Positions 1-64,000 of a stretch of DNA of 64,000 nt are shown here, in pieces. The notes beneath the pieces were generated by a model that saw only the letters and a list, made by a program, of their open reading frames with translations, ran no database searches and was not told the DNA's origin. Where the stretch lies: the NCBI GenBank assembly GCA_902613175.1, contig CACMGJ010000002.1:1-64000 (forward strand), in the 5' to 3' direction. Every line of letters begins with the position of its first letter. Position 1 is the first letter of the stretch. A program made the translations under genes and the position numbers. This stretch comes from Halieaceae bacterium. Lineage in GTDB: Bacteria > Pseudomonadota > Gammaproteobacteria > Pseudomonadales > Halieaceae.

Positions 1-1
1 C

Positions 2-967
2 GGCTACCTCGAAATTGAGCCTGTAGACCCTGACAGTAAACCTAGATGGCATTGGCCTAGAAGCATAGGAAGAAACAGCGATGTGGAACTTCCAAAAGCC
101 GCATTTATCCATATGGAATTATTTTATGGAGTTGATGGGCGCATTTCGGAAATAAAGCTGAAATTTTGTTCTGTGGGTAATTCCACCGATCTTTTGGACG
201 CCAATAATGTTAGCGGGCGTGCTTGTAAAACGCTGGCCAGATCATATGAGCGGTGGTTCGATAATTGGAAGATGGTGCCAGTCATAGACTCCTATTCAAA
301 AATCCCTCGGGTCACTGATTGGAAACGTTATATTCGAAACAGAGTCACCAGGGAATGTTGGTCGCAAACGAGGTGTTGGGAGAACTGGTCATCTGACGAT
401 GGCACCTACACCGATTTACCGAAAAGACAAATACGATCTCTCAATGATGCCATTAAAGCAGAGAATTGGAGTCGGCTAGCAGACTTAGCTCTTAAAAGGG
501 CAGACCAGCATCTTTTATATCGGTATTACGCTGGTTTGGGTTTGGCAAAACAAGGGTTTATCGAAGGTGCAGAATCACACTGGCTCTATTTTTTAGAGAA
601 CTCGGCCTACCAATATCCGAAATTCTCTGCGAACGCGGCTACCGCCCTCATCGGTAACTTCTATGGCCAAGGGGAAGATGGAAAGGTGGTATCAACTGGG
701 CGACATTTCGACTTAGAGCAGTTCAGGAGAGACTTCCCCGACAGTAGTTTATCTACGTCCGTGACTGTCGGGCAGATACAATACTTTTCCTCTTTATCCC
801 TTATGGAGAGACCCAGAATTGCCAGTGCACTAAAGGGTTTCATGCAACTTCAAGAGGACGAGCTTGTAGGAAGCGATCCCGATATTAGATCTTTGGTCAA
901 CGAGCAATTATACGGTCTACTAAAACAGATTAAGGAGGTTGCGCATGCTGAAGGTCGTGCCAGATGA
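2..967 (+). CDS. Hypothetical protein, 5' end cut by window edge
   Basis: The reading frame is open to the left edge of the window, so the gene starts outside it; the GTG at 83 is probably internal. About 321 residues are visible. I do not recognise the family. The middle (near residues 145-195 of the visible part) has an alternating helical pattern of Leu, Ala and Tyr resembling a tetratricopeptide or Sel1-like repeat, but no clear consensus. It is rich in Trp, Tyr and Arg, with no membrane segment in the visible part. Its end overlaps the next gene by 23 bases, suggesting translational coupling with the epoxide-hydrolase-like gene. It may be element cargo. No function is proposed. Confidence 0.6.
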   Translation, partial: GYLEIEPVDPDSKPRWHWPRSIGRNSDVELPKAAFIHMELFYGVDGRISEIKLKFCSVGNSTDLLDANNVSGRACKTLARSYERWFDNWKMVPVIDSYSKIPRVTDWKRYIRNRVTRECWSQTRCWENWSSDDGTYTDLPKRQIRSLNDAIKAENWSRLADLALKRADQHLLYRYYAGLGLAKQGFIEGAESHWLYFLENSAYQYPKFSANAATALIGNFYGQGEDGKVVSTGRHFDLEQFRRDFPDSSLSTSVTVGQIQYFSSLSLMERPRIASALKGFMQLQEDELVGSDPDIRSLVNEQLYGLLKQIKEVAHAEGRAR

Positions 968-1871
968 GCTGAAGAATCCTGAAATAGGGACATCTATGGT
1001 TGTTGTCGGCTCAGGTATGACATTTGAGGTTGATCATTGTGGAGATGGTGATGAGTTGGCGCTCTGTTTGCACGGTTTTCCGGAGCACAGTTTCTCTTGG
1101 CGTCATCAATTACCAGTGTTAGCTGAGCAAGGGTTCACGGCTTGGGCGCCAAATCTGAGAGGCTACGGTAACACTACACGCCCCGCCAAATTAAAAGATT
1201 ATGCGCTCGATAAGCTTGTCGAGGATGTTGCGCAACTGATTATTGCGAGTGAGAAAAAAAAGGTGACCCTTATCGGTCATGATTGGGGAGGTATAATTGC
1301 TTGGGAATTCGCAATCACTGATCGCTTACCTTTGGAGCGGCTAATCATTTGTAACGGCCCGCACATGCGCGCTTACGTCGATACTTTGGGATGGTCTCAA
1401 CTTCTTAAAAGTTGGTACGTATTTTATTTTCAAATACCGTGGCTACCGGAGTACTTGGCCGGGCTGCAAGGCGCACGGGCAATTGGGGATATGATCAAGA
1501 AAACTAATAAAAATGGAGCCGCGTTTCCTCCGGAGGTTATCGAAGTTTACAGGCGCAACGCGTCACAATCCGGGGCATTAAAAGCGATGATTAACTTCTA
1601 TCGAGCTTATCGCTTCGGGTGGTGGGAGCGTGAGCGACAATGGCGAGATAACCTACACGGGCCGATAACTACAAGCACGCTTTTAATCTGGGGCGATGGA
1701 GATAAATTTTTAGACAAAGCGATAGCCACCAACACAAATAGTTATGTGAAAGATCTACAGATAAGATTTATCGAGGGCGCTTCTCATTGGGTTCAACAAG
1801 AACGTCCCGACGAGGTTAACCAATTAATTGAAGAGTTTGTTACCCAAACGATGCGCACGGCAAACGACTAA
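945..1871 (+). CDS. Alpha/beta hydrolase, epoxide hydrolase-like
   Basis: About 308 residues with a complete alpha/beta-hydrolase fold signature of the soluble epoxide hydrolase and haloalkane dehalogenase group. An HGFPEH oxyanion-hole motif lies near residue 45. The nucleophile elbow GHDWGG near residue 108 has Asp as nucleophile. An acidic residue sits in IWGDGDKF near residue 250, and the catalytic His in ASHW near residue 281. Asp rather than Ser in the elbow points to hydrolysis of epoxides or halides through an ester intermediate; the substrate is unknown. The ATG at 945 is preferred because a strong AGGAGG ribosome site lies just upstream; an in-frame TTG at 939 lies against that site. 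There is no signal peptide, so it is cytoplasmic. It is probably co-transcribed with the preceding gene. Confidence 0.85.
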   Translation: MLKVVPDELKNPEIGTSMVVVGSGMTFEVDHCGDGDELALCLHGFPEHSFSWRHQLPVLAEQGFTAWAPNLRGYGNTTRPAKLKDYALDKLVEDVAQLIIASEKKKVTLIGHDWGGIIAWEFAITDRLPLERLIICNGPHMRAYVDTLGWSQLLKSWYVFYFQIPWLPEYLAGLQGARAIGDMIKKTNKNGAAFPPEVIEVYRRNASQSGALKAMINFYRAYRFGWWERERQWRDNLHGPITTSTLLIWGDGDKFLDKAIATNTNSYVKDLQIRFIEGASHWVQQERPDEVNQLIEEFVTQTMRTAND

Positions 1872-1985
1872 CTTCACGAATCCCACGTATGCTCCGGTTC
1901 TGCGCATTCTTTGGCGACCGCAATATTTGCGTTTCTTGTTTTTAACGCAAATTCATCCTGTAGCAGTAGTTTCCTGCCAGATACA

Positions 1986-2291
1986 TTAGAGGTCGGTTTT
2001 AGTTCCCCATTCGTAGGTTTGCAGACCGCCCTCGAAACCGTCCTTTAGGAGGTCGCCCGTCTCATCGAGATCACCCCGTTCAGTTCTCCAACTTACATAG
2101 TTGTCGTGAGCGGAAAACGTTTCCCACTCCTCTATTAACGTATAGGTCGACGCGGATTCGTCTACGTAAACATCAACCTTCAAGCACCCCTCGAAAGCAC
2201 GGGTGTCGCCTAATACGTCTTTGAAAAAGTTCCCCAGCGCCTCAAACTTCCCGTCCGCCGCTTTAAAGTTTTTGACCACTAACGCCGCCAT
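1986..2291 (-). CDS. ABM-domain (YgiN-like) putative monooxygenase
   Basis: About 101 residues with the pattern of an antibiotic biosynthesis monooxygenase (ABM) dimeric alpha/beta-barrel domain. It begins with a beta-strand containing ALVVKNFK. An amphipathic helix follows, then GCLKVDVYVDE and a strand ending EEWETFSAHDNYVSW, which is the characteristic W-x-s-x-x-a-h-x-x-h-x-x-s pattern. Proteins of this fold oxidise quinones or polyketides without cofactors, or act in stress response; the substrate cannot be told. The ATG at 2291 has GGAGG four bases upstream; an upstream in-frame TTG at 2309 lacks one. It follows the small membrane protein gene by 18 bases, so the two form an operon. It converges with the hydrolase gene. 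Confidence 0.75.
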   Translation of the reverse strand: MAALVVKNFKAADGKFEALGNFFKDVLGDTRAFEGCLKVDVYVDESASTYTLIEEWETFSAHDNYVSWRTERGDLDETGDLLKDGFEGGLQTYEWGTKTDL

Positions 2292-2309
2292 ATCGCCTCC
2301 ATAAGTCAA

Positions 2310-2522
2310 TTAGTCATCCTCCTGATCCAACGGCTTCTCATTGTCTTTTTCCCGTTGGAGCAGAATAATTAATACTATGAGCAAAAAGGGTAACCCCCAC
2401 GTAGTGGTCTCCCAATCGCCTCGAGGGAAACCTAGACCACCAAAGAAGTGGTCTGCCATATCCCAAAGCATAAAAATTGTTATCGCACCGCCTAAAAGTA
2501 GATATATCAGAGACTTATTCAT
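2310..2522 (-). CDS. Small two-helix membrane protein
   Basis: Seventy residues with two hydrophobic segments, at about residues 4-20 and 43-58, separated by a short loop containing GGLGFPRGDWETT. The C-terminus is highly charged and acidic. I do not recognise a family. It is directly upstream of the ABM-domain gene on the same strand, and a GGGGTAAG-like ribosome site precedes the ATG. The topology suggests an inner-membrane hairpin with both ends on one side. Function unknown. Confidence 0.6.
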   Translation of the reverse strand: MNKSLIYLLLGGAITIFMLWDMADHFFGGLGFPRGDWETTTWGLPFLLIVLIILLQREKDNEKPLDQEDD

Positions 2523-2869
2523 CGACTTACCCCAAGCAAGTTCTTCACGGCCATAAAGTACGAGGTCTCACGTTAAATACTCGTCTATTCGCATGTCATT
2601 ATCAAACCTTCGGGCATAAGTTTTAAAGTCATCAATTTAGGGGTGTGCGACTAATAAGAAGCAAAATCTAACTCTTTAACATCCCCAAGACCCTCATAAA
2701 ACCTACGTTTCAGCGAAGAATATTCGATAAAAAATCAATTAATTCAGTGACTTATGATTGGTGGTGTGGGCACCTGCATATGCACACACATCTCGGGTAG
2801 TGATGGTTCAAGGAGCGATCTGTCGCAAATCCTTCTCGTGAGGCAATGGTCATATTGACTAACCAGTGT
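2523..2869. other. Intergenic stretch of about 350 bases without a supported gene
   Basis: This AT-rich stretch separates two minus-strand genes. I found no open frame with coding character, no tRNA and no convincing hairpin with a T-run. It should hold the promoter for the small membrane protein and ABM-domain genes and the end of the DUF3592-like transcript. No specific site can be defended. Confidence 0.4.
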
Positions 2870-3346
2870 TCATCCAGCTCGCAGGGAAATCAGAAGACTT
2901 ATGAACATTAATGGGATGTAGGTCAGAACCAGTAGCAAAGCTGGAAGCCAAAAAGCTTTCCAAAATATTGCCCACCTTGGAGGTGGCTTGTGTAACCAAT
3001 GCTCTGCGGGTGAGTCTCGATAATAGAACACAGTCACCTCATAGCCTTTAGGATATTCCTTCCGCATTTTATCTTCAAATTCTTGAGGGTTCGTCCAATT
3101 GTCTAACTCACGATAAAAAGAGCCAAAGTAACGCTTATCAGAGACTGAATAGCCGTAGGACACAATGACATAACCATTGGGAGAGGCACTGCTGGGCGGA
3201 AGATGCAAGTACCCAACGTCGACAACGCTTCCAGTTACGACATCATCACCCAAAGTGACGGGCCATCTTTTCGCATAACGGTCGTAAGTCCAGAGAGCGA
3301 ACATGATCGCTAAGACAACTTGTATGGCGTAAATGATTTCCAGCAT
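2870..3346 (-). CDS. DUF3592-like membrane protein
   Basis: A protein of 158 residues with a hydrophobic helix at the N-terminus (residues 3-18) and a long hydrophobic region near the C-terminus (about 128-155). Between them is a mainly beta soluble domain containing VSYGYSVSDKRYFGSFY and VTVFYYRDSPAEHWL. This layout, with a Y-x-V/Y-x-Y strand and a Y-h-P/D-x-x-P-x-x-x-x-L turn, matches DUF3592 family proteins, whose biochemical role is not established. It sits 29 bases downstream of the possible lipoprotein gene and is likely in the same transcript. Confidence 0.6.
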   Translation of the reverse strand: MLEIIYAIQVVLAIMFALWTYDRYAKRWPVTLGDDVVTGSVVDVGYLHLPPSSASPNGYVIVSYGYSVSDKRYFGSFYRELDNWTNPQEFEDKMRKEYPKGYEVTVFYYRDSPAEHWLHKPPPRWAIFWKAFWLPALLLVLTYIPLMFISLLISLRAG

Positions 3347-3375
3347 TAGTACGCTAAATGAAATTGATTTCCTTA

Positions 3376-3777
3376 TCAGTCATTTGCTCTTAGAAATCTC
3401 ACGGCCTCATTTTCTTGCTTCTTATCTTCAAATTTATATATCACTTCGAGTCTCCGACAAATTCCTGCATCCATCCTCGTAACACACACTCTGGTAAGCC
3501 CTGGCCTCAGATTTCTTTCGACAATGTCCACACTATCGTTTCTATAAAAGCCTGGCTTGTTGAAGACTAAGAGATAGGCTTCTCGACCGCGCGTTCTTAC
3601 AATTATTGATTGTCTGTCCGCGTCGCGAAAACGTTGGAACTCAAAATCGAATACTTGCTCCAAAGGCTCTAACCCCAGCTGAGAGTACCTCTCTGGTAAC
3701 CCATCTGAATCCTCATCTACGGAGGCACAACTCACAGACAACAAAATTGACGCGCAAATTAACAAGTGTTTTTTCAT
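3376..3777 (-). CDS. Putative secreted protein or lipoprotein
   Basis: A protein of 133 residues starting with a classical export signal: two lysines, a hydrophobic core (LLICASILLSVS) and a Cys at residue 17. The Cys would be the lipidated residue of a lipoprotein. The lipobox is imperfect because Ser rather than Leu precedes it at -3, so simple secretion is possible. The mature part is charged, with predicted beta-strands and three further Cys. I do not recognise a family. It lies between the helicase gene and the DUF3592-like gene, all reading the same way. Confidence 0.6.
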   Translation of the reverse strand: MKKHLLICASILLSVSCASVDEDSDGLPERYSQLGLEPLEQVFDFEFQRFRDADRQSIIVRTRGREAYLLVFNKPGFYRNDSVDIVERNLRPGLTRVCVTRMDAGICRRLEVIYKFEDKKQENEAVRFLRAND

Positions 3778-3852
3778 GAATTCATTGATCCCTCACAAAC
3801 TGAAAATTCAGTGTAGGAAGGAAATTCAGAAAAATCAGGGCATCAACTCTCA

Positions 3853-5355
3853 CTATCTCCTCATCAAATCAAGGTGGGTTCCGAAATCGCCATCATGTGA
3901 AGTTCCGCGAGACATCTCCGTAGCAGAAATGTATCCAGGATCGTCAGTCAGGTAGATTGTCTTTGTTGGATCAACTTTATGCTCAAGTCTAAGTTTTGAT
4001 CCTTGACTACGGGGTAGGCGATAGGAGTTACGGATAAAGAAACGTCTTCGCAGACCATCGTACTTATGCTTGTTCGTATCACTGAGTCCGGCTTCCGCTA
4101 ACTTGTATACGAATTGATTCCGCTTGATATCGTATTTTTCCCAAACCTCCTCAAAGTCGCTTGCAACAAAGCAGATTCGTTCCGGGTGCTGGTTAATAAT
4201 CTCTTTGATGTCTGAGACCGAGTAATCGGTGACCATGTTGATCACCATTTTTTTGTCATCAGTCGTTAACGGTGGAGATTCGATCCGCACGTTAGATATA
4301 TCTGTGACTGCTAGTAGGCCGGCAATCGCGGCGAATCCGTCTTCATTGTAGAGCCAGTTGGTATACCCCTCGAAGTAGTCGTCTTTGGCGGCTTGACTCT
4401 CGAATTCGGTATCCCATCTATTAACGAAAAATCGTCGATCGCCTGGCTCTATGAATGTTGGCTCTTTTTGACCGAACATGATCAGCTGGGCAGGTATGTA
4501 CCATTTTTTGAAATGTTCATGCTTCCGCGAGGATTCGATGAATGTCTGGCCGGTGTTACTTTTGATGGTGTTGTAATCAACTGACCCCTTCTTGATATTG
4601 GTTTCATCAACTACAGCCCAGGTGCAGGTAAAAATATCGACCTGCGAGCCGCTGGTGAGCGCGCTTTCATTTGACACTGTTCGGACAGCAGATTCTCCAA
4701 AAACCGTGTTTAGCATGTTTGCGAACAAGGATTTCCCGTACCCTTGCTTGCCCCAAAAATAGAAGGCGACATGCGGTTTCTGGCCTTTTCTGAAATCATG
4801 GATCTGATACCGATAGGCCAGCATTCTTATGACGTAGCCTGCTTTGCTCTCAGGATGGTCAAGATCCATAAATTCGTCTGAGAGCATGAGCTGAAGATGC
4901 TCGATAAAAGGCGCGGCCCCATCATTCGATCTCGCTTCCTCAATTGAGCTAAAAGCTTTTGGACCGCAGGTGGGCTTTCTCCAACTATTTGGGAAATAGA
5001 GACCGTTTAATTTAATAACGGGAGCCTCAAATCCCGGGTAATACTGCGGCTCTTTCACGATAGGAAAGAAGTTAGTGTTCTTGATTAGCTGACACAGGTC
5101 ATTGTTAGAAGAATATACATTGCCTGGCTCGTAACCGGCGGGCATTGAATCAATAACCATCGGAATAATGTGCTCGAGTGTCAGATTCGAAGTGCCTGTT
5201 TTCACGTCATAGTAGTGGCGTTGATTTCCTTGCATGCGCGAGAAAAAGATTCGTTTCTTTAGGCCTTCAACTACCTCGCGGACAGCCTTGCGCTTTAGAG
5301 CCAGTTGTTCATCGTGATCACTAACTTCAACGTTGATTGATTCTACGGTTCCCAT
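3853..5355 (-). CDS. DUF5906-type phage primase-helicase (SF3)
   Basis: About 500 residues. The centre has a Walker A motif (GKQGYGKS) followed by a Walker B-like VVDETN and a sensor segment with FGQKEPTFIEPGDRRFF. This order is that of superfamily 3 helicases of phages, satellites and plasmids, in particular the DUF5906 family often fused to or paired with a primase. No primase catalytic motif is seen in the N-terminal 150 residues. Its expected role is melting or unwinding at the element's own replication origin. Starts: ATG at 5355 has GAGG five bases upstream; ATG at 5376 and TTG at 5409 are in frame but poorly supported. It overlaps the preceding small gene by about 29 bases. C-terminal residues from about 370 on resemble a winged-helix tail. 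Confidence 0.75.
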   Translation of the reverse strand: MGTVESINVEVSDHDEQLALKRKAVREVVEGLKKRIFFSRMQGNQRHYYDVKTGTSNLTLEHIIPMVIDSMPAGYEPGNVYSSNNDLCQLIKNTNFFPIVKEPQYYPGFEAPVIKLNGLYFPNSWRKPTCGPKAFSSIEEARSNDGAAPFIEHLQLMLSDEFMDLDHPESKAGYVIRMLAYRYQIHDFRKGQKPHVAFYFWGKQGYGKSLFANMLNTVFGESAVRTVSNESALTSGSQVDIFTCTWAVVDETNIKKGSVDYNTIKSNTGQTFIESSRKHEHFKKWYIPAQLIMFGQKEPTFIEPGDRRFFVNRWDTEFESQAAKDDYFEGYTNWLYNEDGFAAIAGLLAVTDISNVRIESPPLTTDDKKMVINMVTDYSVSDIKEIINQHPERICFVASDFEEVWEKYDIKRNQFVYKLAEAGLSDTNKHKYDGLRRRFFIRNSYRLPRSQGSKLRLEHKVDPTKTIYLTDDPGYISATEMSRGTSHDGDFGTHLDLMRR

Positions 5356-5539
5356 AACGACCTCGCTCGGCTTCATGATCAGCGCATTGGGTTTTGGATT
5401 GCACAGCAAAGGTCAGCATCGCCTTTACCGCCTGAGTAACATTGAGAGGGACGCCCTGTGTTTCCAGCACGCGCTGGCAATCAAGGGCAAGTTCCCTAGG
5501 GACGGTGATTTTTAAGCAGTCTCGTTTCTGTTCTTTCAT
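5327..5539 (-). CDS. Small putative DNA-binding protein upstream of helicase
   Basis: Seventy residues, basic, beginning MKEQKRDCLKITVP and followed by two predicted helices. A basic strand followed by two helices fits a ribbon-helix-helix regulator or a small phage repressor, but the match is weak. It overlaps the start of the helicase gene, which implies translational coupling and a role in controlling or assisting element replication. The last 15 residues are very rich in Arg. The upstream 150 bases hold regularly spaced TGCCA repeats. Confidence 0.5.
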   Translation of the reverse strand: MKEQKRDCLKITVPRELALDCQRVLETQGVPLNVTQAVKAMLTFAVQSKTQCADHEAERGRYGNRRINQR

Positions 5540-5645
5540 CTAATTAACTCCCATCTAATGCCACTTTGGTTGCGACTTCTGCCTGCTCTTCTGCCAAGCA
5601 GGCTGAAAATTTTCTCTCGATAAATTAGTTGGTTATATAAACCTC

Positions 5646-5668
5646 TGCCACTTTTGCCAGTTATGCCA
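5646..5668. repeat. Iteron-like TGCCA repeats between integrase and helicase genes
   Basis: TGCCA occurs at 5646, 5655 and 5664, spaced exactly nine bases apart, with similar flanks. Further TGCCA copies occur near 5580-5620, around a GCCTGC/GCAGGC inverted repeat. Regular short direct repeats next to a replication helicase gene resemble iterons or a repressor operator. This is inference; no binding protein is known. Confidence 0.35.
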
Positions 5669-5693
5669 GGTAAATCCGATATCGCTATGGTGG

Positions 5694-7202
5694 TTACCTA
5701 ATTTGTGCAACGTTGGGCGCTGCGACCACTTGCTCATCAAGCTCAAGCAGATGTTGGTGGATTTGAATCGAAGCCTGAAAAAGTTGCCTCATTGCTTCCG
5801 AGGAATCAGCGAGTCCCGCGTTGCCGTAGTGAAGCATTTGCTTGTTCATGATCGTGCTCGACCATCCACAAATCGCTTCAATATGGAGGGGGTTTGCATT
5901 ATTGGAGGTTCCGTTCAGCCGAATGGTGTGCCTCAAGCAATGGCAGGTGTACCTTCCCTCGAATAGCTTCTTGATTCTATTTCGTGGGGTGGCCGAGGGG
6001 TCTTTCACATCAAGGCGACTGATGGCTTCTTTAATGTTTGTCTTGATAACTGAGAGGCCAAGCACAATTGGAATGACTCGTGTTCTCGCGGTCGTCTTAC
6101 CTTTACGAACGATGATGTGTGGGTAATTCCCCTCAAGATGCAGATCATCGGTTTTGAGAGTTCGTATTTCCTGGGCCATCATTCCACCCTGAAGTTCAAG
6201 GAGATGTACTGCCGATACCCAATCATGTTCGTTGGAAAGACAGTGGTTTACGAGTGTAATTTGATCCTCGATTGATAAAGGTGGGCGCTCCTTTTCTTGA
6301 TGGCTAGGTACTTTGGGAATTCGGAAGGTGGGCCACTTAGGCCGTTGCTTTAGAGCCATCACGTTCAGCGCAGAGACAACCTCTTTGAGTTCCCTTGTTG
6401 CTGTGGTTGGAGCCACTTGTTTTATTCGCTCAGCGACTTGATCTTCCAAGGCGTCGTCGATCAGTTGCTGTGTGTCTGGCGTGACGATGTGGTCACCAAC
6501 TCGCGCCAGAAATCTGTCCCATCTCTTTTGCATGCGTTTGACGACTCTATTGTCAGGATCGTCAAAGCCATTGAATTCGAGATAATCTTGCCAGTACGAT
6601 GTGAGCGTTTTCGGTTGACGACTCCGAACACTTGTTGCCGCTTCAGCGGCTCTTAGTTGCGCAATTTCCTGGATTGTCGGTTCTGCTTTTATCACCTCAG
6701 AAAAGAGGCCGCCTTCCGAAATGCCTAGCTTTGCTTTCAGCTCGTCGACCCGATCGCTCGGGCCAGAAATGCCGGGAAAGAATATGCGCATTAGGTCATC
6801 GCTAGTTAGCTTCCGACCAACCCGTTCTTCGATGCCCTCTAATCCATGTCGTTTGATGAATTCGGGGCCAATGTTGTGAGGTGCCAGGTCACCACGATCT
6901 AGGTTGGCTTTTCTCAGGTATTCAGCCGCTAACGCTTCTAGCTCGTTTTCTGTGAATGCGTCGATGCTGGTGTTCCTCAGAGACTTTACCAGAGCGTCAT
7001 ATCTTAATTTCGCAGGTTTAGCGGCCTCGAAGGCTTCATCAAAAGTCGCTGTCGCATCGACTGGGAGGTATTCTTGGAAGTGCTTCTTGCCGAAGGTTAA
7101 CTCGACATCTACCGGTATCTTTTTTCGGAAACGGACACGGCCCATGTTTTCCCCGACGTTAGGAGGCCATCGCTTTCCCTTAGAGTTACTTATCTTCGCC
7201 AT
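5694..7202 (-). CDS. Tyrosine recombinase / integrase
   Basis: A protein of 502 residues with the layout of a phage-type integrase. The N-terminal part contains RVRFRKKIPVDVE and resembles the DUF6538-type arm-binding start. A core-binding domain spans about 190-300, and the catalytic domain about 310-480. Visible catalytic-box residues are HCLRHT (His421, Arg424) and the nucleophile Tyr459 in LHYGNA. The position usually held by the first catalytic Arg (G-L-R-x-x-E) reads G-M-M-A-Q-E here, with an Arg further on in EIRTL. It would integrate and excise the element at the neighbouring tRNA-Leu. The ATG has GAGGGG upstream. The gene reads away from the tRNA, as usual for tRNA-targeting integrases. 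Confidence 0.88.
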   Translation of the reverse strand: MAKISNSKGKRWPPNVGENMGRVRFRKKIPVDVELTFGKKHFQEYLPVDATATFDEAFEAAKPAKLRYDALVKSLRNTSIDAFTENELEALAAEYLRKANLDRGDLAPHNIGPEFIKRHGLEGIEERVGRKLTSDDLMRIFFPGISGPSDRVDELKAKLGISEGGLFSEVIKAEPTIQEIAQLRAAEAATSVRSRQPKTLTSYWQDYLEFNGFDDPDNRVVKRMQKRWDRFLARVGDHIVTPDTQQLIDDALEDQVAERIKQVAPTTATRELKEVVSALNVMALKQRPKWPTFRIPKVPSHQEKERPPLSIEDQITLVNHCLSNEHDWVSAVHLLELQGGMMAQEIRTLKTDDLHLEGNYPHIIVRKGKTTARTRVIPIVLGLSVIKTNIKEAISRLDVKDPSATPRNRIKKLFEGRYTCHCLRHTIRLNGTSNNANPLHIEAICGWSSTIMNKQMLHYGNAGLADSSEAMRQLFQASIQIHQHLLELDEQVVAAPNVAQIR

Positions 7203-7262
7203 ACTTCAGTCCCCTCAGGACGCCTTGGTAGCGTGGTCAGACTAGCTGTTGGCCAAAAAGTT

Positions 7263-7276
7263 GTCCAAAATTGGAC
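7263..7276. repeat. Inverted repeat between integrase and tRNA
   Basis: GTCCAA and TTGGAC flank a two-base centre, and this is nested inside a wider pair of GGCC blocks at 7251 and 7283. A further CTAAG/CTTAG pair follows. The site lies between the integrase start and the putative attachment site. It could be an integrase arm site, an excisionase site or an operator. Inference only. Confidence 0.35.
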
Positions 7277-7323
7277 GAGTTTGGCCTAAGAATGGCTTAG
7301 ATAAGGGATTTTATGAGATTCTT

Positions 7324-7345
7324 TGGTGCCCAGGAGAGGACTTGA
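7324..7345. other. Probable attachment site (att) in tRNA-Leu 3' end
   Basis: The 3' acceptor and T-arm half of the tRNA-Leu gene lies at the junction between accessory and core DNA and is adjacent to the integrase gene. Integrases of this kind typically recombine within this segment and restore the tRNA. The exact core cannot be set because the partner copy was not found. Confidence 0.4.
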
Positions 7346-7410
7346 ACCTCCACGCCCTTGCGAGCACTAGCACCTGAAGCTAGCGTGTCTACCAATTTCA
7401 CCACCTGGGC
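7324..7410 (-). tRNA. tRNA-Leu (anticodon CAG)
   Basis: Read on the minus strand, this is an 87-base cloverleaf. The acceptor stem is GCCCAGG/CCTGGGC with discriminator A and encoded CCA. The D-loop carries the conserved GG, the anticodon stem is CTAGC/GCTAG around loop TTCAGGT with anticodon CAG, there is a long class II variable arm, and the T-arm contains GTTCAAGTC. It decodes CUG leucine codons. Its 3' end faces the integrase gene and is the probable attachment site of the element to the left. The rnr gene starts about 140 bases beyond its 5' end on the other strand. Confidence 0.96.
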
Positions 7411-7547
7411 AGGTAAGGCAAAACGAGGGATCGCGAGGCTAAGGGTTGGACATTTATTTGTCAATCGCATAGCCGTACACTGAGCGTATATCTCTTAGCA
7501 ATCAGCTATCCACTACCTCCACTGGCGGAATTTTGAAAAAACCCTTA

Positions 7548-9995
7548 ATGGCCACTGCGCCGACTGATCCTCGAGCTGAGCGCGAGGCCAAAAAATATGA
7601 TCAACCCATTGCAAGTCGAGAATTGATTCTCGCTGTCATGGCTGAGCGTGATGTGCCGATGCGCCTCACTGAGCTTGCCGATGCATTGGGTATTCACAAC
7701 GACAGCGATCTCTTCTCGCTTCAAAAGCGCGTCAAGGCGATGCAGCGTGATGGCCAGCTGATTTCGGGCCGACGCGGAGCCCTCGGTCTACCCAAGAAGA
7801 TGGACCTGGTGAAATGCAAAATCATTGGCCATCGAGATGGCTACGGCTTTGCCTCTCCCGCTGAAGGAGGTGACGACTTTTTCCTCTCGAGTCGGCAGAT
7901 GTATAGCGTGTTCGATGGTGATGAGGTGCTGGTAGCTCAATCGGGCCATGACGATAAGGGGCGACCTGGGGGTCAGGTCGTTGAAGTGCTGACGCGCGCA
8001 CACACCCATATTGTTGGACGTTACATGGAGGAGGGGGGAATTGGTTACCTCCTGCCGCATAACCGCCGCATCAGTAATCATGTGTTGATTCCACCTAAAT
8101 CAAAGCGCGGCGCGAAATCTGGTCAGCTTGTCTCGGTCAAACTCACCGATTACCCGACCGAAGTGCTCGGTGCCAAGGGAGAAGTTGAGGAGATTTTGGG
8201 TGATCACCTCGATCCCGGGCTCGAGATTGATGTCGCGATTCGGGCGCACGATATTCCTCATGAATGGCCAGATGCTGTGCTGTCCGAAGCGGGCGCCCTG
8301 CACGATGAGCCCTCCGAGTTGGACAAGCAAAATCGTGTTGATTTGAGACACCTTGGCCTTGTCACTATTGACGGCGAGGATGCCCGAGACTTTGATGATG
8401 CGGTCTATTGTGAAACTGAAGGGTCAGGTTTTCGCGTCTGGGTGGCGATAGCAGACGTCAGTCACTACGTCCAAATTGGCAGTGCGCTTGATGAGGAAGC
8501 GTTTAATCGAGGTAACTCTGTGTACTTCCCCGAGCGGGTGGTGCCCATGTTCCCCGAGGTTCTCTCTAATGGACTCTGCTCGCTAAAGCCTGAGGTTGAT
8601 CGCCTCGCTATGGTCTGCGAGATGGTCATCGACGCCCAAGGCCAGGTGACGGATTCTTCATTCTATGAAGCGGTTATTCACTCGCATGCTCGGTTGACCT
8701 ACACGCAGGTGGGTCAGGTTCTCGAGAACGGATGGCACGAGGATGTTCACACTGATCGGCTGGAGGGTCTGTTCCGTTTGCACGCGCTGTATAAAGTGCT
8801 CAGCGAGGCACGATCAAAGCGAGGTGCCATCAATTTCGAGACCGTGGAGACCCGGATTCTATTTGACGACAACCGCAAGATTGACGCGATTGTGCCGGTG
8901 AATCGCAATGACGCTCACAAGCTTATTGAAGAGTGCATGTTAGCGGCCAATGTTGCGACCGCAGCATACTTGGAAGCGTCCGAGTTGGCTGCACTGTTTC
9001 GCGTGCATGAAGGCCCCTCCGCTGAACGGTTGGAAGCGCTTCGCACCTTCCTTGGCGAGCTTGCGCTCGATCTGCCAGGAGGTATGGACCCCACGCCTTT
9101 GGATTATCAAAGTGTGCTGTCGCGGTTGGACGAGCGCGACGACGCTCAAGTGATTCAAACAATGTTGCTTCGTTCGCTCAGTCAAGCGGTCTACAGGCCA
9201 GACAATGGTGGCCATTTTGGCCTTAACTATGAGGCCTATGCGCATTTCACTTCGCCCATCCGGCGCTATCCGGACTTGTTAGTTCACCGAGCAATCAAGC
9301 GCCTCGCAACTGCCTCTGATTCCACGCCACGAAAGCGCTCAAAAGATGAAACCCGAGCACTCTATCCCTACACGATGACCGATCTTGTGACGGCGGGAGA
9401 GCATTGCTCGATGACCGAGCGACGGGCCGATGATGCAACCCGCGATGTTCAGCTGTGGCTGAAGTGTGAGTACTTGCGCCACCAGATGGGAGACGAATTT
9501 GCCGGTGTCGTCGCATCGGTGACTCGTTTTGGCATGTTTGTCGAACTCACCGACATTTATGCGGAAGGTCTCGTACACATTAGCGCCCTCCCATCGGACT
9601 ACTACCACTTCGATCAGGCATCGCAACGCCTGGTCGGTGAGCACACCCGGCAAACGTATCAGTTGGGCGATGCGGTGCGAGTTCAGGTGGCTCGCGTGGA
9701 TCTCGATGATCGCAAAATTGATCTAGAGCTGGTCGGTGCGGTGACGCTCGGCGCTGGACGGCGGGGTAATAAGTCATCGATTAGGTCGCGGAAAGCGCGG
9801 CATGACTCAGGCGATACTAAACGAGAAAAGGCGGCCTCTCGCTCAGAGCGACGATCCGACGCGTCAGATAGAAAGTCAGAAAAAAAGTCAGAAAAAAAGC
9901 CGCGGAAATCAGCGACCGCATCCAAGAAAAAGTCAACGAGGCGCAAGGTGTCTAAGACCAAGGGCGCACCAAAGCACAGAGATGGAGGTTCATGA
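7548..9995 (+). CDS. rnr: Ribonuclease R
   Basis: About 815 residues of a 3'-to-5' exoribonuclease of the RNB family, which degrades structured RNA and helps rRNA quality control. Domains in order: an N-terminal helix-turn-helix-like part (20-85), two cold-shock OB domains (about 90-230), the RNB catalytic domain beginning with the metal-binding Asp cluster DGEDARDFDDA near residue 274, an S1 domain (about 647-730) and a Lys/Arg/Ser-rich basic tail to the end. The ATG at 7548 is chosen; an in-frame TTG at 7533 with a weak GGCGGA upstream is possible. Its stop overlaps the start of rlmB by four bases (ATGA), so the two form an operon as in other gammaproteobacteria. Confidence 0.95.
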   Translation: MATAPTDPRAEREAKKYDQPIASRELILAVMAERDVPMRLTELADALGIHNDSDLFSLQKRVKAMQRDGQLISGRRGALGLPKKMDLVKCKIIGHRDGYGFASPAEGGDDFFLSSRQMYSVFDGDEVLVAQSGHDDKGRPGGQVVEVLTRAHTHIVGRYMEEGGIGYLLPHNRRISNHVLIPPKSKRGAKSGQLVSVKLTDYPTEVLGAKGEVEEILGDHLDPGLEIDVAIRAHDIPHEWPDAVLSEAGALHDEPSELDKQNRVDLRHLGLVTIDGEDARDFDDAVYCETEGSGFRVWVAIADVSHYVQIGSALDEEAFNRGNSVYFPERVVPMFPEVLSNGLCSLKPEVDRLAMVCEMVIDAQGQVTDSSFYEAVIHSHARLTYTQVGQVLENGWHEDVHTDRLEGLFRLHALYKVLSEARSKRGAINFETVETRILFDDNRKIDAIVPVNRNDAHKLIEECMLAANVATAAYLEASELAALFRVHEGPSAERLEALRTFLGELALDLPGGMDPTPLDYQSVLSRLDERDDAQVIQTMLLRSLSQAVYRPDNGGHFGLNYEAYAHFTSPIRRYPDLLVHRAIKRLATASDSTPRKRSKDETRALYPYTMTDLVTAGEHCSMTERRADDATRDVQLWLKCEYLRHQMGDEFAGVVASVTRFGMFVELTDIYAEGLVHISALPSDYYHFDQASQRLVGEHTRQTYQLGDAVRVQVARVDLDDRKIDLELVGAVTLGAGRRGNKSSIRSRKARHDSGDTKREKAASRSERRSDASDRKSEKKSEKKPRKSATASKKKSTRRKVSKTKGAPKHRDGGS

Positions 9996-10735
9996 GCGAT
10001 ATCGCTTTCGGCATCCATGCCGTCGACAGTTTGCTGCGTCGGGCCCCACAAAGGATTCTGGTACTTTTTGTTCAGACCGATCGCAATGATAAACGTATAC
10101 AGTCGCTTCTCACGCTAGCTAAGAACCAAGGCGTATCCGTTACCCGGGTCCCCAAGTCGGATTTGGACACCAAGGTTGCTGAGCGTCATCAGGGCGTTGT
10201 CGCTGTCATTGAACCCGCATCATCAGAAGCTAACTTGAGCGAGCGGGATCTCGTTGCTTACGTGTCGGCTGTTGAGCGACCGCTGGTGCTTGTTCTCGAC
10301 GGCATCACCGACCCTCATAACTTGGGGGCCTGCCTCCGAAGTGCCGATGCGGCAGGGGTTCACGCCGTCGTCGTCCCAAAAGATAACAGTGCCGAGCTAA
10401 ACGCCACAGCAAGGAAAGTCGCCAGCGGCGCTGCAGAGGCTATTCCGCTTGTTCGTGTGACCAATCTTGCGCGAACCTTGAAGGCGCTGAAAGAAGCCGG
10501 ACTCTGGGTTGTCGGGACGACGGGCGAGGCGGATACGATACTTTATGATCAAGATCTAACGCTTCCTGTAGTCATTGTCATGGGTGCTGAAGGTCCCGGT
10601 ATGCGACGACTGACGACCCACGCCTGTGACTTCCTGGTGAAGCTCCCGATGGCCGGAGACGTCTCTAGTCTGAATGTCTCGGTGGCAACAGGTGTGTGTC
10701 TCTTTGAGGCCTTAAGACAGCGCACCGCCGTGTGA
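9992..10735 (+). CDS. rlmB: 23S rRNA (guanosine-2251-2'-O)-methyltransferase
   Basis: A protein of 247 residues of the SPOUT/TrmH methyltransferase class that modifies Gm2251 in the peptidyl-transferase P loop. The N-terminal substrate-binding domain (1-80) starts FGIHAVDSLL. The knotted catalytic domain carries motif 1 DPHNLGACLRSADAAG near 103-118, motif 2 MGAEGPGM near 197 and motif 3 SSLNVSVATG near 224, containing the conserved Asn. Length matches the family (about 245). It is translationally coupled to rnr. A promoter for the next operon begins immediately after its stop. Confidence 0.95.
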   Translation: MSDIAFGIHAVDSLLRRAPQRILVLFVQTDRNDKRIQSLLTLAKNQGVSVTRVPKSDLDTKVAERHQGVVAVIEPASSEANLSERDLVAYVSAVERPLVLVLDGITDPHNLGACLRSADAAGVHAVVVPKDNSAELNATARKVASGAAEAIPLVRVTNLARTLKALKEAGLWVVGTTGEADTILYDQDLTLPVVIVMGAEGPGMRRLTTHACDFLVKLPMAGDVSSLNVSVATGVCLFEALRQRTAV

Positions 10736-10764
10736 TTGCATTCCACAACGTGTCTCTGTAGAAT
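10736..10764 (+). promoter_or_regulatory. Sigma-70-type promoter for rpsF operon
   Basis: TTGCAT at 10736-10741, a 17-base spacer, then TAGAAT at 10759-10764, followed by a GC-rich stretch (CCGCGCC) typical of stringently controlled ribosomal promoters. It lies directly after the rlmB stop and about 90 bases upstream of rpsF. Confidence 0.65.
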
Positions 10765-10853
10765 CCGCGCCTCACAATTAGCCGGGCTCTCTGGGCCTTA
10801 ACTCCTTGCTGCACTGATTGTCAGGCAGCTACAACCGAAGGGAGAGATCGTTA

Positions 10854-11378
10854 GTGCGCCACTACGAAATCGTCTTTATGGTCCACCCGGACCAGTCGGA
10901 ACAAGTACCGGGCATGATTGAACGGTATACCAATGTGATCACCAAGGATGGCGGCCAAGTGCATCGCCTCGAAGATTGGGGTCGCCGTCAACTCGCTTAC
11001 CACATCAACAAGATTCACAAGGCGCACTACGTCTTGATGAACGTTGAAGCTAGTAACGAGGCAATGGAAGAGCTTACGACAACGTTCCGCTACAACGACG
11101 CTGTCATCCGCAACCTCGTGATTCGTCGAGACGATGCAGTGACTGAAGAGTCACTGATCATGAAGTCTGAGAAGGAAGATCGGGAGCGTAAGTCACGTTA
11201 CCAAGAGCGCCAAGCCGCTGAAGCGAAGGCCGAAGAGGAAGCTGCAGCAGCTGAGGCAGATGATTCGGGTGACGCAGATACTGCTGAAGAAGTAGCCGAG
11301 GAGGCGGTTGAAGAAATCGCTGAGGCAGCAGAGGCAGAAGATGCGCCAGCTGCAGACGAAGAAGCAAAGGAGGCTTAA
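10854..11378 (+). CDS. rpsF: 30S ribosomal protein S6 with long acidic tail
   Basis: S6 binds 16S rRNA with S18 in the platform of the small subunit. The body (residues 1-105) is canonical, beginning [14 protein letters not shown] and including the conserved [15 protein letters not shown] strand. The total of 174 residues is well above the usual 130 or so because of a Glu/Ala-rich tail from about residue 118. The GTG start at 10854 has AAGGGAGAG upstream; an extension to 10818 is open but not supported. It is the first gene of rpsF-rpsR-(DUF2232)-rplI. The S6 tail is where RimK adds glutamates in other bacteria; this one is already acidic and ends Lys-Glu-Ala. Confidence 0.95.
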
Positions 11379-11381
11379 TCC

Positions 11382-11609
11382 ATGTCACGTTTTTTCCGAC
11401 GTAGAAAGTTCTGTCGTTTTACTGCCGAAGGTGTGCAGGAAATCGACTATAAAGATTTAGAAGTTTTAAAGCAGTACATCACTGAAACTGGAAAGATCGT
11501 ACCTAGCCGTATCACAGGTACCAAGGCGAAGTATCAGCGTCAGTTGGCGACAGCCATCAAGCGCGCTCGTTACTTGGCACTGCTGCCTTACACGGATTCG
11601 CACCAGTAA
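11382..11609 (+). CDS. rpsR: 30S ribosomal protein S18
   Basis: Seventy-five residues, the normal length. It starts [13 protein letters not shown] and contains the conserved core [18 protein letters not shown] and the basic motif [18 protein letters not shown]. It partners with S6 in the 30S platform. It starts three bases after the rpsF stop, in the same operon. Confidence 0.97.
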
Positions 11610-11612
11610 AAA

Positions 11613-12467
11613 ATGATGCGCTACCTCGCTGAATTCATCATGCGCGGTCGTTGGCAAGCGCTGGCGGTAGCTGTTATTGGTTCCGTGCTTGTCATTGCCG
11701 CACCTGTTAGTGCGGCAGCCATTGCACTTGTGACATTGGGTCGCAGTGTGCGGGATGGTGCTTGGGTTGTACTGTGGTCGATGCTTCCCGCTCTGTTACT
11801 GGGCTGGGTAAGCGGAGATTACGGAACAGGGCTCTTGTTGCTCTCGGTGTTTGTGGGCGCCGCAGTGTTAGCGCAGACCTACAGTTTGTCGTTAGCGCTT
11901 CTCGCTGTGGTGCCGGTGTCAGCCCTGGGTGGAGCGGCGCTGTTGGCGTTCAACTCCGCGTTTTTGGATGCGTTGTTGACGGTGTTCGATACGTGGATTG
12001 AGGCACTGGAGTCGGGCGCTGACGACACTGCCGTACTGGGTTTGCTAAGGCCATCGGTGCCGCAAGTTGCCGGGCTCATGGCAGTTGGTAATTCGCTACT
12101 TGCTTGCCTCAGCTTGCTACTGGGGCGGTATTGGCAAGCGGCGCTGTACAAGCCCGGTGGGTTTGGCGATGAGTTCAGGGCGCTGCGATTGCCCTCACTC
12201 TGGGCGGCTGCCTTGGTTCTGGTGACCGTTGCGGGCGCCCTAGGCGGTAGAGAGTTGGCAGCATGGACTGCCTTGGCAGGAATACCTGTCACGATTTGTG
12301 GTTTTGCGCTCTTGCACCATGTTGCGCGTGACCGACAGCTTGGATTTGGATTTCTGGCTGTCAGTTACATGCTGTGGGCATTTGTTGATCTGCTGAAAGT
12401 GGGTGTGCTCGTGGCGGTGTTGCTGGATGCTTTTTTCGACTTCGGTCGCAGGGCAAAGGCGAGCTGA
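11613..12467 (+). CDS. DUF2232-family integral membrane protein
   Basis: About 284 residues, strongly hydrophobic, with roughly eight predicted membrane helices and a short basic C-terminus. Its position between rpsR and rplI matches the YybS/DUF2232 membrane protein found there in Pseudomonas and relatives; the assignment rests on position and topology more than on motifs. Function unknown. The ATG-ATG pair at 11613 lies three bases after rpsR, suggesting co-transcription. Confidence 0.75.
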   Translation: MMRYLAEFIMRGRWQALAVAVIGSVLVIAAPVSAAAIALVTLGRSVRDGAWVVLWSMLPALLLGWVSGDYGTGLLLLSVFVGAAVLAQTYSLSLALLAVVPVSALGGAALLAFNSAFLDALLTVFDTWIEALESGADDTAVLGLLRPSVPQVAGLMAVGNSLLACLSLLLGRYWQAALYKPGGFGDEFRALRLPSLWAAALVLVTVAGALGGRELAAWTALAGIPVTICGFALLHHVARDRQLGFGFLAVSYMLWAFVDLLKVGVLVAVLLDAFFDFGRRAKAS

Positions 12468-12609
12468 TAGTCGAGTAGAGAGTTAGTTAACGGTACTGGC
12501 TGTGAGGCCCTTACCGTCGGATGTCACGGTCTGTCTGAGTCGGTGGCCGGTTTAGAAGATTGATATTGATAAGTGTGGCGCAATGCGCCAATGCGAGAGG
12601 GAAATAAGG

Positions 12610-13059
12610 ATGGAAGTAATTCTGCTCGATAACGTAGGTAGCCTTGGTCTGCTGGGTGACCGTGTTGATGTGAAGCCCGGCTACGGCCGTAACTTCCTGA
12701 TTCCGCAGGGCAAAGCCGTTCCTGCGACACAAGAAAATATTGAGAAGTTTGAGGCGCGGCGTGCAGAGCTCGAGGCAGCTGCTGCGGCGACACTCGATGC
12801 TGCTCAGAAGCGTGGTGATGCGATTCAGGCGCTAGAGGGCGTAAAGATTACTGCAACGGCAGGTGAGGAAGGAAAGCTCTTCGGTTCTGTGGGCACACGC
12901 GATATCGCCGAAGCGCTAACAGCTGCAGGTTGTGACACAGATAAAGCTGAAGTGCGTTTGCCCGACGGCGTTATTCGTGAGCTTGGTGATTACGAGATCA
13001 TGATTCAGCTTCACGCTGAGGTAATGGCTACTATCAACTTGTCGGTAGTTGCCGAGTAA
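12610..13059 (+). CDS. rplI: 50S ribosomal protein L9
   Basis: A protein of 149 residues, typical for L9. The N-terminal RNA-binding domain starts [13 protein letters not shown] and includes [14 protein letters not shown] long connecting helix (about 41-75) and a C-terminal domain with [15 protein letters not shown] follow. L9 sits at the base of the L1 stalk and influences reading-frame maintenance. The ATG at 12610 is chosen by homology; a frame open to 12583 adds an unrelated N-terminus. The preceding 142-base gap shows nothing clear. Confidence 0.96.
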
Positions 13060-13082
13060 TTCATCTCTGCGACATGTCTTAC

Positions 13083-13103
13083 GCCACAGATCCTAACTGT
13101 GGC
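13083..13103 (+). other. Hairpin between rplI and dnaB
   Basis: GCCACAG and CTGTGGC form a perfect seven-base stem with a seven-base loop, 24 bases after the rplI stop. No T-run follows, so it may be a processing or weak termination structure rather than an intrinsic terminator. Confidence 0.4.
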
Positions 13104-13166
13104 ATGCTGTGCTGCTCGGGTTGCTTTGGCGCGAACAGCGAAAACCAAGATCGATAAAGAGTTGAG

Positions 13167-14549
13167 ATGGAGACAGCAACAAATCCCGATTGGGATGTCG
13201 CAAAAATCAAGCTGCAACCGCAGTCGATTGAGGCAGAGCGCTCAGTCCTGGGTGCACTTCTCATTTCCTCTGATAGTTGGGATGGCGTCGCCGAGGTGGT
13301 GGCCCCTGGAGATTTCTATCGTCCCGAACACCGAGCCATCTTTCGCCAGATTGCGCTATTGGTCGACCGAGGTGAGCCGGTTGACGTCATTACGGTTGCC
13401 GATCGCCTGTTGGCAACGGGTGAGTTGGATACCGCGGGTGGCCACACCTACTTGGCTGAACTTGCGGAGCAAACGCCAACCGCCTCCAATGTCAGAGCTT
13501 ATGCGAAGGCCGTTCGTGAGCGTTCAGTACTGAGGCAACTCATTAACGCTGCGCAAGATATTGCATCTGCCAGCTTCAATCCTGGGGGCAGAAGCTCGGA
13601 GGAGCTGGTTGATGAGGCGGAGCGGCTCATCATGCAGATTTCCGAGGGCGGTCAGAAAGTTGGCGGTCCACAGGCAATGGCTACGCTCTTGAGTGGGGCG
13701 CTTGAGCGCATCGAGGAGCTTTACAACACGGGCGGCGATATCACCGGTCTCACAACCGGTTTTATTGATTTGGATCGCATGACCTCGGGTCTGCAATCGT
13801 CAGACTTGGTCATCGTTGCTGGCCGACCGTCTATGGGTAAAACATCATTCGCTATGAATCTCGTAGAGAATGCGGCGCTCGCGAGTGATCGACCTATCAT
13901 GGTTTTCTCCATGGAGATGCCGGCCGAGCAACTGGTGATCCGAATGCTGTCATCGCTTGGCAGACTCGATCAGTCGAGGGTTCGAACAGGTAAGCTCGAG
14001 CAAGACGATTGGCCAAAGCTATCCAGCGCCACAGAGAAGTTAAAAGACACGCAGATCTTTATTGATGACACACCCGCCCTTACGCCGACGGAACTTCGTT
14101 CGCGCGTCCGCCGGTTAGTGCGCGAGCAGGGCGATCTCGGCATGATCATGGTCGACTATCTGCAGTTGATGCGTGTTGCTGGCTCGAGTGAGGGAAGAAC
14201 CGCTGAGATCTCAGAGATCTCGCGGAGCCTGAAGGCACTCGCTATGGAGTTTAAGGTTCCTGTGGTGGCGCTATCACAGCTTAACCGTGCACTTGAACAA
14301 CGCCCGAACAAACGCCCCGTCAACTCCGACTTGCGGGAGTCAGGTGCGATCGAGCAGGATGCCGATGTCATTATGTTTATCTACCGAGACGAGGTATACA
14401 ACGAGGATTCCCCGGATCAGGGCGTTGCGGAAATCATCATTGGTAAGCAGCGTAACGGCCCCATTGGTACCTGTAGGCTGTCTTTCCAGGGGCAGTTTAC
14501 ACGATTCGAAAATCTAGCCAGGCGAGACTATGAAAATTACGGGGTCTAA
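13167..14549 (+). CDS. dnaB: Replicative DNA helicase DnaB
   Basis: A protein of 460 residues, the normal length. The N-terminal primase-interaction domain (about 17-120) begins LQPQSIEAERSVLGALL. The RecA-like C-terminal helicase domain has Walker A GRPSMGKTSF near residue 219, Walker B-like IMVDYLQLM near 328 and the arginine-finger region near 385-400. It unwinds DNA ahead of the replication fork as a hexamer. rplI-dnaB adjacency is common in gammaproteobacteria. Downstream is a decayed Hpt gene and then, on the other strand, a putative helicase-loader pair. Confidence 0.97.
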   Translation: METATNPDWDVAKIKLQPQSIEAERSVLGALLISSDSWDGVAEVVAPGDFYRPEHRAIFRQIALLVDRGEPVDVITVADRLLATGELDTAGGHTYLAELAEQTPTASNVRAYAKAVRERSVLRQLINAAQDIASASFNPGGRSSEELVDEAERLIMQISEGGQKVGGPQAMATLLSGALERIEELYNTGGDITGLTTGFIDLDRMTSGLQSSDLVIVAGRPSMGKTSFAMNLVENAALASDRPIMVFSMEMPAEQLVIRMLSSLGRLDQSRVRTGKLEQDDWPKLSSATEKLKDTQIFIDDTPALTPTELRSRVRRLVREQGDLGMIMVDYLQLMRVAGSSEGRTAEISEISRSLKALAMEFKVPVVALSQLNRALEQRPNKRPVNSDLRESGAIEQDADVIMFIYRDEVYNEDSPDQGVAEIIIGKQRNGPIGTCRLSFQGQFTRFENLARRDYENYGV

Positions 14550-14553
14550 CGAC

Positions 14554-14975
14554 ATGCCTCCTGTCGACCTGGTGCCACTGGGTAAAATGTTGGGAGATGA
14601 ACCTGCACTGGTTCAGATAATCGTCGGCAAGTTCCTTGCGGAGATAGCGGGTGATATGTGGCTTTAGATGAACTCGCGGCGAGCGGCGATCCCGAGCCTA
14701 TTCGCGCACTAGGTCACCGCTTAAAGGGCATCTGCAGTAATGCTCGAGCGATGCCGATATCGAATGTTGCTAAGTTGCTATAGACAGCTATGGCCGCTGG
14801 CGATATGTCGCAAGCAGAAGGCTTGATTAATGCACTTCAATTGGAGCGACAGTCTCTCGAGCAATACCTGGCCGACAAGGGACTCTGGTTAGAGCCCCAT
14901 TTCTTTCCTAAGCACGGACAGCGCCGTTTTTCGATCGTTGAGATCCATACTGGCTGCATCACTGCGCGCCTCTAG
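14554..14975 (+). pseudogene. Decayed Hpt (histidine phosphotransfer) domain gene
   Basis: From the ATG at 14554 a frame encodes an Hpt-like start (LGDEPALVQIIVGKFL) but stops at TAG 14665. The continuation is in another frame from about 14658 and includes GHRLKGICSNARA, where His (codon 14715) matches the phospho-accepting His of Hpt domains. That frame is then broken by an in-frame TAG at 14781 and continues to 14975. Only by joining across one frameshift and one stop does a full Hpt domain of about 110 residues appear. Such domains relay phosphate in multistep two-component systems. The end runs about 87 bases into the convergent gene. Judged a pseudogene. Confidence 0.7.
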
Positions 14976-15569
14976 TTGCTTGCGCTCGGGGATCACCAGT
15001 GTTTCACCGCGCAGGGCGCGCTTCAGCCAGCGGTTGTAGTGACCTTGAAAAACCGGCCAGGCCTCGCCTCGTGCATGATTGGCTAGCAGGTACCAACCCG
15101 CGTCTCTACCCGCGAGGTAGACGATCGGATGAGACCAGCTTGCCTCGGCCTTTGGGCTGGGTGCCAAGCAAGCCTCCTCGTAGGCAGTGACCGCTGAGGG
15201 GAGACCCAGCTCGTTCAGCGCCTCTGAGCAGCTCGCCAGCATGCGATTAAGCGTTGGCAGATAGTCACTGCCCTCTATCGCGCGACGCGCACCCATCAAT
15301 ATGAGCTCACCCGAAAATTCGCTAAGTGCTTCCAGCCAAAGTCGTTTGACCTGACCTAGTTGCTGAGCGTCTGACCACGCCGCGTAATACTGATTGTGAT
15401 AGTTCAGCCGGAATAGGGCAAAGACCTGATTGATGGCCTCGATCAGGCTTGAGTCATCGCGATCGACACGCTCATCCTGCCCAGCTGGTGTCGCTGAGGT
15501 CGTCTGAGATACTGCGGTCTTTTGTGCGATCTGCTGGGCTAGTTCCGCCGCCTGTTTGTGATCTGCCAC
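14889..15569 (-). CDS. Lambda P-like replication protein (putative DnaB loader)
   Basis: A protein of 226 residues. A variable Gln/Ala/Thr-rich N-terminus (1-35) is followed by a helical domain with INQVFALFRLNYHNQYYAAW, RRAIEGSDYLPTLNRML and a C-terminal segment WSHPIVYLAGRDAGWYLLAN. This arrangement resembles the phage lambda replication protein P family, which binds and loads DnaB. The GTG start has AGGAG seven bases upstream. It overlaps the end of the DnaT-like gene by 98 bases and faces dnaB. Inference: with the DnaT-like protein it forms a primosome or helicase-loading module. Family assignment is from pattern memory, not alignment. Confidence 0.6.
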   Translation of the reverse strand: MADHKQAAELAQQIAQKTAVSQTTSATPAGQDERVDRDDSSLIEAINQVFALFRLNYHNQYYAAWSDAQQLGQVKRLWLEALSEFSGELILMGARRAIEGSDYLPTLNRMLASCSEALNELGLPSAVTAYEEACLAPSPKAEASWSHPIVYLAGRDAGWYLLANHARGEAWPVFQGHYNRWLKRALRGETLVIPERKQLEARSDAASMDLNDRKTALSVLRKEMGL

Positions 15570-16524
15570 TGATCTGCTCCTGATGGCGCTGCCATTGGTA
15601 TTTTACATGCTGCAAAAATTTCGCGTTCCACGATGTATGGACCTCATTGCTGTCTACCCAATAGACAACGAATTCTCGCAGTAGCGTGTCGGCGTAGTCT
15701 TGGGATATGCCCGACAATTGTAGCGTCTCGTAGACCGCGGCATTGGGTGTCCAATTGGGTTGAAGGCGTTCCGGTAGGGTGCTGTGCTGCAGGCTGTTCT
15801 CGTGCCTGATCCAACGCTGTCTCGCAAACTGAATAAATTTACTGTTAACGTCTTTTGGTGCGCCGCCTCGTTCCTTCCAATAGAGGATGAACTCGGGTCG
15901 GATAGATTCAATGAACTCCGAAGGCATTTCCGTTCGGGCCAAAATCTCTTTGGCATCGAGACTTGGTTGCCATACGTTATCAAATCGTGCGGGTTCTTTG
16001 ATGGCAAAAGCCGGATGCTTTTGTTGCTGTCGCCAATGAGACAGTACGTGATGACGAAAGCGCGTATCTAAGGTTTTTCGGTCGCCCGATGCTTCAAATG
16101 TATTAAGTTGCTCGAGAATGTAGTCCCGGGTCAGACCGTGATTCAGGTTGAGTAAATCAATGAGATGCTCGCTAGGTGTCCACGCTCGCAAAGGTTCTGC
16201 CTTGGGCGCAGCCCCGGCCGGTTTGTCTGTGACGCGCCAAATCAGTGGATCATGGCTGGGTCGAGCGTTCAGTATTCCGAGATCGACAATCCGTTGGAGC
16301 AACTGGCCGATTCTCACGTGATCCCAGAACGGAAAGTCCTGTGCCAGTGCTTCGACGGAAATGGTATTGGCGTCTGCGGCTAGCTGATGGCTCAAGCCTT
16401 GCAAAAGAACCGCTTCTTCTAAACCCACGGTCGCGGCGAGCTGCGGAGAGAAGGTGCAATAGCGCTCTGGGATGAATCGCGGGTTGGACATGGATACAAG
16501 CGGTGACTGTTGGTCTGATAGCAT
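15472..16524 (-). CDS. DnaT-like primosomal protein with three tandem repeats
   Basis: About 350 residues. The N-terminal region (about 15-100) looks like a winged-helix domain (AATVGLEEAVLLQGL ... DHVRIGQLLQRIVDLGIL). Three tandem copies of a DnaT-type single-strand-binding domain follow, at about residues 115-165, 185-242 and 258-315. Each runs W-x-P followed by helices and ends near a (F)-x-x-x-x-(W) segment; the last two are clearest. E. coli DnaT carries one such domain and helps PriA/PriB reload DnaB. ATG at 16524 is used; GTG at 16548 is also in frame. It is divergent from radA and coupled to the lambda P-like gene. Confidence 0.65.
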   Translation of the reverse strand: MLSDQQSPLVSMSNPRFIPERYCTFSPQLAATVGLEEAVLLQGLSHQLAADANTISVEALAQDFPFWDHVRIGQLLQRIVDLGILNARPSHDPLIWRVTDKPAGAAPKAEPLRAWTPSEHLIDLLNLNHGLTRDYILEQLNTFEASGDRKTLDTRFRHHVLSHWRQQQKHPAFAIKEPARFDNVWQPSLDAKEILARTEMPSEFIESIRPEFILYWKERGGAPKDVNSKFIQFARQRWIRHENSLQHSTLPERLQPNWTPNAAVYETLQLSGISQDYADTLLREFVVYWVDSNEVHTSWNAKFLQHVKYQWQRHQEQISGRSQTGGGTSPADRTKDRSISDDLSDTSWAG

Positions 16525-16565
16525 AGCGGTTTCGAGGTAGCGAGGCACCCCTGTCGGAGTGATCT

Positions 16566-17933
16566 ATGGCAAAAACTAAGTCAGCGTTCGTGTGTAACGA
16601 CTGCGGTGCGGATTATCGAAAGTGGCAAGGGCAGTGTTTGGCTTGCAATGCATGGAACACCTTGTCAGAAGTCAGAATCCCCGGGGGCAACTCGGGGTCA
16701 GTGCAAAAAGCGCGAGGCGGCTTTGCTGGTACAACGGCACGCGTCCAAAAACTATCTGACATCGACCTGGTTGACTTACCGCGCTTCAGCTCGGGCTTTG
16801 CAGAGCTCGATCGTGTATTGGGTGGTGGCTTCGTCCCGGGATCGGCAATCCTCATAGGCGGTCATCCGGGGGCGGGGAAGAGCACATTATTACTCCAGAC
16901 ACTTTGTGCTCTCGCTGCTAGAGCGCCTGCCCTTTATGTGACAGGGGAGGAATCGCCACAGCAAGTTGCGATGCGCGCGAAGCGCCTGGGACTTGAAACC
17001 GATTCGTTGCAACTCATGGCTGAAACTGATGTTGACGCCATTCTTGCCGCTGCCAATGAACATAAACCAAAAATCATGGTGGTGGACTCTATTCAGGTGG
17101 TGCACAGCGACGCCTTAACGTCAGCGCCGGGTAGCGTCGCGCAGGTACGAGACTGTGCCGCTCTATTGACCCGCTATGCGAAACAAACAGGGACTGTACT
17201 GATTCTCGTCGGTCACGTGACAAAGGACGGAAGCCTGGCGGGACCAAAAGTCCTGGAGCACATGATTGATTGCTCCGTCCTCTTGGAGGGGGAGCAGGAC
17301 TCTCGCTACCGAACCCTTCGTGGTCAGAAGAACCGGTTCGGTGCGGTCAACGAGCTCGGTGTATTCGCCATGACGGATACCGGCCTAAAAGAGGTGCTCA
17401 ATCCGTCCGCTATCTTCTTGGAGCGTGCTGACGCGCCAGCGCCCGGCACCGTAGTGGTTGTGGTCTGGGAAGGTACCCGTCCTCTTTTGGTAGAAATTCA
17501 GGCGCTTGTGGACGCAAGTAATTTGGGTAACCCGCGGCGTGTTGCCGTTGGCTTTGAGCAGAACCGACTGGCCATGTTGCTGGCGGTGCTACATCGTCAT
17601 GTGGGTTTACACGTGGGCGATCAAGATGTCTTCGCTAATGTGGTCGGAGGTGTCCGAATCGCCGAGACGAGTGGTGACTTGTCGCTATTACTGGCGGTTG
17701 TATCCAGTCTGCGAAACAAGGTTTTGCCAAACGACCTCGTGGTCTTTGGCGAGGTCGGATTGACGGGAGAGATACGGCCTGTAGCCAGCGGGCAGGAGCG
17801 CATTGCCGAAGCCGCCAAACACGGATTTAAACGCGCCATCGTTCCGAAAGGTAATGCGCCGAGGACAAACATCCCCGGTATTAAGGTCCAACCTGTCTCT
17901 CGACTTGACGAGGCCATTGCACTCTTCGACTAA
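16566..17933 (+). CDS. radA: DNA repair protein RadA (Sms)
   Basis: A protein of 455 residues, the normal length. The N-terminal C4 zinc finger has CNDCG and CLACN (about residues 9-27). The RecA-like ATPase has Walker A GGHPGAGKST near 98, the RadA-specific KNRFG motif near 255 and a C-terminal Lon-protease-like domain (about 285-455) ending with the GEVGLTGEIRPV segment. RadA promotes branch migration during recombination. It starts within about 40 bases of the divergent DnaT-like gene, so the two share a short promoter region. Confidence 0.97.
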   Translation: MAKTKSAFVCNDCGADYRKWQGQCLACNAWNTLSEVRIPGGNSGSVQKARGGFAGTTARVQKLSDIDLVDLPRFSSGFAELDRVLGGGFVPGSAILIGGHPGAGKSTLLLQTLCALAARAPALYVTGEESPQQVAMRAKRLGLETDSLQLMAETDVDAILAAANEHKPKIMVVDSIQVVHSDALTSAPGSVAQVRDCAALLTRYAKQTGTVLILVGHVTKDGSLAGPKVLEHMIDCSVLLEGEQDSRYRTLRGQKNRFGAVNELGVFAMTDTGLKEVLNPSAIFLERADAPAPGTVVVVVWEGTRPLLVEIQALVDASNLGNPRRVAVGFEQNRLAMLLAVLHRHVGLHVGDQDVFANVVGGVRIAETSGDLSLLLAVVSSLRNKVLPNDLVVFGEVGLTGEIRPVASGQERIAEAAKHGFKRAIVPKGNAPRTNIPGIKVQPVSRLDEAIALFD

Positions 17934-17963
17934 GCAAACAATGCCTGCGCGTACCGAAAGTCA

Positions 17964-19652
17964 CTACATTAATTTGCGGTGTTTAACTCTACTCGGCACA
18001 TCGGCGTCGCGACCCAGGCGCGCACGACGGTCTTCCTCGTACTCGCTGTAGTTACCTTCGTGAAACACGACTGTTCCGTCGTCTTCGTACGCTAGGATGT
18101 GCGTGGCTATGCGATCAAGGAACCAGCGATCGTGCGAGATCACCATGGCAGAACCGGGGAATGCCTGCACAGCATCCTCGAGGGCTCTAAGTGTCTCTAC
18201 ATCGAGATCGTTGGTAGGTTCGTCTAGCAGCAAAACATTTGCGCCTTGCTTTAGGAGTTTGGCGAGGTGCAAACGGTTACGTTCCCCGCCTGAGAGGTTC
18301 TTCACGAACTTCTGCTGGTCCGAGCCCTTGAAATTGAATCGACCAATGTACGAGCGAGAAGGTACCTCGTAGGTACCGATGCGGATGATATCGAGACCAT
18401 CAGAGACTTCTTCCCACACAGTCTTAGAGCCATCCAGATCATCACGTGACTGATCGACGTATCCCAGTTGTACCGTTTCTCCGACGGTCACGGTCCCGCC
18501 ATCGGGCTGCTCGTGTCTTATGAGTAGCCGGAAGAGGGTGGACTTACCCATGCCGTTCGCGCCAATGATGCCGACGATGGCACCTTTTGGAACGGTGAAC
18601 GACACATTGTCGAATAACAGGCGATCGCCAAATACCTTCCTCAGGCCTTCGACTTCAATGACCTTATCGCCGAGTCGTGGACCGGGCGGAATGTAGATTT
18701 CGTTGGTTTCGTTTCGTATCTGAAAACCCTGAGAATTGAGTTCATCGAAGCGCGCCAGTCGGGCTTTGTTTTTGGCTTGTCGACCTTTTGGATTCGAGCG
18801 AACCCATTCAAGTTCTGCCTTAATCGCTTTTTGTCGCGATGCCTCCTGGCGTTGCTCCTGCGCAAGTCGCTGGTCTTTGGCCTCAAGCCAGGTGGAGTAG
18901 TTGCCCTCGTAAGGTATGCCACGTCCGCGATCTAGTTCCAGAATCCAGCCTGCGGCGTTGTCGAGGAAGTAACGATCGTGAGTAATAGCAACTACGGTGC
19001 CAGTAAAGCCCTCGAGGAAACGCTCCAGCCAGCCAACAGACTCTGCGTCTAAATGATTAGTCGGCTCATCGAGGAGAAGCATGTCAGGCTCACTCAATAG
19101 CAGGCAAGCGAGCGCAACGCGTCGCTGTTCACCGCCCGAGAGATTGGTGACGTCGGCGTCCCACGGCGGGAGGCGCAGTGCGTCTGCGGCCACGTTGAGT
19201 CGCGTTTCAATGTTGTGTGCGTCAGTTGCCTGAATGATGTCCTCGAGTCTTGCTTGCTCCTTTGCGAGTGCATCGAAGTCTGCATCTGGCTCGGCGTAAG
19301 CCGCATAAATCTTGTCTAGCCCCGCAAGCGCATCAAACGCCTCGGATAAGCCCTCCTCGACGTTTCCCCGAACATCCTTTTCCGTATTGAGTTGTGGTTC
19401 CTGAGCGAGGTAACCGATCTTAATACCTGCTTGCGGACGGGCTTCGCCCTGAATATCGGTATCGATGCCCGCCATGATTTTTAACAGTGTCGATTTACCT
19501 GCACCATTCAAGCCTAGCACGCCAATCTTGGCGCCCGGGAAGAACGAGAGCGAGATGTCTTTCAAGATTTCGCGCTTGGGAGGAACCACTTTACTGACGC
19601 GGCTCATGCTATAGACGTATTGGCCTGATTTCCCGTGTTTGTTATCGCTCAT
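17964..19652 (-). CDS. ettA: Energy-dependent translational throttle protein EttA
   Basis: A protein of 562 residues of the ABC-F class, with two ATP-binding cassettes and no membrane domain. First cassette: Walker A GLNGAGKST near residue 50, signature LSGGEQRRVALA and Walker B LLLDEPTNHLD. The linker (about 240-320) includes the arm and charged helix segment. Second cassette: Walker A GANGMGKST near 360, signature LSGGERNRLHLA. It binds the ribosomal E site and gates entry into elongation according to ADP/ATP ratio. Sequence order and length match EttA better than Uup. It converges with radA, 30 bases away. Confidence 0.95.
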   Translation of the reverse strand: MSDNKHGKSGQYVYSMSRVSKVVPPKREILKDISLSFFPGAKIGVLGLNGAGKSTLLKIMAGIDTDIQGEARPQAGIKIGYLAQEPQLNTEKDVRGNVEEGLSEAFDALAGLDKIYAAYAEPDADFDALAKEQARLEDIIQATDAHNIETRLNVAADALRLPPWDADVTNLSGGEQRRVALACLLLSEPDMLLLDEPTNHLDAESVGWLERFLEGFTGTVVAITHDRYFLDNAAGWILELDRGRGIPYEGNYSTWLEAKDQRLAQEQRQEASRQKAIKAELEWVRSNPKGRQAKNKARLARFDELNSQGFQIRNETNEIYIPPGPRLGDKVIEVEGLRKVFGDRLLFDNVSFTVPKGAIVGIIGANGMGKSTLFRLLIRHEQPDGGTVTVGETVQLGYVDQSRDDLDGSKTVWEEVSDGLDIIRIGTYEVPSRSYIGRFNFKGSDQQKFVKNLSGGERNRLHLAKLLKQGANVLLLDEPTNDLDVETLRALEDAVQAFPGSAMVISHDRWFLDRIATHILAYEDDGTVVFHEGNYSEYEEDRRARLGRDADVPSRVKHRKLM

Positions 19653-20143
19653 TGTGTAAAAGACCTCGGGGGATACTAGTCATCGCGGCTGCAAACCGAG
19701 CCACTTTCGGATTGCTGGCTAGTTTACCTCTTCACTAAAGCCTTAGGGAGACTCTCGTGCGGGCGCTCACTGTGTTTATACGGGTCAACCGAGCGTCATA
19801 TTTATTTGTAACCATGCAGTGTCGGGTGAATGTCGTTGCAAGTCATTGCCGTCTCTGCGACAAATTTCTAGTTGTTTTAAGAAGATGAAGCATTTGATAA
19901 ACCAGTGATTGGTGCTTCATTTCTGGTGCAGCATATGGATGAATAGATCGAGGGCCATCAACGAGGTAAAGCGTTAGATCAGCGGACTGATAAATAGATA
20001 AATAGGGGGTATATGTGGCACACGATAATTTACCGAGCGAACCCACGTTTTCGTTTTGGTCAGGCGTTTTCTTACCAGTCGAACACAAAGGACACAGCAT
20101 TGTTGCCCACAACTCGAGTTGGACTTCCCGAATGACGATCTAG
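19653..20143. other. Long intergenic stretch without a supported gene
   Basis: About 490 bases upstream of ettA. It should hold the ettA promoter. A minus-strand open frame of 89 codons at 19843-20112 has no family resemblance and Cys- and Tyr-rich, non-coding-like composition, so it is not called. No RNA gene was recognised. Confidence 0.35.
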
Positions 20144-20401
20144 GTAGATGGTGAGGTTATTTTTAGTCAAAGTAGCTGGAAGTTTATCTGTGAGCAGGAC
20201 ATTAATGTAGGGTCGGAGACGCTCGCTACCCGCTTCGGCTGGGCAAAACGCGGTTTTAAATTCGAGGTATTCGATGGCGACACGCTTATCGGGTCTGCTG
20301 ACTACCCGATGAAATCTATTGGCTGGAAACAGATCCTTCCCTTCGTACTTTTGGGTATGGCGCTAGGCTTCTCAGTAGAACACTTCAACTTGTTCGTTTA
20401 A
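20144..20401 (+). pseudogene. Possible 3' remnant of an unknown gene
   Basis: An 85-codon open stretch lacks a usable start near its beginning (the first ATG is about two-thirds along) but reads like real protein. It has a beta-rich part with FDGDTLIGSADYP and a C-terminal membrane-like helix (ILPFVLLGMALGFSVEH). A nine-base-stem hairpin follows five bases after its stop. This suggests the surviving 3' end of a truncated gene. I do not recognise the family. Confidence 0.35.
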
Positions 20402-20405
20402 GGAG

Positions 20406-20429
20406 TGACTCGCCTAGGAAGGTGAGTCA
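20406..20429 (+). terminator. Hairpin after the unknown gene remnant
   Basis: TGACTCGCC and GGTGAGTCA pair over nine positions (one G-U) with a six-base loop. Only a poor T-run follows. Its position right after the stop at 20401 suggests a relic terminator. Confidence 0.4.
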
Positions 20430-20547
20430 TTGCTCGCACTTACTGGATGCCAAGTTCGGGACGTTTGGTTTCTTAGCTTAGCGCCCCATCCCCGGGCGTC
20501 ATGCCAGGTGACAGCGGGTCACCCGGTCAGAGGGCTGGGCAGTGGTA
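20430..20547. other. Gap downstream of rimK remnant
   Basis: About 120 bases with no open frame of coding character between the plus-strand hairpin and the 3' end of the rimK remnant. It includes short GGGTCACCCGG-like self-complementary sequence near 20515 but no T-run. Confidence 0.3.
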
Positions 20548-21453
20548 TTAACCCTTGTCCTTTCGTCGTGATTTGGCTGAGCCCACGTTCTCTTCAATAT
20601 AGTTAATGATCCTCCCGGCCACGTTTACTCCGGTCGCCTCCTCGATGCCTCGTAAGCCCGGCGATGAGTTCACTTCCAGTACCAGAGGGCCTCGACTGGA
20701 TCGAATGAGGTCAATACCTGCGGCTTCAAGGCCCATGGTTTGCGCTGCCTTGACAGCGGTTCAACGTTCAGCAGGGGTGAGTTTGGTGACTTGCGCGCTA
20801 CCCCCTCGGTGAAGATTAGAGCGAAATTCGCCGGGTAGGGAGATACGCTCCATGGCGGCATCTACGTGCTTGCCGATGACAAAGCACCTGAGATCGCTAC
20901 CACCGGCTTCCTTGATAAATTCCTGAACTAAAAAGTCTGCCTTGAGTTCAGTGAAGGCGTCGATCACGGACTCAGCAGCTTTTACGGTCTCAGCCAAGAC
21001 CACGCCGCGCCCCTGGGTGCCCTCGAGCAGTTTGACAACAACGGGTCCGCCCCCCACCAGCTTAATCAGCTGACGGGTGTTATGAACGTCGTGCGCAAAC
21101 CCGGTTGCGGGCATGCCCAGCCCCTTGCGAGCTAAGAGCTGGAGCGCACGTAATTTTGAACGCGAGCGACCCAGAGGAATCGAACCCACCAGACAATAAG
21201 TATCCATCATTTCGAATTGACGAATGACGGCGGTACCTTAGTCGGAAATCGACGCACCGATGCGCGGGATAATCGCATCCTGACGCTCGAGCTTTTCGCC
21301 CTTGTACCAAATCGCTGGATTGGCTGTGGTGATGTCAATGGAGCATTTCAGCGTGTCAATGACACGGCACTCGTGTTCTTTTTTCTCAGCCTCCTCTCGC
21401 AATCGGCTAGTGCTGTAGAGGTCGGGGTTGCGGGAGAGAATCGCTATTTTCAT
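20548..21453 (-). pseudogene. rimK: rimK homologue interrupted by two in-frame stops
   Basis: Read straight through, about 300 codons match RimK, the ATP-grasp ligase that adds glutamates to ribosomal protein S6. The start is [14 protein letters not shown]; the middle has [19 protein letters not shown] and the C-terminus [19 protein letters not shown]. The frame never shifts, but TAA at 21238-21240 sits where Tyr is expected and TGA at 20761-20763 where Glu is expected. Both need only a single base change from a sense codon. ATP-grasp residues look intact, so loss is probably recent; sequencing error or readthrough is less likely. It overlaps the retropepsin-like gene by four bases, as in intact rim operons. 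Confidence 0.85.
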
Positions 21454-21896
21454 TCAAAGTTACCAGGTTGCGAGTCATCGCCACCCTGTACGAAGCTCTC
21501 GGAGGGTGCGACGATGAAGTCAGAAGATAGGGTAGTGCGGCCCAGCAACATGCGGCAGGCCATGTTGTCCCGCTGCGTCAGAGTCAATTCAACGAGCTTG
21601 TAGACTCCGCCCAGTTTGAGTGGAGTTTGAATCACGGGCCGTGACTCACTCTGGCCTCCGGAATTCGTAACGTCACGAAACTCCAGAACGGGCGCTTCGT
21701 TAACGGTTCCTACAGAGCCGTCTTCATGTTCATAAGCGAATGACACCCACGTCGAACCATCGCGATCAAATACATCAACATCGACCGCATGCAACGCACT
21801 GGTGCGAGCGCCTGTATCCACTTTTGCTTTGATTGGCCCAATAGCAAGCTCGGGTAGTTCCACCCACTCTCGCCAGCCTAAGGTGTGTTTGTTCAC
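21450..21896 (-). CDS. RimB-like retropepsin-fold protease
   Basis: A protein of 148 residues of the family long annotated as ATP-dependent zinc protease, now seen as retropepsin-like. The active-site motif [12 protein letters not shown] is near residue 27, followed by a beta-rich body and the second conserved GRTTL segment near 119. In Pseudomonas such a protein (RimB) is encoded with rimK and counteracts or tunes S6 glutamylation. Here it overlaps the broken rimK by four bases and has a GTG start one base after the ugd fragment's stop. The frame is intact, although its partner is not. It lacks a signal peptide. Confidence 0.75.
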
Positions 21897-22240
21897 TGCT
21901 GTTTTACCGATAGTCCCCGACCAATGCCGTAGTATTCAATGCCGATGCTGGCGATGTATTTAGGATCGCAGAGATTACGCCCATCAACAATAATCGGCTC
22001 AGAAAGCGCTCTCTCTATGGCCTCAAAATTGGGCCACCAGAATGTCTTCCATTCGGTACGGACTACAAGGCAATCCGCGCCCTCTAGCGCCTCGTCCTTG
22101 ATATTGACGTAGGTCATATCGTCTCTCTCGCCGCAGATGCCTTCACAGACCTCCATGGCCTCAGGGTCGAGCGCGCGTACCTTTGTTAAGAATCGCGAAG
22201 ATATTTCAGTTTTATGAATGAAGTGTGACAGCCCATGCAA
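21893..22240 (-). pseudogene. C-terminal fragment of UDP-glucose 6-dehydrogenase
   Basis: About 95 residues match the C-terminal domain of UDP-glucose/GDP-mannose dehydrogenases: ALDPEAMEVCEGICG, then ALEGADCLVVRTEWKTFWWPNF and IIVDGRNLCDP, ending YYGIGRG. The NAD-binding and central domains are missing; residues before about 20 do not match. The only start is a TTG with no ribosome site. The intact enzyme makes UDP-glucuronate for polysaccharides. This is a remnant, probably left by a deletion, directly before the RimB-like gene. Confidence 0.8.
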
Positions 22241-22381
22241 AAGTGAAAAAACGCAATATTTCGTGCGTTAAATTCGGCAAGCGGAGGCGTTTATCCTGCA
22301 GCTGAAAGATAGCTGCGCTATCATTCATCGCTTCGTCGTTTGACCCGTATCACTAACATTACTTTGTTGGAGAACTTCTTC

Positions 22382-23680
22382 ATGAATCAGGCAGCAAAAA
22401 CCCCGACAGGGCATGGCTATGCAGCCTCTCAGACCATTGCGTCATTCGATAATGAATTGTGGGATGCAATGAGCTTGGAGATACAGCGTCAGGAAGAACA
22501 TATTGAGCTCATCGCTTCTGAGAACTATGCTAGTCCGCGTGTGCTGGAGGCTCAGGGTAGTGTGCTGACCAACAAGTACGCGGAGGGCTATCCGGGCAAG
22601 CGATATTACGGTGGCTGTGAGTTCGTTGACCGAGCGGAAGTTCTTGCTATCGAACGCGCCAAGGCGCTGTTTGGTGCGGCGTACGCTAATGTGCAGCCAC
22701 ACTCGGGTTCGAGTGCAAATATTGCCGTGTTCCATGCGCTCCTGCTGCCGGGCGACACGGTGATGGGAATGAGTCTTGCGGACGGTGGGCACCTAACACA
22801 CGGCGCAGGGGTTAACTTCTCCGGTAAGATCTACAACGCGGTTCAATACGGCATTGATAATGCGACCGGTGAAGTCGATTACGATCAGCTGATGGCGATT
22901 GCACTTGAGCACAAGCCAAAGCTGATCATCGGTGGATTCAGTGCCTACAGCCGCCTAATGGACTGGGGCAAGTTCCGCGAGATTGCTGATGCTGTCGGTG
23001 CTTATCTTCTGGTTGATATGGCGCACGTTGCCGGCTTGGTGGCTGCGGGCCTCTATCCAAACCCCATTCCACATGCCGACGTGGTAACCACGACAACGCA
23101 CAAGACCCTTCGTGGTCCACGATCGGGACTTATCCTGGCGCGCGAGAACGAAGAGCTTCATAAGAAGCTTAATTCAGCCATTTTCCCCGGCGCGCAGGGC
23201 GGCCCACTAATGCACGCTATCGCGGCAAAAGCTGTGGCGTTCAAAGAGGCAATGGATCCCTCATTTGTCGATTATCAGAAGCAGGTAGTACAAAACGCCA
23301 AAGTGATGGCCGAAACCTTTGTCTCCCGAGGCTTTAATCTCGTATCAGGTGGTACCGATAATCACCTCATGTTGCTCGATCTTCGCGACAAGGAGTATAC
23401 GGGCAAAGATGCAGACGCCGCCCTAGGTCGTGCCTATATCACCGTTAACAAAAACGCGGTGCCAAACGACCCTCGGTCACCGTTTGTGACCTCGGGCTTA
23501 AGACTCGGAACGCCTGCTATTACAACTCGAGGGTTTGCTGATGAGGAGACCCGTCAGTTAACTGACTGGATTTGTGATGTACTCGAAGGCTTGGAGTCTG
23601 ACAACCCAGAGGCAGTGATTGATACCGTTCGCGACAGTGTGAAAGCGCTGTGTGCACGTTTTCCGGTCTACGCTGAATGA
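22382..23680 (+). CDS. glyA: Serine hydroxymethyltransferase
   Basis: A protein of 432 residues that interconverts serine and glycine with tetrahydrofolate, supplying one-carbon units. It shows the start of the fold ([25 protein letters not shown]), the substrate segment [15 protein letters not shown], and the PLP-binding Lys in [13 protein letters not shown] near residue 242. The C-terminal domain includes [15 protein letters not shown]. The ATG at 22382 is chosen with GGAG upstream; the frame is open to 22340. It has the usual fold-type I length plus a short N-terminal extension. nrdR and the rib operon follow. Confidence 0.97.
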
Positions 23681-23723
23681 TAGTGGTAAAGTAGGTGGAT
23701 ACTAACTATTAAGGTAGTTCCGA

Positions 23724-24185
23724 ATGTTTTGCCCCTTTTGCGGTGCCGATGACACAAAGGTAATTGATTCCCGACTCATGGCTGAAGGCGGCCAAGTGCG
23801 ACGTCGTCGAGAATGTGTGACTTGCCGAGAGCGTTTCACGACCTACGAGGCGGCCGAACTCGTGATGCCACGCGTGATTAAACAAAATGGTAGTCGAGAG
23901 CCTTTTGACGAAGATAAGTTGCGCTCAGGCTTGCAGCGCGCCCTCGAAAAACGCCCTGTGGCGGTGGAAGCGGTTGAGAGTGAGCTCGCACAGATTAAAA
24001 ACCGACTGCGTGCTACCGGTGAGCGCGAACTAGATTCCCGCGTTTTGGGCGAGCTCGTCATGGAGGCGCTCAAGCGACTCGATCAAGTGGCCTATGTCCG
24101 TTTTGCATCCGTTTACCGAAGCTTTGAGGACCTCTCAGAGTTCCGAGATGCCATCGCATCGCTCGAAGCTGATCCACAGACGTAA
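23724..24185 (+). CDS. nrdR: Transcriptional repressor NrdR
   Basis: A protein of 153 residues. The N-terminal zinc ribbon has CPFCG and CVTCRERF (residues 3-38); the ATP-cone domain (about 49-139) starts [18 protein letters not shown]. It represses ribonucleotide reductase genes in response to dATP/ATP. Its place between glyA and ribD is conserved in gammaproteobacteria. ribD begins six bases after its stop. Confidence 0.97.
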
Positions 24186-24191
24186 AGCATC

Positions 24192-25307
24192 GTGAACTAC
24201 TCAGATGATCATTGGATGCGTCTGGCTATCGAGACGGGGAGATGCGCTCGCGTGTGGTCATCGCCCAATCCTGCGGTCGGCTGCGCCATCGTAAAATCCA
24301 ACGAAGTTCTCGCGATGGGGTTCACGCATCCGACCGGTCAGTCGCATGCTGAGATTCACGCGCTTTCCCAGATCGCAGATGCAACGGGCAGCACGGTTTA
24401 TGTGACGCTCGAGCCCTGTGCACACACCGGTCGAACGCCTCCTTGTACACAGGCGCTGATTGACGCCGGGGTAGCGCGGGTGGTGATTGCCTGCATTGAT
24501 CCCGATGAGCGTGTTGCCGGGAGAGGGGTAGAGCAGCTGCGCTCGGCGGGAATCGATGTGACGCTCGGCGTTTGTGAAGCAGAAGCAGCCGATGAGCTCG
24601 CTGGCTTTTTCCTGAGGCTAAAGCGCGGTTATGGACGTGTCACCGTGAAGATGGCGATGTCGGCCGACGGCCGCACGGCAATGGCCTCAGGGGAGAGTCA
24701 GTGGATTACGGGTGAGGAAGCGCGAGCGGACGTCCAGGCATGGCGCGCCTGCTCGGATGTAATAGTGACCGGGAGCGGCACGGTGTCAGCTGATGATTGC
24801 TCGTTGACCCTCAGACCCTGTGACAACCGTCTCGACTCAGACGATTGGAAGAGAGCGATGGTGGCGCCAACGCCGAGAGCTGTCATCGATACCAACGCCA
24901 GCACTCCCGCATCGGCGAATGTGGTGACTGGAGTTACGCCAACTACCCTATTCACGCGGGAGGCCGCATCTCTGGATTCATCCATGTCAGACAACGTCTG
25001 CCAGGTGCCGATAGCCAGTAGTGCTGCCGGGTTGGATGTGCGCCAGGCGTTTTTAAAACTCGGAGAGCAGGGCGCAAACGAGATTCTTGTTGAGGCTGGC
25101 CCGACGCTGGTCGGCGCGCTCGAGCAAGAGAACTTGATCGATCAGTGGCTGATTTACATGGCGCCTGTAATGTTGGGTTCCGACGCCCAGCCGACTCACC
25201 ACGCCGTATTTAACTCACTTGGACAAACAAATCGTTATTCAATTTCGTCTCACGACCTGATTGGTGAAGATTTGCGTATTATCATGCGCCAGGTTGCAAA
25301 GGGCTGA
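24192..25307 (+). CDS. ribD: Bifunctional riboflavin deaminase/reductase RibD
   Basis: A protein of 371 residues catalysing the second and third steps of the pyrimidine branch of riboflavin synthesis. The N-terminal zinc deaminase (1-145) has SHAEIHAL (near residue 52) and PCAHTGRTPPC (near 76). The C-terminal reductase (150-370) has VTVKMAMSADGRTA and a late EAGPTLVGA segment. GTG start; nrdR is immediately upstream. It belongs to ribD-ribE-ribBA-ribH-nusB. No FMN riboswitch was seen in the narrow upstream gap. Confidence 0.95.
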   Translation: MNYSDDHWMRLAIETGRCARVWSSPNPAVGCAIVKSNEVLAMGFTHPTGQSHAEIHALSQIADATGSTVYVTLEPCAHTGRTPPCTQALIDAGVARVVIACIDPDERVAGRGVEQLRSAGIDVTLGVCEAEAADELAGFFLRLKRGYGRVTVKMAMSADGRTAMASGESQWITGEEARADVQAWRACSDVIVTGSGTVSADDCSLTLRPCDNRLDSDDWKRAMVAPTPRAVIDTNASTPASANVVTGVTPTTLFTREAASLDSSMSDNVCQVPIASSAAGLDVRQAFLKLGEQGANEILVEAGPTLVGALEQENLIDQWLIYMAPVMLGSDAQPTHHAVFNSLGQTNRYSISSHDLIGEDLRIIMRQVAKG

Positions 25308-25347
25308 AGTACGCCTCTAGCAAACAACACTTTCCCAAGGAAAAGAC

Positions 25348-26004
25348 ATGTTTACCGGAATCATACAAGCCGTTGGCGAAGTGGCTGCACTTGAGCAGTC
25401 GGGCGGCGATCTAAAACTGCGGGTCAAGACGGGCAAGTTGCCGTTAGCTGATGTTCAGTTGGGCGATAGCATTGCAACCAACGGTGTTTGCCTCACGGTG
25501 ACTGAGCTCCCGGGGGACGGCTACTGGGCTGATGTGTCTAATGAAACGCTTTCACTGACATCACTCAGGCAAATTTCGATCGGTAGTCCGGTAAATATAG
25601 AGAAGTCATTGACGCCTACCACCGCGCTTGGAGGCCATTTGGTGAGTGGTCATGTCGATGGTCTTGGTACGGTGGTCGCACTTAGCCGGGATGCCCGATC
25701 GTGGCGCGTATCAATCGAAGCACCGGCGGATCTCGCGCGCTACATTGCACCCAAAGGCAGCATTTGTGTCGACGGGACCAGTCTCACGGTGAACTCGGTG
25801 TCAGGTGCTCGTTTTGAACTCAATATCATTCCTCAGACGTGGGAAGAAACCGTTTTCAGCGAATATAGGGTGGGCACGGAAGTCAATCTCGAGGTGGATA
25901 TCATCGCGCGTTATCTGGAGCGTTTACTCCAGTCGGGTGTCGTTCCGACGTCAGAGCGTATTACCTTGGATACATTGAAGAACGCGGGGTACCACAGTGA
26001 TTGA
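25348..26004 (+). CDS. ribE: Riboflavin synthase alpha chain
   Basis: A protein of 218 residues with the duplicated lumazine-binding barrel. The first repeat starts MFTGIIQAVGEV, with TNGVCLTVTEL. The second repeat starts near residue 98 with GGHLVSGHVDG and has DGTSLTVNSV. It converts two lumazines to riboflavin. The AAGGAAAAG ribosome site precedes the ATG. Its last bases overlap the GTG start of the next gene. Confidence 0.96.
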   Translation: MFTGIIQAVGEVAALEQSGGDLKLRVKTGKLPLADVQLGDSIATNGVCLTVTELPGDGYWADVSNETLSLTSLRQISIGSPVNIEKSLTPTTALGGHLVSGHVDGLGTVVALSRDARSWRVSIEAPADLARYIAPKGSICVDGTSLTVNSVSGARFELNIIPQTWEETVFSEYRVGTEVNLEVDIIARYLERLLQSGVVPTSERITLDTLKNAGYHSD

Positions 26005-27130
26005 TTCAGTACCGCCCGTTTCAGCAGACCAGCTCATCAGCGAGTTCCGTCACGGTGAAATGGTTTTGTTGGTGCTTGATCAGAGTGACGGCGAGCAGAC
26101 AGCCGTCGTTGCTATGGCAGCTGAATACTGTAAGGCCGAACATGTGACATTCATGGCGCGCCAAGCACGGGGGTTGGTGAGCCTGGCCCTGACTGAGGAG
26201 CTTTGCGAGCAGCTAAACTTACCACCTATGGTCGATCCTGCCACTTCGGGCGCAGTGAAGCTCTCTATTGAGGCGAGCGCAGGCATCGATACAGGCATCT
26301 CTGCGGCAGATCGTGCACACACGGTTCGAGTGGCAGTGGCACCTGACGCCAAGCCCTCGGATTTGGTGCAGCCAGGTCATATATTCCCGGTGGCTACGCT
26401 CACGGGCGGGGTGCTGATTAGAACCGGGGCCGCAGAAGCAGGTGTCGATTTGGCAACGCTCTCGGGTTTAACGCCCGCAGCCGTATTTGCCGAGGTGTTG
26501 GATGCGAACGGTGATCTTGCGAACGCCGCTGCTTTGGTCGACTTCGCGGATAAATATGATCTTACGGTTGGACGCGTTACGGAACTTGTTGATTACCGTT
26601 TAAATCATTATCGAACCGTCGATCTGATTCGCAGTGGCACCATCACGACACGCCATGGTGATTTCATGCTGTCGGTTTACCAGGAGAGCACGCAAGGCCA
26701 TGTTCACATGGCGCTCAGTGTCGGTGATATCCATGTCGACACACCGACCTTGGTTCGTGTGCACACAACGGCATCCATGCGTGATCTCTTGTCCGTGACA
26801 TCCACTGTGCAAGTCTCTTGGTCGATTCAAGATAGCCTTAGTCGCGTTGCCGCAGAGGGAAGCGGTGTGGTGGTTCTCATTAACAAAGAAGAAACCGATG
26901 CTGATTTATTAACTCAGGTGGACGCTGTGCTCGGCGCTGATTTGCCGGATGATTCGCAGCAACGGAGCGTTGGCTATTCGCAGGTAGGTATGGGCGCGCA
27001 AATTTTACGTGATTTGGGTGTTGGCAAAATTCGACTTATGGGTGCACCCGTGAAGTACAATGCGCTCGAAGGCTTCGGACTCGAAGTCGTTGAGTTTGTG
27101 GAGCCAGGGGCTGTAGCCTCGGGGCAGTGA
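25997..27130 (+). CDS. RibBA homologue with eroded active sites
   Basis: A protein of 377 residues laid out like RibBA: a DHBP-synthase-like half (1-200) and a GTP-cyclohydrolase-II-like half (205-365). Fold markers remain (GISAADRAHTVR, PGHIFPV, GVDLATLSG; later GAQILRDLGVGKIRLM). Key residues do not. The acidic loop expected as DDEDRENEGD reads LDQSDGEQTA near residue 28. The catalytic His of GHTEA is Ala145 in GAAEA. In the second half the three zinc cysteines expected after VRVH are absent (VHTTASMRD). Known: proteins with only the second half eroded occur as monofunctional DHBP synthases. Inference: this copy may lack both activities and serve a structural or regulatory role, with functional ribB/ribA elsewhere. 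No frameshift is present. Confidence 0.8.
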   Translation: MIDSVPPVSADQLISEFRHGEMVLLVLDQSDGEQTAVVAMAAEYCKAEHVTFMARQARGLVSLALTEELCEQLNLPPMVDPATSGAVKLSIEASAGIDTGISAADRAHTVRVAVAPDAKPSDLVQPGHIFPVATLTGGVLIRTGAAEAGVDLATLSGLTPAAVFAEVLDANGDLANAAALVDFADKYDLTVGRVTELVDYRLNHYRTVDLIRSGTITTRHGDFMLSVYQESTQGHVHMALSVGDIHVDTPTLVRVHTTASMRDLLSVTSTVQVSWSIQDSLSRVAAEGSGVVVLINKEETDADLLTQVDAVLGADLPDDSQQRSVGYSQVGMGAQILRDLGVGKIRLMGAPVKYNALEGFGLEVVEFVEPGAVASGQ

Positions 27131-27142
27131 GGAGAAAAAGGT

Positions 27143-27625
27143 ATGGCGTCAAATACAATTGCGACGACTGAGGGTCAGCTCAGTGGCGTTTCTGGGCGGT
27201 TTACGCTGGTTGTTGGCCGGTGGAATAGTTTTGTTGTAGAGCATCTACTCGAAGGCGCGATCGATACGCTCAAGCGTCATGGCATCAGCGAAGATCAACT
27301 GCACATTGTCAGAGCGCCGGGTGCCTTTGAAATACCGATGGTGTGTCAGGTGGTGGCAAAGCGTGGTGATTGCGACGCGATTATTGCGCTCGGCGCCGTT
27401 ATTCGCGGTGGTACCCCTCACTTTGAGCATGTCGCTGGAGAATGCACCAAAGGCATAGCGCAGGTGTCACTGGATTCGGGTGTTCCTATTGCTTTTGGCG
27501 TGCTCACGGTTGATTCGATTGAGCAAGCAATCGAACGCTCTGGCACGAAAGCCGGCAACAAAGGCGCTGAGGCGGCCATGAGTGCGCTTGAGATGGTAAG
27601 CCTTCTGGGTGTGTTGAAAAGCTAA
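27143..27625 (+). CDS. ribH: 6,7-dimethyl-8-ribityllumazine synthase
   Basis: A protein of 160 residues, normal length, with [48 protein letters not shown] (containing the catalytic His) and [23 protein letters not shown]. It condenses the ribityl-uracil and butanone phosphate to lumazine, the substrate of RibE. A GGAG site precedes the ATG. Its stop and the nusB start share a base (TAATG). Confidence 0.97.
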
Positions 27626-28068
27626 TGACCTCAATTAATGTGCTCGCCGCTCAACGTCGACGAGCTCGTCACTTTTGTATCCAAGCGCTGTATCAGTGGT
27701 CAATGACCGGGGCGACGGCTTCGTCTATTGAGGCAGAGTTCCGCACTGACAATGACTTCACCAACGTCGATACTAAATATTTCAATGAAATGTTGGTCGG
27801 TATCACTCGCCGGGTCGAAGAGCTTGATGGCATCTTTTCGCCGTTCCTCGATCGCGAGCTCGATGTGCTCGATTGCATTTCACGTAATTTGCTTCGACTC
27901 GGCACGTTTGAGTTGTTAGATCGGATTGATGTACCTGCGAAGGTCACACTGAATGAGACGGTTGCGCTCGCAAAAAAGTTTGGTGCGACTGACTCCTATC
28001 GCTACGTCAATGGTGTGCTGGATCAAGTTGGATTGAAGCTGCGCGCGCAAGAGCTGGCTGGGCACTAA
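27625..28068 (+). CDS. nusB: Transcription antitermination factor NusB
   Basis: A protein of 147 residues, all helical, with RRARHFCIQALYQW at the start and VPAKVTLNETVALAKKFGATDSYRYVNGVLD near the end, the family signature. NusB with S10 (NusE) binds boxA RNA and prevents termination in rRNA operons. It is translationally coupled to ribH, a conserved arrangement. Confidence 0.97.
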   Translation: MTSINVLAAQRRRARHFCIQALYQWSMTGATASSIEAEFRTDNDFTNVDTKYFNEMLVGITRRVEELDGIFSPFLDRELDVLDCISRNLLRLGTFELLDRIDVPAKVTLNETVALAKKFGATDSYRYVNGVLDQVGLKLRAQELAGH

Positions 28069-28078
28069 CGTAGCCGTT

Positions 28079-29002
28079 TTGGGTGAGTTCGATGTCATCT
28101 CTCGCTATTTCTCTTCTCTTGGCTCGGGAGAATTTGTCGATCTTTCGGTAGGTGACGACGCCGCTGCGCTAACCGTCCCTCCTAACTCGGAATTGATTGT
28201 CTCAACCGACAGCTCGGTGCTTGATACTCACTTCACTGATGACGTGTTCCCTGAAGATATTGGCTATAAAGCGGTCGCATCGGCGGTGAGTGATCTAGCA
28301 GCAATGGGAGCTGAACCACTCGGTATGACGCTGGCGCTGACTATGGCCTCAGTCGATGATCTATGGCTACACGGGCTCTCGCAAGGACTGACACGTGCCT
28401 GTCATGAATATAGTTTGCCTTTGGTGGGTGGTGACACCACTCGAGGTCCTCTGTCGCTTACGCTCACTGTGATGGGCTTCTGTCCTCGCAAGGAAAAGCT
28501 GTTGCGGTCGGAGGCGAGGGTAGGGGACAAGATTTGCGTGAGCGGTTGTCTGGGTGACGCGGCATTCGGTCTCGCTGTCCTGCAAGGCCAGTACCGTGGA
28601 TTAGAGCTCGACTTTGATGATCGGGAGTACCTTGTCAGTCGGTTTACCCATCCAACAGCCCGGCTCGACTTGGGTCGCCAGCTTCGACAACGGGCAACGA
28701 GTTGTATCGATCTGTCCGATGGGTTGCTCCAGGATGCTACGCATGTGGCCAACGCTAGCGGCGTTCGCTTTAGTATTCACTCTGCCGCCGTTCCGCTTTC
28801 GACAGCGCTGGTGTCAGCTGTGGGTGAAGCGCAGGCGCTCGAATATGCGCTTAGCGGTGGAGAGGACTATGAGCTACTTTTTACCCTGCCGCCTGATCGG
28901 GATGTTCCCGACGAGGTTACCGTCATAGGAACCGTCGAAGCAGGTGAGGGTGTTTATTGCGATATCATGTCGCGGGAGCAAGGCTATGAACATTTCCACT
29001 GA
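28079..29002 (+). CDS. thiL: Thiamine-monophosphate kinase
   Basis: A protein of 307 residues that phosphorylates thiamine phosphate to the active diphosphate. It has GEFDVISRYF at the start, the metal/ATP motif VGDDAAAL, STDSSV, SDLAAMGAEPLG and GGDTTRGPLSLT near residue 116, then a C-terminal DLSDGLLQDATHVA and SGGEDYELLFT. The only start fitting the family is TTG at 28079, ten bases after nusB; it has no good ribosome site and may rely on coupling. It overlaps pgpA by 17 bases. Confidence 0.95.
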   Translation: MGEFDVISRYFSSLGSGEFVDLSVGDDAAALTVPPNSELIVSTDSSVLDTHFTDDVFPEDIGYKAVASAVSDLAAMGAEPLGMTLALTMASVDDLWLHGLSQGLTRACHEYSLPLVGGDTTRGPLSLTLTVMGFCPRKEKLLRSEARVGDKICVSGCLGDAAFGLAVLQGQYRGLELDFDDREYLVSRFTHPTARLDLGRQLRQRATSCIDLSDGLLQDATHVANASGVRFSIHSAAVPLSTALVSAVGEAQALEYALSGGEDYELLFTLPPDRDVPDEVTVIGTVEAGEGVYCDIMSREQGYEHFH

Positions 29003-29489
29003 AGCCGGTCGACTACCGGTGTTAGTCGCTACCTTTTTTTGGGCAGGCTTCTCGCCGGTGGCGCCTGGCACAGTGGGTAGTCTCGCGGCATTGCCGCTGG
29101 CTTTTGCACTTCTGCATATGGATATCGTCGTAGCGACCTCAATAGTTGTTGGTCTCTACTTTTTGGGTCTTTGGTCGGCGAACCACCTGGAGAAAGTCTT
29201 GGGGCAGCACGACGCCCAGATGATTGTGATTGATGAGGCAGTTGGCGTATGCGTGAGTGCCTTGCTACTTAGCTGGTGGTTTCTGGGTGTGGCTGATCCC
29301 TATTTGCTACTGCTGCTCAGCTTTTTGAGCTTTCGCTTGTTTGATGTCCTAAAGCCATGGCCCATCGGTTGGATCGATCGGGCAGTTGGTGGTGGGTTTG
29401 GTGTGATGATCGATGATTTAGTTGCAGCGTTGATGGGAGTCTTAGCCGTCGCAGGTAGCTATTTCATCCTACTACTCTCCTCGATCTGA
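28986..29489 (+). CDS. pgpA: Phosphatidylglycerophosphatase A
   Basis: A protein of 167 residues of the inner membrane. Conserved features are FSPVAPGTVGSLAALPL near residue 20, VIDEAVGV near 81 and the C-terminal PWPIGWIDRAVGGGFGVMIDDLVAA with conserved Asp residues; four hydrophobic segments. It dephosphorylates phosphatidylglycerol phosphate. The ATG at 28986 sits inside the end of thiL with a GGAGCAAGG ribosome site upstream; the frame is open further up. nusB-thiL-pgpA is a conserved cluster. Confidence 0.95.
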   Translation: MNISTEAGRLPVLVATFFWAGFSPVAPGTVGSLAALPLAFALLHMDIVVATSIVVGLYFLGLWSANHLEKVLGQHDAQMIVIDEAVGVCVSALLLSWWFLGVADPYLLLLLSFLSFRLFDVLKPWPIGWIDRAVGGGFGVMIDDLVAALMGVLAVAGSYFILLLSSI

Positions 29490-29545
29490 AAAAGCGTATC
29501 AGCGTTGATCTAACTTCAGTGAGTTAACGGCGAGCGGCGGTCGCT

Positions 29546-30391
29546 TTAAAAGAAGCGGTGCACCATGAGGTGACCCAGCTGCTTGAGCTCCGATGCTGCA
29601 TCACCAAATTCATTCAGTGCCTCTAAGGCCTCGGAGAGCAACGTTTCCGCATAGTCTCGTGCGCCCTCGATGCCCATTGAGGCAACATAGGTCGACTTCT
29701 CGGCATCGATGTCTTTACCGGCTGTCTTCCCAAGCTCTTCGGATGTTGCGGTCACATCGAGGACGTCGTCCATCACTTGAAATGCGAGCCCGATCCGCTG
29801 TGCAAAGATACTGAGCGATACTTGCTGTGCGTCAGTTGCATTCGCACAGATTGCGCCCGCTACTACAGAAGCTTCAATGAGGGCGCCGGTTTTTCGCGCG
29901 TGGACTTGGGCAAGTTCGACCGGAGCGAGTGATTGGCCTTCCGCTGCAATGTCCATGGCTTGACCGCCCACCATCCCATCGAACCCCACCGACTTGCTGA
30001 GCAACTTAACGAGTCGAACTTGTTGCAGTGGCGCTAGGTCGGGTGTGTCGACAACCCACTCAAAAGCGAGGGCCTGTAGCCCGTCGCCGACGAGAATGGC
30101 TGTGGCCTCGTCATAGGCTTTGTGGACTGTAGGCTTTCCGCGCCGCAGGTCGTCATTGTCCATTGATGGGAGATCATCGTGAATCAGGGAGTAGGTATGG
30201 AGAAACTCGATGGCCTCACCCGCTCTGGCGGCTGAGGGTAGCTCGCAACCGGCAACTACCGCAGAGGTCACTCTGCATAAACGGCTACGAAGCTGTTTGC
30301 CCGGGCTGGATAGCGCGTAGGTCAGCGCCTCATTGAGACGCGCGTCACTGCATTCGATAGGGGAGGACAGTTTGCGACCTGATGTATCCAT
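29546..30391 (-). CDS. ispA: Geranyl/farnesyl diphosphate synthase
   Basis: A protein of 281 residues. The first Asp-rich motif is DDLPSMDNDDLRRG near residue 73 and the second DDVLDVT near 206, with GKQLRSRL near 31 and a basic segment LRRGKPT. It makes farnesyl diphosphate from C5 units for quinones, undecaprenyl and other isoprenoids. Together with xseB and dxs on the same strand it forms the conserved xseB-ispA-dxs group. Slightly shorter than E. coli IspA (299) at the C-terminus. Confidence 0.96.
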   Translation of the reverse strand: MDTSGRKLSSPIECSDARLNEALTYALSSPGKQLRSRLCRVTSAVVAGCELPSAARAGEAIEFLHTYSLIHDDLPSMDNDDLRRGKPTVHKAYDEATAILVGDGLQALAFEWVVDTPDLAPLQQVRLVKLLSKSVGFDGMVGGQAMDIAAEGQSLAPVELAQVHARKTGALIEASVVAGAICANATDAQQVSLSIFAQRIGLAFQVMDDVLDVTATSEELGKTAGKDIDAEKSTYVASMGIEGARDYAETLLSEALEALNEFGDAASELKQLGHLMVHRFF

Positions 30392-30406
30392 CTGGGTGTC
30401 TCTATC

Positions 30407-30613
30407 CTAGCTTTCAGTATTGCTCGATACGGTCTCGATTCGCTGTTCAGCCTGCTCGAGCGCCTTCTGCGCCGCTCGCGCAATTTTCATCCCGGATTCA
30501 TAGACAGCCAGCGCATCCTCGAGCTCGATTGATGGGTCTTCAAGCCGTTTGACTAGTGCTGAAAGTTTGTCAATTTGTTCACTGAGTTTTTTATCGCTCG
30601 TTTTGTCGCTCAT
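30407..30613 (-). CDS. xseB: Exodeoxyribonuclease VII small subunit
   Basis: Sixty-eight residues with the family helix LSEQIDKLSALVKRLEDPSIELEDALAVYESG (in part) and a C-terminal coiled helix KALEQAEQRI. It assists XseA in degrading single-stranded DNA. Its ATG overlaps the dxs stop by four bases (ATGA), and ispA follows 15 bases on. The N-terminus is Lys/Ser-rich. Confidence 0.94.
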   Translation of the reverse strand: MSDKTSDKKLSEQIDKLSALVKRLEDPSIELEDALAVYESGMKIARAAQKALEQAEQRIETVSSNTES

Positions 30614-32529
30614 GATGCCACCGCAGTCCTCGCTGCGCTGAGTTTACCGTGGCTTGCACCGGCTTTGGACAAAATATCATCACAGCTCAGACCTGCATCA
30701 GCGCGGGTCTCGCTTTGGTTGGCATGATCGATAAATCGATCTTCAATTGCCACATGACGAATCTCGATATCCAAGCCTTGCTCGGTGAGGAATTCAGCGA
30801 CCGCACTTCCCGCACCGCCGGCAACAACATTCTCTTCAACCGTGATCAATAGGGAGTGTGTCTTTGCAAGCTCACAAATCAGGTCGGTATCGAGCGGCTT
30901 TACCCATCGCATATCGGCAACGGTTGCATTGAGCGTCTCGGCTGCTTTTTCTGCTTCGGACAGCAGCACGCCGAAGTTGAGAATCGCAATGTCACGGCCT
31001 TCTCTTACGATTTGCCCTTTGCCAATCTCAACACCGGTGAGCTCGGGTTCAATACGTACACCGATACCTTCTCCACGAGGGTACCTGACCGCTGAGGGAC
31101 CCTTGTGATTGTAAGCGCTCACTAACATCTGACGGCAGTCGTTTTCGTTGCTGGGGGCCGCGATGATGAGGTTGGGTATGCAGCGCATGTAACTCAAATC
31201 AAAGGCGCCGTGATGAGTGGCTCCGTCTTGACCCACCAAACCAGCACGATCGATGGCGAAGGTGACATCTAAATTTTGTAGAGCTACATCGTGGATCAAT
31301 TGATCATAGCCGCGTTGTAAAAACGTAGAGTAGATAGCAACAACAGGTTTCAGCCCATCGCAGGCCATACCGGCTGCGAGCGTCACCGCATGCTGCTCGG
31401 CAATGGCCACATCGTAGTATCGGTCAGGATAGTTAGCTGCAAAGTTCACCATGCCTGAGCCTTCGCACATGGCAGGTGTGATTCCAGCCAGCAGCGGGTC
31501 AACCTCTGCGGTATCACAAAGCCACTGACCAAATACATCTTGGTATTTGGGTGGTTTTGGTGCTGCTGGTGACGCCTTCGCTACTTCTTTTTTGGGTTCG
31601 ATTTTACCCAGTGCGTGGTAACCAACAGGGTCCTCCTCCGCAGGGGTGAAGCCCTTGCCTTTGATCGTACGAATATGAAGGATCTGGGGGCCGTTCAGCG
31701 ATGAGACACGCTTAAGCACTTCAACCAGTGACGGCAGGTCATGGCCGTCTAGTGGTCCGATGTAGTGCCAACCCAGTTCTTCAAACAGTGTGCCGGGAGC
31801 GACCATGCCTTTCATATGCTCTTCCGTGCGCTTCGCTAAATCCCAGGCAGGTTTCACGTGCTCCAACAGCTTTTTCGATGTCTCTCTCAGGGTTAGGTAG
31901 GTTTGAGTTGCCCAAATTCTGGCGAAATAGCTCGCGAGGCCACCCGTATTGTGACCGATAGACATCTGGTTGTCGTTGAGAATTACCAGCATGTTGGGGC
32001 GCTCGTGCCCAGCATGTGCCAGTGCCTCAAAAGCCATACCGCCGGTAATCGCACCGTCCCCGATAACGGCAACAACTTTGCGATTAATGCCTTGCTGTCT
32101 TACTGCCAGTGCCATGCCCATCGCAGCTGAAATACTGGTAGATGAATGGCCGACACCAAAGGTATCGAACTCGCTCTCGCTCCGCTTGGGAAAGCCGCTT
32201 AATCCACCCTTTTGTCGCATGGATCCCATGCGGTCTCTTCGGCCCGTGAGTACTTTGTGTGGGTAGCATTGGTGGCCCACGTCCCAAACAATACGGTCGT
32301 TCGGAGTATCAAAGACGTGGTGCAGGGCAACCGTTAACTCTACAACGCCCAACCCTGCGCCGAAGTGACCACCCGTGGATGACACTGAATAGAGAAGAAA
32401 CTCCCGTAACTCATTGGCGAGCGTCACGAGCTCGTCGCTACTAAGGGCGCTGATATCCTCGCGCACGGCGTCGATGCGGTCTAAGACCGGTGTCTGTGGT
32501 GCCGTTATTGGAAGCTGATCAAAATTCAT
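30610..32529 (-). CDS. dxs: 1-deoxy-D-xylulose-5-phosphate synthase
   Basis: A protein of 639 residues, first enzyme of the MEP isoprenoid pathway. The thiamine diphosphate motif GDGAITGGMAFEAL ... NDNQMSI spans residues 152-185. The transketolase-like pyrimidine-binding domain starts near 325, with AIAEQHAVTLAAG and DRAGLVGQDGATHHGAFD. The C-terminal domain runs from about 500. It uses pyruvate and glyceraldehyde phosphate. Start MNFDQLPI. It is the first gene of dxs-xseB-ispA on this strand. Confidence 0.97.
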   Translation of the reverse strand: MNFDQLPITAPQTPVLDRIDAVREDISALSSDELVTLANELREFLLYSVSSTGGHFGAGLGVVELTVALHHVFDTPNDRIVWDVGHQCYPHKVLTGRRDRMGSMRQKGGLSGFPKRSESEFDTFGVGHSSTSISAAMGMALAVRQQGINRKVVAVIGDGAITGGMAFEALAHAGHERPNMLVILNDNQMSIGHNTGGLASYFARIWATQTYLTLRETSKKLLEHVKPAWDLAKRTEEHMKGMVAPGTLFEELGWHYIGPLDGHDLPSLVEVLKRVSSLNGPQILHIRTIKGKGFTPAEEDPVGYHALGKIEPKKEVAKASPAAPKPPKYQDVFGQWLCDTAEVDPLLAGITPAMCEGSGMVNFAANYPDRYYDVAIAEQHAVTLAAGMACDGLKPVVAIYSTFLQRGYDQLIHDVALQNLDVTFAIDRAGLVGQDGATHHGAFDLSYMRCIPNLIIAAPSNENDCRQMLVSAYNHKGPSAVRYPRGEGIGVRIEPELTGVEIGKGQIVREGRDIAILNFGVLLSEAEKAAETLNATVADMRWVKPLDTDLICELAKTHSLLITVEENVVAGGAGSAVAEFLTEQGLDIEIRHVAIEDRFIDHANQSETRADAGLSCDDILSKAGASHGKLSAARTAVAS

Positions 32530-32644
32530 TTTGACACTATACCCGTAAATTATTTTTTACGCTCGTTTGACAGTGCAGAATACTTCTCCGTCAACAACTG
32601 AGGACCGTCTTTTCCATTCCATTGCCATCTGGCCAGAGGCAGCC

Positions 32645-33031
32645 TTAGATATCAAATTGCTTCCGCAGGCGCTCAAGGGCTTTGCGCTGATGCTTTCCAG
32701 GTTTTTGTGTGGGTCGTGCGACAGCGCCGCCTGCGGCTTTCCTAGCTTTTGCCTCTCGCTCCCGCTTTTCGATACTACCTGCGGTCTCCTCGTAGAGTTC
32801 GCGAGCTACTGGTGCCGGTCCTCGTTGCGCACTCAAGCCCAGCACGACGACTTCTTTTTCATCCCAGCCCTGTTTGATGACTAAGGTTTCACCAACAGAG
32901 ATCTCTCGTGACACTTTGACTCGCTGCCCATCCAAGTGAACCTTCCCTCCCTCAATGGCTGTTTTGGCAATCGATCGTGTTTTAAAAAAGCGGGCCGCCC
33001 AAAGCCACTTGTCTACGCGTAAACGACCCAT
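32645..33031 (-). CDS. hslR: S4-domain heat-shock protein HslR
   Basis: A protein of 128 residues with an N-terminal S4 RNA-binding domain (3-67: RVDKWLWAARFFKTRSIA ... GGKVHLDGQRVK) and a basic C-terminus. HslR (Hsp15) recycles 50S subunits carrying a stalled nascent chain. Its ATG and the stop of the HAD gene share a base (TAATG), so the two are coupled, as in E. coli where yrfG precedes hslR. Confidence 0.94.
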   Translation of the reverse strand: MGRLRVDKWLWAARFFKTRSIAKTAIEGGKVHLDGQRVKVSREISVGETLVIKQGWDEKEVVVLGLSAQRGPAPVARELYEETAGSIEKREREAKARKAAGGAVARPTQKPGKHQRKALERLRKQFDI

Positions 33032-33762
33032 TAACCGGCGCCGCCACTGCGCAAGCTCGCATTGAGCTGCTCAAAATCATTTACCGCAAAAGAGGTCACG
33101 GGAATGCGTTTTGGGCGCGTGCTATCCGGGTGGCAAATGGCTATTGATCCCTCGATACCAAAATCGATCGCGGCCGAGAGCACCGCGGGCGAGTCATCGA
33201 AGAAGAGTGTTGAGCCGGCGCTAAACTTCAATTCGTTCTGAAGGTTTCGCCAAAAGTTCGGCGACTCCTTGGCATGACCTAATGTATGACTGCTAATGGT
33301 GCGATCGACCAAATCCGTGATTCCTGTTATCTCGTGTTTCAGGCGCACGATGTCGGGGTCTGCATTGGTCACAATGGTCGACCTAACATCGCTCTCGCGC
33401 AAAGCATGAAGGAATTCTTTGGCAAAGGGTAACCACCGGATCTCGCCCGCATAGGCTCGCGAGTGCTCAATAATGCTGTAGCCGTATTGCTGACTCCAAA
33501 AATCAGTCGAGTACCAATTCAAGGTGCCAGCAACACGCTTGAAAAGCGGTTCAAACCTCGCCACGGTTTGCTCGATGCTGATGTTATGCATTAACGCATA
33601 TTTTTCGTGGATGCGCTGTCCCCAAAAGTCATTATCAAAGGCGAGATCTAGCAGTGTCCCGTCCATGTCCAACAGCACGTGGTCAACTTCTGTCCAATCT
33701 ACCGTTTCAAAATAGGCACCATTACCGGTCTTGTGCGTCATGTGCTGGTAGTCTTCTTTCAT
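33031..33762 (-). CDS. yrfG: HAD-family GMP/IMP nucleotidase YrfG-like
   Basis: A protein of 243 residues of the HAD hydrolase superfamily. Motif I is LLDMDGTLLDLAFDNDFW near residue 31, with the nucleophile Asp. Motif II (Thr in TIVTNAD) is near 127, Lys of motif III near 154, and motif IV FFDDSPAVL near 190. It dephosphorylates purine nucleoside monophosphates. The ATG at 33762 lies two bases inside the divergent cysQ start; M8 or later starts are possible. Upstream in pseudomonads one finds nudE and cysQ; here only cysQ is present. Confidence 0.88.
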   Translation of the reverse strand: MKEDYQHMTHKTGNGAYFETVDWTEVDHVLLDMDGTLLDLAFDNDFWGQRIHEKYALMHNISIEQTVARFEPLFKRVAGTLNWYSTDFWSQQYGYSIIEHSRAYAGEIRWLPFAKEFLHALRESDVRSTIVTNADPDIVRLKHEITGITDLVDRTISSHTLGHAKESPNFWRNLQNELKFSAGSTLFFDDSPAVLSAAIDFGIEGSIAICHPDSTRPKRIPVTSFAVNDFEQLNASLRSGGAG

Positions 33763-34666
33763 GTGGTGGCTTCAGTCGAATAAGAATGATAGTTTAAGCG
33801 CTTTTCTGAACGAGCGTGATTTAGAATTCATTCCGCTGCTGACATCGCTGCTAGACATAGTCGATGAGGCAGCTGCTCTTGCTCGCGGTTTTTACGAAAA
33901 AGTCGATGAACTGGAGGTTGTCCGAAAGGGCGATGCCACGCCCCTTACTGACGCAGATACTGCACTCCACCTCCTTCTCTGTAAGCGGTTGGATGCGTTA
34001 TCGCCGGTGATACCGATTCTTTCAGAGGAATCGGAGGGAGCCGACATAGCTGACCGTCTAAGCTGGCCCGCTTGCTGGGTGGTAGACCCACTTGATGGGA
34101 CCAAAGAGTTCATAGAAAAGACTGATCAATTCACCATCAATATCGCACTGGTACTCGATGGGGTATCGGAGTTGGGGTTGATCTCCATTCCCTGTCGCAA
34201 AGAGCATTGGCTAGGCGTGGTCCAGAACGGCGCTGCGGTCTTCCCGGAGGGCGAGGGCCTAAATGGTTCGGTTGTTAACGTACAAGGTCTAACTAGGAGT
34301 AAGCCGCTGGTAATGCTCGCGAGTCACAGGCACTCACCAAAATGCGTTCAGGCACTTTTGGATTGCTTGTCGTCGCATTTTGGTGAGGTAGAGCGTCGCA
34401 ATTCTGGCAGTGCCGTAAAGTTTTGTGAGGTGGCTGCCGGAAACGCGGATGTCTACCCGCGTACCTCCGCGTGTGGCGAGTGGGATGTGGCAGCAGGCGA
34501 TGCTCTGGTTCGTGCGGCAGGAGGTTGCGTCACCAAGTTCGACGGTGAACCGATAAAATACAATCAGCGGTCATCGTTATTGGCTGAGTCATTTATCGCG
34601 GGGGGTGATGCATGTGTTGATTACGCTGCTATTTTTAATGCCCCGGGATTTAGTGACCGAGGTTAG
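33761..34666 (+). CDS. cysQ: 3'(2'),5'-bisphosphate nucleotidase CysQ
   Basis: About 301 residues of the inositol monophosphatase superfamily. Metal-binding motifs are EESEGAD near residue 89, DPLDGTKEFI near 112 and the late GEWDVAAGDALV near 240. It clears 3'-phosphoadenosine 5'-phosphate produced during sulfate assimilation. The start is uncertain: the ATG at 33761 gives a 25-residue N-terminal extension and overlaps the divergent yrfG start in a CATG; no good ribosome site is seen. Confidence 0.93.
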   Translation: MWWLQSNKNDSLSAFLNERDLEFIPLLTSLLDIVDEAAALARGFYEKVDELEVVRKGDATPLTDADTALHLLLCKRLDALSPVIPILSEESEGADIADRLSWPACWVVDPLDGTKEFIEKTDQFTINIALVLDGVSELGLISIPCRKEHWLGVVQNGAAVFPEGEGLNGSVVNVQGLTRSKPLVMLASHRHSPKCVQALLDCLSSHFGEVERRNSGSAVKFCEVAAGNADVYPRTSACGEWDVAAGDALVRAAGGCVTKFDGEPIKYNQRSSLLAESFIAGGDACVDYAAIFNAPGFSDRG

Positions 34667-34773
34667 AGTGCTGAGCTCTGGCAGCTCGCCTGAAACCGCT
34701 AGGAAAATTCGTGCTTGCTTGATAAACAGCAACATGCGTTATTTATAAAAGCTGTGCTTGGGGGAGCATGCGC

Positions 34774-35001
34774 ATGACAACTGAGCTGAATCAGCCTGCT
34801 GCTAACGAGCCAATGACGCCTGAAATGCGATTGTCATTCATGATCGAGCGTCATCGGGCCATCGACCATGAATTGATTGATCTCCAAACGTACCCCTGGG
34901 GTGATCGATTGCTGATTCAGCGCATGAAAAAAGAGAAGCTGCGCCTGCGTGACGGAATCGAGCGCCTCAAAGACGAGTTGATCCCCGATCTGGATGCCTG
35001 A
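34774..35001 (+). CDS. YdcH/DUF465-family small protein
   Basis: Seventy-five residues, mostly one long helical hairpin: PEMRLSFMIERHRAIDHELI, then MKKEKLRLRDGIERLKDEL. This matches the DUF465 (YdcH) family of small coiled proteins of unknown function. The ATG at 34774 has GGGGGAG at a good distance; the in-frame ATG at 34768 lies too close to it. An AT-rich TATTTATAAAA about 25 bases upstream may be a -10 element. Confidence 0.85.
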   Translation: MTTELNQPAANEPMTPEMRLSFMIERHRAIDHELIDLQTYPWGDRLLIQRMKKEKLRLRDGIERLKDELIPDLDA

Positions 35002-35008
35002 AGCTCTG

Positions 35009-35482
35009 TTAGAGCGGGTGACCTTCCCATCCTAGTAATATTTTTTTGTTCTGCAGACCACCTGAAAATCCGGTGAGGGCGCCGCTGGCACCCACGATGC
35101 GATGGCAGGGAATGATGACGGGAATCGGGTTTCGACCCACCGCCCCGCCCACGGCGCGTGACCCCGTTGGTTTTCTTAGGCGCTCGGCAATGTCCTGGTA
35201 AGAGCAGGTCACACCCCACGCTATGGCTTGGAGTGCGCGCCAGACGCTCAGTTGGAACGCCGTACCTTTCGGTTTAATCGGAACCGAGAACTCGTATCGC
35301 TGGCCTCTAAAAAACTGTGAGAGCTCATCGGCGGCTGTCGTCAGTATGGCGGGCTGTGACCGGGTAGTGCTACTTAGCACTTTGTGGCCCCCCTCCCAAT
35401 TGACTTCTATCAGGTAGTCCGCCTCACTGACGAGCTGCAGGTTCCCGAGAGGGCTTTCCATCGCTAGTGCATGAAGAGTCAT
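35009..35482 (-). CDS. ogt: Methylated-DNA-protein-cysteine methyltransferase
   Basis: A protein of 157 residues. The active site PCHRIVGASGALTGFSGG, with the methyl-accepting Cys near residue 126, follows the helix-turn-helix region SYQDIAERLRKPTGSRAVGGAVGRNP. It repairs O6-methylguanine by suicide transfer. There is no Ada regulatory half. Only seven bases separate its 3' end from the converging DUF465 gene. Naming as ogt rather than the short ada type rests on length and is tentative. Confidence 0.92.
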   Translation of the reverse strand: MTLHALAMESPLGNLQLVSEADYLIEVNWEGGHKVLSSTTRSQPAILTTAADELSQFFRGQRYEFSVPIKPKGTAFQLSVWRALQAIAWGVTCSYQDIAERLRKPTGSRAVGGAVGRNPIPVIIPCHRIVGASGALTGFSGGLQNKKILLGWEGHPL

Positions 35483-35490
35483 CAGTTCAG

Positions 35491-35880
35491 TTATGCATCA
35501 TCGGAGGATTTTTGGGTGTGCATGACCAGCAGTACTAGGCTGAGAGCGAGGAGCGCATATTGACCAGTGACCAGAACGCTACCACCCAATGTCAGCGGGT
35601 GAGGCAGTACAGAAGGTAGGCAGGTGATGGCACTCAAAACGAGGCTGAGACGCTGATAACCCATGAGTCCGAGGGCTACTAATAGAAACAGGACACCTCT
35701 TGCCGCTTCGGAAAGGCTCAGAATGTCCAGAGAGACAACCCAAAGTTGCCCGATTAGGCCTGCACCGACAGCCACTGAAAGGCACACCGCAACCAGTCTA
35801 AGCTTTGTGTACATATCGGTTCGCGACCCCGCAAGTAAATGCACATGAATAGCACTTGAATAAAAGAAACCGTATACCAT
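35491..35880 (-). CDS. Small integral membrane protein of unknown function
   Basis: Up to 129 residues with four hydrophobic segments. The first 22 residues are doubtful; ATG at 35814 (MYTKLRLVAV) would give 107 residues that begin directly at a membrane helix. I recognise no family. It is followed eight bases later by ogt on the same strand, and divergent from birA. Confidence 0.55.
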   Translation of the reverse strand: MVYGFFYSSAIHVHLLAGSRTDMYTKLRLVAVCLSVAVGAGLIGQLWVVSLDILSLSEAARGVLFLLVALGLMGYQRLSLVLSAITCLPSVLPHPLTLGGSVLVTGQYALLALSLVLLVMHTQKSSDDA

Positions 35881-35926
35881 ATCCGTCCATGATCAGCCCG
35901 CTAATCTCCCGTTTACGCCATCACCC

Positions 35927-36727
35927 ATGACTTTCATAGAACTCAATGAATTAGAGTTAGAGCTGCGCCGTCGGCTATCGCCGGTTCTGGACTCGGGCAT
36001 TCAGCTCGCTGTGGTTGAGACGATCGATTCCACGAATGCGCAATTAAAAGCTGAGGCTGTGACAACTAATCAGACCTTGCTGCTGGCTCGTGAGCAAACG
36101 GCGGGTGTTGGGCGCCGCGGTAGTCCGTGGCAGAGTCCGCCCGCCGGAAATTTGTATTTGTCCTACTGCGTCCACTCGGGCCGCCCGCTCACCGAGCTAA
36201 GGTTGTGGTCAGTGGGTATCACGATCGCTATCGCCGATGCGCTGGAGCGGGAGTTGTCGCTTGAATGCAAAATCAAGTGGCCCAATGACCTTTATCTTCA
36301 AGGTATGAAAGTCGGTGGCGTGCTCTTGGAGACGGTGAATCTACCCGGCAATGATATAGCCGTGGTTATTGGGGTTGGACTCAATGTCGCATCGCACCCC
36401 GACCCAACGTTATTGCAGCGCCCCGTGACATGTATCAGCAAGCACACCGACAAGTCAGTTGACCTGCCGATGGTCGCTGCTGTGGTGTCAACTGCACTCG
36501 TCGACATGTGTCGTTTGTCTCATGCTGCCTTAAAGGCATGGCTCACGTCGTCTTGGCCGAGTCGCGATATGCTTCTAAACCAGCCGGTGGTTGTACCCTC
36601 CTTGGGAGAGGATTTGGGTATTGCCCGCGGTCTTTCGCACGACGGCGGTCTGCAGGTAGAGTTCGCGGGGAAGATAAGAACTGTTTATGCCGGTGAGGTT
36701 AGTCTCGGTCATGTTGATACTCAATGA
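35927..36727 (+). CDS. birA: Biotin-[acetyl-CoA-carboxylase] ligase, no HTH domain
   Basis: A protein of 266 residues that activates biotin and attaches it to acetyl-CoA carboxylase. The catalytic domain begins near residue 25, with ETIDSTNAQLK, the biotin loop AGVGRRGSPW near 59, KIKWPNDLYL near 114 and KVGGVLLE near 127; a C-terminal SH3-like domain starts near 215. The N-terminal helix-turn-helix of E. coli BirA is absent, so it cannot act as the bio repressor. The biotin loop differs from the usual AGRGRRGRxW at two Arg positions (Val and Ser here). The ATGA overlap with coaX indicates an operon. Confidence 0.92.
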   Translation: MTFIELNELELELRRRLSPVLDSGIQLAVVETIDSTNAQLKAEAVTTNQTLLLAREQTAGVGRRGSPWQSPPAGNLYLSYCVHSGRPLTELRLWSVGITIAIADALERELSLECKIKWPNDLYLQGMKVGGVLLETVNLPGNDIAVVIGVGLNVASHPDPTLLQRPVTCISKHTDKSVDLPMVAAVVSTALVDMCRLSHAALKAWLTSSWPSRDMLLNQPVVVPSLGEDLGIARGLSHDGGLQVEFAGKIRTVYAGEVSLGHVDTQ

Positions 36728-37455
36728 GCGCTGTTGATATGCGAATCCTCGTGGATGCTGGGAATACCTCGACCAAGTGGCAATTGCGCAGTAGTAGTGA
36801 TGCCGTCGCTGGCGGACAGGGTGACCTGCGTGCTCTTCGTGACTGGGTCGCAGTGCTCGATGACTCCAAGCAATACGCGGTCGCTGTGTCTTGTGTAAAG
36901 GACGACAGCTACGCGCACGAGATTGGGCGAGCGTTTGAATCTTTGAGTAGTACCACGCTTCACTTCGTGAAAAGTTCAGCCACATTTGCCGGTGTTCGCA
37001 ATGCGTATGATGAGCCGCAACGTTTGGGTGTGGATCGATGGCTTGCCTTATTAGCCATTAAGGCGCGAGGTGAAAACTCTGCCGTGATTATCGATGTCGG
37101 GACTGCGTGTACCATCGATGTGCTGGAAAATGGTCAGCACCTCGGTGGTTACATATTCCCCGGCATGGCGCTTGCGCGTGATGCAATGGTGGCAAACACC
37201 GACAAGATTCGATTTTCTGAACAACCCGAGCCTTCTACCTCGCTGGGAACTAATACGGCGAGCTGCGTCTTGTCAGGCGTCTGGCTGACACTGTTGGCTT
37301 CCTGCCAAAGTGTTATCGACCGATTTCCCAATGCAACGGTCTATTTGACAGGTGGTTCAGCTCCCGAGCTTTTGGCGCTCGGGCTGGATGCTCAACGCGT
37401 CGACGGCCTCGTATTTGATGGTTTGGATTTTTGGTTAAAAGGGGGCTTGACCTGA
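36724..37455 (+). CDS. coaX: Type III pantothenate kinase
   Basis: A protein of 243 residues. The ATP-binding start RILVDAGNTSTKW lies at residues 7-19, with RLGVDRWLALLA near 101, VIIDVGTACTIDVL near 122 and a GGYIFPGMALARDAM segment near 141. This is the ASKHA-fold CoaX class that does not respond to CoA. The start overlaps the birA stop by four bases; ATG at 36739 is an alternative nearer to the usual N-terminus. The birA-coaX pair before the tRNA-tuf cluster is a conserved order. Confidence 0.95.
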   Translation: MSAVDMRILVDAGNTSTKWQLRSSSDAVAGGQGDLRALRDWVAVLDDSKQYAVAVSCVKDDSYAHEIGRAFESLSSTTLHFVKSSATFAGVRNAYDEPQRLGVDRWLALLAIKARGENSAVIIDVGTACTIDVLENGQHLGGYIFPGMALARDAMVANTDKIRFSEQPEPSTSLGTNTASCVLSGVWLTLLASCQSVIDRFPNATVYLTGGSAPELLALGLDAQRVDGLVFDGLDFWLKGGLT

Positions 37456-37475
37456 GGGCCCCTCTTGACGATCAT
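37447..37475 (+). promoter_or_regulatory. Promoter upstream of tRNA-Thr(TGT)
   Basis: TTGACC at 37447 is separated by 17 bases from GATCAT at 37470, followed by GTGCGCCCTTC. The same spacing and the same downstream 11 bases recur before tRNA-Tyr, which supports the call. The GC-rich discriminator fits a stable-RNA promoter. Confidence 0.6.
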
Positions 37476-37512
37476 GTGCGCCCTTCGTGGTGAGCAGCTC
37501 ACCCAACGTCTA

Positions 37513-37588
37513 GCTGGCGTAGCTCAGTAGGTAGAGCAGCTGATTTGTAATCAGCCGGTCGGGGGTTCGATTCCTCTCGCCAGCTCCA
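37513..37588 (+). tRNA. tRNA-Thr (anticodon TGT)
   Basis: A 76-base cloverleaf. The acceptor is GCTGGCG/CGCCAGC plus encoded TCCA; the anticodon stem CTGAT/ATCAG encloses TTTGTAA with anticodon TGT; the T-loop is GTTCGATTC. It is the first of a Thr-Tyr-Gly-Thr set before tuf, the same order as thrU-tyrU-glyT-thrT-tufB in E. coli. A T-rich stretch follows. Confidence 0.97.
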
Positions 37589-37805
37589 TTTTTTCTCGAC
37601 ACATTTTTTTCTTTGGTACCTCGCACGACCGCTGCTGTCGCCCGGCTGTATCGTGTTCCGACGCCTAGGCGGCGCGTAATTTGCAGTCCGCCCGAGCCGA
37701 GTCGTTGAGGGGATCCGGGAGCGAAAATTACGACTGCTCGAACGCATTTCTCAAATCGAGGGCAAACGCAGGCGTAAAGCGGTATTTTGAGGGTAAAATT
37801 TAGTG
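37589..37805 (+). other. Spacer between tRNA-Thr and tRNA-Tyr promoter
   Basis: About 217 bases between the first tRNA and the next promoter. It begins with two T-runs that may end transcription from the first promoter. No open frame or further tRNA was recognised. E. coli has these tRNAs packed closely, so the long spacer with its own promoter is a difference. Confidence 0.4.
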
Positions 37806-37834
37806 TTGACACCCTTCCTTGACATCTAGAGAAT
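37806..37834 (+). promoter_or_regulatory. Promoter upstream of tRNA-Tyr
   Basis: TTGACA at 37806, a 17-base spacer, then GAGAAT at 37829, followed by GTGCGCCCTTC identical to the sequence after the first tRNA promoter. Transcription would start just before the tRNA-Tyr 5' end at 37847. A second TTGACA at 37819 lies within the spacer. Confidence 0.65.
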
Positions 37835-37846
37835 GTGCGCCCTTCT

Positions 37847-37930
37847 GGAGGGGTTCCCGAGTGGCCAAAGGGATCAGACTGTAAATCTGACGCGCGAGCT
37901 TCGGTGGTTCGAATCCACCCCCCTCCACCA
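37847..37930 (+). tRNA. tRNA-Tyr (anticodon GTA)
   Basis: An 84-base class II tRNA. The acceptor is GGAGGGG/CCCCTCC plus ACCA, the anticodon loop CTGTAAA with anticodon GTA between CAGA/TCTG stems, a long variable arm, and the T-loop GTTCGAATC. Second tRNA of the cluster. Confidence 0.97.
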
Positions 37931-38068
37931 AGGATGATATAGAACGCTGCTAACGCGGTGTTTGTGAGTGGAACAAGGGGGCTGAACCGGATAAGCCCTG
38001 TCGCGAGAGCGATGAGCCGTAAGCTGACGGTAGGCTTTGGGTTTGACCACCGTCGGCGGTAAAATGCT

Positions 38069-38142
<74 letters not shown>

Positions 38143-38162
38143 TGATCCGGCGATGAGTTTTT

Positions 38163-38238
<76 letters not shown>

Positions 38239-38400
38239 ATTTGAGCAGGCGCCTTTCGGTGTTTGTTCGACCGCTCCGGCGGTCAGAGCAGTAGAGGCCA
38301 CGGCCTATACTGAGTGAGGTACACAGCGGTAGGTGTGCTTAATTGAGTAAGGCGCGTTGGCGTTGGGAAGTAATGCGAAATTGACCAGGAGAGGGTCGCA

Positions 38401-39624
38401 ATGGCTAAAGAAGCATTTGAGCGTAATAAACCCCACGTAAACGTGGGAACAATTGGGCACGTTGACCACGGTAAGACAACACTGACTGCAGCGTTGACGC
38501 GTGTGTGCTCTGAAGTATTTGGTGGTGAGGCAGTTGCGTTCGATGGTATCGACAACGCACCTGAAGAGCGTGAGCGTGGTATCACGATCGCAACCTCGCA
38601 CGTAGAGTACGAGTCTAACGACCGTCACTACGCACACGTAGATTGCCCCGGACACGCGGACTACGTTAAGAACATGATCACAGGTGCTGCGCAGATGGAC
38701 GGCGCTATCCTGGTATGTGGTGCGACTGACGGCCCAATGCCTCAGACTCGTGAGCACATCCTGCTTTCACGTCAGGTAGGTGTTCCATACATCGTTGTGT
38801 TCATGAACAAAGCAGACCTTCTTGCAGAAGACTGTGGTGGCGTTGACAGCGAAGAATTCGAAGAGATGAAAGAGCTTGTCGAGATGGAGCTTCGTGAGCT
38901 TCTCGACACTTACGAGTTCCCTGGCGACGACACGCCGATCATTTGTGGATCTGCACTGATGGCGTTGAACGGTGAAGATGAGAACGGTCTTGGAACAACT
39001 GCAGTTAAGTCGCTTGTTGAGACACTTGACTCTTACATCCCTGAGCCAGAGCGTGCTATCGACCAGCCATTCTTGATGCCTGTGGAAGACGTGTTCTCTA
39101 TTTCAGGTCGCGGCACGGTGGTTACCGGTCGTGTTGAGCGCGGCATCATAACTGTGGGTGATGAAGTCGAAATCGTTGGTATCAAGGAGACAACCAAGAC
39201 TACTTGTACTGGTGTTGAGATGTTCCGTAAGTTGCTTGACGAAGGCCGCGCAGGTGAGAACGTGGGTGTTCTTCTGCGTGGTACTAAGCGCGACGAAGTT
39301 GAGCGTGGTCAGGTTCTTTCAGTACCTGGGTCAGTTCAGCCACACACTAAGTTCGAAGCGGAAGTCTATGTTCTGTCAAAGGACGAAGGTGGCCGTCACA
39401 CGCCATTCTTCAAAGGCTACCGTCCTCAGTTCTACTTCCGTACGACTGACGTAACAGGTGCCGTTGAGCTCCCTGCTGGCGTAGAGATGGTAATGCCAGG
39501 TGACAACCTGAACTTCGTTGCCACTCTGATCGCTCCGATCGCTATGGAAGAAGGTCTGCGTTTCGCTATCCGTGAGGGTGGTCGAACAGTTGGCGCTGGC
39601 GTTGTAGCAAAAATCATCGAGTAA
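38401..39624 (+). CDS. tuf: Elongation factor Tu
   Basis: A protein of 407 residues. The GTPase domain has [11 protein letters not shown] near residue 19, the switch [16 protein letters not shown] near 81 and NKAD near 136; domains II and III follow, with the late [24 protein letters not shown] (in part). It delivers aminoacyl-tRNA to the ribosome. A short acidic insertion follows NKAD. A GGAGAGG ribosome site precedes the ATG. Codon use is strongly biased, as for a highly expressed gene. This is the tufB position; no second tuf follows fusA. Confidence 0.98.
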
Positions 39625-39667
39625 TCGGTGAGACTGTAAGGTGCGATTCGTCGTATCTCCGAATTGA

Positions 39668-39698
39668 GCCGAACCGCCCCTGTGGCGCGTTCGGCTTT
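39668..39698 (+). terminator. Terminator-like hairpin after tuf
   Basis: GCCGAAC and GTTCGGC pair, with an inner CGCC/GGCG stem and a one-base bulge, followed by TTTG. The T-run is short, so some readthrough into tRNA-Trp-secE-nusG is likely. Confidence 0.5.
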
Positions 39699-39741
39699 GT
39701 CGTCTATGCCGATTAGGTGAAGGGCGGCTAACAGATGTGAT

Positions 39742-39813
<72 letters not shown>

Positions 39814-39817
<4 letters not shown>

Positions 39818-39870
39818 CTCTCATCCAATACGAGAGTGGCGCTGTATTTACGAGAGCGGGTTTCGCTCTC
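39814..39870 (+). other. Two tandem hairpins between tRNA-Trp and secE
   Basis: GCCACTCTC (39814) pairs perfectly with GAGAGTGGC (39832) and includes the tRNA 3' GCCA. GAGAGCG (39852) pairs with CGCTCTC (39864). Neither has a T-run. They may be RNase processing signals separating the tRNA from the secE mRNA. Confidence 0.45.
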
Positions 39871-39885
39871 TGACAAGGATTGGAT

Positions 39886-40245
39886 ATGGGTGAAGCTGCG
39901 AGCAATAAGCTCGATAGCGTGAAGTGGTTACTCGTCGTTCTATTGGTCGGCGCTGGTATCTACGGTAATAGCTATTTCAGTGACGAGTCGTTGCTGTACC
40001 GCGTAATTGCAATGCTGATCGTGGCTGGCATAGCGATGTCTGTGGCGGTTACGACAGAGAAAGGTGCCGCTGCTTGGTCATTGATTAAGGGTGCACGTAC
40101 AGAAATCCGCAAGGTGATCTGGCCTACGCGACAAGAGACATCACAAACAACCATTATCGTTTTGATATTTGTTGTGCTGTGCGGATTATTCTTTTGGGCG
40201 TTAGACAGCTTCCTTGGCTGGATTGCTTCACTTTTGCTGGGTTAG
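39886..40245 (+). CDS. secE: Preprotein translocase subunit SecE
   Basis: A protein of 119 residues with three hydrophobic helices (about 13-31, 36-55, 90-115), as in the E. coli form. Between helices 2 and 3 is the conserved amphipathic KGARTEIRKVIWPTRQETSQTT segment (in part) that contacts SecY. ATG at 39886 is chosen with AAGGA upstream; TTG at 39880 is in frame. The secE-nusG pair is universal. Confidence 0.96.
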   Translation: MGEAASNKLDSVKWLLVVLLVGAGIYGNSYFSDESLLYRVIAMLIVAGIAMSVAVTTEKGAAAWSLIKGARTEIRKVIWPTRQETSQTTIIVLIFVVLCGLFFWALDSFLGWIASLLLG

Positions 40246-40254
40246 GAAAAGAGC

Positions 40255-40788
40255 ATGGCTTTACGTTGGTATGTAGTACACGCATTTTCTCAGTACGAGA
40301 AAAAAGTGGCCGTCGCCCTGAAGGAGCGCATTGAACGCTTTGCGATGCAGGACCGCTTTGGCGAAATCATTGTTCCCACTGAGGAAGTGATTGAGATGAA
40401 AGGTGGCCAGAAGCGAAAGAGCGAGCGAAAGTTTTTCCCAGGATACGTCCTGGTAGAGATGGAGCTGGATGACGATACCTGGCACTTAGTCAAGGACACG
40501 CCGCGCGTACTGGGCTTTATCGGCGGGAAAGCCGATCGACCTGCGCCCATTACGGAAGCCGAGGCGAATGCGATCCTTCAGCGAGTCGAGGCGGGTGTGG
40601 ATCAGCCCAAGCCCAAGACGGTCTTCGAGCCCGGTGAGATGGTTCGCGTCATCGATGGGCCGTTCAACGACTTCAATGGCGTCGTTGAGAGTGTGAATTA
40701 TGAAAAGAGCCGCTTGAACGTGGCTGTTTTGATCTTCGGTCGTTCAACGCCCGTAGAGTTGGAATTCGGTCAAGTCGAAAAAGGCTGA
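40255..40788 (+). CDS. nusG: Transcription termination/antitermination factor NusG
   Basis: A protein of 177 residues. The NGN domain (1-115) starts [16 protein letters not shown] and includes [16 protein letters not shown]. The KOW domain (about 125-175) has [22 protein letters not shown]. It binds RNA polymerase and links it to Rho or to S10. It follows secE by nine bases. Confidence 0.97.
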
Positions 40789-40894
40789 TCGCAGTCACTG
40801 CGAAAGCAGTGGAAGATAAACGCCGCATAGCGGCCTTAGTTGGGGAGCCCGCGTAGTTTGACTACAACGGCGTTTGCACCCAGGAGTTAACAAC

Positions 40895-41329
40895 ATGGCA
40901 AAGAAAATTGACGGCTACATCAAGCTGCAAATCCCTGCCGGTCAAGCGAACCCGTCGCCGCCCGTGGGCCCAGCACTGGGTCAAAAGGGCGTCAACATCA
41001 TGGAGTTTTGTAAAGCGTTTAACGCAGAGACTCAGGGTGTTGAGCCAGGGCTTCCTATCCCGGTGGTTATTACTGTCTACAACGATAAGTCCTTCACCTT
41101 TATCAAGAAGACACCACCTGCCTCCGTGCTTCTTAAGAAGATTGCGGGCATTAAGGGCGGTTCAGGTCGCCCCAACACCGAGAAAGTCGCGAAGGTTACG
41201 CGTGCTCAGTTGGAAGAGGTAGCAACGCAAAAGTGGCCCGATCTGACTGCAGCCGATATGGATGCGGCGGTTCGAACCATTGCAGGCAGTGCTCGAGCAG
41301 CGGGTATCGACACAGAGGGAGTTGTTTAA
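40895..41329 (+). CDS. rplK: 50S ribosomal protein L11
   Basis: A protein of 144 residues. The N-terminal domain has [32 protein letters not shown], in part, the thiostrepton and stringent-factor contact; the C-terminal rRNA-binding domain has [17 protein letters not shown] at 40895 with GGAG upstream. The 106-base gap after nusG holds a GCCGC/GCGGC hairpin and may contain a weak promoter. rplA starts one base after its stop. Confidence 0.97.
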
Positions 41330-41330
41330 C

Positions 41331-42026
41331 ATGGCTAAGTTATCTAAGCGTGTAAAGGCGTTTCGTGAGCGTGTAGACGCGAACAAGAGCTACCCTCTGG
41401 ACGAGGCGATCGCAATCCTCAAGGAGACCGCGACGGCCAAGTTTAATGAGTCGGTCGAGGTGGCAGTGAATCTGGGAATTGATGCACGGAAATCAGATCA
41501 GGGCGTTAGAGGGGCGACAACCCTTCCACACGGCACCGGATCTGAAGTGCGAGTTGCCGTTTTCACACAGGGTGAAAATGCCGATAAGGCGAAAGAAGCG
41601 GGCGCTGATTTGATTGGCATGGAAGATCTGGCTGAGCAAATCAAAGGCGGCATGATGGATTTTGATGTCGTGATTGCATCGCCTGATGCCATGCGCATTG
41701 TGGGTCAGCTGGGGCAGGTTTTAGGTCCTCGTGGTCTCATGCCTAACCCAAAGACGGGCACAGTGACGCCTGATATCGTGGCGGCGGTACAAAATGCCAA
41801 GGCGGGTCAGATGCGTTTCCGTACAGACAAAAACGGCATTATCCACGGTGGTATTGGCAAGATTGATTTTGATCCTGCGGCGATTGAAGGAAATCTACTT
41901 GCTGTTTTGGCAGACCTTAAAAAGGCGAAGCCAGCGGCGGCAAAAGGTGTTTACTTCCGCAAGGTGACGTTGTCGACCACGATGGGGCCTGGCGTGACCA
42001 TCGATCACGGCGCGATCGAACTGTAA
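41331..42026 (+). CDS. rplA: 50S ribosomal protein L1
   Basis: A protein of 231 residues with the two-domain L1 fold: [21 protein letters not shown], in part, near residue 35; the inner domain has [15 protein letters not shown] near 130 and the return [15 protein letters not shown] near 165. L1 forms the E-site stalk and autoregulates rplK-rplA translation in E. coli. It is coupled to rplK. Confidence 0.97.
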
Positions 42027-42299
42027 TGAAGTGAGAATTTGTTCCGGGCTTAGCTCGGGGCGAGCTCGTCGCTGTTTGACGAGTTTGGAGTGCGGCAATT
42101 TGGCGCTCCACTTTGAAGTCTTAAGCAGAGTGTGTGGGCATATAGCCCCTAGCAGGACGCGGGACTATCAAAGACCGTAGGGGGAGCCAGTCTCCTTAAA
42201 CGAAGTCGGTAGTGTTCAACCTACGCAGATGGTGAATCCGTTCACCTAGGGTGGTCATAGCAGTGTTATGACCTTGGCATAAACCATAGGAGTAGATCC
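42027..42299 (+). promoter_or_regulatory. rplJL leader region (probable L10 autoregulation)
   Basis: A 273-base untranslated gap before rplJ. Visible structure: CTCGTC/GACGAG around 42066-42083, and GGTCATA/TATGACC (about 42252-42272) as a perfect seven-base stem. In E. coli the long leader here binds L10-L12 and represses rplJL. By position and length this leader probably does the same; the kink-turn itself was not identified. Confidence 0.55.
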
Positions 42300-42830
42300 G
42301 TGGCAATTGGACTCGAAGAGAAGAAAGCGATCGTCGCTGAAGTCAACGAGACGGCGGCCAGTGCTTTGTCACTCGTTATTGCTGACGCCCGAGGCGTGGC
42401 ATCGAATGACATGACGGCTCTCCGCGCCACCGCTCGCGAGAATCAAATTAATTTGCGTGTTGTTCGCAACACACTCGCGAAGCGTGCATTGGAAGGTACT
42501 GACTACGAATGCGTTACTGACACATTGGTAGGTCCGTCCATCTTTGGATTTTCAATGGAAGATCCCGGTGCAGCGGCTCGGTTGTTCAAAGATTTCGCTA
42601 AAGAAAACGGCGAATTCGAAGTCAAAGCATTGTCTGTCAGCGGTAAGTTGTTGGGTGCAGATCAGCTCGACGTGTTGGCGAAACTACCAACTCGAGAGCA
42701 AGCAATAGCAACGTTGATGAGCGTCATGCAGGCGCCTGTCGGCAAGCTTGTTCGTACGGTGAATGAAGTACCAAGCAAGTTTGTTCGTACATTGGCGGCG
42801 GTTCGTGATCAGAAAGAGCAGTCCGCGTAA
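42300..42830 (+). CDS. rplJ: 50S ribosomal protein L10
   Basis: A protein of 176 residues. The N-terminal rRNA-binding domain has [31 protein letters not shown] and [10 protein letters not shown]; the C-terminal helix that anchors L7/L12 dimers spans about 135-170. GTG start with ATAGGAG upstream. It forms the base of the factor-binding stalk. Confidence 0.97.
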
Positions 42831-42866
42831 GCGAGTGCTCGACTACACATTTTAGGAGAAATAAAC

Positions 42867-43247
42867 ATGGCAATTTCAAAGGAAGAAATCCTTGATGCAA
42901 TCGCAGAAATGAGCGTGATGGATATCGTTGCGTTGGTTGAAGCGATGGAAGAGAAGTTTGGCGTATCAGCTGCAGCAGCCGTTGCAGTCGCAGCGCCAGC
43001 AACGGATGGCGATGCAGGTGGCGCAGCAGCTGAGCAGACTGAGTTCGACGTCATCCTCGCTTCTGCAGGCGAGAAGAAGGTCAATGTGATCAAGGCGGTT
43101 CGCGCGATCACTGGTCTTGGCCTCAAAGAGGCGAAAGGCCTGGTTGATGGTGCGCCATCACCTATCAAAGAAGGCGTTAGCAAAGAAGACGCTGAGGACA
43201 TCAAGTCGCAAATCGAAGAAGCTGGCGGTTCAGTCGAGCTTAAGTGA
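42867..43247 (+). CDS. rplL: 50S ribosomal protein L7/L12
   Basis: A protein of 126 residues. An N-terminal dimerisation helix ([30 protein letters not shown], in part) is followed by an Ala/Val-rich hinge (about 35-52) and the C-terminal domain with [25 protein letters not shown], in part. It recruits translation GTPases. A TTTTAGGAGAAA ribosome site precedes the ATG. Confidence 0.97.
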
Positions 43248-43278
43248 TCCGTTCAGGATTGCAGATTTGCAGGTCCGG

Positions 43279-43306
43279 GCTGGTGCGCAATGCGCACCGG
43301 CTTTTT
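43279..43306 (+). terminator. Attenuator/terminator between rplL and rpoB
   Basis: GCTGGTGCGC and GCGCACCGGC pair across a two-base loop, followed by TTTTT. The hairpin lies about 30 bases after rplL and 80 before rpoB, the place where E. coli has a partial terminator that lowers rpoBC expression relative to rplJL. Confidence 0.75.
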
Positions 43307-43384
43307 CCCGGTTATAGCAGCCGGTTGTTTATGGCGTTAAGCCACTAGTGTCGGTCTTTGCCGACCCGAAGTTGAGGAGTATCA

Positions 43385-46300
43385 ATGACTTACTCGTTTA
43401 CAGAGAAGAAGCGCCTTCGCAAAGATTTTGGCTCAATGCCGAAGGTGATGGATATCCCCTATCTGCTGGCCATCCAGCTGGATTCCTACCGGAAGTTCAC
43501 TCAGTCTGACACCCCGGTAGATGAGCGCGGCGACCACGGTCTGCACGCAGCATTCCGGTCCGTTTTTCCTATTGTAAGTTACAGTGGAAGCGCGGCTTTG
43601 GAGTACGTGGATTACTCTCTGGGCACCCCCGTATTTGACGTTGATGAATGTGTGCTGCGCGGCACGACTTTTGCCTGCGCACTCCGCGTCAAGGTCCGAC
43701 TCATCATTTACGATAAAGAGGCGAGCTCAAAGTCCATCAAGGACATCAAAGAGCAGGACGTTTACATGGGCGAGATTCCGCTCATGACCGACAACGGTAC
43801 CTTCGTCATTAATGGTACCGAGCGAGTTATCGTCTCGCAGCTCCACCGCTCGCCCGGTGTGTTCTTCGATCACGATCGAGGTAAAACTCACTCAAGCCGC
43901 AAGCTACTTTACAGCGCGCGTATCATTCCTTACCGTGGCTCATGGCTGGACTTCGAGTTCGATCCCAAGGATCAGGTATTTGCACGAATTGACCGTCGTC
44001 GGAAATTGCCTGCGACCGTCTTGCTGCGCGCTCTGGGTTACGAGTCAGAGGACATTCTCGAGATGTTCTATGAGACCACTACCTTCCAGCTGAACGACGA
44101 GCACTTAGCGACCATGACGCTGGTGCTCAAGCGCCTTCAGGGTGACATGGCTGCCTTTGATATTATGGGGGGTGACACGGTGCTCGTAGAGCGCGGCCGT
44201 CGCATTACGGCGCGCCATATCCGTCAGTTAGAAGATGCAGGTGTTGAGTTTCTGGCGGTGCCTGATGAGTACCTCGTTGGTCGTCGCGTTGCTAAGGCGG
44301 TTGTTGATACTGCCAGTGGTGAAGTCCTGCTCGAGTGCAATGGCGAGCTGACCGAAGAAGTGCTGAATGGTCTGCGTGAGAAAGGCATCGAGACTATCGA
44401 AACGATTTACACCAATGAAATCGATTGCGGTCCGTTTATCTCCGATACGTTGGCTGGTGACAGCACGCGTACTGAGCTGGAGGCGTTGGTTGAAATCTAC
44501 CGCATGATGCGCCCTGGCGAGCCGCCCACGAAGGAGTCTGCTGAGAACCTTTTCCAGAATCTGTTCTTTTCGGCAGATCGTTACGACTTGTCTGGCGTTG
44601 GACGAATGAAGTTCAACCGTCGTCTCGGTCGCAATGAGGTCACTGGCAGTGGCACACTCGATAAAGAAGACATCGTAGCTGTGCTGACGGCGCTGGTCGA
44701 CATCCGAAACGGTAAGGGTGTCGTTGATGACATCGACCACTTGGGTAATCGGCGTATTCGCTCAGTGGGCGAGATGGCGGAAAACCAGTTCCGCGTCGGT
44801 CTTGTCCGAGTTGAGCGCGCTGTGAAAGAGCGCCTGTCCATGGCAGAGAGCGAGGGTTTAATGCCGCAAGATCTCATTAATGCCAAGCCTGTATCGGCTG
44901 CGGTAAAAGAGTTCTTCGGATCCAGTCAGCTCTCTCAGTTTATGGACCAAAACAACCCGCTTTCAGAGGTGACGCACAAGCGTCGCGTATCAGCTTTGGG
45001 CCCAGGTGGTCTGACACGAGAGCGCGCGGGCTTCGAGGTGCGGGACGTACACCCGACTCACTACGGTCGTGTATGTCCGATTGAAACGCCCGAAGGTCCA
45101 AACATTGGTTTGATCAACTCGTTGGCGGCGTATGCGCGAACCAATGAGTATGGATTCCTCGAGTCTCCTTATCGCAAGGTGATCGATGGCATCGTATCAG
45201 ATGAGATTGAGTATCTGTCAGCGATTAACGAAGCAAACCACGTTATCGCACAGGCATCAGCCACGCTCGATGACGGCAATCGGTTTGTGGATGAGTTGAT
45301 TAACGTTCGCCACATGAACGAATTCACTGTGAAGCCTGCTTCCGAAGTGGACTTCATGGATGTATCGCCAAAGCAGGTTGTATCGATTGCGGCGGCATTG
45401 ATTCCGTTCCTCGAGCACGACGATGCCAACCGCGCCCTCATGGGTTCAAACATGCAACGTCAGGCAGTGCCAACGCTCAAGGCGCAGGCGCCACTCGTTG
45501 GTACCGGTATGGAGCGTTACGTAGCGCGTGACTCTGGTGTCTGTGAGGTTGCATCGCGCGGTGGTGTGGTCGACTCGGTAGATGCCTCGCGCATCGTTGT
45601 TCGCGTGAACCCCGCAGAAGTGGGTCAGGACGAGTCACCGGTCGATATTTACAACCTGACGAAGTACAAGCGTTCTAACCAGAACACATGCGTGAATCAG
45701 CGTCCGATCGTAAGCCCCGGCGACACGGTTGCCCGCGGCGATATCCTTGCTGATGGACCGTCGGTTGATCTCGGCGAGCTGGCACTTGGACAGAACATGC
45801 GTATCGCATTCATGCCATGGAACGGCTACAACTTCGAGGACTCAATCCTCGTTTCCGAGCGTGTTGTCGAAGAGGATCGTCTGACGACTATCCACATTCA
45901 GGAGCTGACCTGTATTGCTCGCGATACCAAGTTGGGTGCTGAAGAAATTTCTGCGGATATCCCGAATGTGGGCGAGGGCGCACTAAGCAAACTCGATGAG
46001 TCAGGTATCGTCTACATCGGTGCTGAGGTGGATGCTGGCGACATTCTGGTTGGTAAGGTGACACCAAAGGGTGAGACACAGCTGACACCAGAGGAGAAGC
46101 TGTTGCGTGCGATCTTCGGCGAGAAGGCGTCTGACGTGAAAGATACGTCGTTGCGTGTGCCTTCGAGCTACAAAGGCACGGTTATCGATGTCCAGGTCTT
46201 TACCCGTGATGGTCTTGAGAAAGACGCACGAGCGAAGCAGATTGAAGCGTCTCAGCTCGCTGACTACCGTAAGGATCTCAAAGAAGAACTCCGCATTTAT

Positions 46301-47476
46301 GAGGAAGCAACGTTTGCGCGTCTCGCGGGCTTACTGAGTGGTCAGACAACCGTCTCTGGTGGTGGTCTTTCAAAGGGTACCAAGATCGATGCGGATGTAC
46401 TGGCAGGCCTTTATCGTGAGCAGTGGTTCAAGCTCAAGTTCTCTGATTCAGAACTCAACAATCAGTTGGCATCTGCGCAGCGTTTGCTTGAAGAGCAGAA
46501 TCAGTTGCTCGAAGAGCGCTTCGAGGCGAAGAAAGAGAAACTGCAAAGCGGTGATGACCTAGCGCCTGGTGTGCTTAAGATCGTTAAGGTCTACCTCGCC
46601 GTTAAGCGACGTATCCAGCCGGGTGACAAAATGGCGGGACGTCACGGTAACAAGGGTGTGATCTCGGTCATCATGCCCGTGGAAGACATGCCCTACGACG
46701 AGAACGGTGAGCCAATCGATATCGTCCTCAACCCATTGGGTGTGCCGTCGCGAATGAACGTGGGGCAGATTCTCGAAACCCACCTCGGTATGGCAGCACG
46801 TGGTCTCGGTGTGAAGATCAACGAGATGCTCGATCAGCAGGTTAAAGCGGCCAAGCTGAGTGAGTTCCTGAAAGAGATCTACGCGCACACCAGTGACAGC
46901 CGTCGAGATGCGGACATTGATAGTCTGTCGGATGACGAATTGCTGGCGATGGCTCAAAACCTTCGTGCTGGCGTGCCAATGGCCACGCCTGTATTCGACG
47001 GTGCGAGCGAGGAGAGCATCAAGGCGCTGTTGCGTATGGCTGACTTGCCAGACAGTGGCCAGTTGGTACTTCACGACGGTCGAACGGGAGATGCTTTCGA
47101 TCGCCCCGTGACCGTTGGCTACATGTACATGTTGAAACTCAACCACTTGGTTGATGACAAGATGCACGCACGATCAACCGGCTCGTATAGCCTGGTTACT
47201 CAGCAGCCGCTGGGTGGTAAGGCACAGTTCGGTGGTCAGCGCTTCGGTGAGATGGAAGTTTGGGCCCTGGAAGCTTACGGTGCCGCGCACACGTTGCAGG
47301 AGATGTTGACTGTAAAGTCGGATGACGTTGCAGGTCGTACGAAGATGTACAAGAACATCGTCGATGGTGATCACAGCATGGATCCGGGCATGCCCGAATC
47401 CTTCAATGTATTGATCAAAGAAATCCGCTCGCTCGGTATCGATATCGATCTCGAGTCCGAGTCATCAGGCTTCTGA
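43385..47476 (+). CDS. rpoB: RNA polymerase beta subunit
   Basis: A protein of 1363 residues, close to the family length in gammaproteobacteria. It has the N-terminal [18 protein letters not shown], the rifampicin region [23 protein letters not shown] (in part, near residue 515), the catalytic-region [12 protein letters not shown] near 1079 and a C-terminal [25 protein letters not shown], in part. The rifampicin-pocket residues visible look wild type ([14 protein letters not shown]). A GAGGAG site precedes the ATG. Confidence 0.98.
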
Positions 47477-47489
47477 GGGGAGAGACTAC

Positions 47490-51779
<4,290 letters not shown>

Positions 51780-51786
51780 TCAAACC

Positions 51787-51837
51787 GCGCGAACTTGACG
51801 GGGCATCGCCCCGTCATTAGACTTCGCGCTCTTTTTT
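51787..51837 (+). terminator. Bipartite terminator after rpoC
   Basis: An inner perfect hairpin GACGGGGC-ATC-GCCCCGTC (51797-51815) sits inside an outer GCGCGAA/TTCGCGC pair (51787 and 51823) directly followed by TCTTTTTT. A further GTGCCCC/GGGGCGC hairpin follows at about 51841. This ends rpoBC and separates it from the str operon. Confidence 0.8.
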
Positions 51838-51884
51838 ATGGTGCCCCGCTTGGGGCGCCCTTAACGACTTGGAGTTAAGGCCGA

Positions 51885-52256
51885 ATGGCAACAATCAACC
51901 AGCTGGTGCGCAAGCCGCGCAAGCGCAAAGTAGTGAAAAGTGGCGTACCTGCATTGCAGGCGTGCCCACAGCGTCGAGGCGTATGTACTCGCGTCTATAC
52001 AACGACACCAAAGAAGCCTAATTCAGCGCTTCGTAAGGTCTGCCGTGTTCGTTTGACGAGCGGATTTGAAGTGTCTTCATACATTGGTGGTGAAGGCCAC
52101 AACCTGCAGGAGCACAGTGTTGTGCTGATCCGTGGCGGTCGTGTAAAGGACCTGCCCGGTGTGCGCTATCACACAGTTCGCGGAAGCCTCGATACGTCGG
52201 GCGTTGCAAATCGCCGCCAGGGTCGATCGAAATACGGCGCCAAGCGACCAAAGTGA
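51885..52256 (+). CDS. rpsL: 30S ribosomal protein S12
   Basis: A protein of 123 residues, near identical in length to E. coli S12. It contains [21 protein letters not shown] (in part) and [17 protein letters not shown], the two segments where streptomycin-resistance changes occur; both read as wild type. S12 sits at the decoding centre. A TTGGAG site precedes the ATG. First gene of the str operon. Confidence 0.98.
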
Positions 52257-52364
52257 GAGGCTTACCTACACTTAGCACTGGCTGATTTTGAGCCAACCGG
52301 TCACCGAGTGTGACAGTAAGGGCAGCCCGAGTGTGGTTGCGCAACCTGAAGAAGAGAGAAAGAT
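52257..52364 (+). other. rpsL-rpsG intergenic region
   Basis: A 108-base gap. In E. coli the equivalent gap is the S7 autoregulation target. Here a TGGCT/AGCCA pair (about 52281-52295) is visible, but the S7 site was not identified. Confidence 0.3.
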
Positions 52365-52835
52365 ATGCCAAGAAGACGCGTTGTTGCAAAACGTGAAGTG
52401 TTACCAGATCCCAAGTACGGGAACACGACCCTCGCAAAATTCATGAACCACGTGATGATCAGCGGAAAAAAATCCGTTGCCGAATCGATCGTCTATGGTG
52501 CGCTTGACCTAGTTCACGAGCGTAGTAATCGCGATCCCATCGAAGTTTTTGACGAAGCACTTGAGAACATTGCACCGATGGTGGAAGTAAAGTCTCGCCG
52601 CGTTGGTGGTGCTACTTACCAGGTGCCTGTTGAAGTACGACCTGCCCGCCGTGTTGCTCTGTCAATGCGCTGGTTGGTGGATTACGCACGTAACCGCGGA
52701 GAGAAGTCTATGCGGATGCGACTTGCTGGCGAGATCATGGACGCGTCGCAAGGCAAAGGAAATGCGGTTAAGAAGCGTGAAGACGTGCACCGTATGGCTG
52801 AAGCTAACAAGGCGTTCTCGCACTTCCGATTCTAA
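52365..52835 (+). CDS. rpsG: 30S ribosomal protein S7
   Basis: A protein of 156 residues that starts the assembly of the 30S head. It contains [36 protein letters not shown] (the beta-hairpin) and ends [25 protein letters not shown], in part. GAAGAGAG precedes the ATG. fusA follows after 30 bases. Confidence 0.97.
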
Positions 52836-52865
52836 TCTCGCTATCCACAGCGACGAGGTATTAAC

Positions 52866-54971
<2,106 letters not shown>

Positions 54972-55018
54972 GCTGAAACTATCGTCATAGCCTCGCCTTA
55001 CCCCAGTTGTAAAAAGAG

Positions 55019-55041
55019 CCCGCAATTAGCGGGTTTTTTTT
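55019..55041 (+). terminator. Terminator after fusA
   Basis: CCCGC-AATTA-GCGGG followed by eight T residues: a clear intrinsic terminator about 50 bases after fusA that ends the str operon here. Confidence 0.88.
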
Positions 55042-55115
55042 GGCAAAGTTCTCGTGGTTTGGTAAAAGATAGGTAGCAACGATATGTAATAAAGATTAAA
55101 AAAAGAGGATCGACG

Positions 55116-55577
55116 ATGGTCAATTTCATATTGAATGGTGAGGTAGTCGGTGCCAAGAGCGACGCTGACACGCCATTGCTTTGGGTGTTACGCGAGGAGT
55201 TGAAGTTGCGCGGCACAAAGTTTGGGTGTGGTATTGCGCAGTGCGGCGCGTGCACGGTTCATATCGATGGTAATCCTATGCGCTCATGCATCACCCCAGT
55301 AAGTGCGGTTGAGGGGCGTTCTGTAACCACCATTGAAGGCCTTGTGACACCGGTGGGGGAGGCATTGAAATCTGCATGGACAGAAGCACAGGTACCGCAA
55401 TGCGGTTACTGTCAGTCAGGCCAAATTATGCAGGCCGCGGGCTTGCTAGAGACCAATCCAAGTCCCAGCGACGATGAGATCGTGAATGCGATGAACGGCA
55501 ACTTGTGCCGTTGCATGGCTTACCCCCGAATCAAGAAGGCCATCAAAACAGCTGCAAACGGGGGGGCAATGTCATGA
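55116..55577 (+). CDS. 2Fe-2S subunit of molybdenum hydroxylase (IorA-like)
   Basis: A protein of 153 residues. The N-terminal plant-type ferredoxin domain has GTKFGCGIAQCGACTV (near residue 35), and the C-terminal four-helix 2Fe-2S domain has CGYCQSGQIM (near 97) and CRCMAYPRI (near 132), giving all eight expected cysteines. This is the small subunit of the isoquinoline 1-oxidoreductase / aldehyde dehydrogenase type of the xanthine oxidase family. An AAAAGAGG site precedes the ATG. It overlaps the large-subunit gene by four bases. Confidence 0.93.
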   Translation: MVNFILNGEVVGAKSDADTPLLWVLREELKLRGTKFGCGIAQCGACTVHIDGNPMRSCITPVSAVEGRSVTTIEGLVTPVGEALKSAWTEAQVPQCGYCQSGQIMQAAGLLETNPSPSDDEIVNAMNGNLCRCMAYPRIKKAIKTAANGGAMS

Positions 55578-57838
55578 AGAATCAGCGACAAGGTCTTTCC
55601 AGAAGATCATTCATAGCGGGTGTTGCTGGCTCGTCCCTTATGATGAGTATGGGCTCCCTGGTGTCTGGGTGCAGTTCGGACCAGGCTTCTAAGGCGCTAG
55701 CCAGTGGTGACTTGCCGAAGGTGTTTTCGCCTAATATTTGGTTTGAGATCAATGGCGCTGGCGACGTTCTGATCAATATTGTCCGTGCGGAGATGGGTCA
55801 GCACGTCGGTACGTCATTGGCTCAAATCGTGGCTGATGAGTTGGGAGCTGATTGGTCCAAGGTTTCATTTAAGCATGTCGATACAGACCCTAAATGGGGT
55901 GTAATGGTGACCGGCGGATCGTGGTCAGTGCATACGTCTTTTACCTTGCTGTCCCAAGCGGGCGCTGCGGGACGAACCATCATTATTGACGCGGCTTCAA
56001 AGCTGATGAGTGTCCCAGCTGAATCTTGTAGCGCTGAACGCGGTGTGGTCACGTCGGGTGATCAGTCACTGACCTTCGCTGAAATTATCATTAACGGTGA
56101 TTTCTCGCGCGTTATTTCGGAGGAAGAGTTGGCGGCGATGCCCGTCAAGGCACCGGCTGAGCGAACCCTAATTGGTCGTGATTTGAGAAATCTTGACGTT
56201 GCCGCAAAGTCGGAGGGCTCTGCTGTCTATGGCTTGGACGCGGAATTGCCAGGAATGGTCTATGCCATGCCGTTACTGCCACCGACGCGCTACGGCAGTA
56301 AGGTAAATGGTATCGATGAATCAGCGGCCAAAACGATTCTTGGTTATATTGGCGCCATAGAAATCAATGACCCTAGTCAAACCGTCCAGGGGCATGTCGT
56401 GGTAGCAGCCGAGACCATGGCTGCGGTGTTGAAGGCAGTGAGGGCGGTTAGCGTCGATTGGACGCCCGGGCCCACGGCATCGATGACCGAGGCGGCGATT
56501 CTTGCTGAAGGTGTGCGGCTCGCAGCGGATCCTGAGGCGGGTGCGCTGTTCGTGAATGAGGGTGATGTCGGTTCTGCCAAGGCAAACGCGGCATCGACAA
56601 TGTCAGCAACTTACACAACCGGCACGGCACTTCATTTCACGATGGAGCCTCAGAATGCGGTGGTCGAGTTTGACGCTGATGGAAAATGCCATATTCACGC
56701 GGGTAACCAGTGGCAATCGTTAATTCTTCCTTACCTCGCGCAAGCGTTGGAAATGCCGGAGACGGATATCATTATTCATCAGTACTACCTCGGGGGTGGT
56801 TACGGTAGACGGCTATTTGGTGATCAGATGATCCCAACAGCGTTGGCAGCTCGTTCGCTCGGGCGGCCCGTTAAGCTGATCTTCGACCGCGCTACTGACA
56901 GCCGATTTGACTGTGTTCGTTCGCCGTCGGTCTGCACATTCGAGGCATCGTTTGATGGCGATGGCATGTTGAGCGGTGTTGATCATGCTGTCGTGGCGGG
57001 TTGGCCGACCAAGAGTATGGCGCCGTTTTTTATTGGCCCGGGCATTGATGGAAAGGGGGAGCTGGATGCGTTTTCGATCAATGGCTCCGATCATTGGTAC
57101 AGCCTGCCTGCCCATCGCGTGAGGGCGATTAACAACGGGCTCGCACAACAGACATTCTTGCCGGGTTGGCTGCGTGCCGTAGGGCCCGGATGGATTAGCT
57201 GGGGTGTTGAGAGTTTTCTTGACGAAATTGCTCACCAGCAAGGTCAGGACCCGGTGGCACTGCGATTAGGCTTGCTCGATGGCGTGGGCAAGCATGCAGG
57301 TGGAGAGGGCAGTACCGTGGGTGGAGCCAAGCGCCTTGCGGCTGTATTAAAGGATGTCAGCCAACGCGCTGGCTGGGGTCGTGATCTCCCAGTAAATGAG
57401 GGGCTTGGCGTTGCTGTCGGGCATGGTCAGGAGCGGGGCATGCCAACGTGGATAGCCTGCGTGGCTCACGTGGTCGTCGAACCGTCCTCCGGTGATGTGA
57501 CGTTGAAGAAGTTATGGCAAACCATTGATGTGGGTACCGTGGTGAACCCTGATGGTGCTATGGCTCAAGCAGAGGGGGCCGCACTATGGGGTGTCAGCCT
57601 GGCACTTCATGAGGGAGCCCAGTTTGCCAATGGTGAAGTGGCAGAGCAGAACCTTGATCGTTATAAGCCTTTGCGTATGAGTGATGTTCCAGAACTCGAT
57701 ATCGTATTTGTTGATAGCGATGAGTTTCCAAGTGGTATGGGTGAACCACCGCTGATCCCGGTGGCGCCTGCCATTGGTAATGCAGTCTTTGCAGCAACCG
57801 GTAAGCGAGTGAGAGATTTACCCATAAAACTCATTTAA
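55574..57838 (+). CDS. Molybdopterin subunit of molybdenum hydroxylase (IorB-like)
   Basis: A protein of 754 residues. The N-terminus has a twin-arginine export motif SRRSFIAG (residues 9-16), a hydrophobic stretch and a Cys in LVSGCSS near 34, so it is probably exported folded and perhaps lipidated, taking the 2Fe-2S subunit with it. The body matches the xanthine-oxidase-type cofactor-binding subunit, with YYLGGGYGRR near 405, a GGxxR-type loop and the late MGEPPLIPVAPAIGNAVFAATG holding the likely catalytic Glu. It oxidises an aldehyde or N-heterocycle; the substrate is unknown. No FAD subunit or cytochrome gene is adjacent. ATG at 55574 is chosen over an upstream open frame inside the small-subunit gene. 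Confidence 0.9.
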   Translation: MKNQRQGLSRRSFIAGVAGSSLMMSMGSLVSGCSSDQASKALASGDLPKVFSPNIWFEINGAGDVLINIVRAEMGQHVGTSLAQIVADELGADWSKVSFKHVDTDPKWGVMVTGGSWSVHTSFTLLSQAGAAGRTIIIDAASKLMSVPAESCSAERGVVTSGDQSLTFAEIIINGDFSRVISEEELAAMPVKAPAERTLIGRDLRNLDVAAKSEGSAVYGLDAELPGMVYAMPLLPPTRYGSKVNGIDESAAKTILGYIGAIEINDPSQTVQGHVVVAAETMAAVLKAVRAVSVDWTPGPTASMTEAAILAEGVRLAADPEAGALFVNEGDVGSAKANAASTMSATYTTGTALHFTMEPQNAVVEFDADGKCHIHAGNQWQSLILPYLAQALEMPETDIIIHQYYLGGGYGRRLFGDQMIPTALAARSLGRPVKLIFDRATDSRFDCVRSPSVCTFEASFDGDGMLSGVDHAVVAGWPTKSMAPFFIGPGIDGKGELDAFSINGSDHWYSLPAHRVRAINNGLAQQTFLPGWLRAVGPGWISWGVESFLDEIAHQQGQDPVALRLGLLDGVGKHAGGEGSTVGGAKRLAAVLKDVSQRAGWGRDLPVNEGLGVAVGHGQERGMPTWIACVAHVVVEPSSGDVTLKKLWQTIDVGTVVNPDGAMAQAEGAALWGVSLALHEGAQFANGEVAEQNLDRYKPLRMSDVPELDIVFVDSDEFPSGMGEPPLIPVAPAIGNAVFAATGKRVRDLPIKLI

Positions 57839-57856
57839 ATGTGAGTGCAGAATAAG

Positions 57857-57880
57857 CGGGCCAATAGGCCCGTTTTTTTT
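57857..57880 (+). terminator. Terminator after the iorAB-like genes
   Basis: CGGGCC-AATA-GGCCCG followed by eight T residues, 18 bases after the stop. Together with the terminator after fusA it isolates the two-gene unit. Confidence 0.88.
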
Positions 57881-57929
57881 TGTGTTAACAAAAGGTCGCG
57901 AAACGGTAATAACTGACAAGATATTGTAG

Positions 57930-57958
57930 TTGACACCACCCACCCTCACACCTAGAAT
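57930..57958 (+). promoter_or_regulatory. Strong sigma-70-type promoter of the S10 operon
   Basis: TTGACA at 57930, a 17-base spacer, TAGAAT at 57953: near consensus. Transcription would start about 50 bases before rpsJ, giving a leader much shorter than the 170-base L4-regulated leader of E. coli. Confidence 0.8.
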
Positions 57959-58014
57959 TCGCTCTCTTTTTTTCGGGATCCCCACGCGGGTACCGGCTTT
58001 TTAGGAGATTGCTT

Positions 58015-58326
58015 GTGCAGAATCAACGTATTCGAATCCGCCTTAAGGCGTTCGATCACAAACTCATCGACGCTTCTACTCAGGAGATCGTTGAGACGGC
58101 ACGCCGCACTGGCGCGCAGGTCCGTGGACCCATCCCACTTCCAACGAAGAAGGAAAAGTTCACCATCCTTGTTTCACCTCACGTGAACAAAGATGCGCGG
58201 GACCAGTACGAGATTCGCACACACAAGCGACTCATGGACATTATCGAGCCAACGGAAAAGACTGTTGACGCGTTGATGAAGCTAGACCTTGCTGCGGGCG
58301 TAGAAGTCCAGATCAGCTTGGGATAG
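58015..58326 (+). CDS. rpsJ: 30S ribosomal protein S10 (NusE)
   Basis: A protein of 103 residues, normal length, beginning [19 protein letters not shown] and containing the tRNA-contact loop [16 protein letters not shown] and RTHKRLMDI. It also works with NusB in antitermination. GTG at 58015 is chosen, with AGGAGA upstream; a TTG at 58009 lies too close to that site. Confidence 0.97.
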
Positions 58327-58429
58327 AGACAATTTAAAAGTAAGCCTGCCCAGTTCGCTGGGTGTGTAACGAGTAAAGAATTTACTCGGCCATAGAGGGT
58401 TAAGCCCCGTACACGGAGAGGTTAGTACC

Positions 58430-59071
58430 ATGACTGTGGGAATAGTCGGCCGTAAATCAGGTATGACACGAGTTTTTACCGAGGACGGCATATCAGTACC
58501 AGTGACCGTAGTGGAAGTAGTTCCAAACCGCGTCACTCAAATCAAAGAGCAGGATACCGATGGGTATCGCGCAATTCAGGTCACAGCGGGAAACCGCAAG
58601 GCCTCTAAAGTCAGCAAACCAGAAGCGGGTCACTTTGCCGCCGCAGGTGTTGAAGCCGGATCAGGACTCTGGGAGTTCCGTCTGGACGGCTCTGATGAGG
58701 CGTTCGAAGTGGGCGCTGAGCTGACTGTTGCACGATTTGAGCAAGGCCAGAAGGTCGATGTTGCGGGTCAGTCGAAAGGTAAGGGTTTCCAGGGCGCTGT
58801 TAAGCGCTGGAACTTCCGCACTCAAGACGCCACGCATGGTAACTCGCTGTCACACCGAGCACCCGGTTCGTTGGGTCAGTGTCAGACACCAGGTCGCGTC
58901 TTCAAGGGCAAGAAGATGGCGGGACATATGGGTGCTGAGCGTGTTACCACACAGGGCCTCGAAGTGGTTCGTGTTGATGTTGAGCGAAATTTGCTGCTCA
59001 TCAAGGGTGCGGTCCCCGGTGCTCCCGGGGGCGACTTGATTGTTCGACCAACAACCAAGTCGCGAAATTAA
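58430..59071 (+). CDS. rplC: 50S ribosomal protein L3
   Basis: A protein of 213 residues. It starts [18 protein letters not shown] and has the long loop reaching the peptidyl-transferase centre, [20 protein letters not shown], in part, with [26 protein letters not shown], in part. GGAGAGG precedes the ATG. An early assembly protein; 103 bases separate it from rpsJ. Confidence 0.97.
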
Positions 59072-59082
59072 GGAGGCTTACT

Positions 59083-59700
59083 GTGGAACTAAGTGTAGTT
59101 AAGCCCGGTAAGAAGAAGCCAGGCAAGGTTGAAGTCTCAGAAGCGACATTCGCTCGGGATTACAACGAGGCGTTGATTCACCAAGTTGTGACTGCCTACC
59201 TCGCAGGTGCACGTCAAGGCACGCGGGCGCAAAAGAACCGCTCAGCGGTTGCCGGTGGTGGTAAGAAGCCTTGGCGTCAGAAGGGCACGGGTCGTGCTCG
59301 TGCGGGAACTATCCGCTCACCAATCTGGCGTAGTGGTGGTGTGACCTTTGCGGCAACGCCGCAGGATCACAGCCAGAAGGTGAACAAGAAAATGTATCGC
59401 TCTGCGATGCGGTCAATTCTGTCGGAGTTGGCGCGAAGTGAGCGATTGGTCGTCGTGGAGAACATGAGTCTCGAGCAGCCCAAGACAAAGCTACTGGTCC
59501 AGGAGCTCAAGGGCTACGGACTCGAGAACGTGCTGATTGTGGCGTCTGAGGTAGACCAGAACTTGTACCTCGCATCGCGCAATCTGCACAAGGTTGACGT
59601 TCGGGATGTTGAGGGTGTTGACCCTGTCAGCCTGATCGCCCACGAGAAGGTGGTTATAACTGTCGATGCAGTGAAGAAGTTTGAGGAGGCGTTGGCATGA
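59083..59700 (+). CDS. rplD: 50S ribosomal protein L4
   Basis: A protein of 205 residues. The exit-tunnel loop has [30 protein letters not shown], in part, near residue 45. In E. coli L4 also represses its own operon; the short leader here makes that uncertain. GTG start with AGGAGG upstream. It overlaps rplW by four bases. Confidence 0.97.
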
Positions 59701-59993
59701 ATCAGGAGCGTGTATTCCAGATCTTGATGGGGCCTCACGTGTCAGAGAAGGCAGCCATTGTTGCAGACGCGAACAACCAGTACGTGTTCAGGGTGGCGCT
59801 TGATGCTACTAAGGACGAGATCAAGCACTCGGTAGAGCAGCTGTTCAAAGTGACTGTAGACGACGTCAAGACTCTGCGCGTTAAAGGTAAAACGAAGCGC
59901 AACCGTTTTGGTTGGACCACGAAGCCCACTTGGAAGAAGGCTTACGTGCGTTTGGCGCAGGGTCAAGAGATTGACTTTGCGACGATCAATTAA
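59697..59993 (+). CDS. rplW: 50S ribosomal protein L23
   Basis: Ninety-eight residues, normal length: [17 protein letters not shown] at the start and the loop [16 protein letters not shown] near 62. It lies at the exit of the peptide tunnel and docks SRP and trigger factor. ATGA overlap with rplD. Confidence 0.97.
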
Positions 59994-60005
59994 GGGGTAT
60001 AGGTC

Positions 60006-60833
60006 ATGGCAGTCGTAAAAAGTAAACCGACATCAGCAGGCCGCCGTCATCACGTTCGCGTGGTGAACAAGGAGCTGCACAAAGGCGGGCCCTACGCGCC
60101 TCTGGTCGAGAAGAACTCGAAGACAGGTGGACGTAATAACCTCGGTCGCATCACAACGCGGCACATTGGCGGTGGTCACAAACACCACTACCGTGTCATC
60201 GATTTCAGGCGCACCAAGGACGGGATTCCCGCCAAGGTTGAACGCATTGAATACGATCCAAATCGTACAGCGCACATTGCGTTACTACTTTTCGCTGACG
60301 GCGAGCGCCGTTACATCATCGCTCCTAAGGGCGTTTTAGCGGGCGACGTACTGGTCTCGGGTGCGGCGGCCCCCATCAAGGCTGGTAACTGCCTGCCCAT
60401 TCGTAATATTCCGGTCGGTGCTGTGATTCACGCCATTGAGCTCAAGCCTGGTAAGGGTGCCCAGTTGGCGCGTTCTGCAGGCGCGGCAGTTCAGCTGGTG
60501 GCTCGTGAAGGTCAGTACGCAACGATTCGCCTGCGTTCCGGCGAGATGCGCAAGGTGCCAGTTGATTGCCGAGCGACACTTGGTGAGGTCTCGAATAACG
60601 AGCACAGCCTTCGCAAGCTGGGTAAGGCCGGTGCATCGCGATGGCGCGGTATTCGCCCAACGGTCCGTGGTGTGGCAATGAACCCGGTAGATCACCCTCA
60701 TGGTGGTGGTGAAGGACGTACCTCAGGTGGCCGTCACCCAGTCACTCCTTGGGGTGTTCCAACCAAGGGTTACAAGACTCGCAAGAACAAGCGGACGGAC
60801 AACCTTATTGTTCGTCGTCGTAACAAGAAGTAA
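60006..60833 (+). CDS. rplB: 50S ribosomal protein L2
   Basis: A protein of 275 residues: [26 protein letters not shown], in part, near 45, and the C-terminal [19 protein letters not shown] containing the conserved His near 231. It is required for subunit joining and peptidyl-transferase activity. Twelve bases after rplW. Confidence 0.98.
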
Positions 60834-60846
60834 GGGGAGATAACAG

Positions 60847-61122
60847 ATGCCACGTTCACTGAAGAAAGGCCCCTTCATCGATCTTCACTTGATGCAGAAA
60901 GTGGAGACAGCTCTAGAGGCTAACGATCGCCGACCCATTAAGACATGGTCGCGTCGTTCGATGGTCTCTCCCGATATGGTCGGTCTGACAATTGCTGTTC
61001 ACAACGGTCGTCAGCACGTACCCGTACTAATCAACGAAGACATGGTAGGTCACAAGCTTGGTGAGTTTGCGGTAACGCGAACTTACAGAGGCCACATTGT
61101 CGATAAGAAAGCGAAGCGCTAA
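60847..61122 (+). CDS. rpsS: 30S ribosomal protein S19
   Basis: Ninety-one residues, normal: [36 protein letters not shown] and the C-terminal [13 protein letters not shown]. Located in the 30S head with S13. GGGGAG precedes the ATG. Confidence 0.98.
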
Positions 61123-61140
61123 GGCCTACGGAGAAAGATG

Positions 61141-61479
61141 ATGGAAGTCTCAGCAAAATTGCGCGGCGCACGCATCTCGGCTCAAAAAGCTCGTCTGGTC
61201 GCAGACCAGGTGCGTGGTATGCGTGTTGGTGACGCCTTAACGCTGCTCGAATTCAGCACCAAGAAAGGCGCTCACCTCGTCCGCAAATTATTGAACTCAG
61301 CTATCGCGAATGCCGAGAACAACAACGGCGCCGATGTTGATGAGTTACGTGTATCAACGATCTTTGTTGACGAGGGCATGACGATGAAGCGTATGCGTGC
61401 CCGAGCAAAAGGTCGTGGCGATCGAATTTTTAAGCGCACTTGCCATATCACGGTAGGTGTTGCTGACAACGAGAATTAA
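61141..61479 (+). CDS. rplV: 50S ribosomal protein L22
   Basis: A protein of 112 residues: [22 protein letters not shown], in part, and the extended tunnel-lining hairpin [21 protein letters not shown], in part, near 85. Two adjacent ATG codons; the second (61141) has better spacing to GGAG. Confidence 0.96.
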
Positions 61480-61491
61480 GGAGAGGACCGC

Positions 61492-62166
61492 ATGGGTCAG
61501 AAGGTACATCCGACTGGTATCCGCTTAGGTGTGGTCAAGGACCACAACTCGGTTTGGTATGCAGACAGCAAGAGCTACGCGTCGCAGCTGGTAACAGACC
61601 TCGAAGTACGTGAGTACATCTTGAAGCGTCTGGATGCTGCATCGGTTAGCCGTGTTGTCATCGAGCGTCCTGCACAGACAGCGCGCGTCACTATTCATAC
61701 GGCGCGCCCTGGCATCGTCATCGGTAAGAAGGGCGAGGACGTTGAGTCACTCCGTAAGGAGTTGAGTGGTCGCATGGGCGTTCCTGTCCACATCACTATT
61801 GAAGAGATTCGCAAGCCCGACATGGATGCGCGTCTTGTAGCTCAAAATGTTGCCCAGCAGCTCGAGCGTCGAGTCATGTTCCGTCGGGCGATGAAGCGTG
61901 TGGTTCAGAACGCGATGCGCCAAGGCGCGGAAGGCATCAAAGTGCAAGTGAGCGGCCGTCTTGGCGGTGCGGAAATTGCGCGGACAGAATGGTATCGCGA
62001 AGGTCGCGTGCCACTGCACACCCTGCGCGCCGACATCGATTACGCAACCTACGAAGCACACACTACGTACGGCGTCATCGGCGTCAAGGTATGGATTTTC
62101 AAAGGCGAAATCATCGGTGATACCGATGAGGGCCAGGAAGCGCCACGTCGCGCTACCGCGAGATAA
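61492..62166 (+). CDS. rpsC: 30S ribosomal protein S3
   Basis: A protein of 224 residues. It starts [19 protein letters not shown]; the KH domain has [15 protein letters not shown] near 70; the C-terminal domain has [18 protein letters not shown] and [14 protein letters not shown]. It lies at the mRNA entry with helicase activity. GGAGAGG precedes the ATG. Confidence 0.98.
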
Positions 62167-62184
62167 TTGGGCGAGGACTGAAGT

Positions 62185-62598
62185 ATGTTGCAACCCAAGC
62201 GAATGAAGTTCCGCAAGATGCAGAAAGGCCGTAACCGCGGTCTGGCAGAGCGGGGCAGTAAGGTAAGTTTTGGCGAGTACGCTTTGAAAGCGACTGGCCG
62301 TGGCCGGATTACGGCGCGCCAGATCGAAGCGGCTCGACGAACCATGACGCGTCACATTAAGCGTGGCGGGAAAATCTGGATTCGTATTTTTCCTGATAAG
62401 CCAATCACTGGTAAGCCCCTCGAGGTTCGTCAGGGTAAAGGTAAGGGTAACGTTGAGTACTGGGTAGCTCAGATCCAGCCAGGCCGAGTGTTGTACGAGG
62501 TAGAAGGCGTTTCTGAAGAGTTGGCACGCGAGGCATTTGCACTTGCGGCGGCAAAACTTCCGGTACAGACAACATTTGTTAAGCGATCGGTGATGTGA
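62185..62598 (+). CDS. rplP: 50S ribosomal protein L16
   Basis: A protein of 137 residues: [18 protein letters not shown], then [20 protein letters not shown] and the loop [20 protein letters not shown] near 70-90. It contacts tRNA near the A site. It overlaps the rpmC start by one base. Confidence 0.98.
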
Positions 62599-62789
62599 TG
62601 AAAGCGAGTGAACTAGGAGAGAAGTCGGTCGACGATCTGAATAAGCAGTTGCTCGATTTGCGTGAAGAGCAGTTCAAGCTCCGCATGGCAAAGGCAACAG
62701 GTCAGCTCGGTCAGACACACTTATTGAAGCAGACGCAGCGTGATATCGCGCGTGTCAAAACAGTATTGCAGCAGAAGGCAGGTCAGTGA
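62598..62789 (+). CDS. rpmC: 50S ribosomal protein L29
   Basis: Sixty-three residues, a helical hairpin: [20 protein letters not shown] and [21 protein letters not shown], in part. It flanks the tunnel exit near L23. ATG overlaps the rplP stop; its own stop overlaps the rpsQ start. Confidence 0.96.
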
Positions 62790-63058
62790 TGGAAGCAGCG
62801 CAAGGCACAGCTCGTACGTTACAGGGTCGCGTTGTTAGCGACAAGATGGACAAGACGATCACTGTATTGATCGAGCGACGCGTGAAGCACCCCGTTTACG
62901 GCAAGTACATCACGCGTTCTTCAAAAGTACACGCTCACGACGAAGGCAACCGTGCGGGCATGGGTGACACAGTATTGGTCGCCGAGTCGCGTCCGCTGTC
63001 CAAGACTAAGTCATGGAAATTGGTTGACGTTGTTGAGACAGCGACTGACATCGCTTGA
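62789..63058 (+). CDS. rpsQ: 30S ribosomal protein S17
   Basis: Eighty-nine residues with the OB fold: [37 protein letters not shown] and a C-terminal [16 protein letters not shown] at 62789 is chosen over the GTG at 62786; both overlap the rpmC stop. Confidence 0.96.
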
Positions 63059-63103
63059 GTTAAAGGACCAATGCGGCACGATGCCGCGGTATGAGGTGGG
63101 GAA

Positions 63104-63472
63104 ATGATTCAGACTGAATCGTATTTGGAAGTAGCAGACAACAGCGGTGCCCGTCGTGTTATGTGCATCAAGGTGTTGGGCGGCTCTAAGCGTCGATATG
63201 CGCGCGTGGGCGACATCATCAAGGTGACTGTTAAAGAGGCGATCCCCCGCGGCAAGGTCAAGAAGGGTCAGGTCATGCGTGCTGTTGTAGTTCGCACTCG
63301 CAAGGGTGTTCGTCGCCCCGACGGCTCGCTGATCAAGTTCGATGAGAACGCGGCGGTGTTGCTGAACAACTCAGATGCGCCGATTGGCACTCGTATCTTC
63401 GGCCCTGTCACACGCGAGCTGCGTGGCGAGAAGTTCATGAAGATCATCTCACTTGCGCCAGAAGTAATCTGA
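63104..63472 (+). CDS. rplN: 50S ribosomal protein L14
   Basis: A protein of 122 residues, normal: [35 protein letters not shown] and the C-terminal [18 protein letters not shown]. It forms intersubunit bridges and binds the silencing factor RsfS. In E. coli it opens the spc operon; the 45-base gap here shows no clear promoter. Confidence 0.98.
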
Positions 63473-63498
63473 GTAGCCGGTAGCTAGGAGAGAAGGTA

Positions 63499-63813
63499 AT
63501 GGCAAAGATTAAGCGCGACGACGAAGTAATCATCATCGCAGGTCGAGATAAGGGCAAGCGCGGCACCGTGCGTCAGGTCCTAGACACTGGCAAGTTGATT
63601 GTATCGGGCGTCAACATGATCAAGAAGCACACCAAGCCGAACCCGCAAGCGGGTGTTGCAGGTGGCATCGTTGAGAAGGAAGCGCCAATTCAGATTTCAA
63701 ATGTAGCTATCTACAACGCAGTCGCAGGTCGCGGTGATCGTGTTGGCTACAAAGTGGAAGACGGCAAAAAGGTTCGAATTTACAAGTCGACCGGCGACGC
63801 GATTGACGCGTAA
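63499..63813 (+). CDS. rplX: 50S ribosomal protein L24
   Basis: A protein of 104 residues with an N-terminal KOW motif: [20 protein letters not shown], then [18 protein letters not shown]. It initiates 50S assembly. AGGAGAGAAGG precedes the ATG. Confidence 0.97.
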
Positions 63814-63838
63814 CCGAAGGCTCTTGAGGTAGCTACTA

Positions 63839-64000
63839 ATGGCAACGCTTAAAGATAGATATCGCAGTGAGATTGCGCCAAAGCTCAAAGAAGAGCTGGG
63901 CCTCACGAATGTGATGGAAGTACCGCGCGTCACCAAGATCACTCTGAATATGGGTGTCGGTGAGGCAGTTGGAGACAAGAAGGTTCTTGAAAATGCAGTC
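63839..64000 (+). CDS. rplE: 50S ribosomal protein L5 (3' end outside window)
   Basis: The first 54 codons of L5: [20 protein letters not shown], then [21 protein letters not shown], in part. It binds 5S rRNA in the central protuberance. TTGAGG precedes the ATG. The gene is cut by the right edge, where the spc operon continues. Confidence 0.96.

Follow-up and report, generated by a model that had tools for sequence, protein, structure and literature searches.

A RibB-like protein of a Halieaceae riboflavin operon, devoid of its own catalytic residues, is likely one subunit of an obligate heterodimeric DHBP synthase

In the homodimeric DHBP synthases (RibB) of E. coli (1g57) and V. cholerae (4p8e), the active site is shared across the dimer and both halves of the site are present in every subunit. 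The V. cholerae site was described as being built from loops 1 (34-41), 2 (82-98) and 3 (175-185) of the first monomer and from loops 4 (103′-111′) and 5 (132′-138′) of the second monomer, with loop 4 acting as the lid and Glu41 touching Thr108′ (PMC5228156). As summarised in the same paper, changes of Glu39, Glu41 and His154 abolish the activity, and in the M. jannaschii enzyme the equivalent of Thr108Ser lost activity while that of Asp114Ser reduced it. E. coli residue numbers, which are used hereafter, equal the V. cholerae numbers minus one. RibBX proteins, known from A. baumannii (6mnz), Shewanella oneidensis and Aeromonas salmonicida, combine a RibB domain with a GTP-cyclohydrolase-II-like domain (RibX) without zinc cysteines. 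An E. coli ribB mutant, unlike a ribA mutant, is complemented by the A. salmonicida RibBX, and in S. oneidensis the RibB half of RibBX is said to be under the control of the X domain (PMC10012899). For other enzymes, a dead paralogue that pairs with an impaired partner has been described in Trypanosoma brucei as a prozyme, both for deoxyhypusine synthase (PMC3663545) and for AdoMetDC (PMC5201418), and for deoxyhypusine synthase the heterotetramer exceeds the homotetramer of the catalytic subunit about 3000-fold in activity (PMC3663545). In the titles and abstracts from searches of open-licence PubMed Central, the level at which most of these papers were seen, there was no heteromeric or split RibB.

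The window, that is, the whole stretch of 64,000 nucleotides that was analysed, contains the cluster nrdR-ribD-ribE-A-ribH-nusB, in which a RibB-like gene, hereafter copy A, sits between ribE and ribH and shares 8 bases with the 3′ end of ribE:

23724..24185, + strand: nrdR, first gene of the cluster
24192..25307, + strand: ribD
25348..26004, + strand: ribE, riboflavin synthase, upstream neighbour of copy A
25997..27130, + strand: copy A, a RibB-like plus RibX protein of 377 aa with a GTG start
26618..27100, + strand: RibX domain of copy A, GTP-cyclohydrolase-II-like, without zinc cysteines (the RibBX state)
27143..27625, + strand: ribH, lumazine synthase, downstream neighbour of copy A
27625..28068, + strand: nusB

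The frame of copy A is open from the GTG at 25997 to the stop at 27130, and its product matches the Pfam families DHBP_synthase (188 bits; 189.7 bits in the genome-wide search) and GTP_cyclohydro2 (125.4 bits). Among PDB entries, 6mnz, the RibBX of A. baumannii, matched it best, with a query-length TM-score of 0.78, and the AlphaFold models of copy A and of the second copy described below had mean pLDDT values of 84.2 and 85.7, respectively. Neither the window nor a 16-kb region around the second copy had an FMN riboswitch at the Rfam gathering score. Elsewhere in the window, five tRNA genes are clustered on the + strand (37513-39814).

Copy A thus has the two-domain architecture of the RibBX proteins, and like them it carries a RibA half without a zinc site and lies in the rib operon between nrdR and nusB. 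The zinc motif C-x10-C-x-C of GTP cyclohydrolase II, which a bifunctional RibBA would carry, was not found in copy A. The initial annotation had rightly reported these cysteines as missing (they are also absent from the second copy), but the erosion of the RibA half, which the annotation had called common by itself, is the known RibX state and not a second independent loss. The unusual part is the loss in the RibB half. The RibB half of the A. salmonicida RibBX keeps the critical residues (PMC10012899), whereas that of copy A lacks its own catalytic residues and is predicted to be catalytically incompetent. The segments concerned are as follows:

26075..26104, + strand: loop 1 (residues 27-36), formerly catalytic, now LDQSDGEQTA instead of DDEDRENEGD; residues of the own site lost
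26282..26314, + strand: loop 4 and its end, residues 96-106, GIDTGISAADR; candidate lid for the active site of a partner, kept
26363..26383, + strand: loop 5, residues 123-129, LVQPGHI; the second partner-lent loop, kept
26429..26431, + strand: codon of Ala145 at the position of the catalytic His153

Alignment to E. coli RibB confirmed the earlier observation that the acidic loop is replaced, LDQSDGEQTAV standing against the DDEDRENEGD of intact enzymes, with the one exception of Glu33, which falls in the Glu38 column and is the sole loop residue in a catalytic column; Arg37, Glu40 and Asp42 are absent. The reading of the catalytic His as Ala145 also held, Ala145 and Ala146 occupying the columns of His153 and Thr154. 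The set that marks an active RibB (the loop with Arg37, Glu38, Glu40 and Asp42, together with His153) is therefore not present in copy A, and since an Ala stands at His153 and the acidic loop is gone, the idea that the catalytic residues are displaced but present was rejected. On the other side, copy A carries the residues of the partner-lent loops, its Thr99, Asp105 and His128 corresponding to Thr107, Asp113 and His136 of the E. coli enzyme.

The conservation of these losses in relatives, a check that had been proposed with the initial annotation, was examined across 43 copy A sequences. Asp42 was kept in none and Arg37 in two, and Thr107 and Asp113 were kept in all 43; among the best 120 database hits of copy A, Thr107, Gly108, Ser110 and Asp113 were kept in all 119 that are ungapped there. 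In other Halieaceae genera, Glu35, Glu38 and Asp42 were kept in 0/15 sequences, Arg37 in 2/15, and Asn39, Glu40 and His153 in 15/15, the last three being kept in 0/23 of the window's genus. The erosion of copy A, as read from these residues, is stepwise from the other Halieaceae to the window's genus. A sequencing or assembly artefact was rejected, as related losses occur across the genus.

The genome containing the window (58.6% complete) has one other DHBP-synthase match, copy B, on contig C15 (L006:7267-8376), which is 35% identical to copy A. By its Pfam score copy B looks intact (277.6 bits vs 189.7 for copy A), its loop 1 reads DDEDRENEGD, HTEA is present, and every own-site invariant residue of loops 1-3 is kept. 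Its loop 4, however, reads SVGPGVSARQR in place of the GVTTGISAADR found mostly in intact RibBs, so that the loop-4 residues of an active RibB, Thr107 and Asp113, are missing. Each of the two was kept in 0/38 copy B sequences, and both occur in 31/31 intact sequences that were fetched without a loop pattern. Among the best 120 database hits of copy B, residue 107 was Pro in 117, Ala in two (one of them the copy B of L. syltensis) and Thr in one, and residue 113 was Gln in 119. The only copy B-type hit with Thr107, the metagenome protein P0130, is likely chimeric; its N-terminus appears unrelated, its C-terminus appears to be that of a Luminiphilus copy B, and it also seems to contain a RibB stretch of foreign origin. 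Other partner-lent residues are retained by copy B (His136 in 38/38, Gly108 in 37/38 and Ser110 in 33/38), and its loop 4 is itself fairly constant within Halieaceae (GPGxSxxQR, with exceptions). Since each site takes loops 1-3 from one monomer and loops 4-5 from its partner, copy B is without two residues of the lid and copy A is without the catalytic loop. The earlier supposition that active RibA and RibB are encoded elsewhere in the genome was thus half right: the search found a separate RibA on contig C5 (L007:5128-5943) carrying CLTGDVFGSQRCEC, but the only other RibB found in this incomplete genome is lid-deficient, and the same holds in near-complete relatives. This stand-alone RibA has 271 aa and its zinc cysteines, with a Pfam match that spans only about 127 residues. 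Copy B lies outside the operon, with ribE or ribH adjacent in 0/38 loci and a thiolase-like neighbour in 28/38; in the window's genome a thiolase-like gene stands beside it at L006:8429-9607.

Residues were read in 188 distinct RibB sequences, of which 106 kept both loops, 44 had lost loop 1 only, 38 had lost loop 4 only, and none had lost both. All 38 loop-4 losses came from Halieaceae (f1, the window's family) or one further family (f9), as did 43 of the 44 loop-1 losses, the remaining one being from Pseudomonas vancouverensis. Outside these two families both loops were kept in 106/107 RibBs read, and none of the 106 intact sequences came from inside them; 75 of the 106 intact loci derived from a peptide-pattern scan (FMAR[QK]ARG, TGISA[AKP]DRA) that is biased towards an intact loop 4, whereas the other 31 were fetched independently of it. 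The main facts, namely that Thr107 and Asp113 are kept in A and absent from B, are independent of the biased loci. Luminiphilus, Haliea, Congregibacter, Halioglobus and Parahaliea were among the names of the loci and hits.

Profile scores interleave A, B and the intact RibBX proteins of the order, and classes were assigned by residues for the fetched loci only. By residues, 25 genomes of the window's genus comprised 19 with A and B, four with A only and two with neither, and 20 other genomes comprised 18 with both, one with A only and one with B only. L. syltensis (G442) has A and B, and a third match is absent. In all 38 two-copy genomes read (19 of the genus, 18 others and L. syltensis) the losses were complementary and there were exactly two RibB matches, so that in each of them a paralogue without catalytic residues has a partner in the same genome, as for prozymes. 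The wider search of 57 genus genomes, in which A and B were told apart by score, gave 45 with both, seven with A only, one with B only and four with neither; one genome (G428) had a second B-scoring copy and another (G438) two extra fragments. Seventeen of the genus genomes reach 90% completeness with no more than 5% contamination; 16 of them had just two RibB matches and one (G429, 95% complete) had neither A nor B by score. A third, intact RibB hidden in the incomplete genome of the window was rejected as an explanation, given its two Pfam matches and the same number in 16/17 of these high-quality genomes.

The distribution of the losses over the protein was then compared with the published loops. 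Invariant sites were those constant in at least 95% of the 106 intact RibBs (72 sites), a site was lost when kept in less than 90% of a copy's sequences, and the division into own-site and partner-lent classes rests on the V. cholerae loop definition (PMC5228156). Copy A had lost 28 and copy B 10 of the 72 sites, and none was shared against 3.9 expected (hypergeometric p 0.0046, which ignores clustering; 7/72 circular shifts also gave zero). In the own-site loops 1-3, A had lost 12/14 sites and B 0/14, and in the partner-lent loops 4-5, A had lost 0/9 and B 5/9 (Fisher p for own vs partner-lent loops, 6.7e-5 for A and 0.0037 for B); the losses of A and of B each trace to one lineage, so the 38 genomes do not count as independent cases, nor do sites that lie next to each other. 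When a site was called lost only if kept in under half of the sequences, the counts were 9/14 own and 0/9 partner-lent for A, and 0/14 and 3/9 for B. With the 31 unbiased intact sequences, A showed 12/14 and 0/7 and B 0/14 and 3/7 (p 0.00031 and 0.026), and p was 0.018 for A and 0.1 for B at the half cut-off. Laxer definitions of invariance gave three shared lossy sites vs 6.2 expected (90%) and 10 vs 13.3 expected (80%). The X half had only 19 invariant sites, one lossy in A and four in B, with an overlap of 0 vs 0.2 expected, too few lossy sites for a comparison.

These results suggested that copy A is a RibB-like subunit whose losses are mirrored in reverse in copy B, and that the two are likely obligate partners in a heterodimer that has a single active site shared between them. 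In the proposed mechanism, copies A and B would bind each other, loops 1-3 of B and loops 4-5 of A would make up one composite site producing DHBP, the reciprocal site would be dead, and neither homodimer would suffice; one gene would give the catalytic loops and the other the lid for the synthesis of this four-carbon precursor of vitamin B2. Extended to the whole group, the reading is slightly less firm: DHBP synthase in Halieaceae and one further family would probably be an obligate heterodimer that arose by reciprocal loss in paralogues, no single complete RibB being left. The initial annotation had called copy A a pseudoenzyme, which agrees with its residues in that it is neither an ordinary RibB nor an ordinary RibA, but copy A, though dead alone by these residues, is likely half of a split enzyme. 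The required vitamins of L. syltensis, C. litoralis, H. rubra and Chromatocurvus halotolerans were given as biotin, thiamine and B12, and L. syltensis also requires histidine, riboflavin being unmentioned in the text of that description (PMC3679898). As L. syltensis has only A and B and riboflavin is not among its listed needs, the pair probably supplies DHBP in at least this species, unless an unrelated enzyme or uptake does. A separate case in P. vancouverensis suggests that a dead RibB can be retained for the lid that it lends: its RibBX-like protein (L134:5839-7095) has a broken loop (DDEHNGEGS), HVEA and an intact lid, it has lost 13 invariant sites, none of them in loops 4-5, and the two other RibBs of this genome are intact.

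Some observations argue against the heterodimer reading. Copy B keeps His136 and nearly all Gly108 and Ser110, which a strict split would be expected to free; copy A of other Halieaceae genera keeps Asn39, Glu40 and His153, and that of the window has Glu33 in the Glu38 column; some genomes of the genus are without the full pair; and with 35% identity between A and B, dimer compatibility is not obvious. In an alternative that we regard as unlikely, copy B is an active homodimer with a changed lid and supplies all DHBP, while copy A is, as the initial annotation had proposed, a dead regulator or scaffold, acting through RibX or by titrating B. The complete own site of copy B, the relative constancy of its loop 4 within Halieaceae and the regulatory role ascribed to the RibX of the Shewanella RibBX (PMC10012899) are consistent with this alternative. 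However, in M. jannaschii the equivalent of Thr107 is reported to be needed for activity and that of Asp113 to contribute to it (PMC5228156), both are missing from 38/38 copies of B, and an active B homodimer leaves unexplained why the siteless A keeps the two residues in 43/43 sequences. It is less probable still, and in our view quite doubtful, that copy A forms a homodimer with a new activity or ligand at a novel loop, S-x-G-x-x-T-G, while copy B carries out the ordinary reaction. Ser30, Gly32 and Thr35 of this loop are identical in 15 genus alignment rows and the frame and fold of copy A are kept, yet L. syltensis has Lys instead of Thr in the loop, and the loop is absent from copy A of the other Halieaceae genera that share the pairing.

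In a tree of 79 rows, computed with the trait columns masked and without an inferred root, the A sequences of the two families formed one side of a branch (100/99), and their B sequences one side of another (94/98, below the tool's star). Copy B stood among eight intact RibBX proteins of families f4, f10, f11 and f40, its nearest intact relatives, all of which keep both loops, with ribE and ribH absent within their flanks of about 1.5 kb. Copy A loci had ribE upstream and ribH downstream in 39/43 cases, the other four having this arrangement in part by the script's rule. In one set of searched genomes, those with a single, full-length copy kept both loops in 10/10 cases, six with ribE or ribH adjacent and four without either in the flank. 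Operonic and stand-alone RibBX proteins thus seem once to have coexisted, and it would seem that the lineages read with one RibBX kept both loops and the two-copy lineage divided the active site. Having two copies does not by itself lead to a split, since the Pseudomonas genomes examined have two or three RibBs each, all intact except one.

Copy A is under purifying selection, as the initial annotation had supposed from its intact frame. The frame is open and full length in 42/43 copy A sequences (the remaining one stops at a contig end), and the dN/dS analysis, another of the proposed checks, gave low median values of 0.047 for the RibB half and 0.060 for the X half of A, and 0.018 and 0.051 for those of B, from those eight of 136 genome pairs that are close, with four genomes accounting for six of them. 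With an open frame and a dN/dS of about 0.05, copy A as a pseudogene was rejected. That copy A is a decaying relic of an operonic ribBX, kept by operon position or translational coupling only, is very improbable: the stepwise erosion of its catalytic loop towards the window's genus and its 8-base overlap with ribE would fit such a relic, but the low dN/dS of both halves in those eight pairs, the 42/43 full-length frames and a loop 4 unchanged at Thr107 and Asp113 speak against it.

The A-B pair resembles the described systems to different degrees. With homodimeric RibB the pair has in common the fold, the loop 4/5 residues and, as predicted here, the dimer-shared site, but the halves of the site would lie in two genes. 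The plant proteins RIBA2 and RIBA3 are RibBA paralogues without catalytic residues that have lost one of two separate enzyme domains, whereas A and B have lost halves of one active site. Like the prozymes of T. brucei, copy A would be a dead paralogue of an impaired partner; those are other enzymes in a eukaryote and were shown biochemically, whereas the A-B split of an intersubunit site is predicted from sequence. With A in the rib operon and B outside it, RibB output would be coupled to how strongly the operon consuming its product is expressed. If the prediction is true, a textbook homodimer has, in a family of marine bacteria, come to be encoded by two genes that are not redundant, each having lost the half of the intersubunit site that the other keeps; this would be a clear-cut natural example, at the resolution of individual catalytic residues, of duplication, degeneration and complementation, and an apparently dead gene would be half of a working enzyme.
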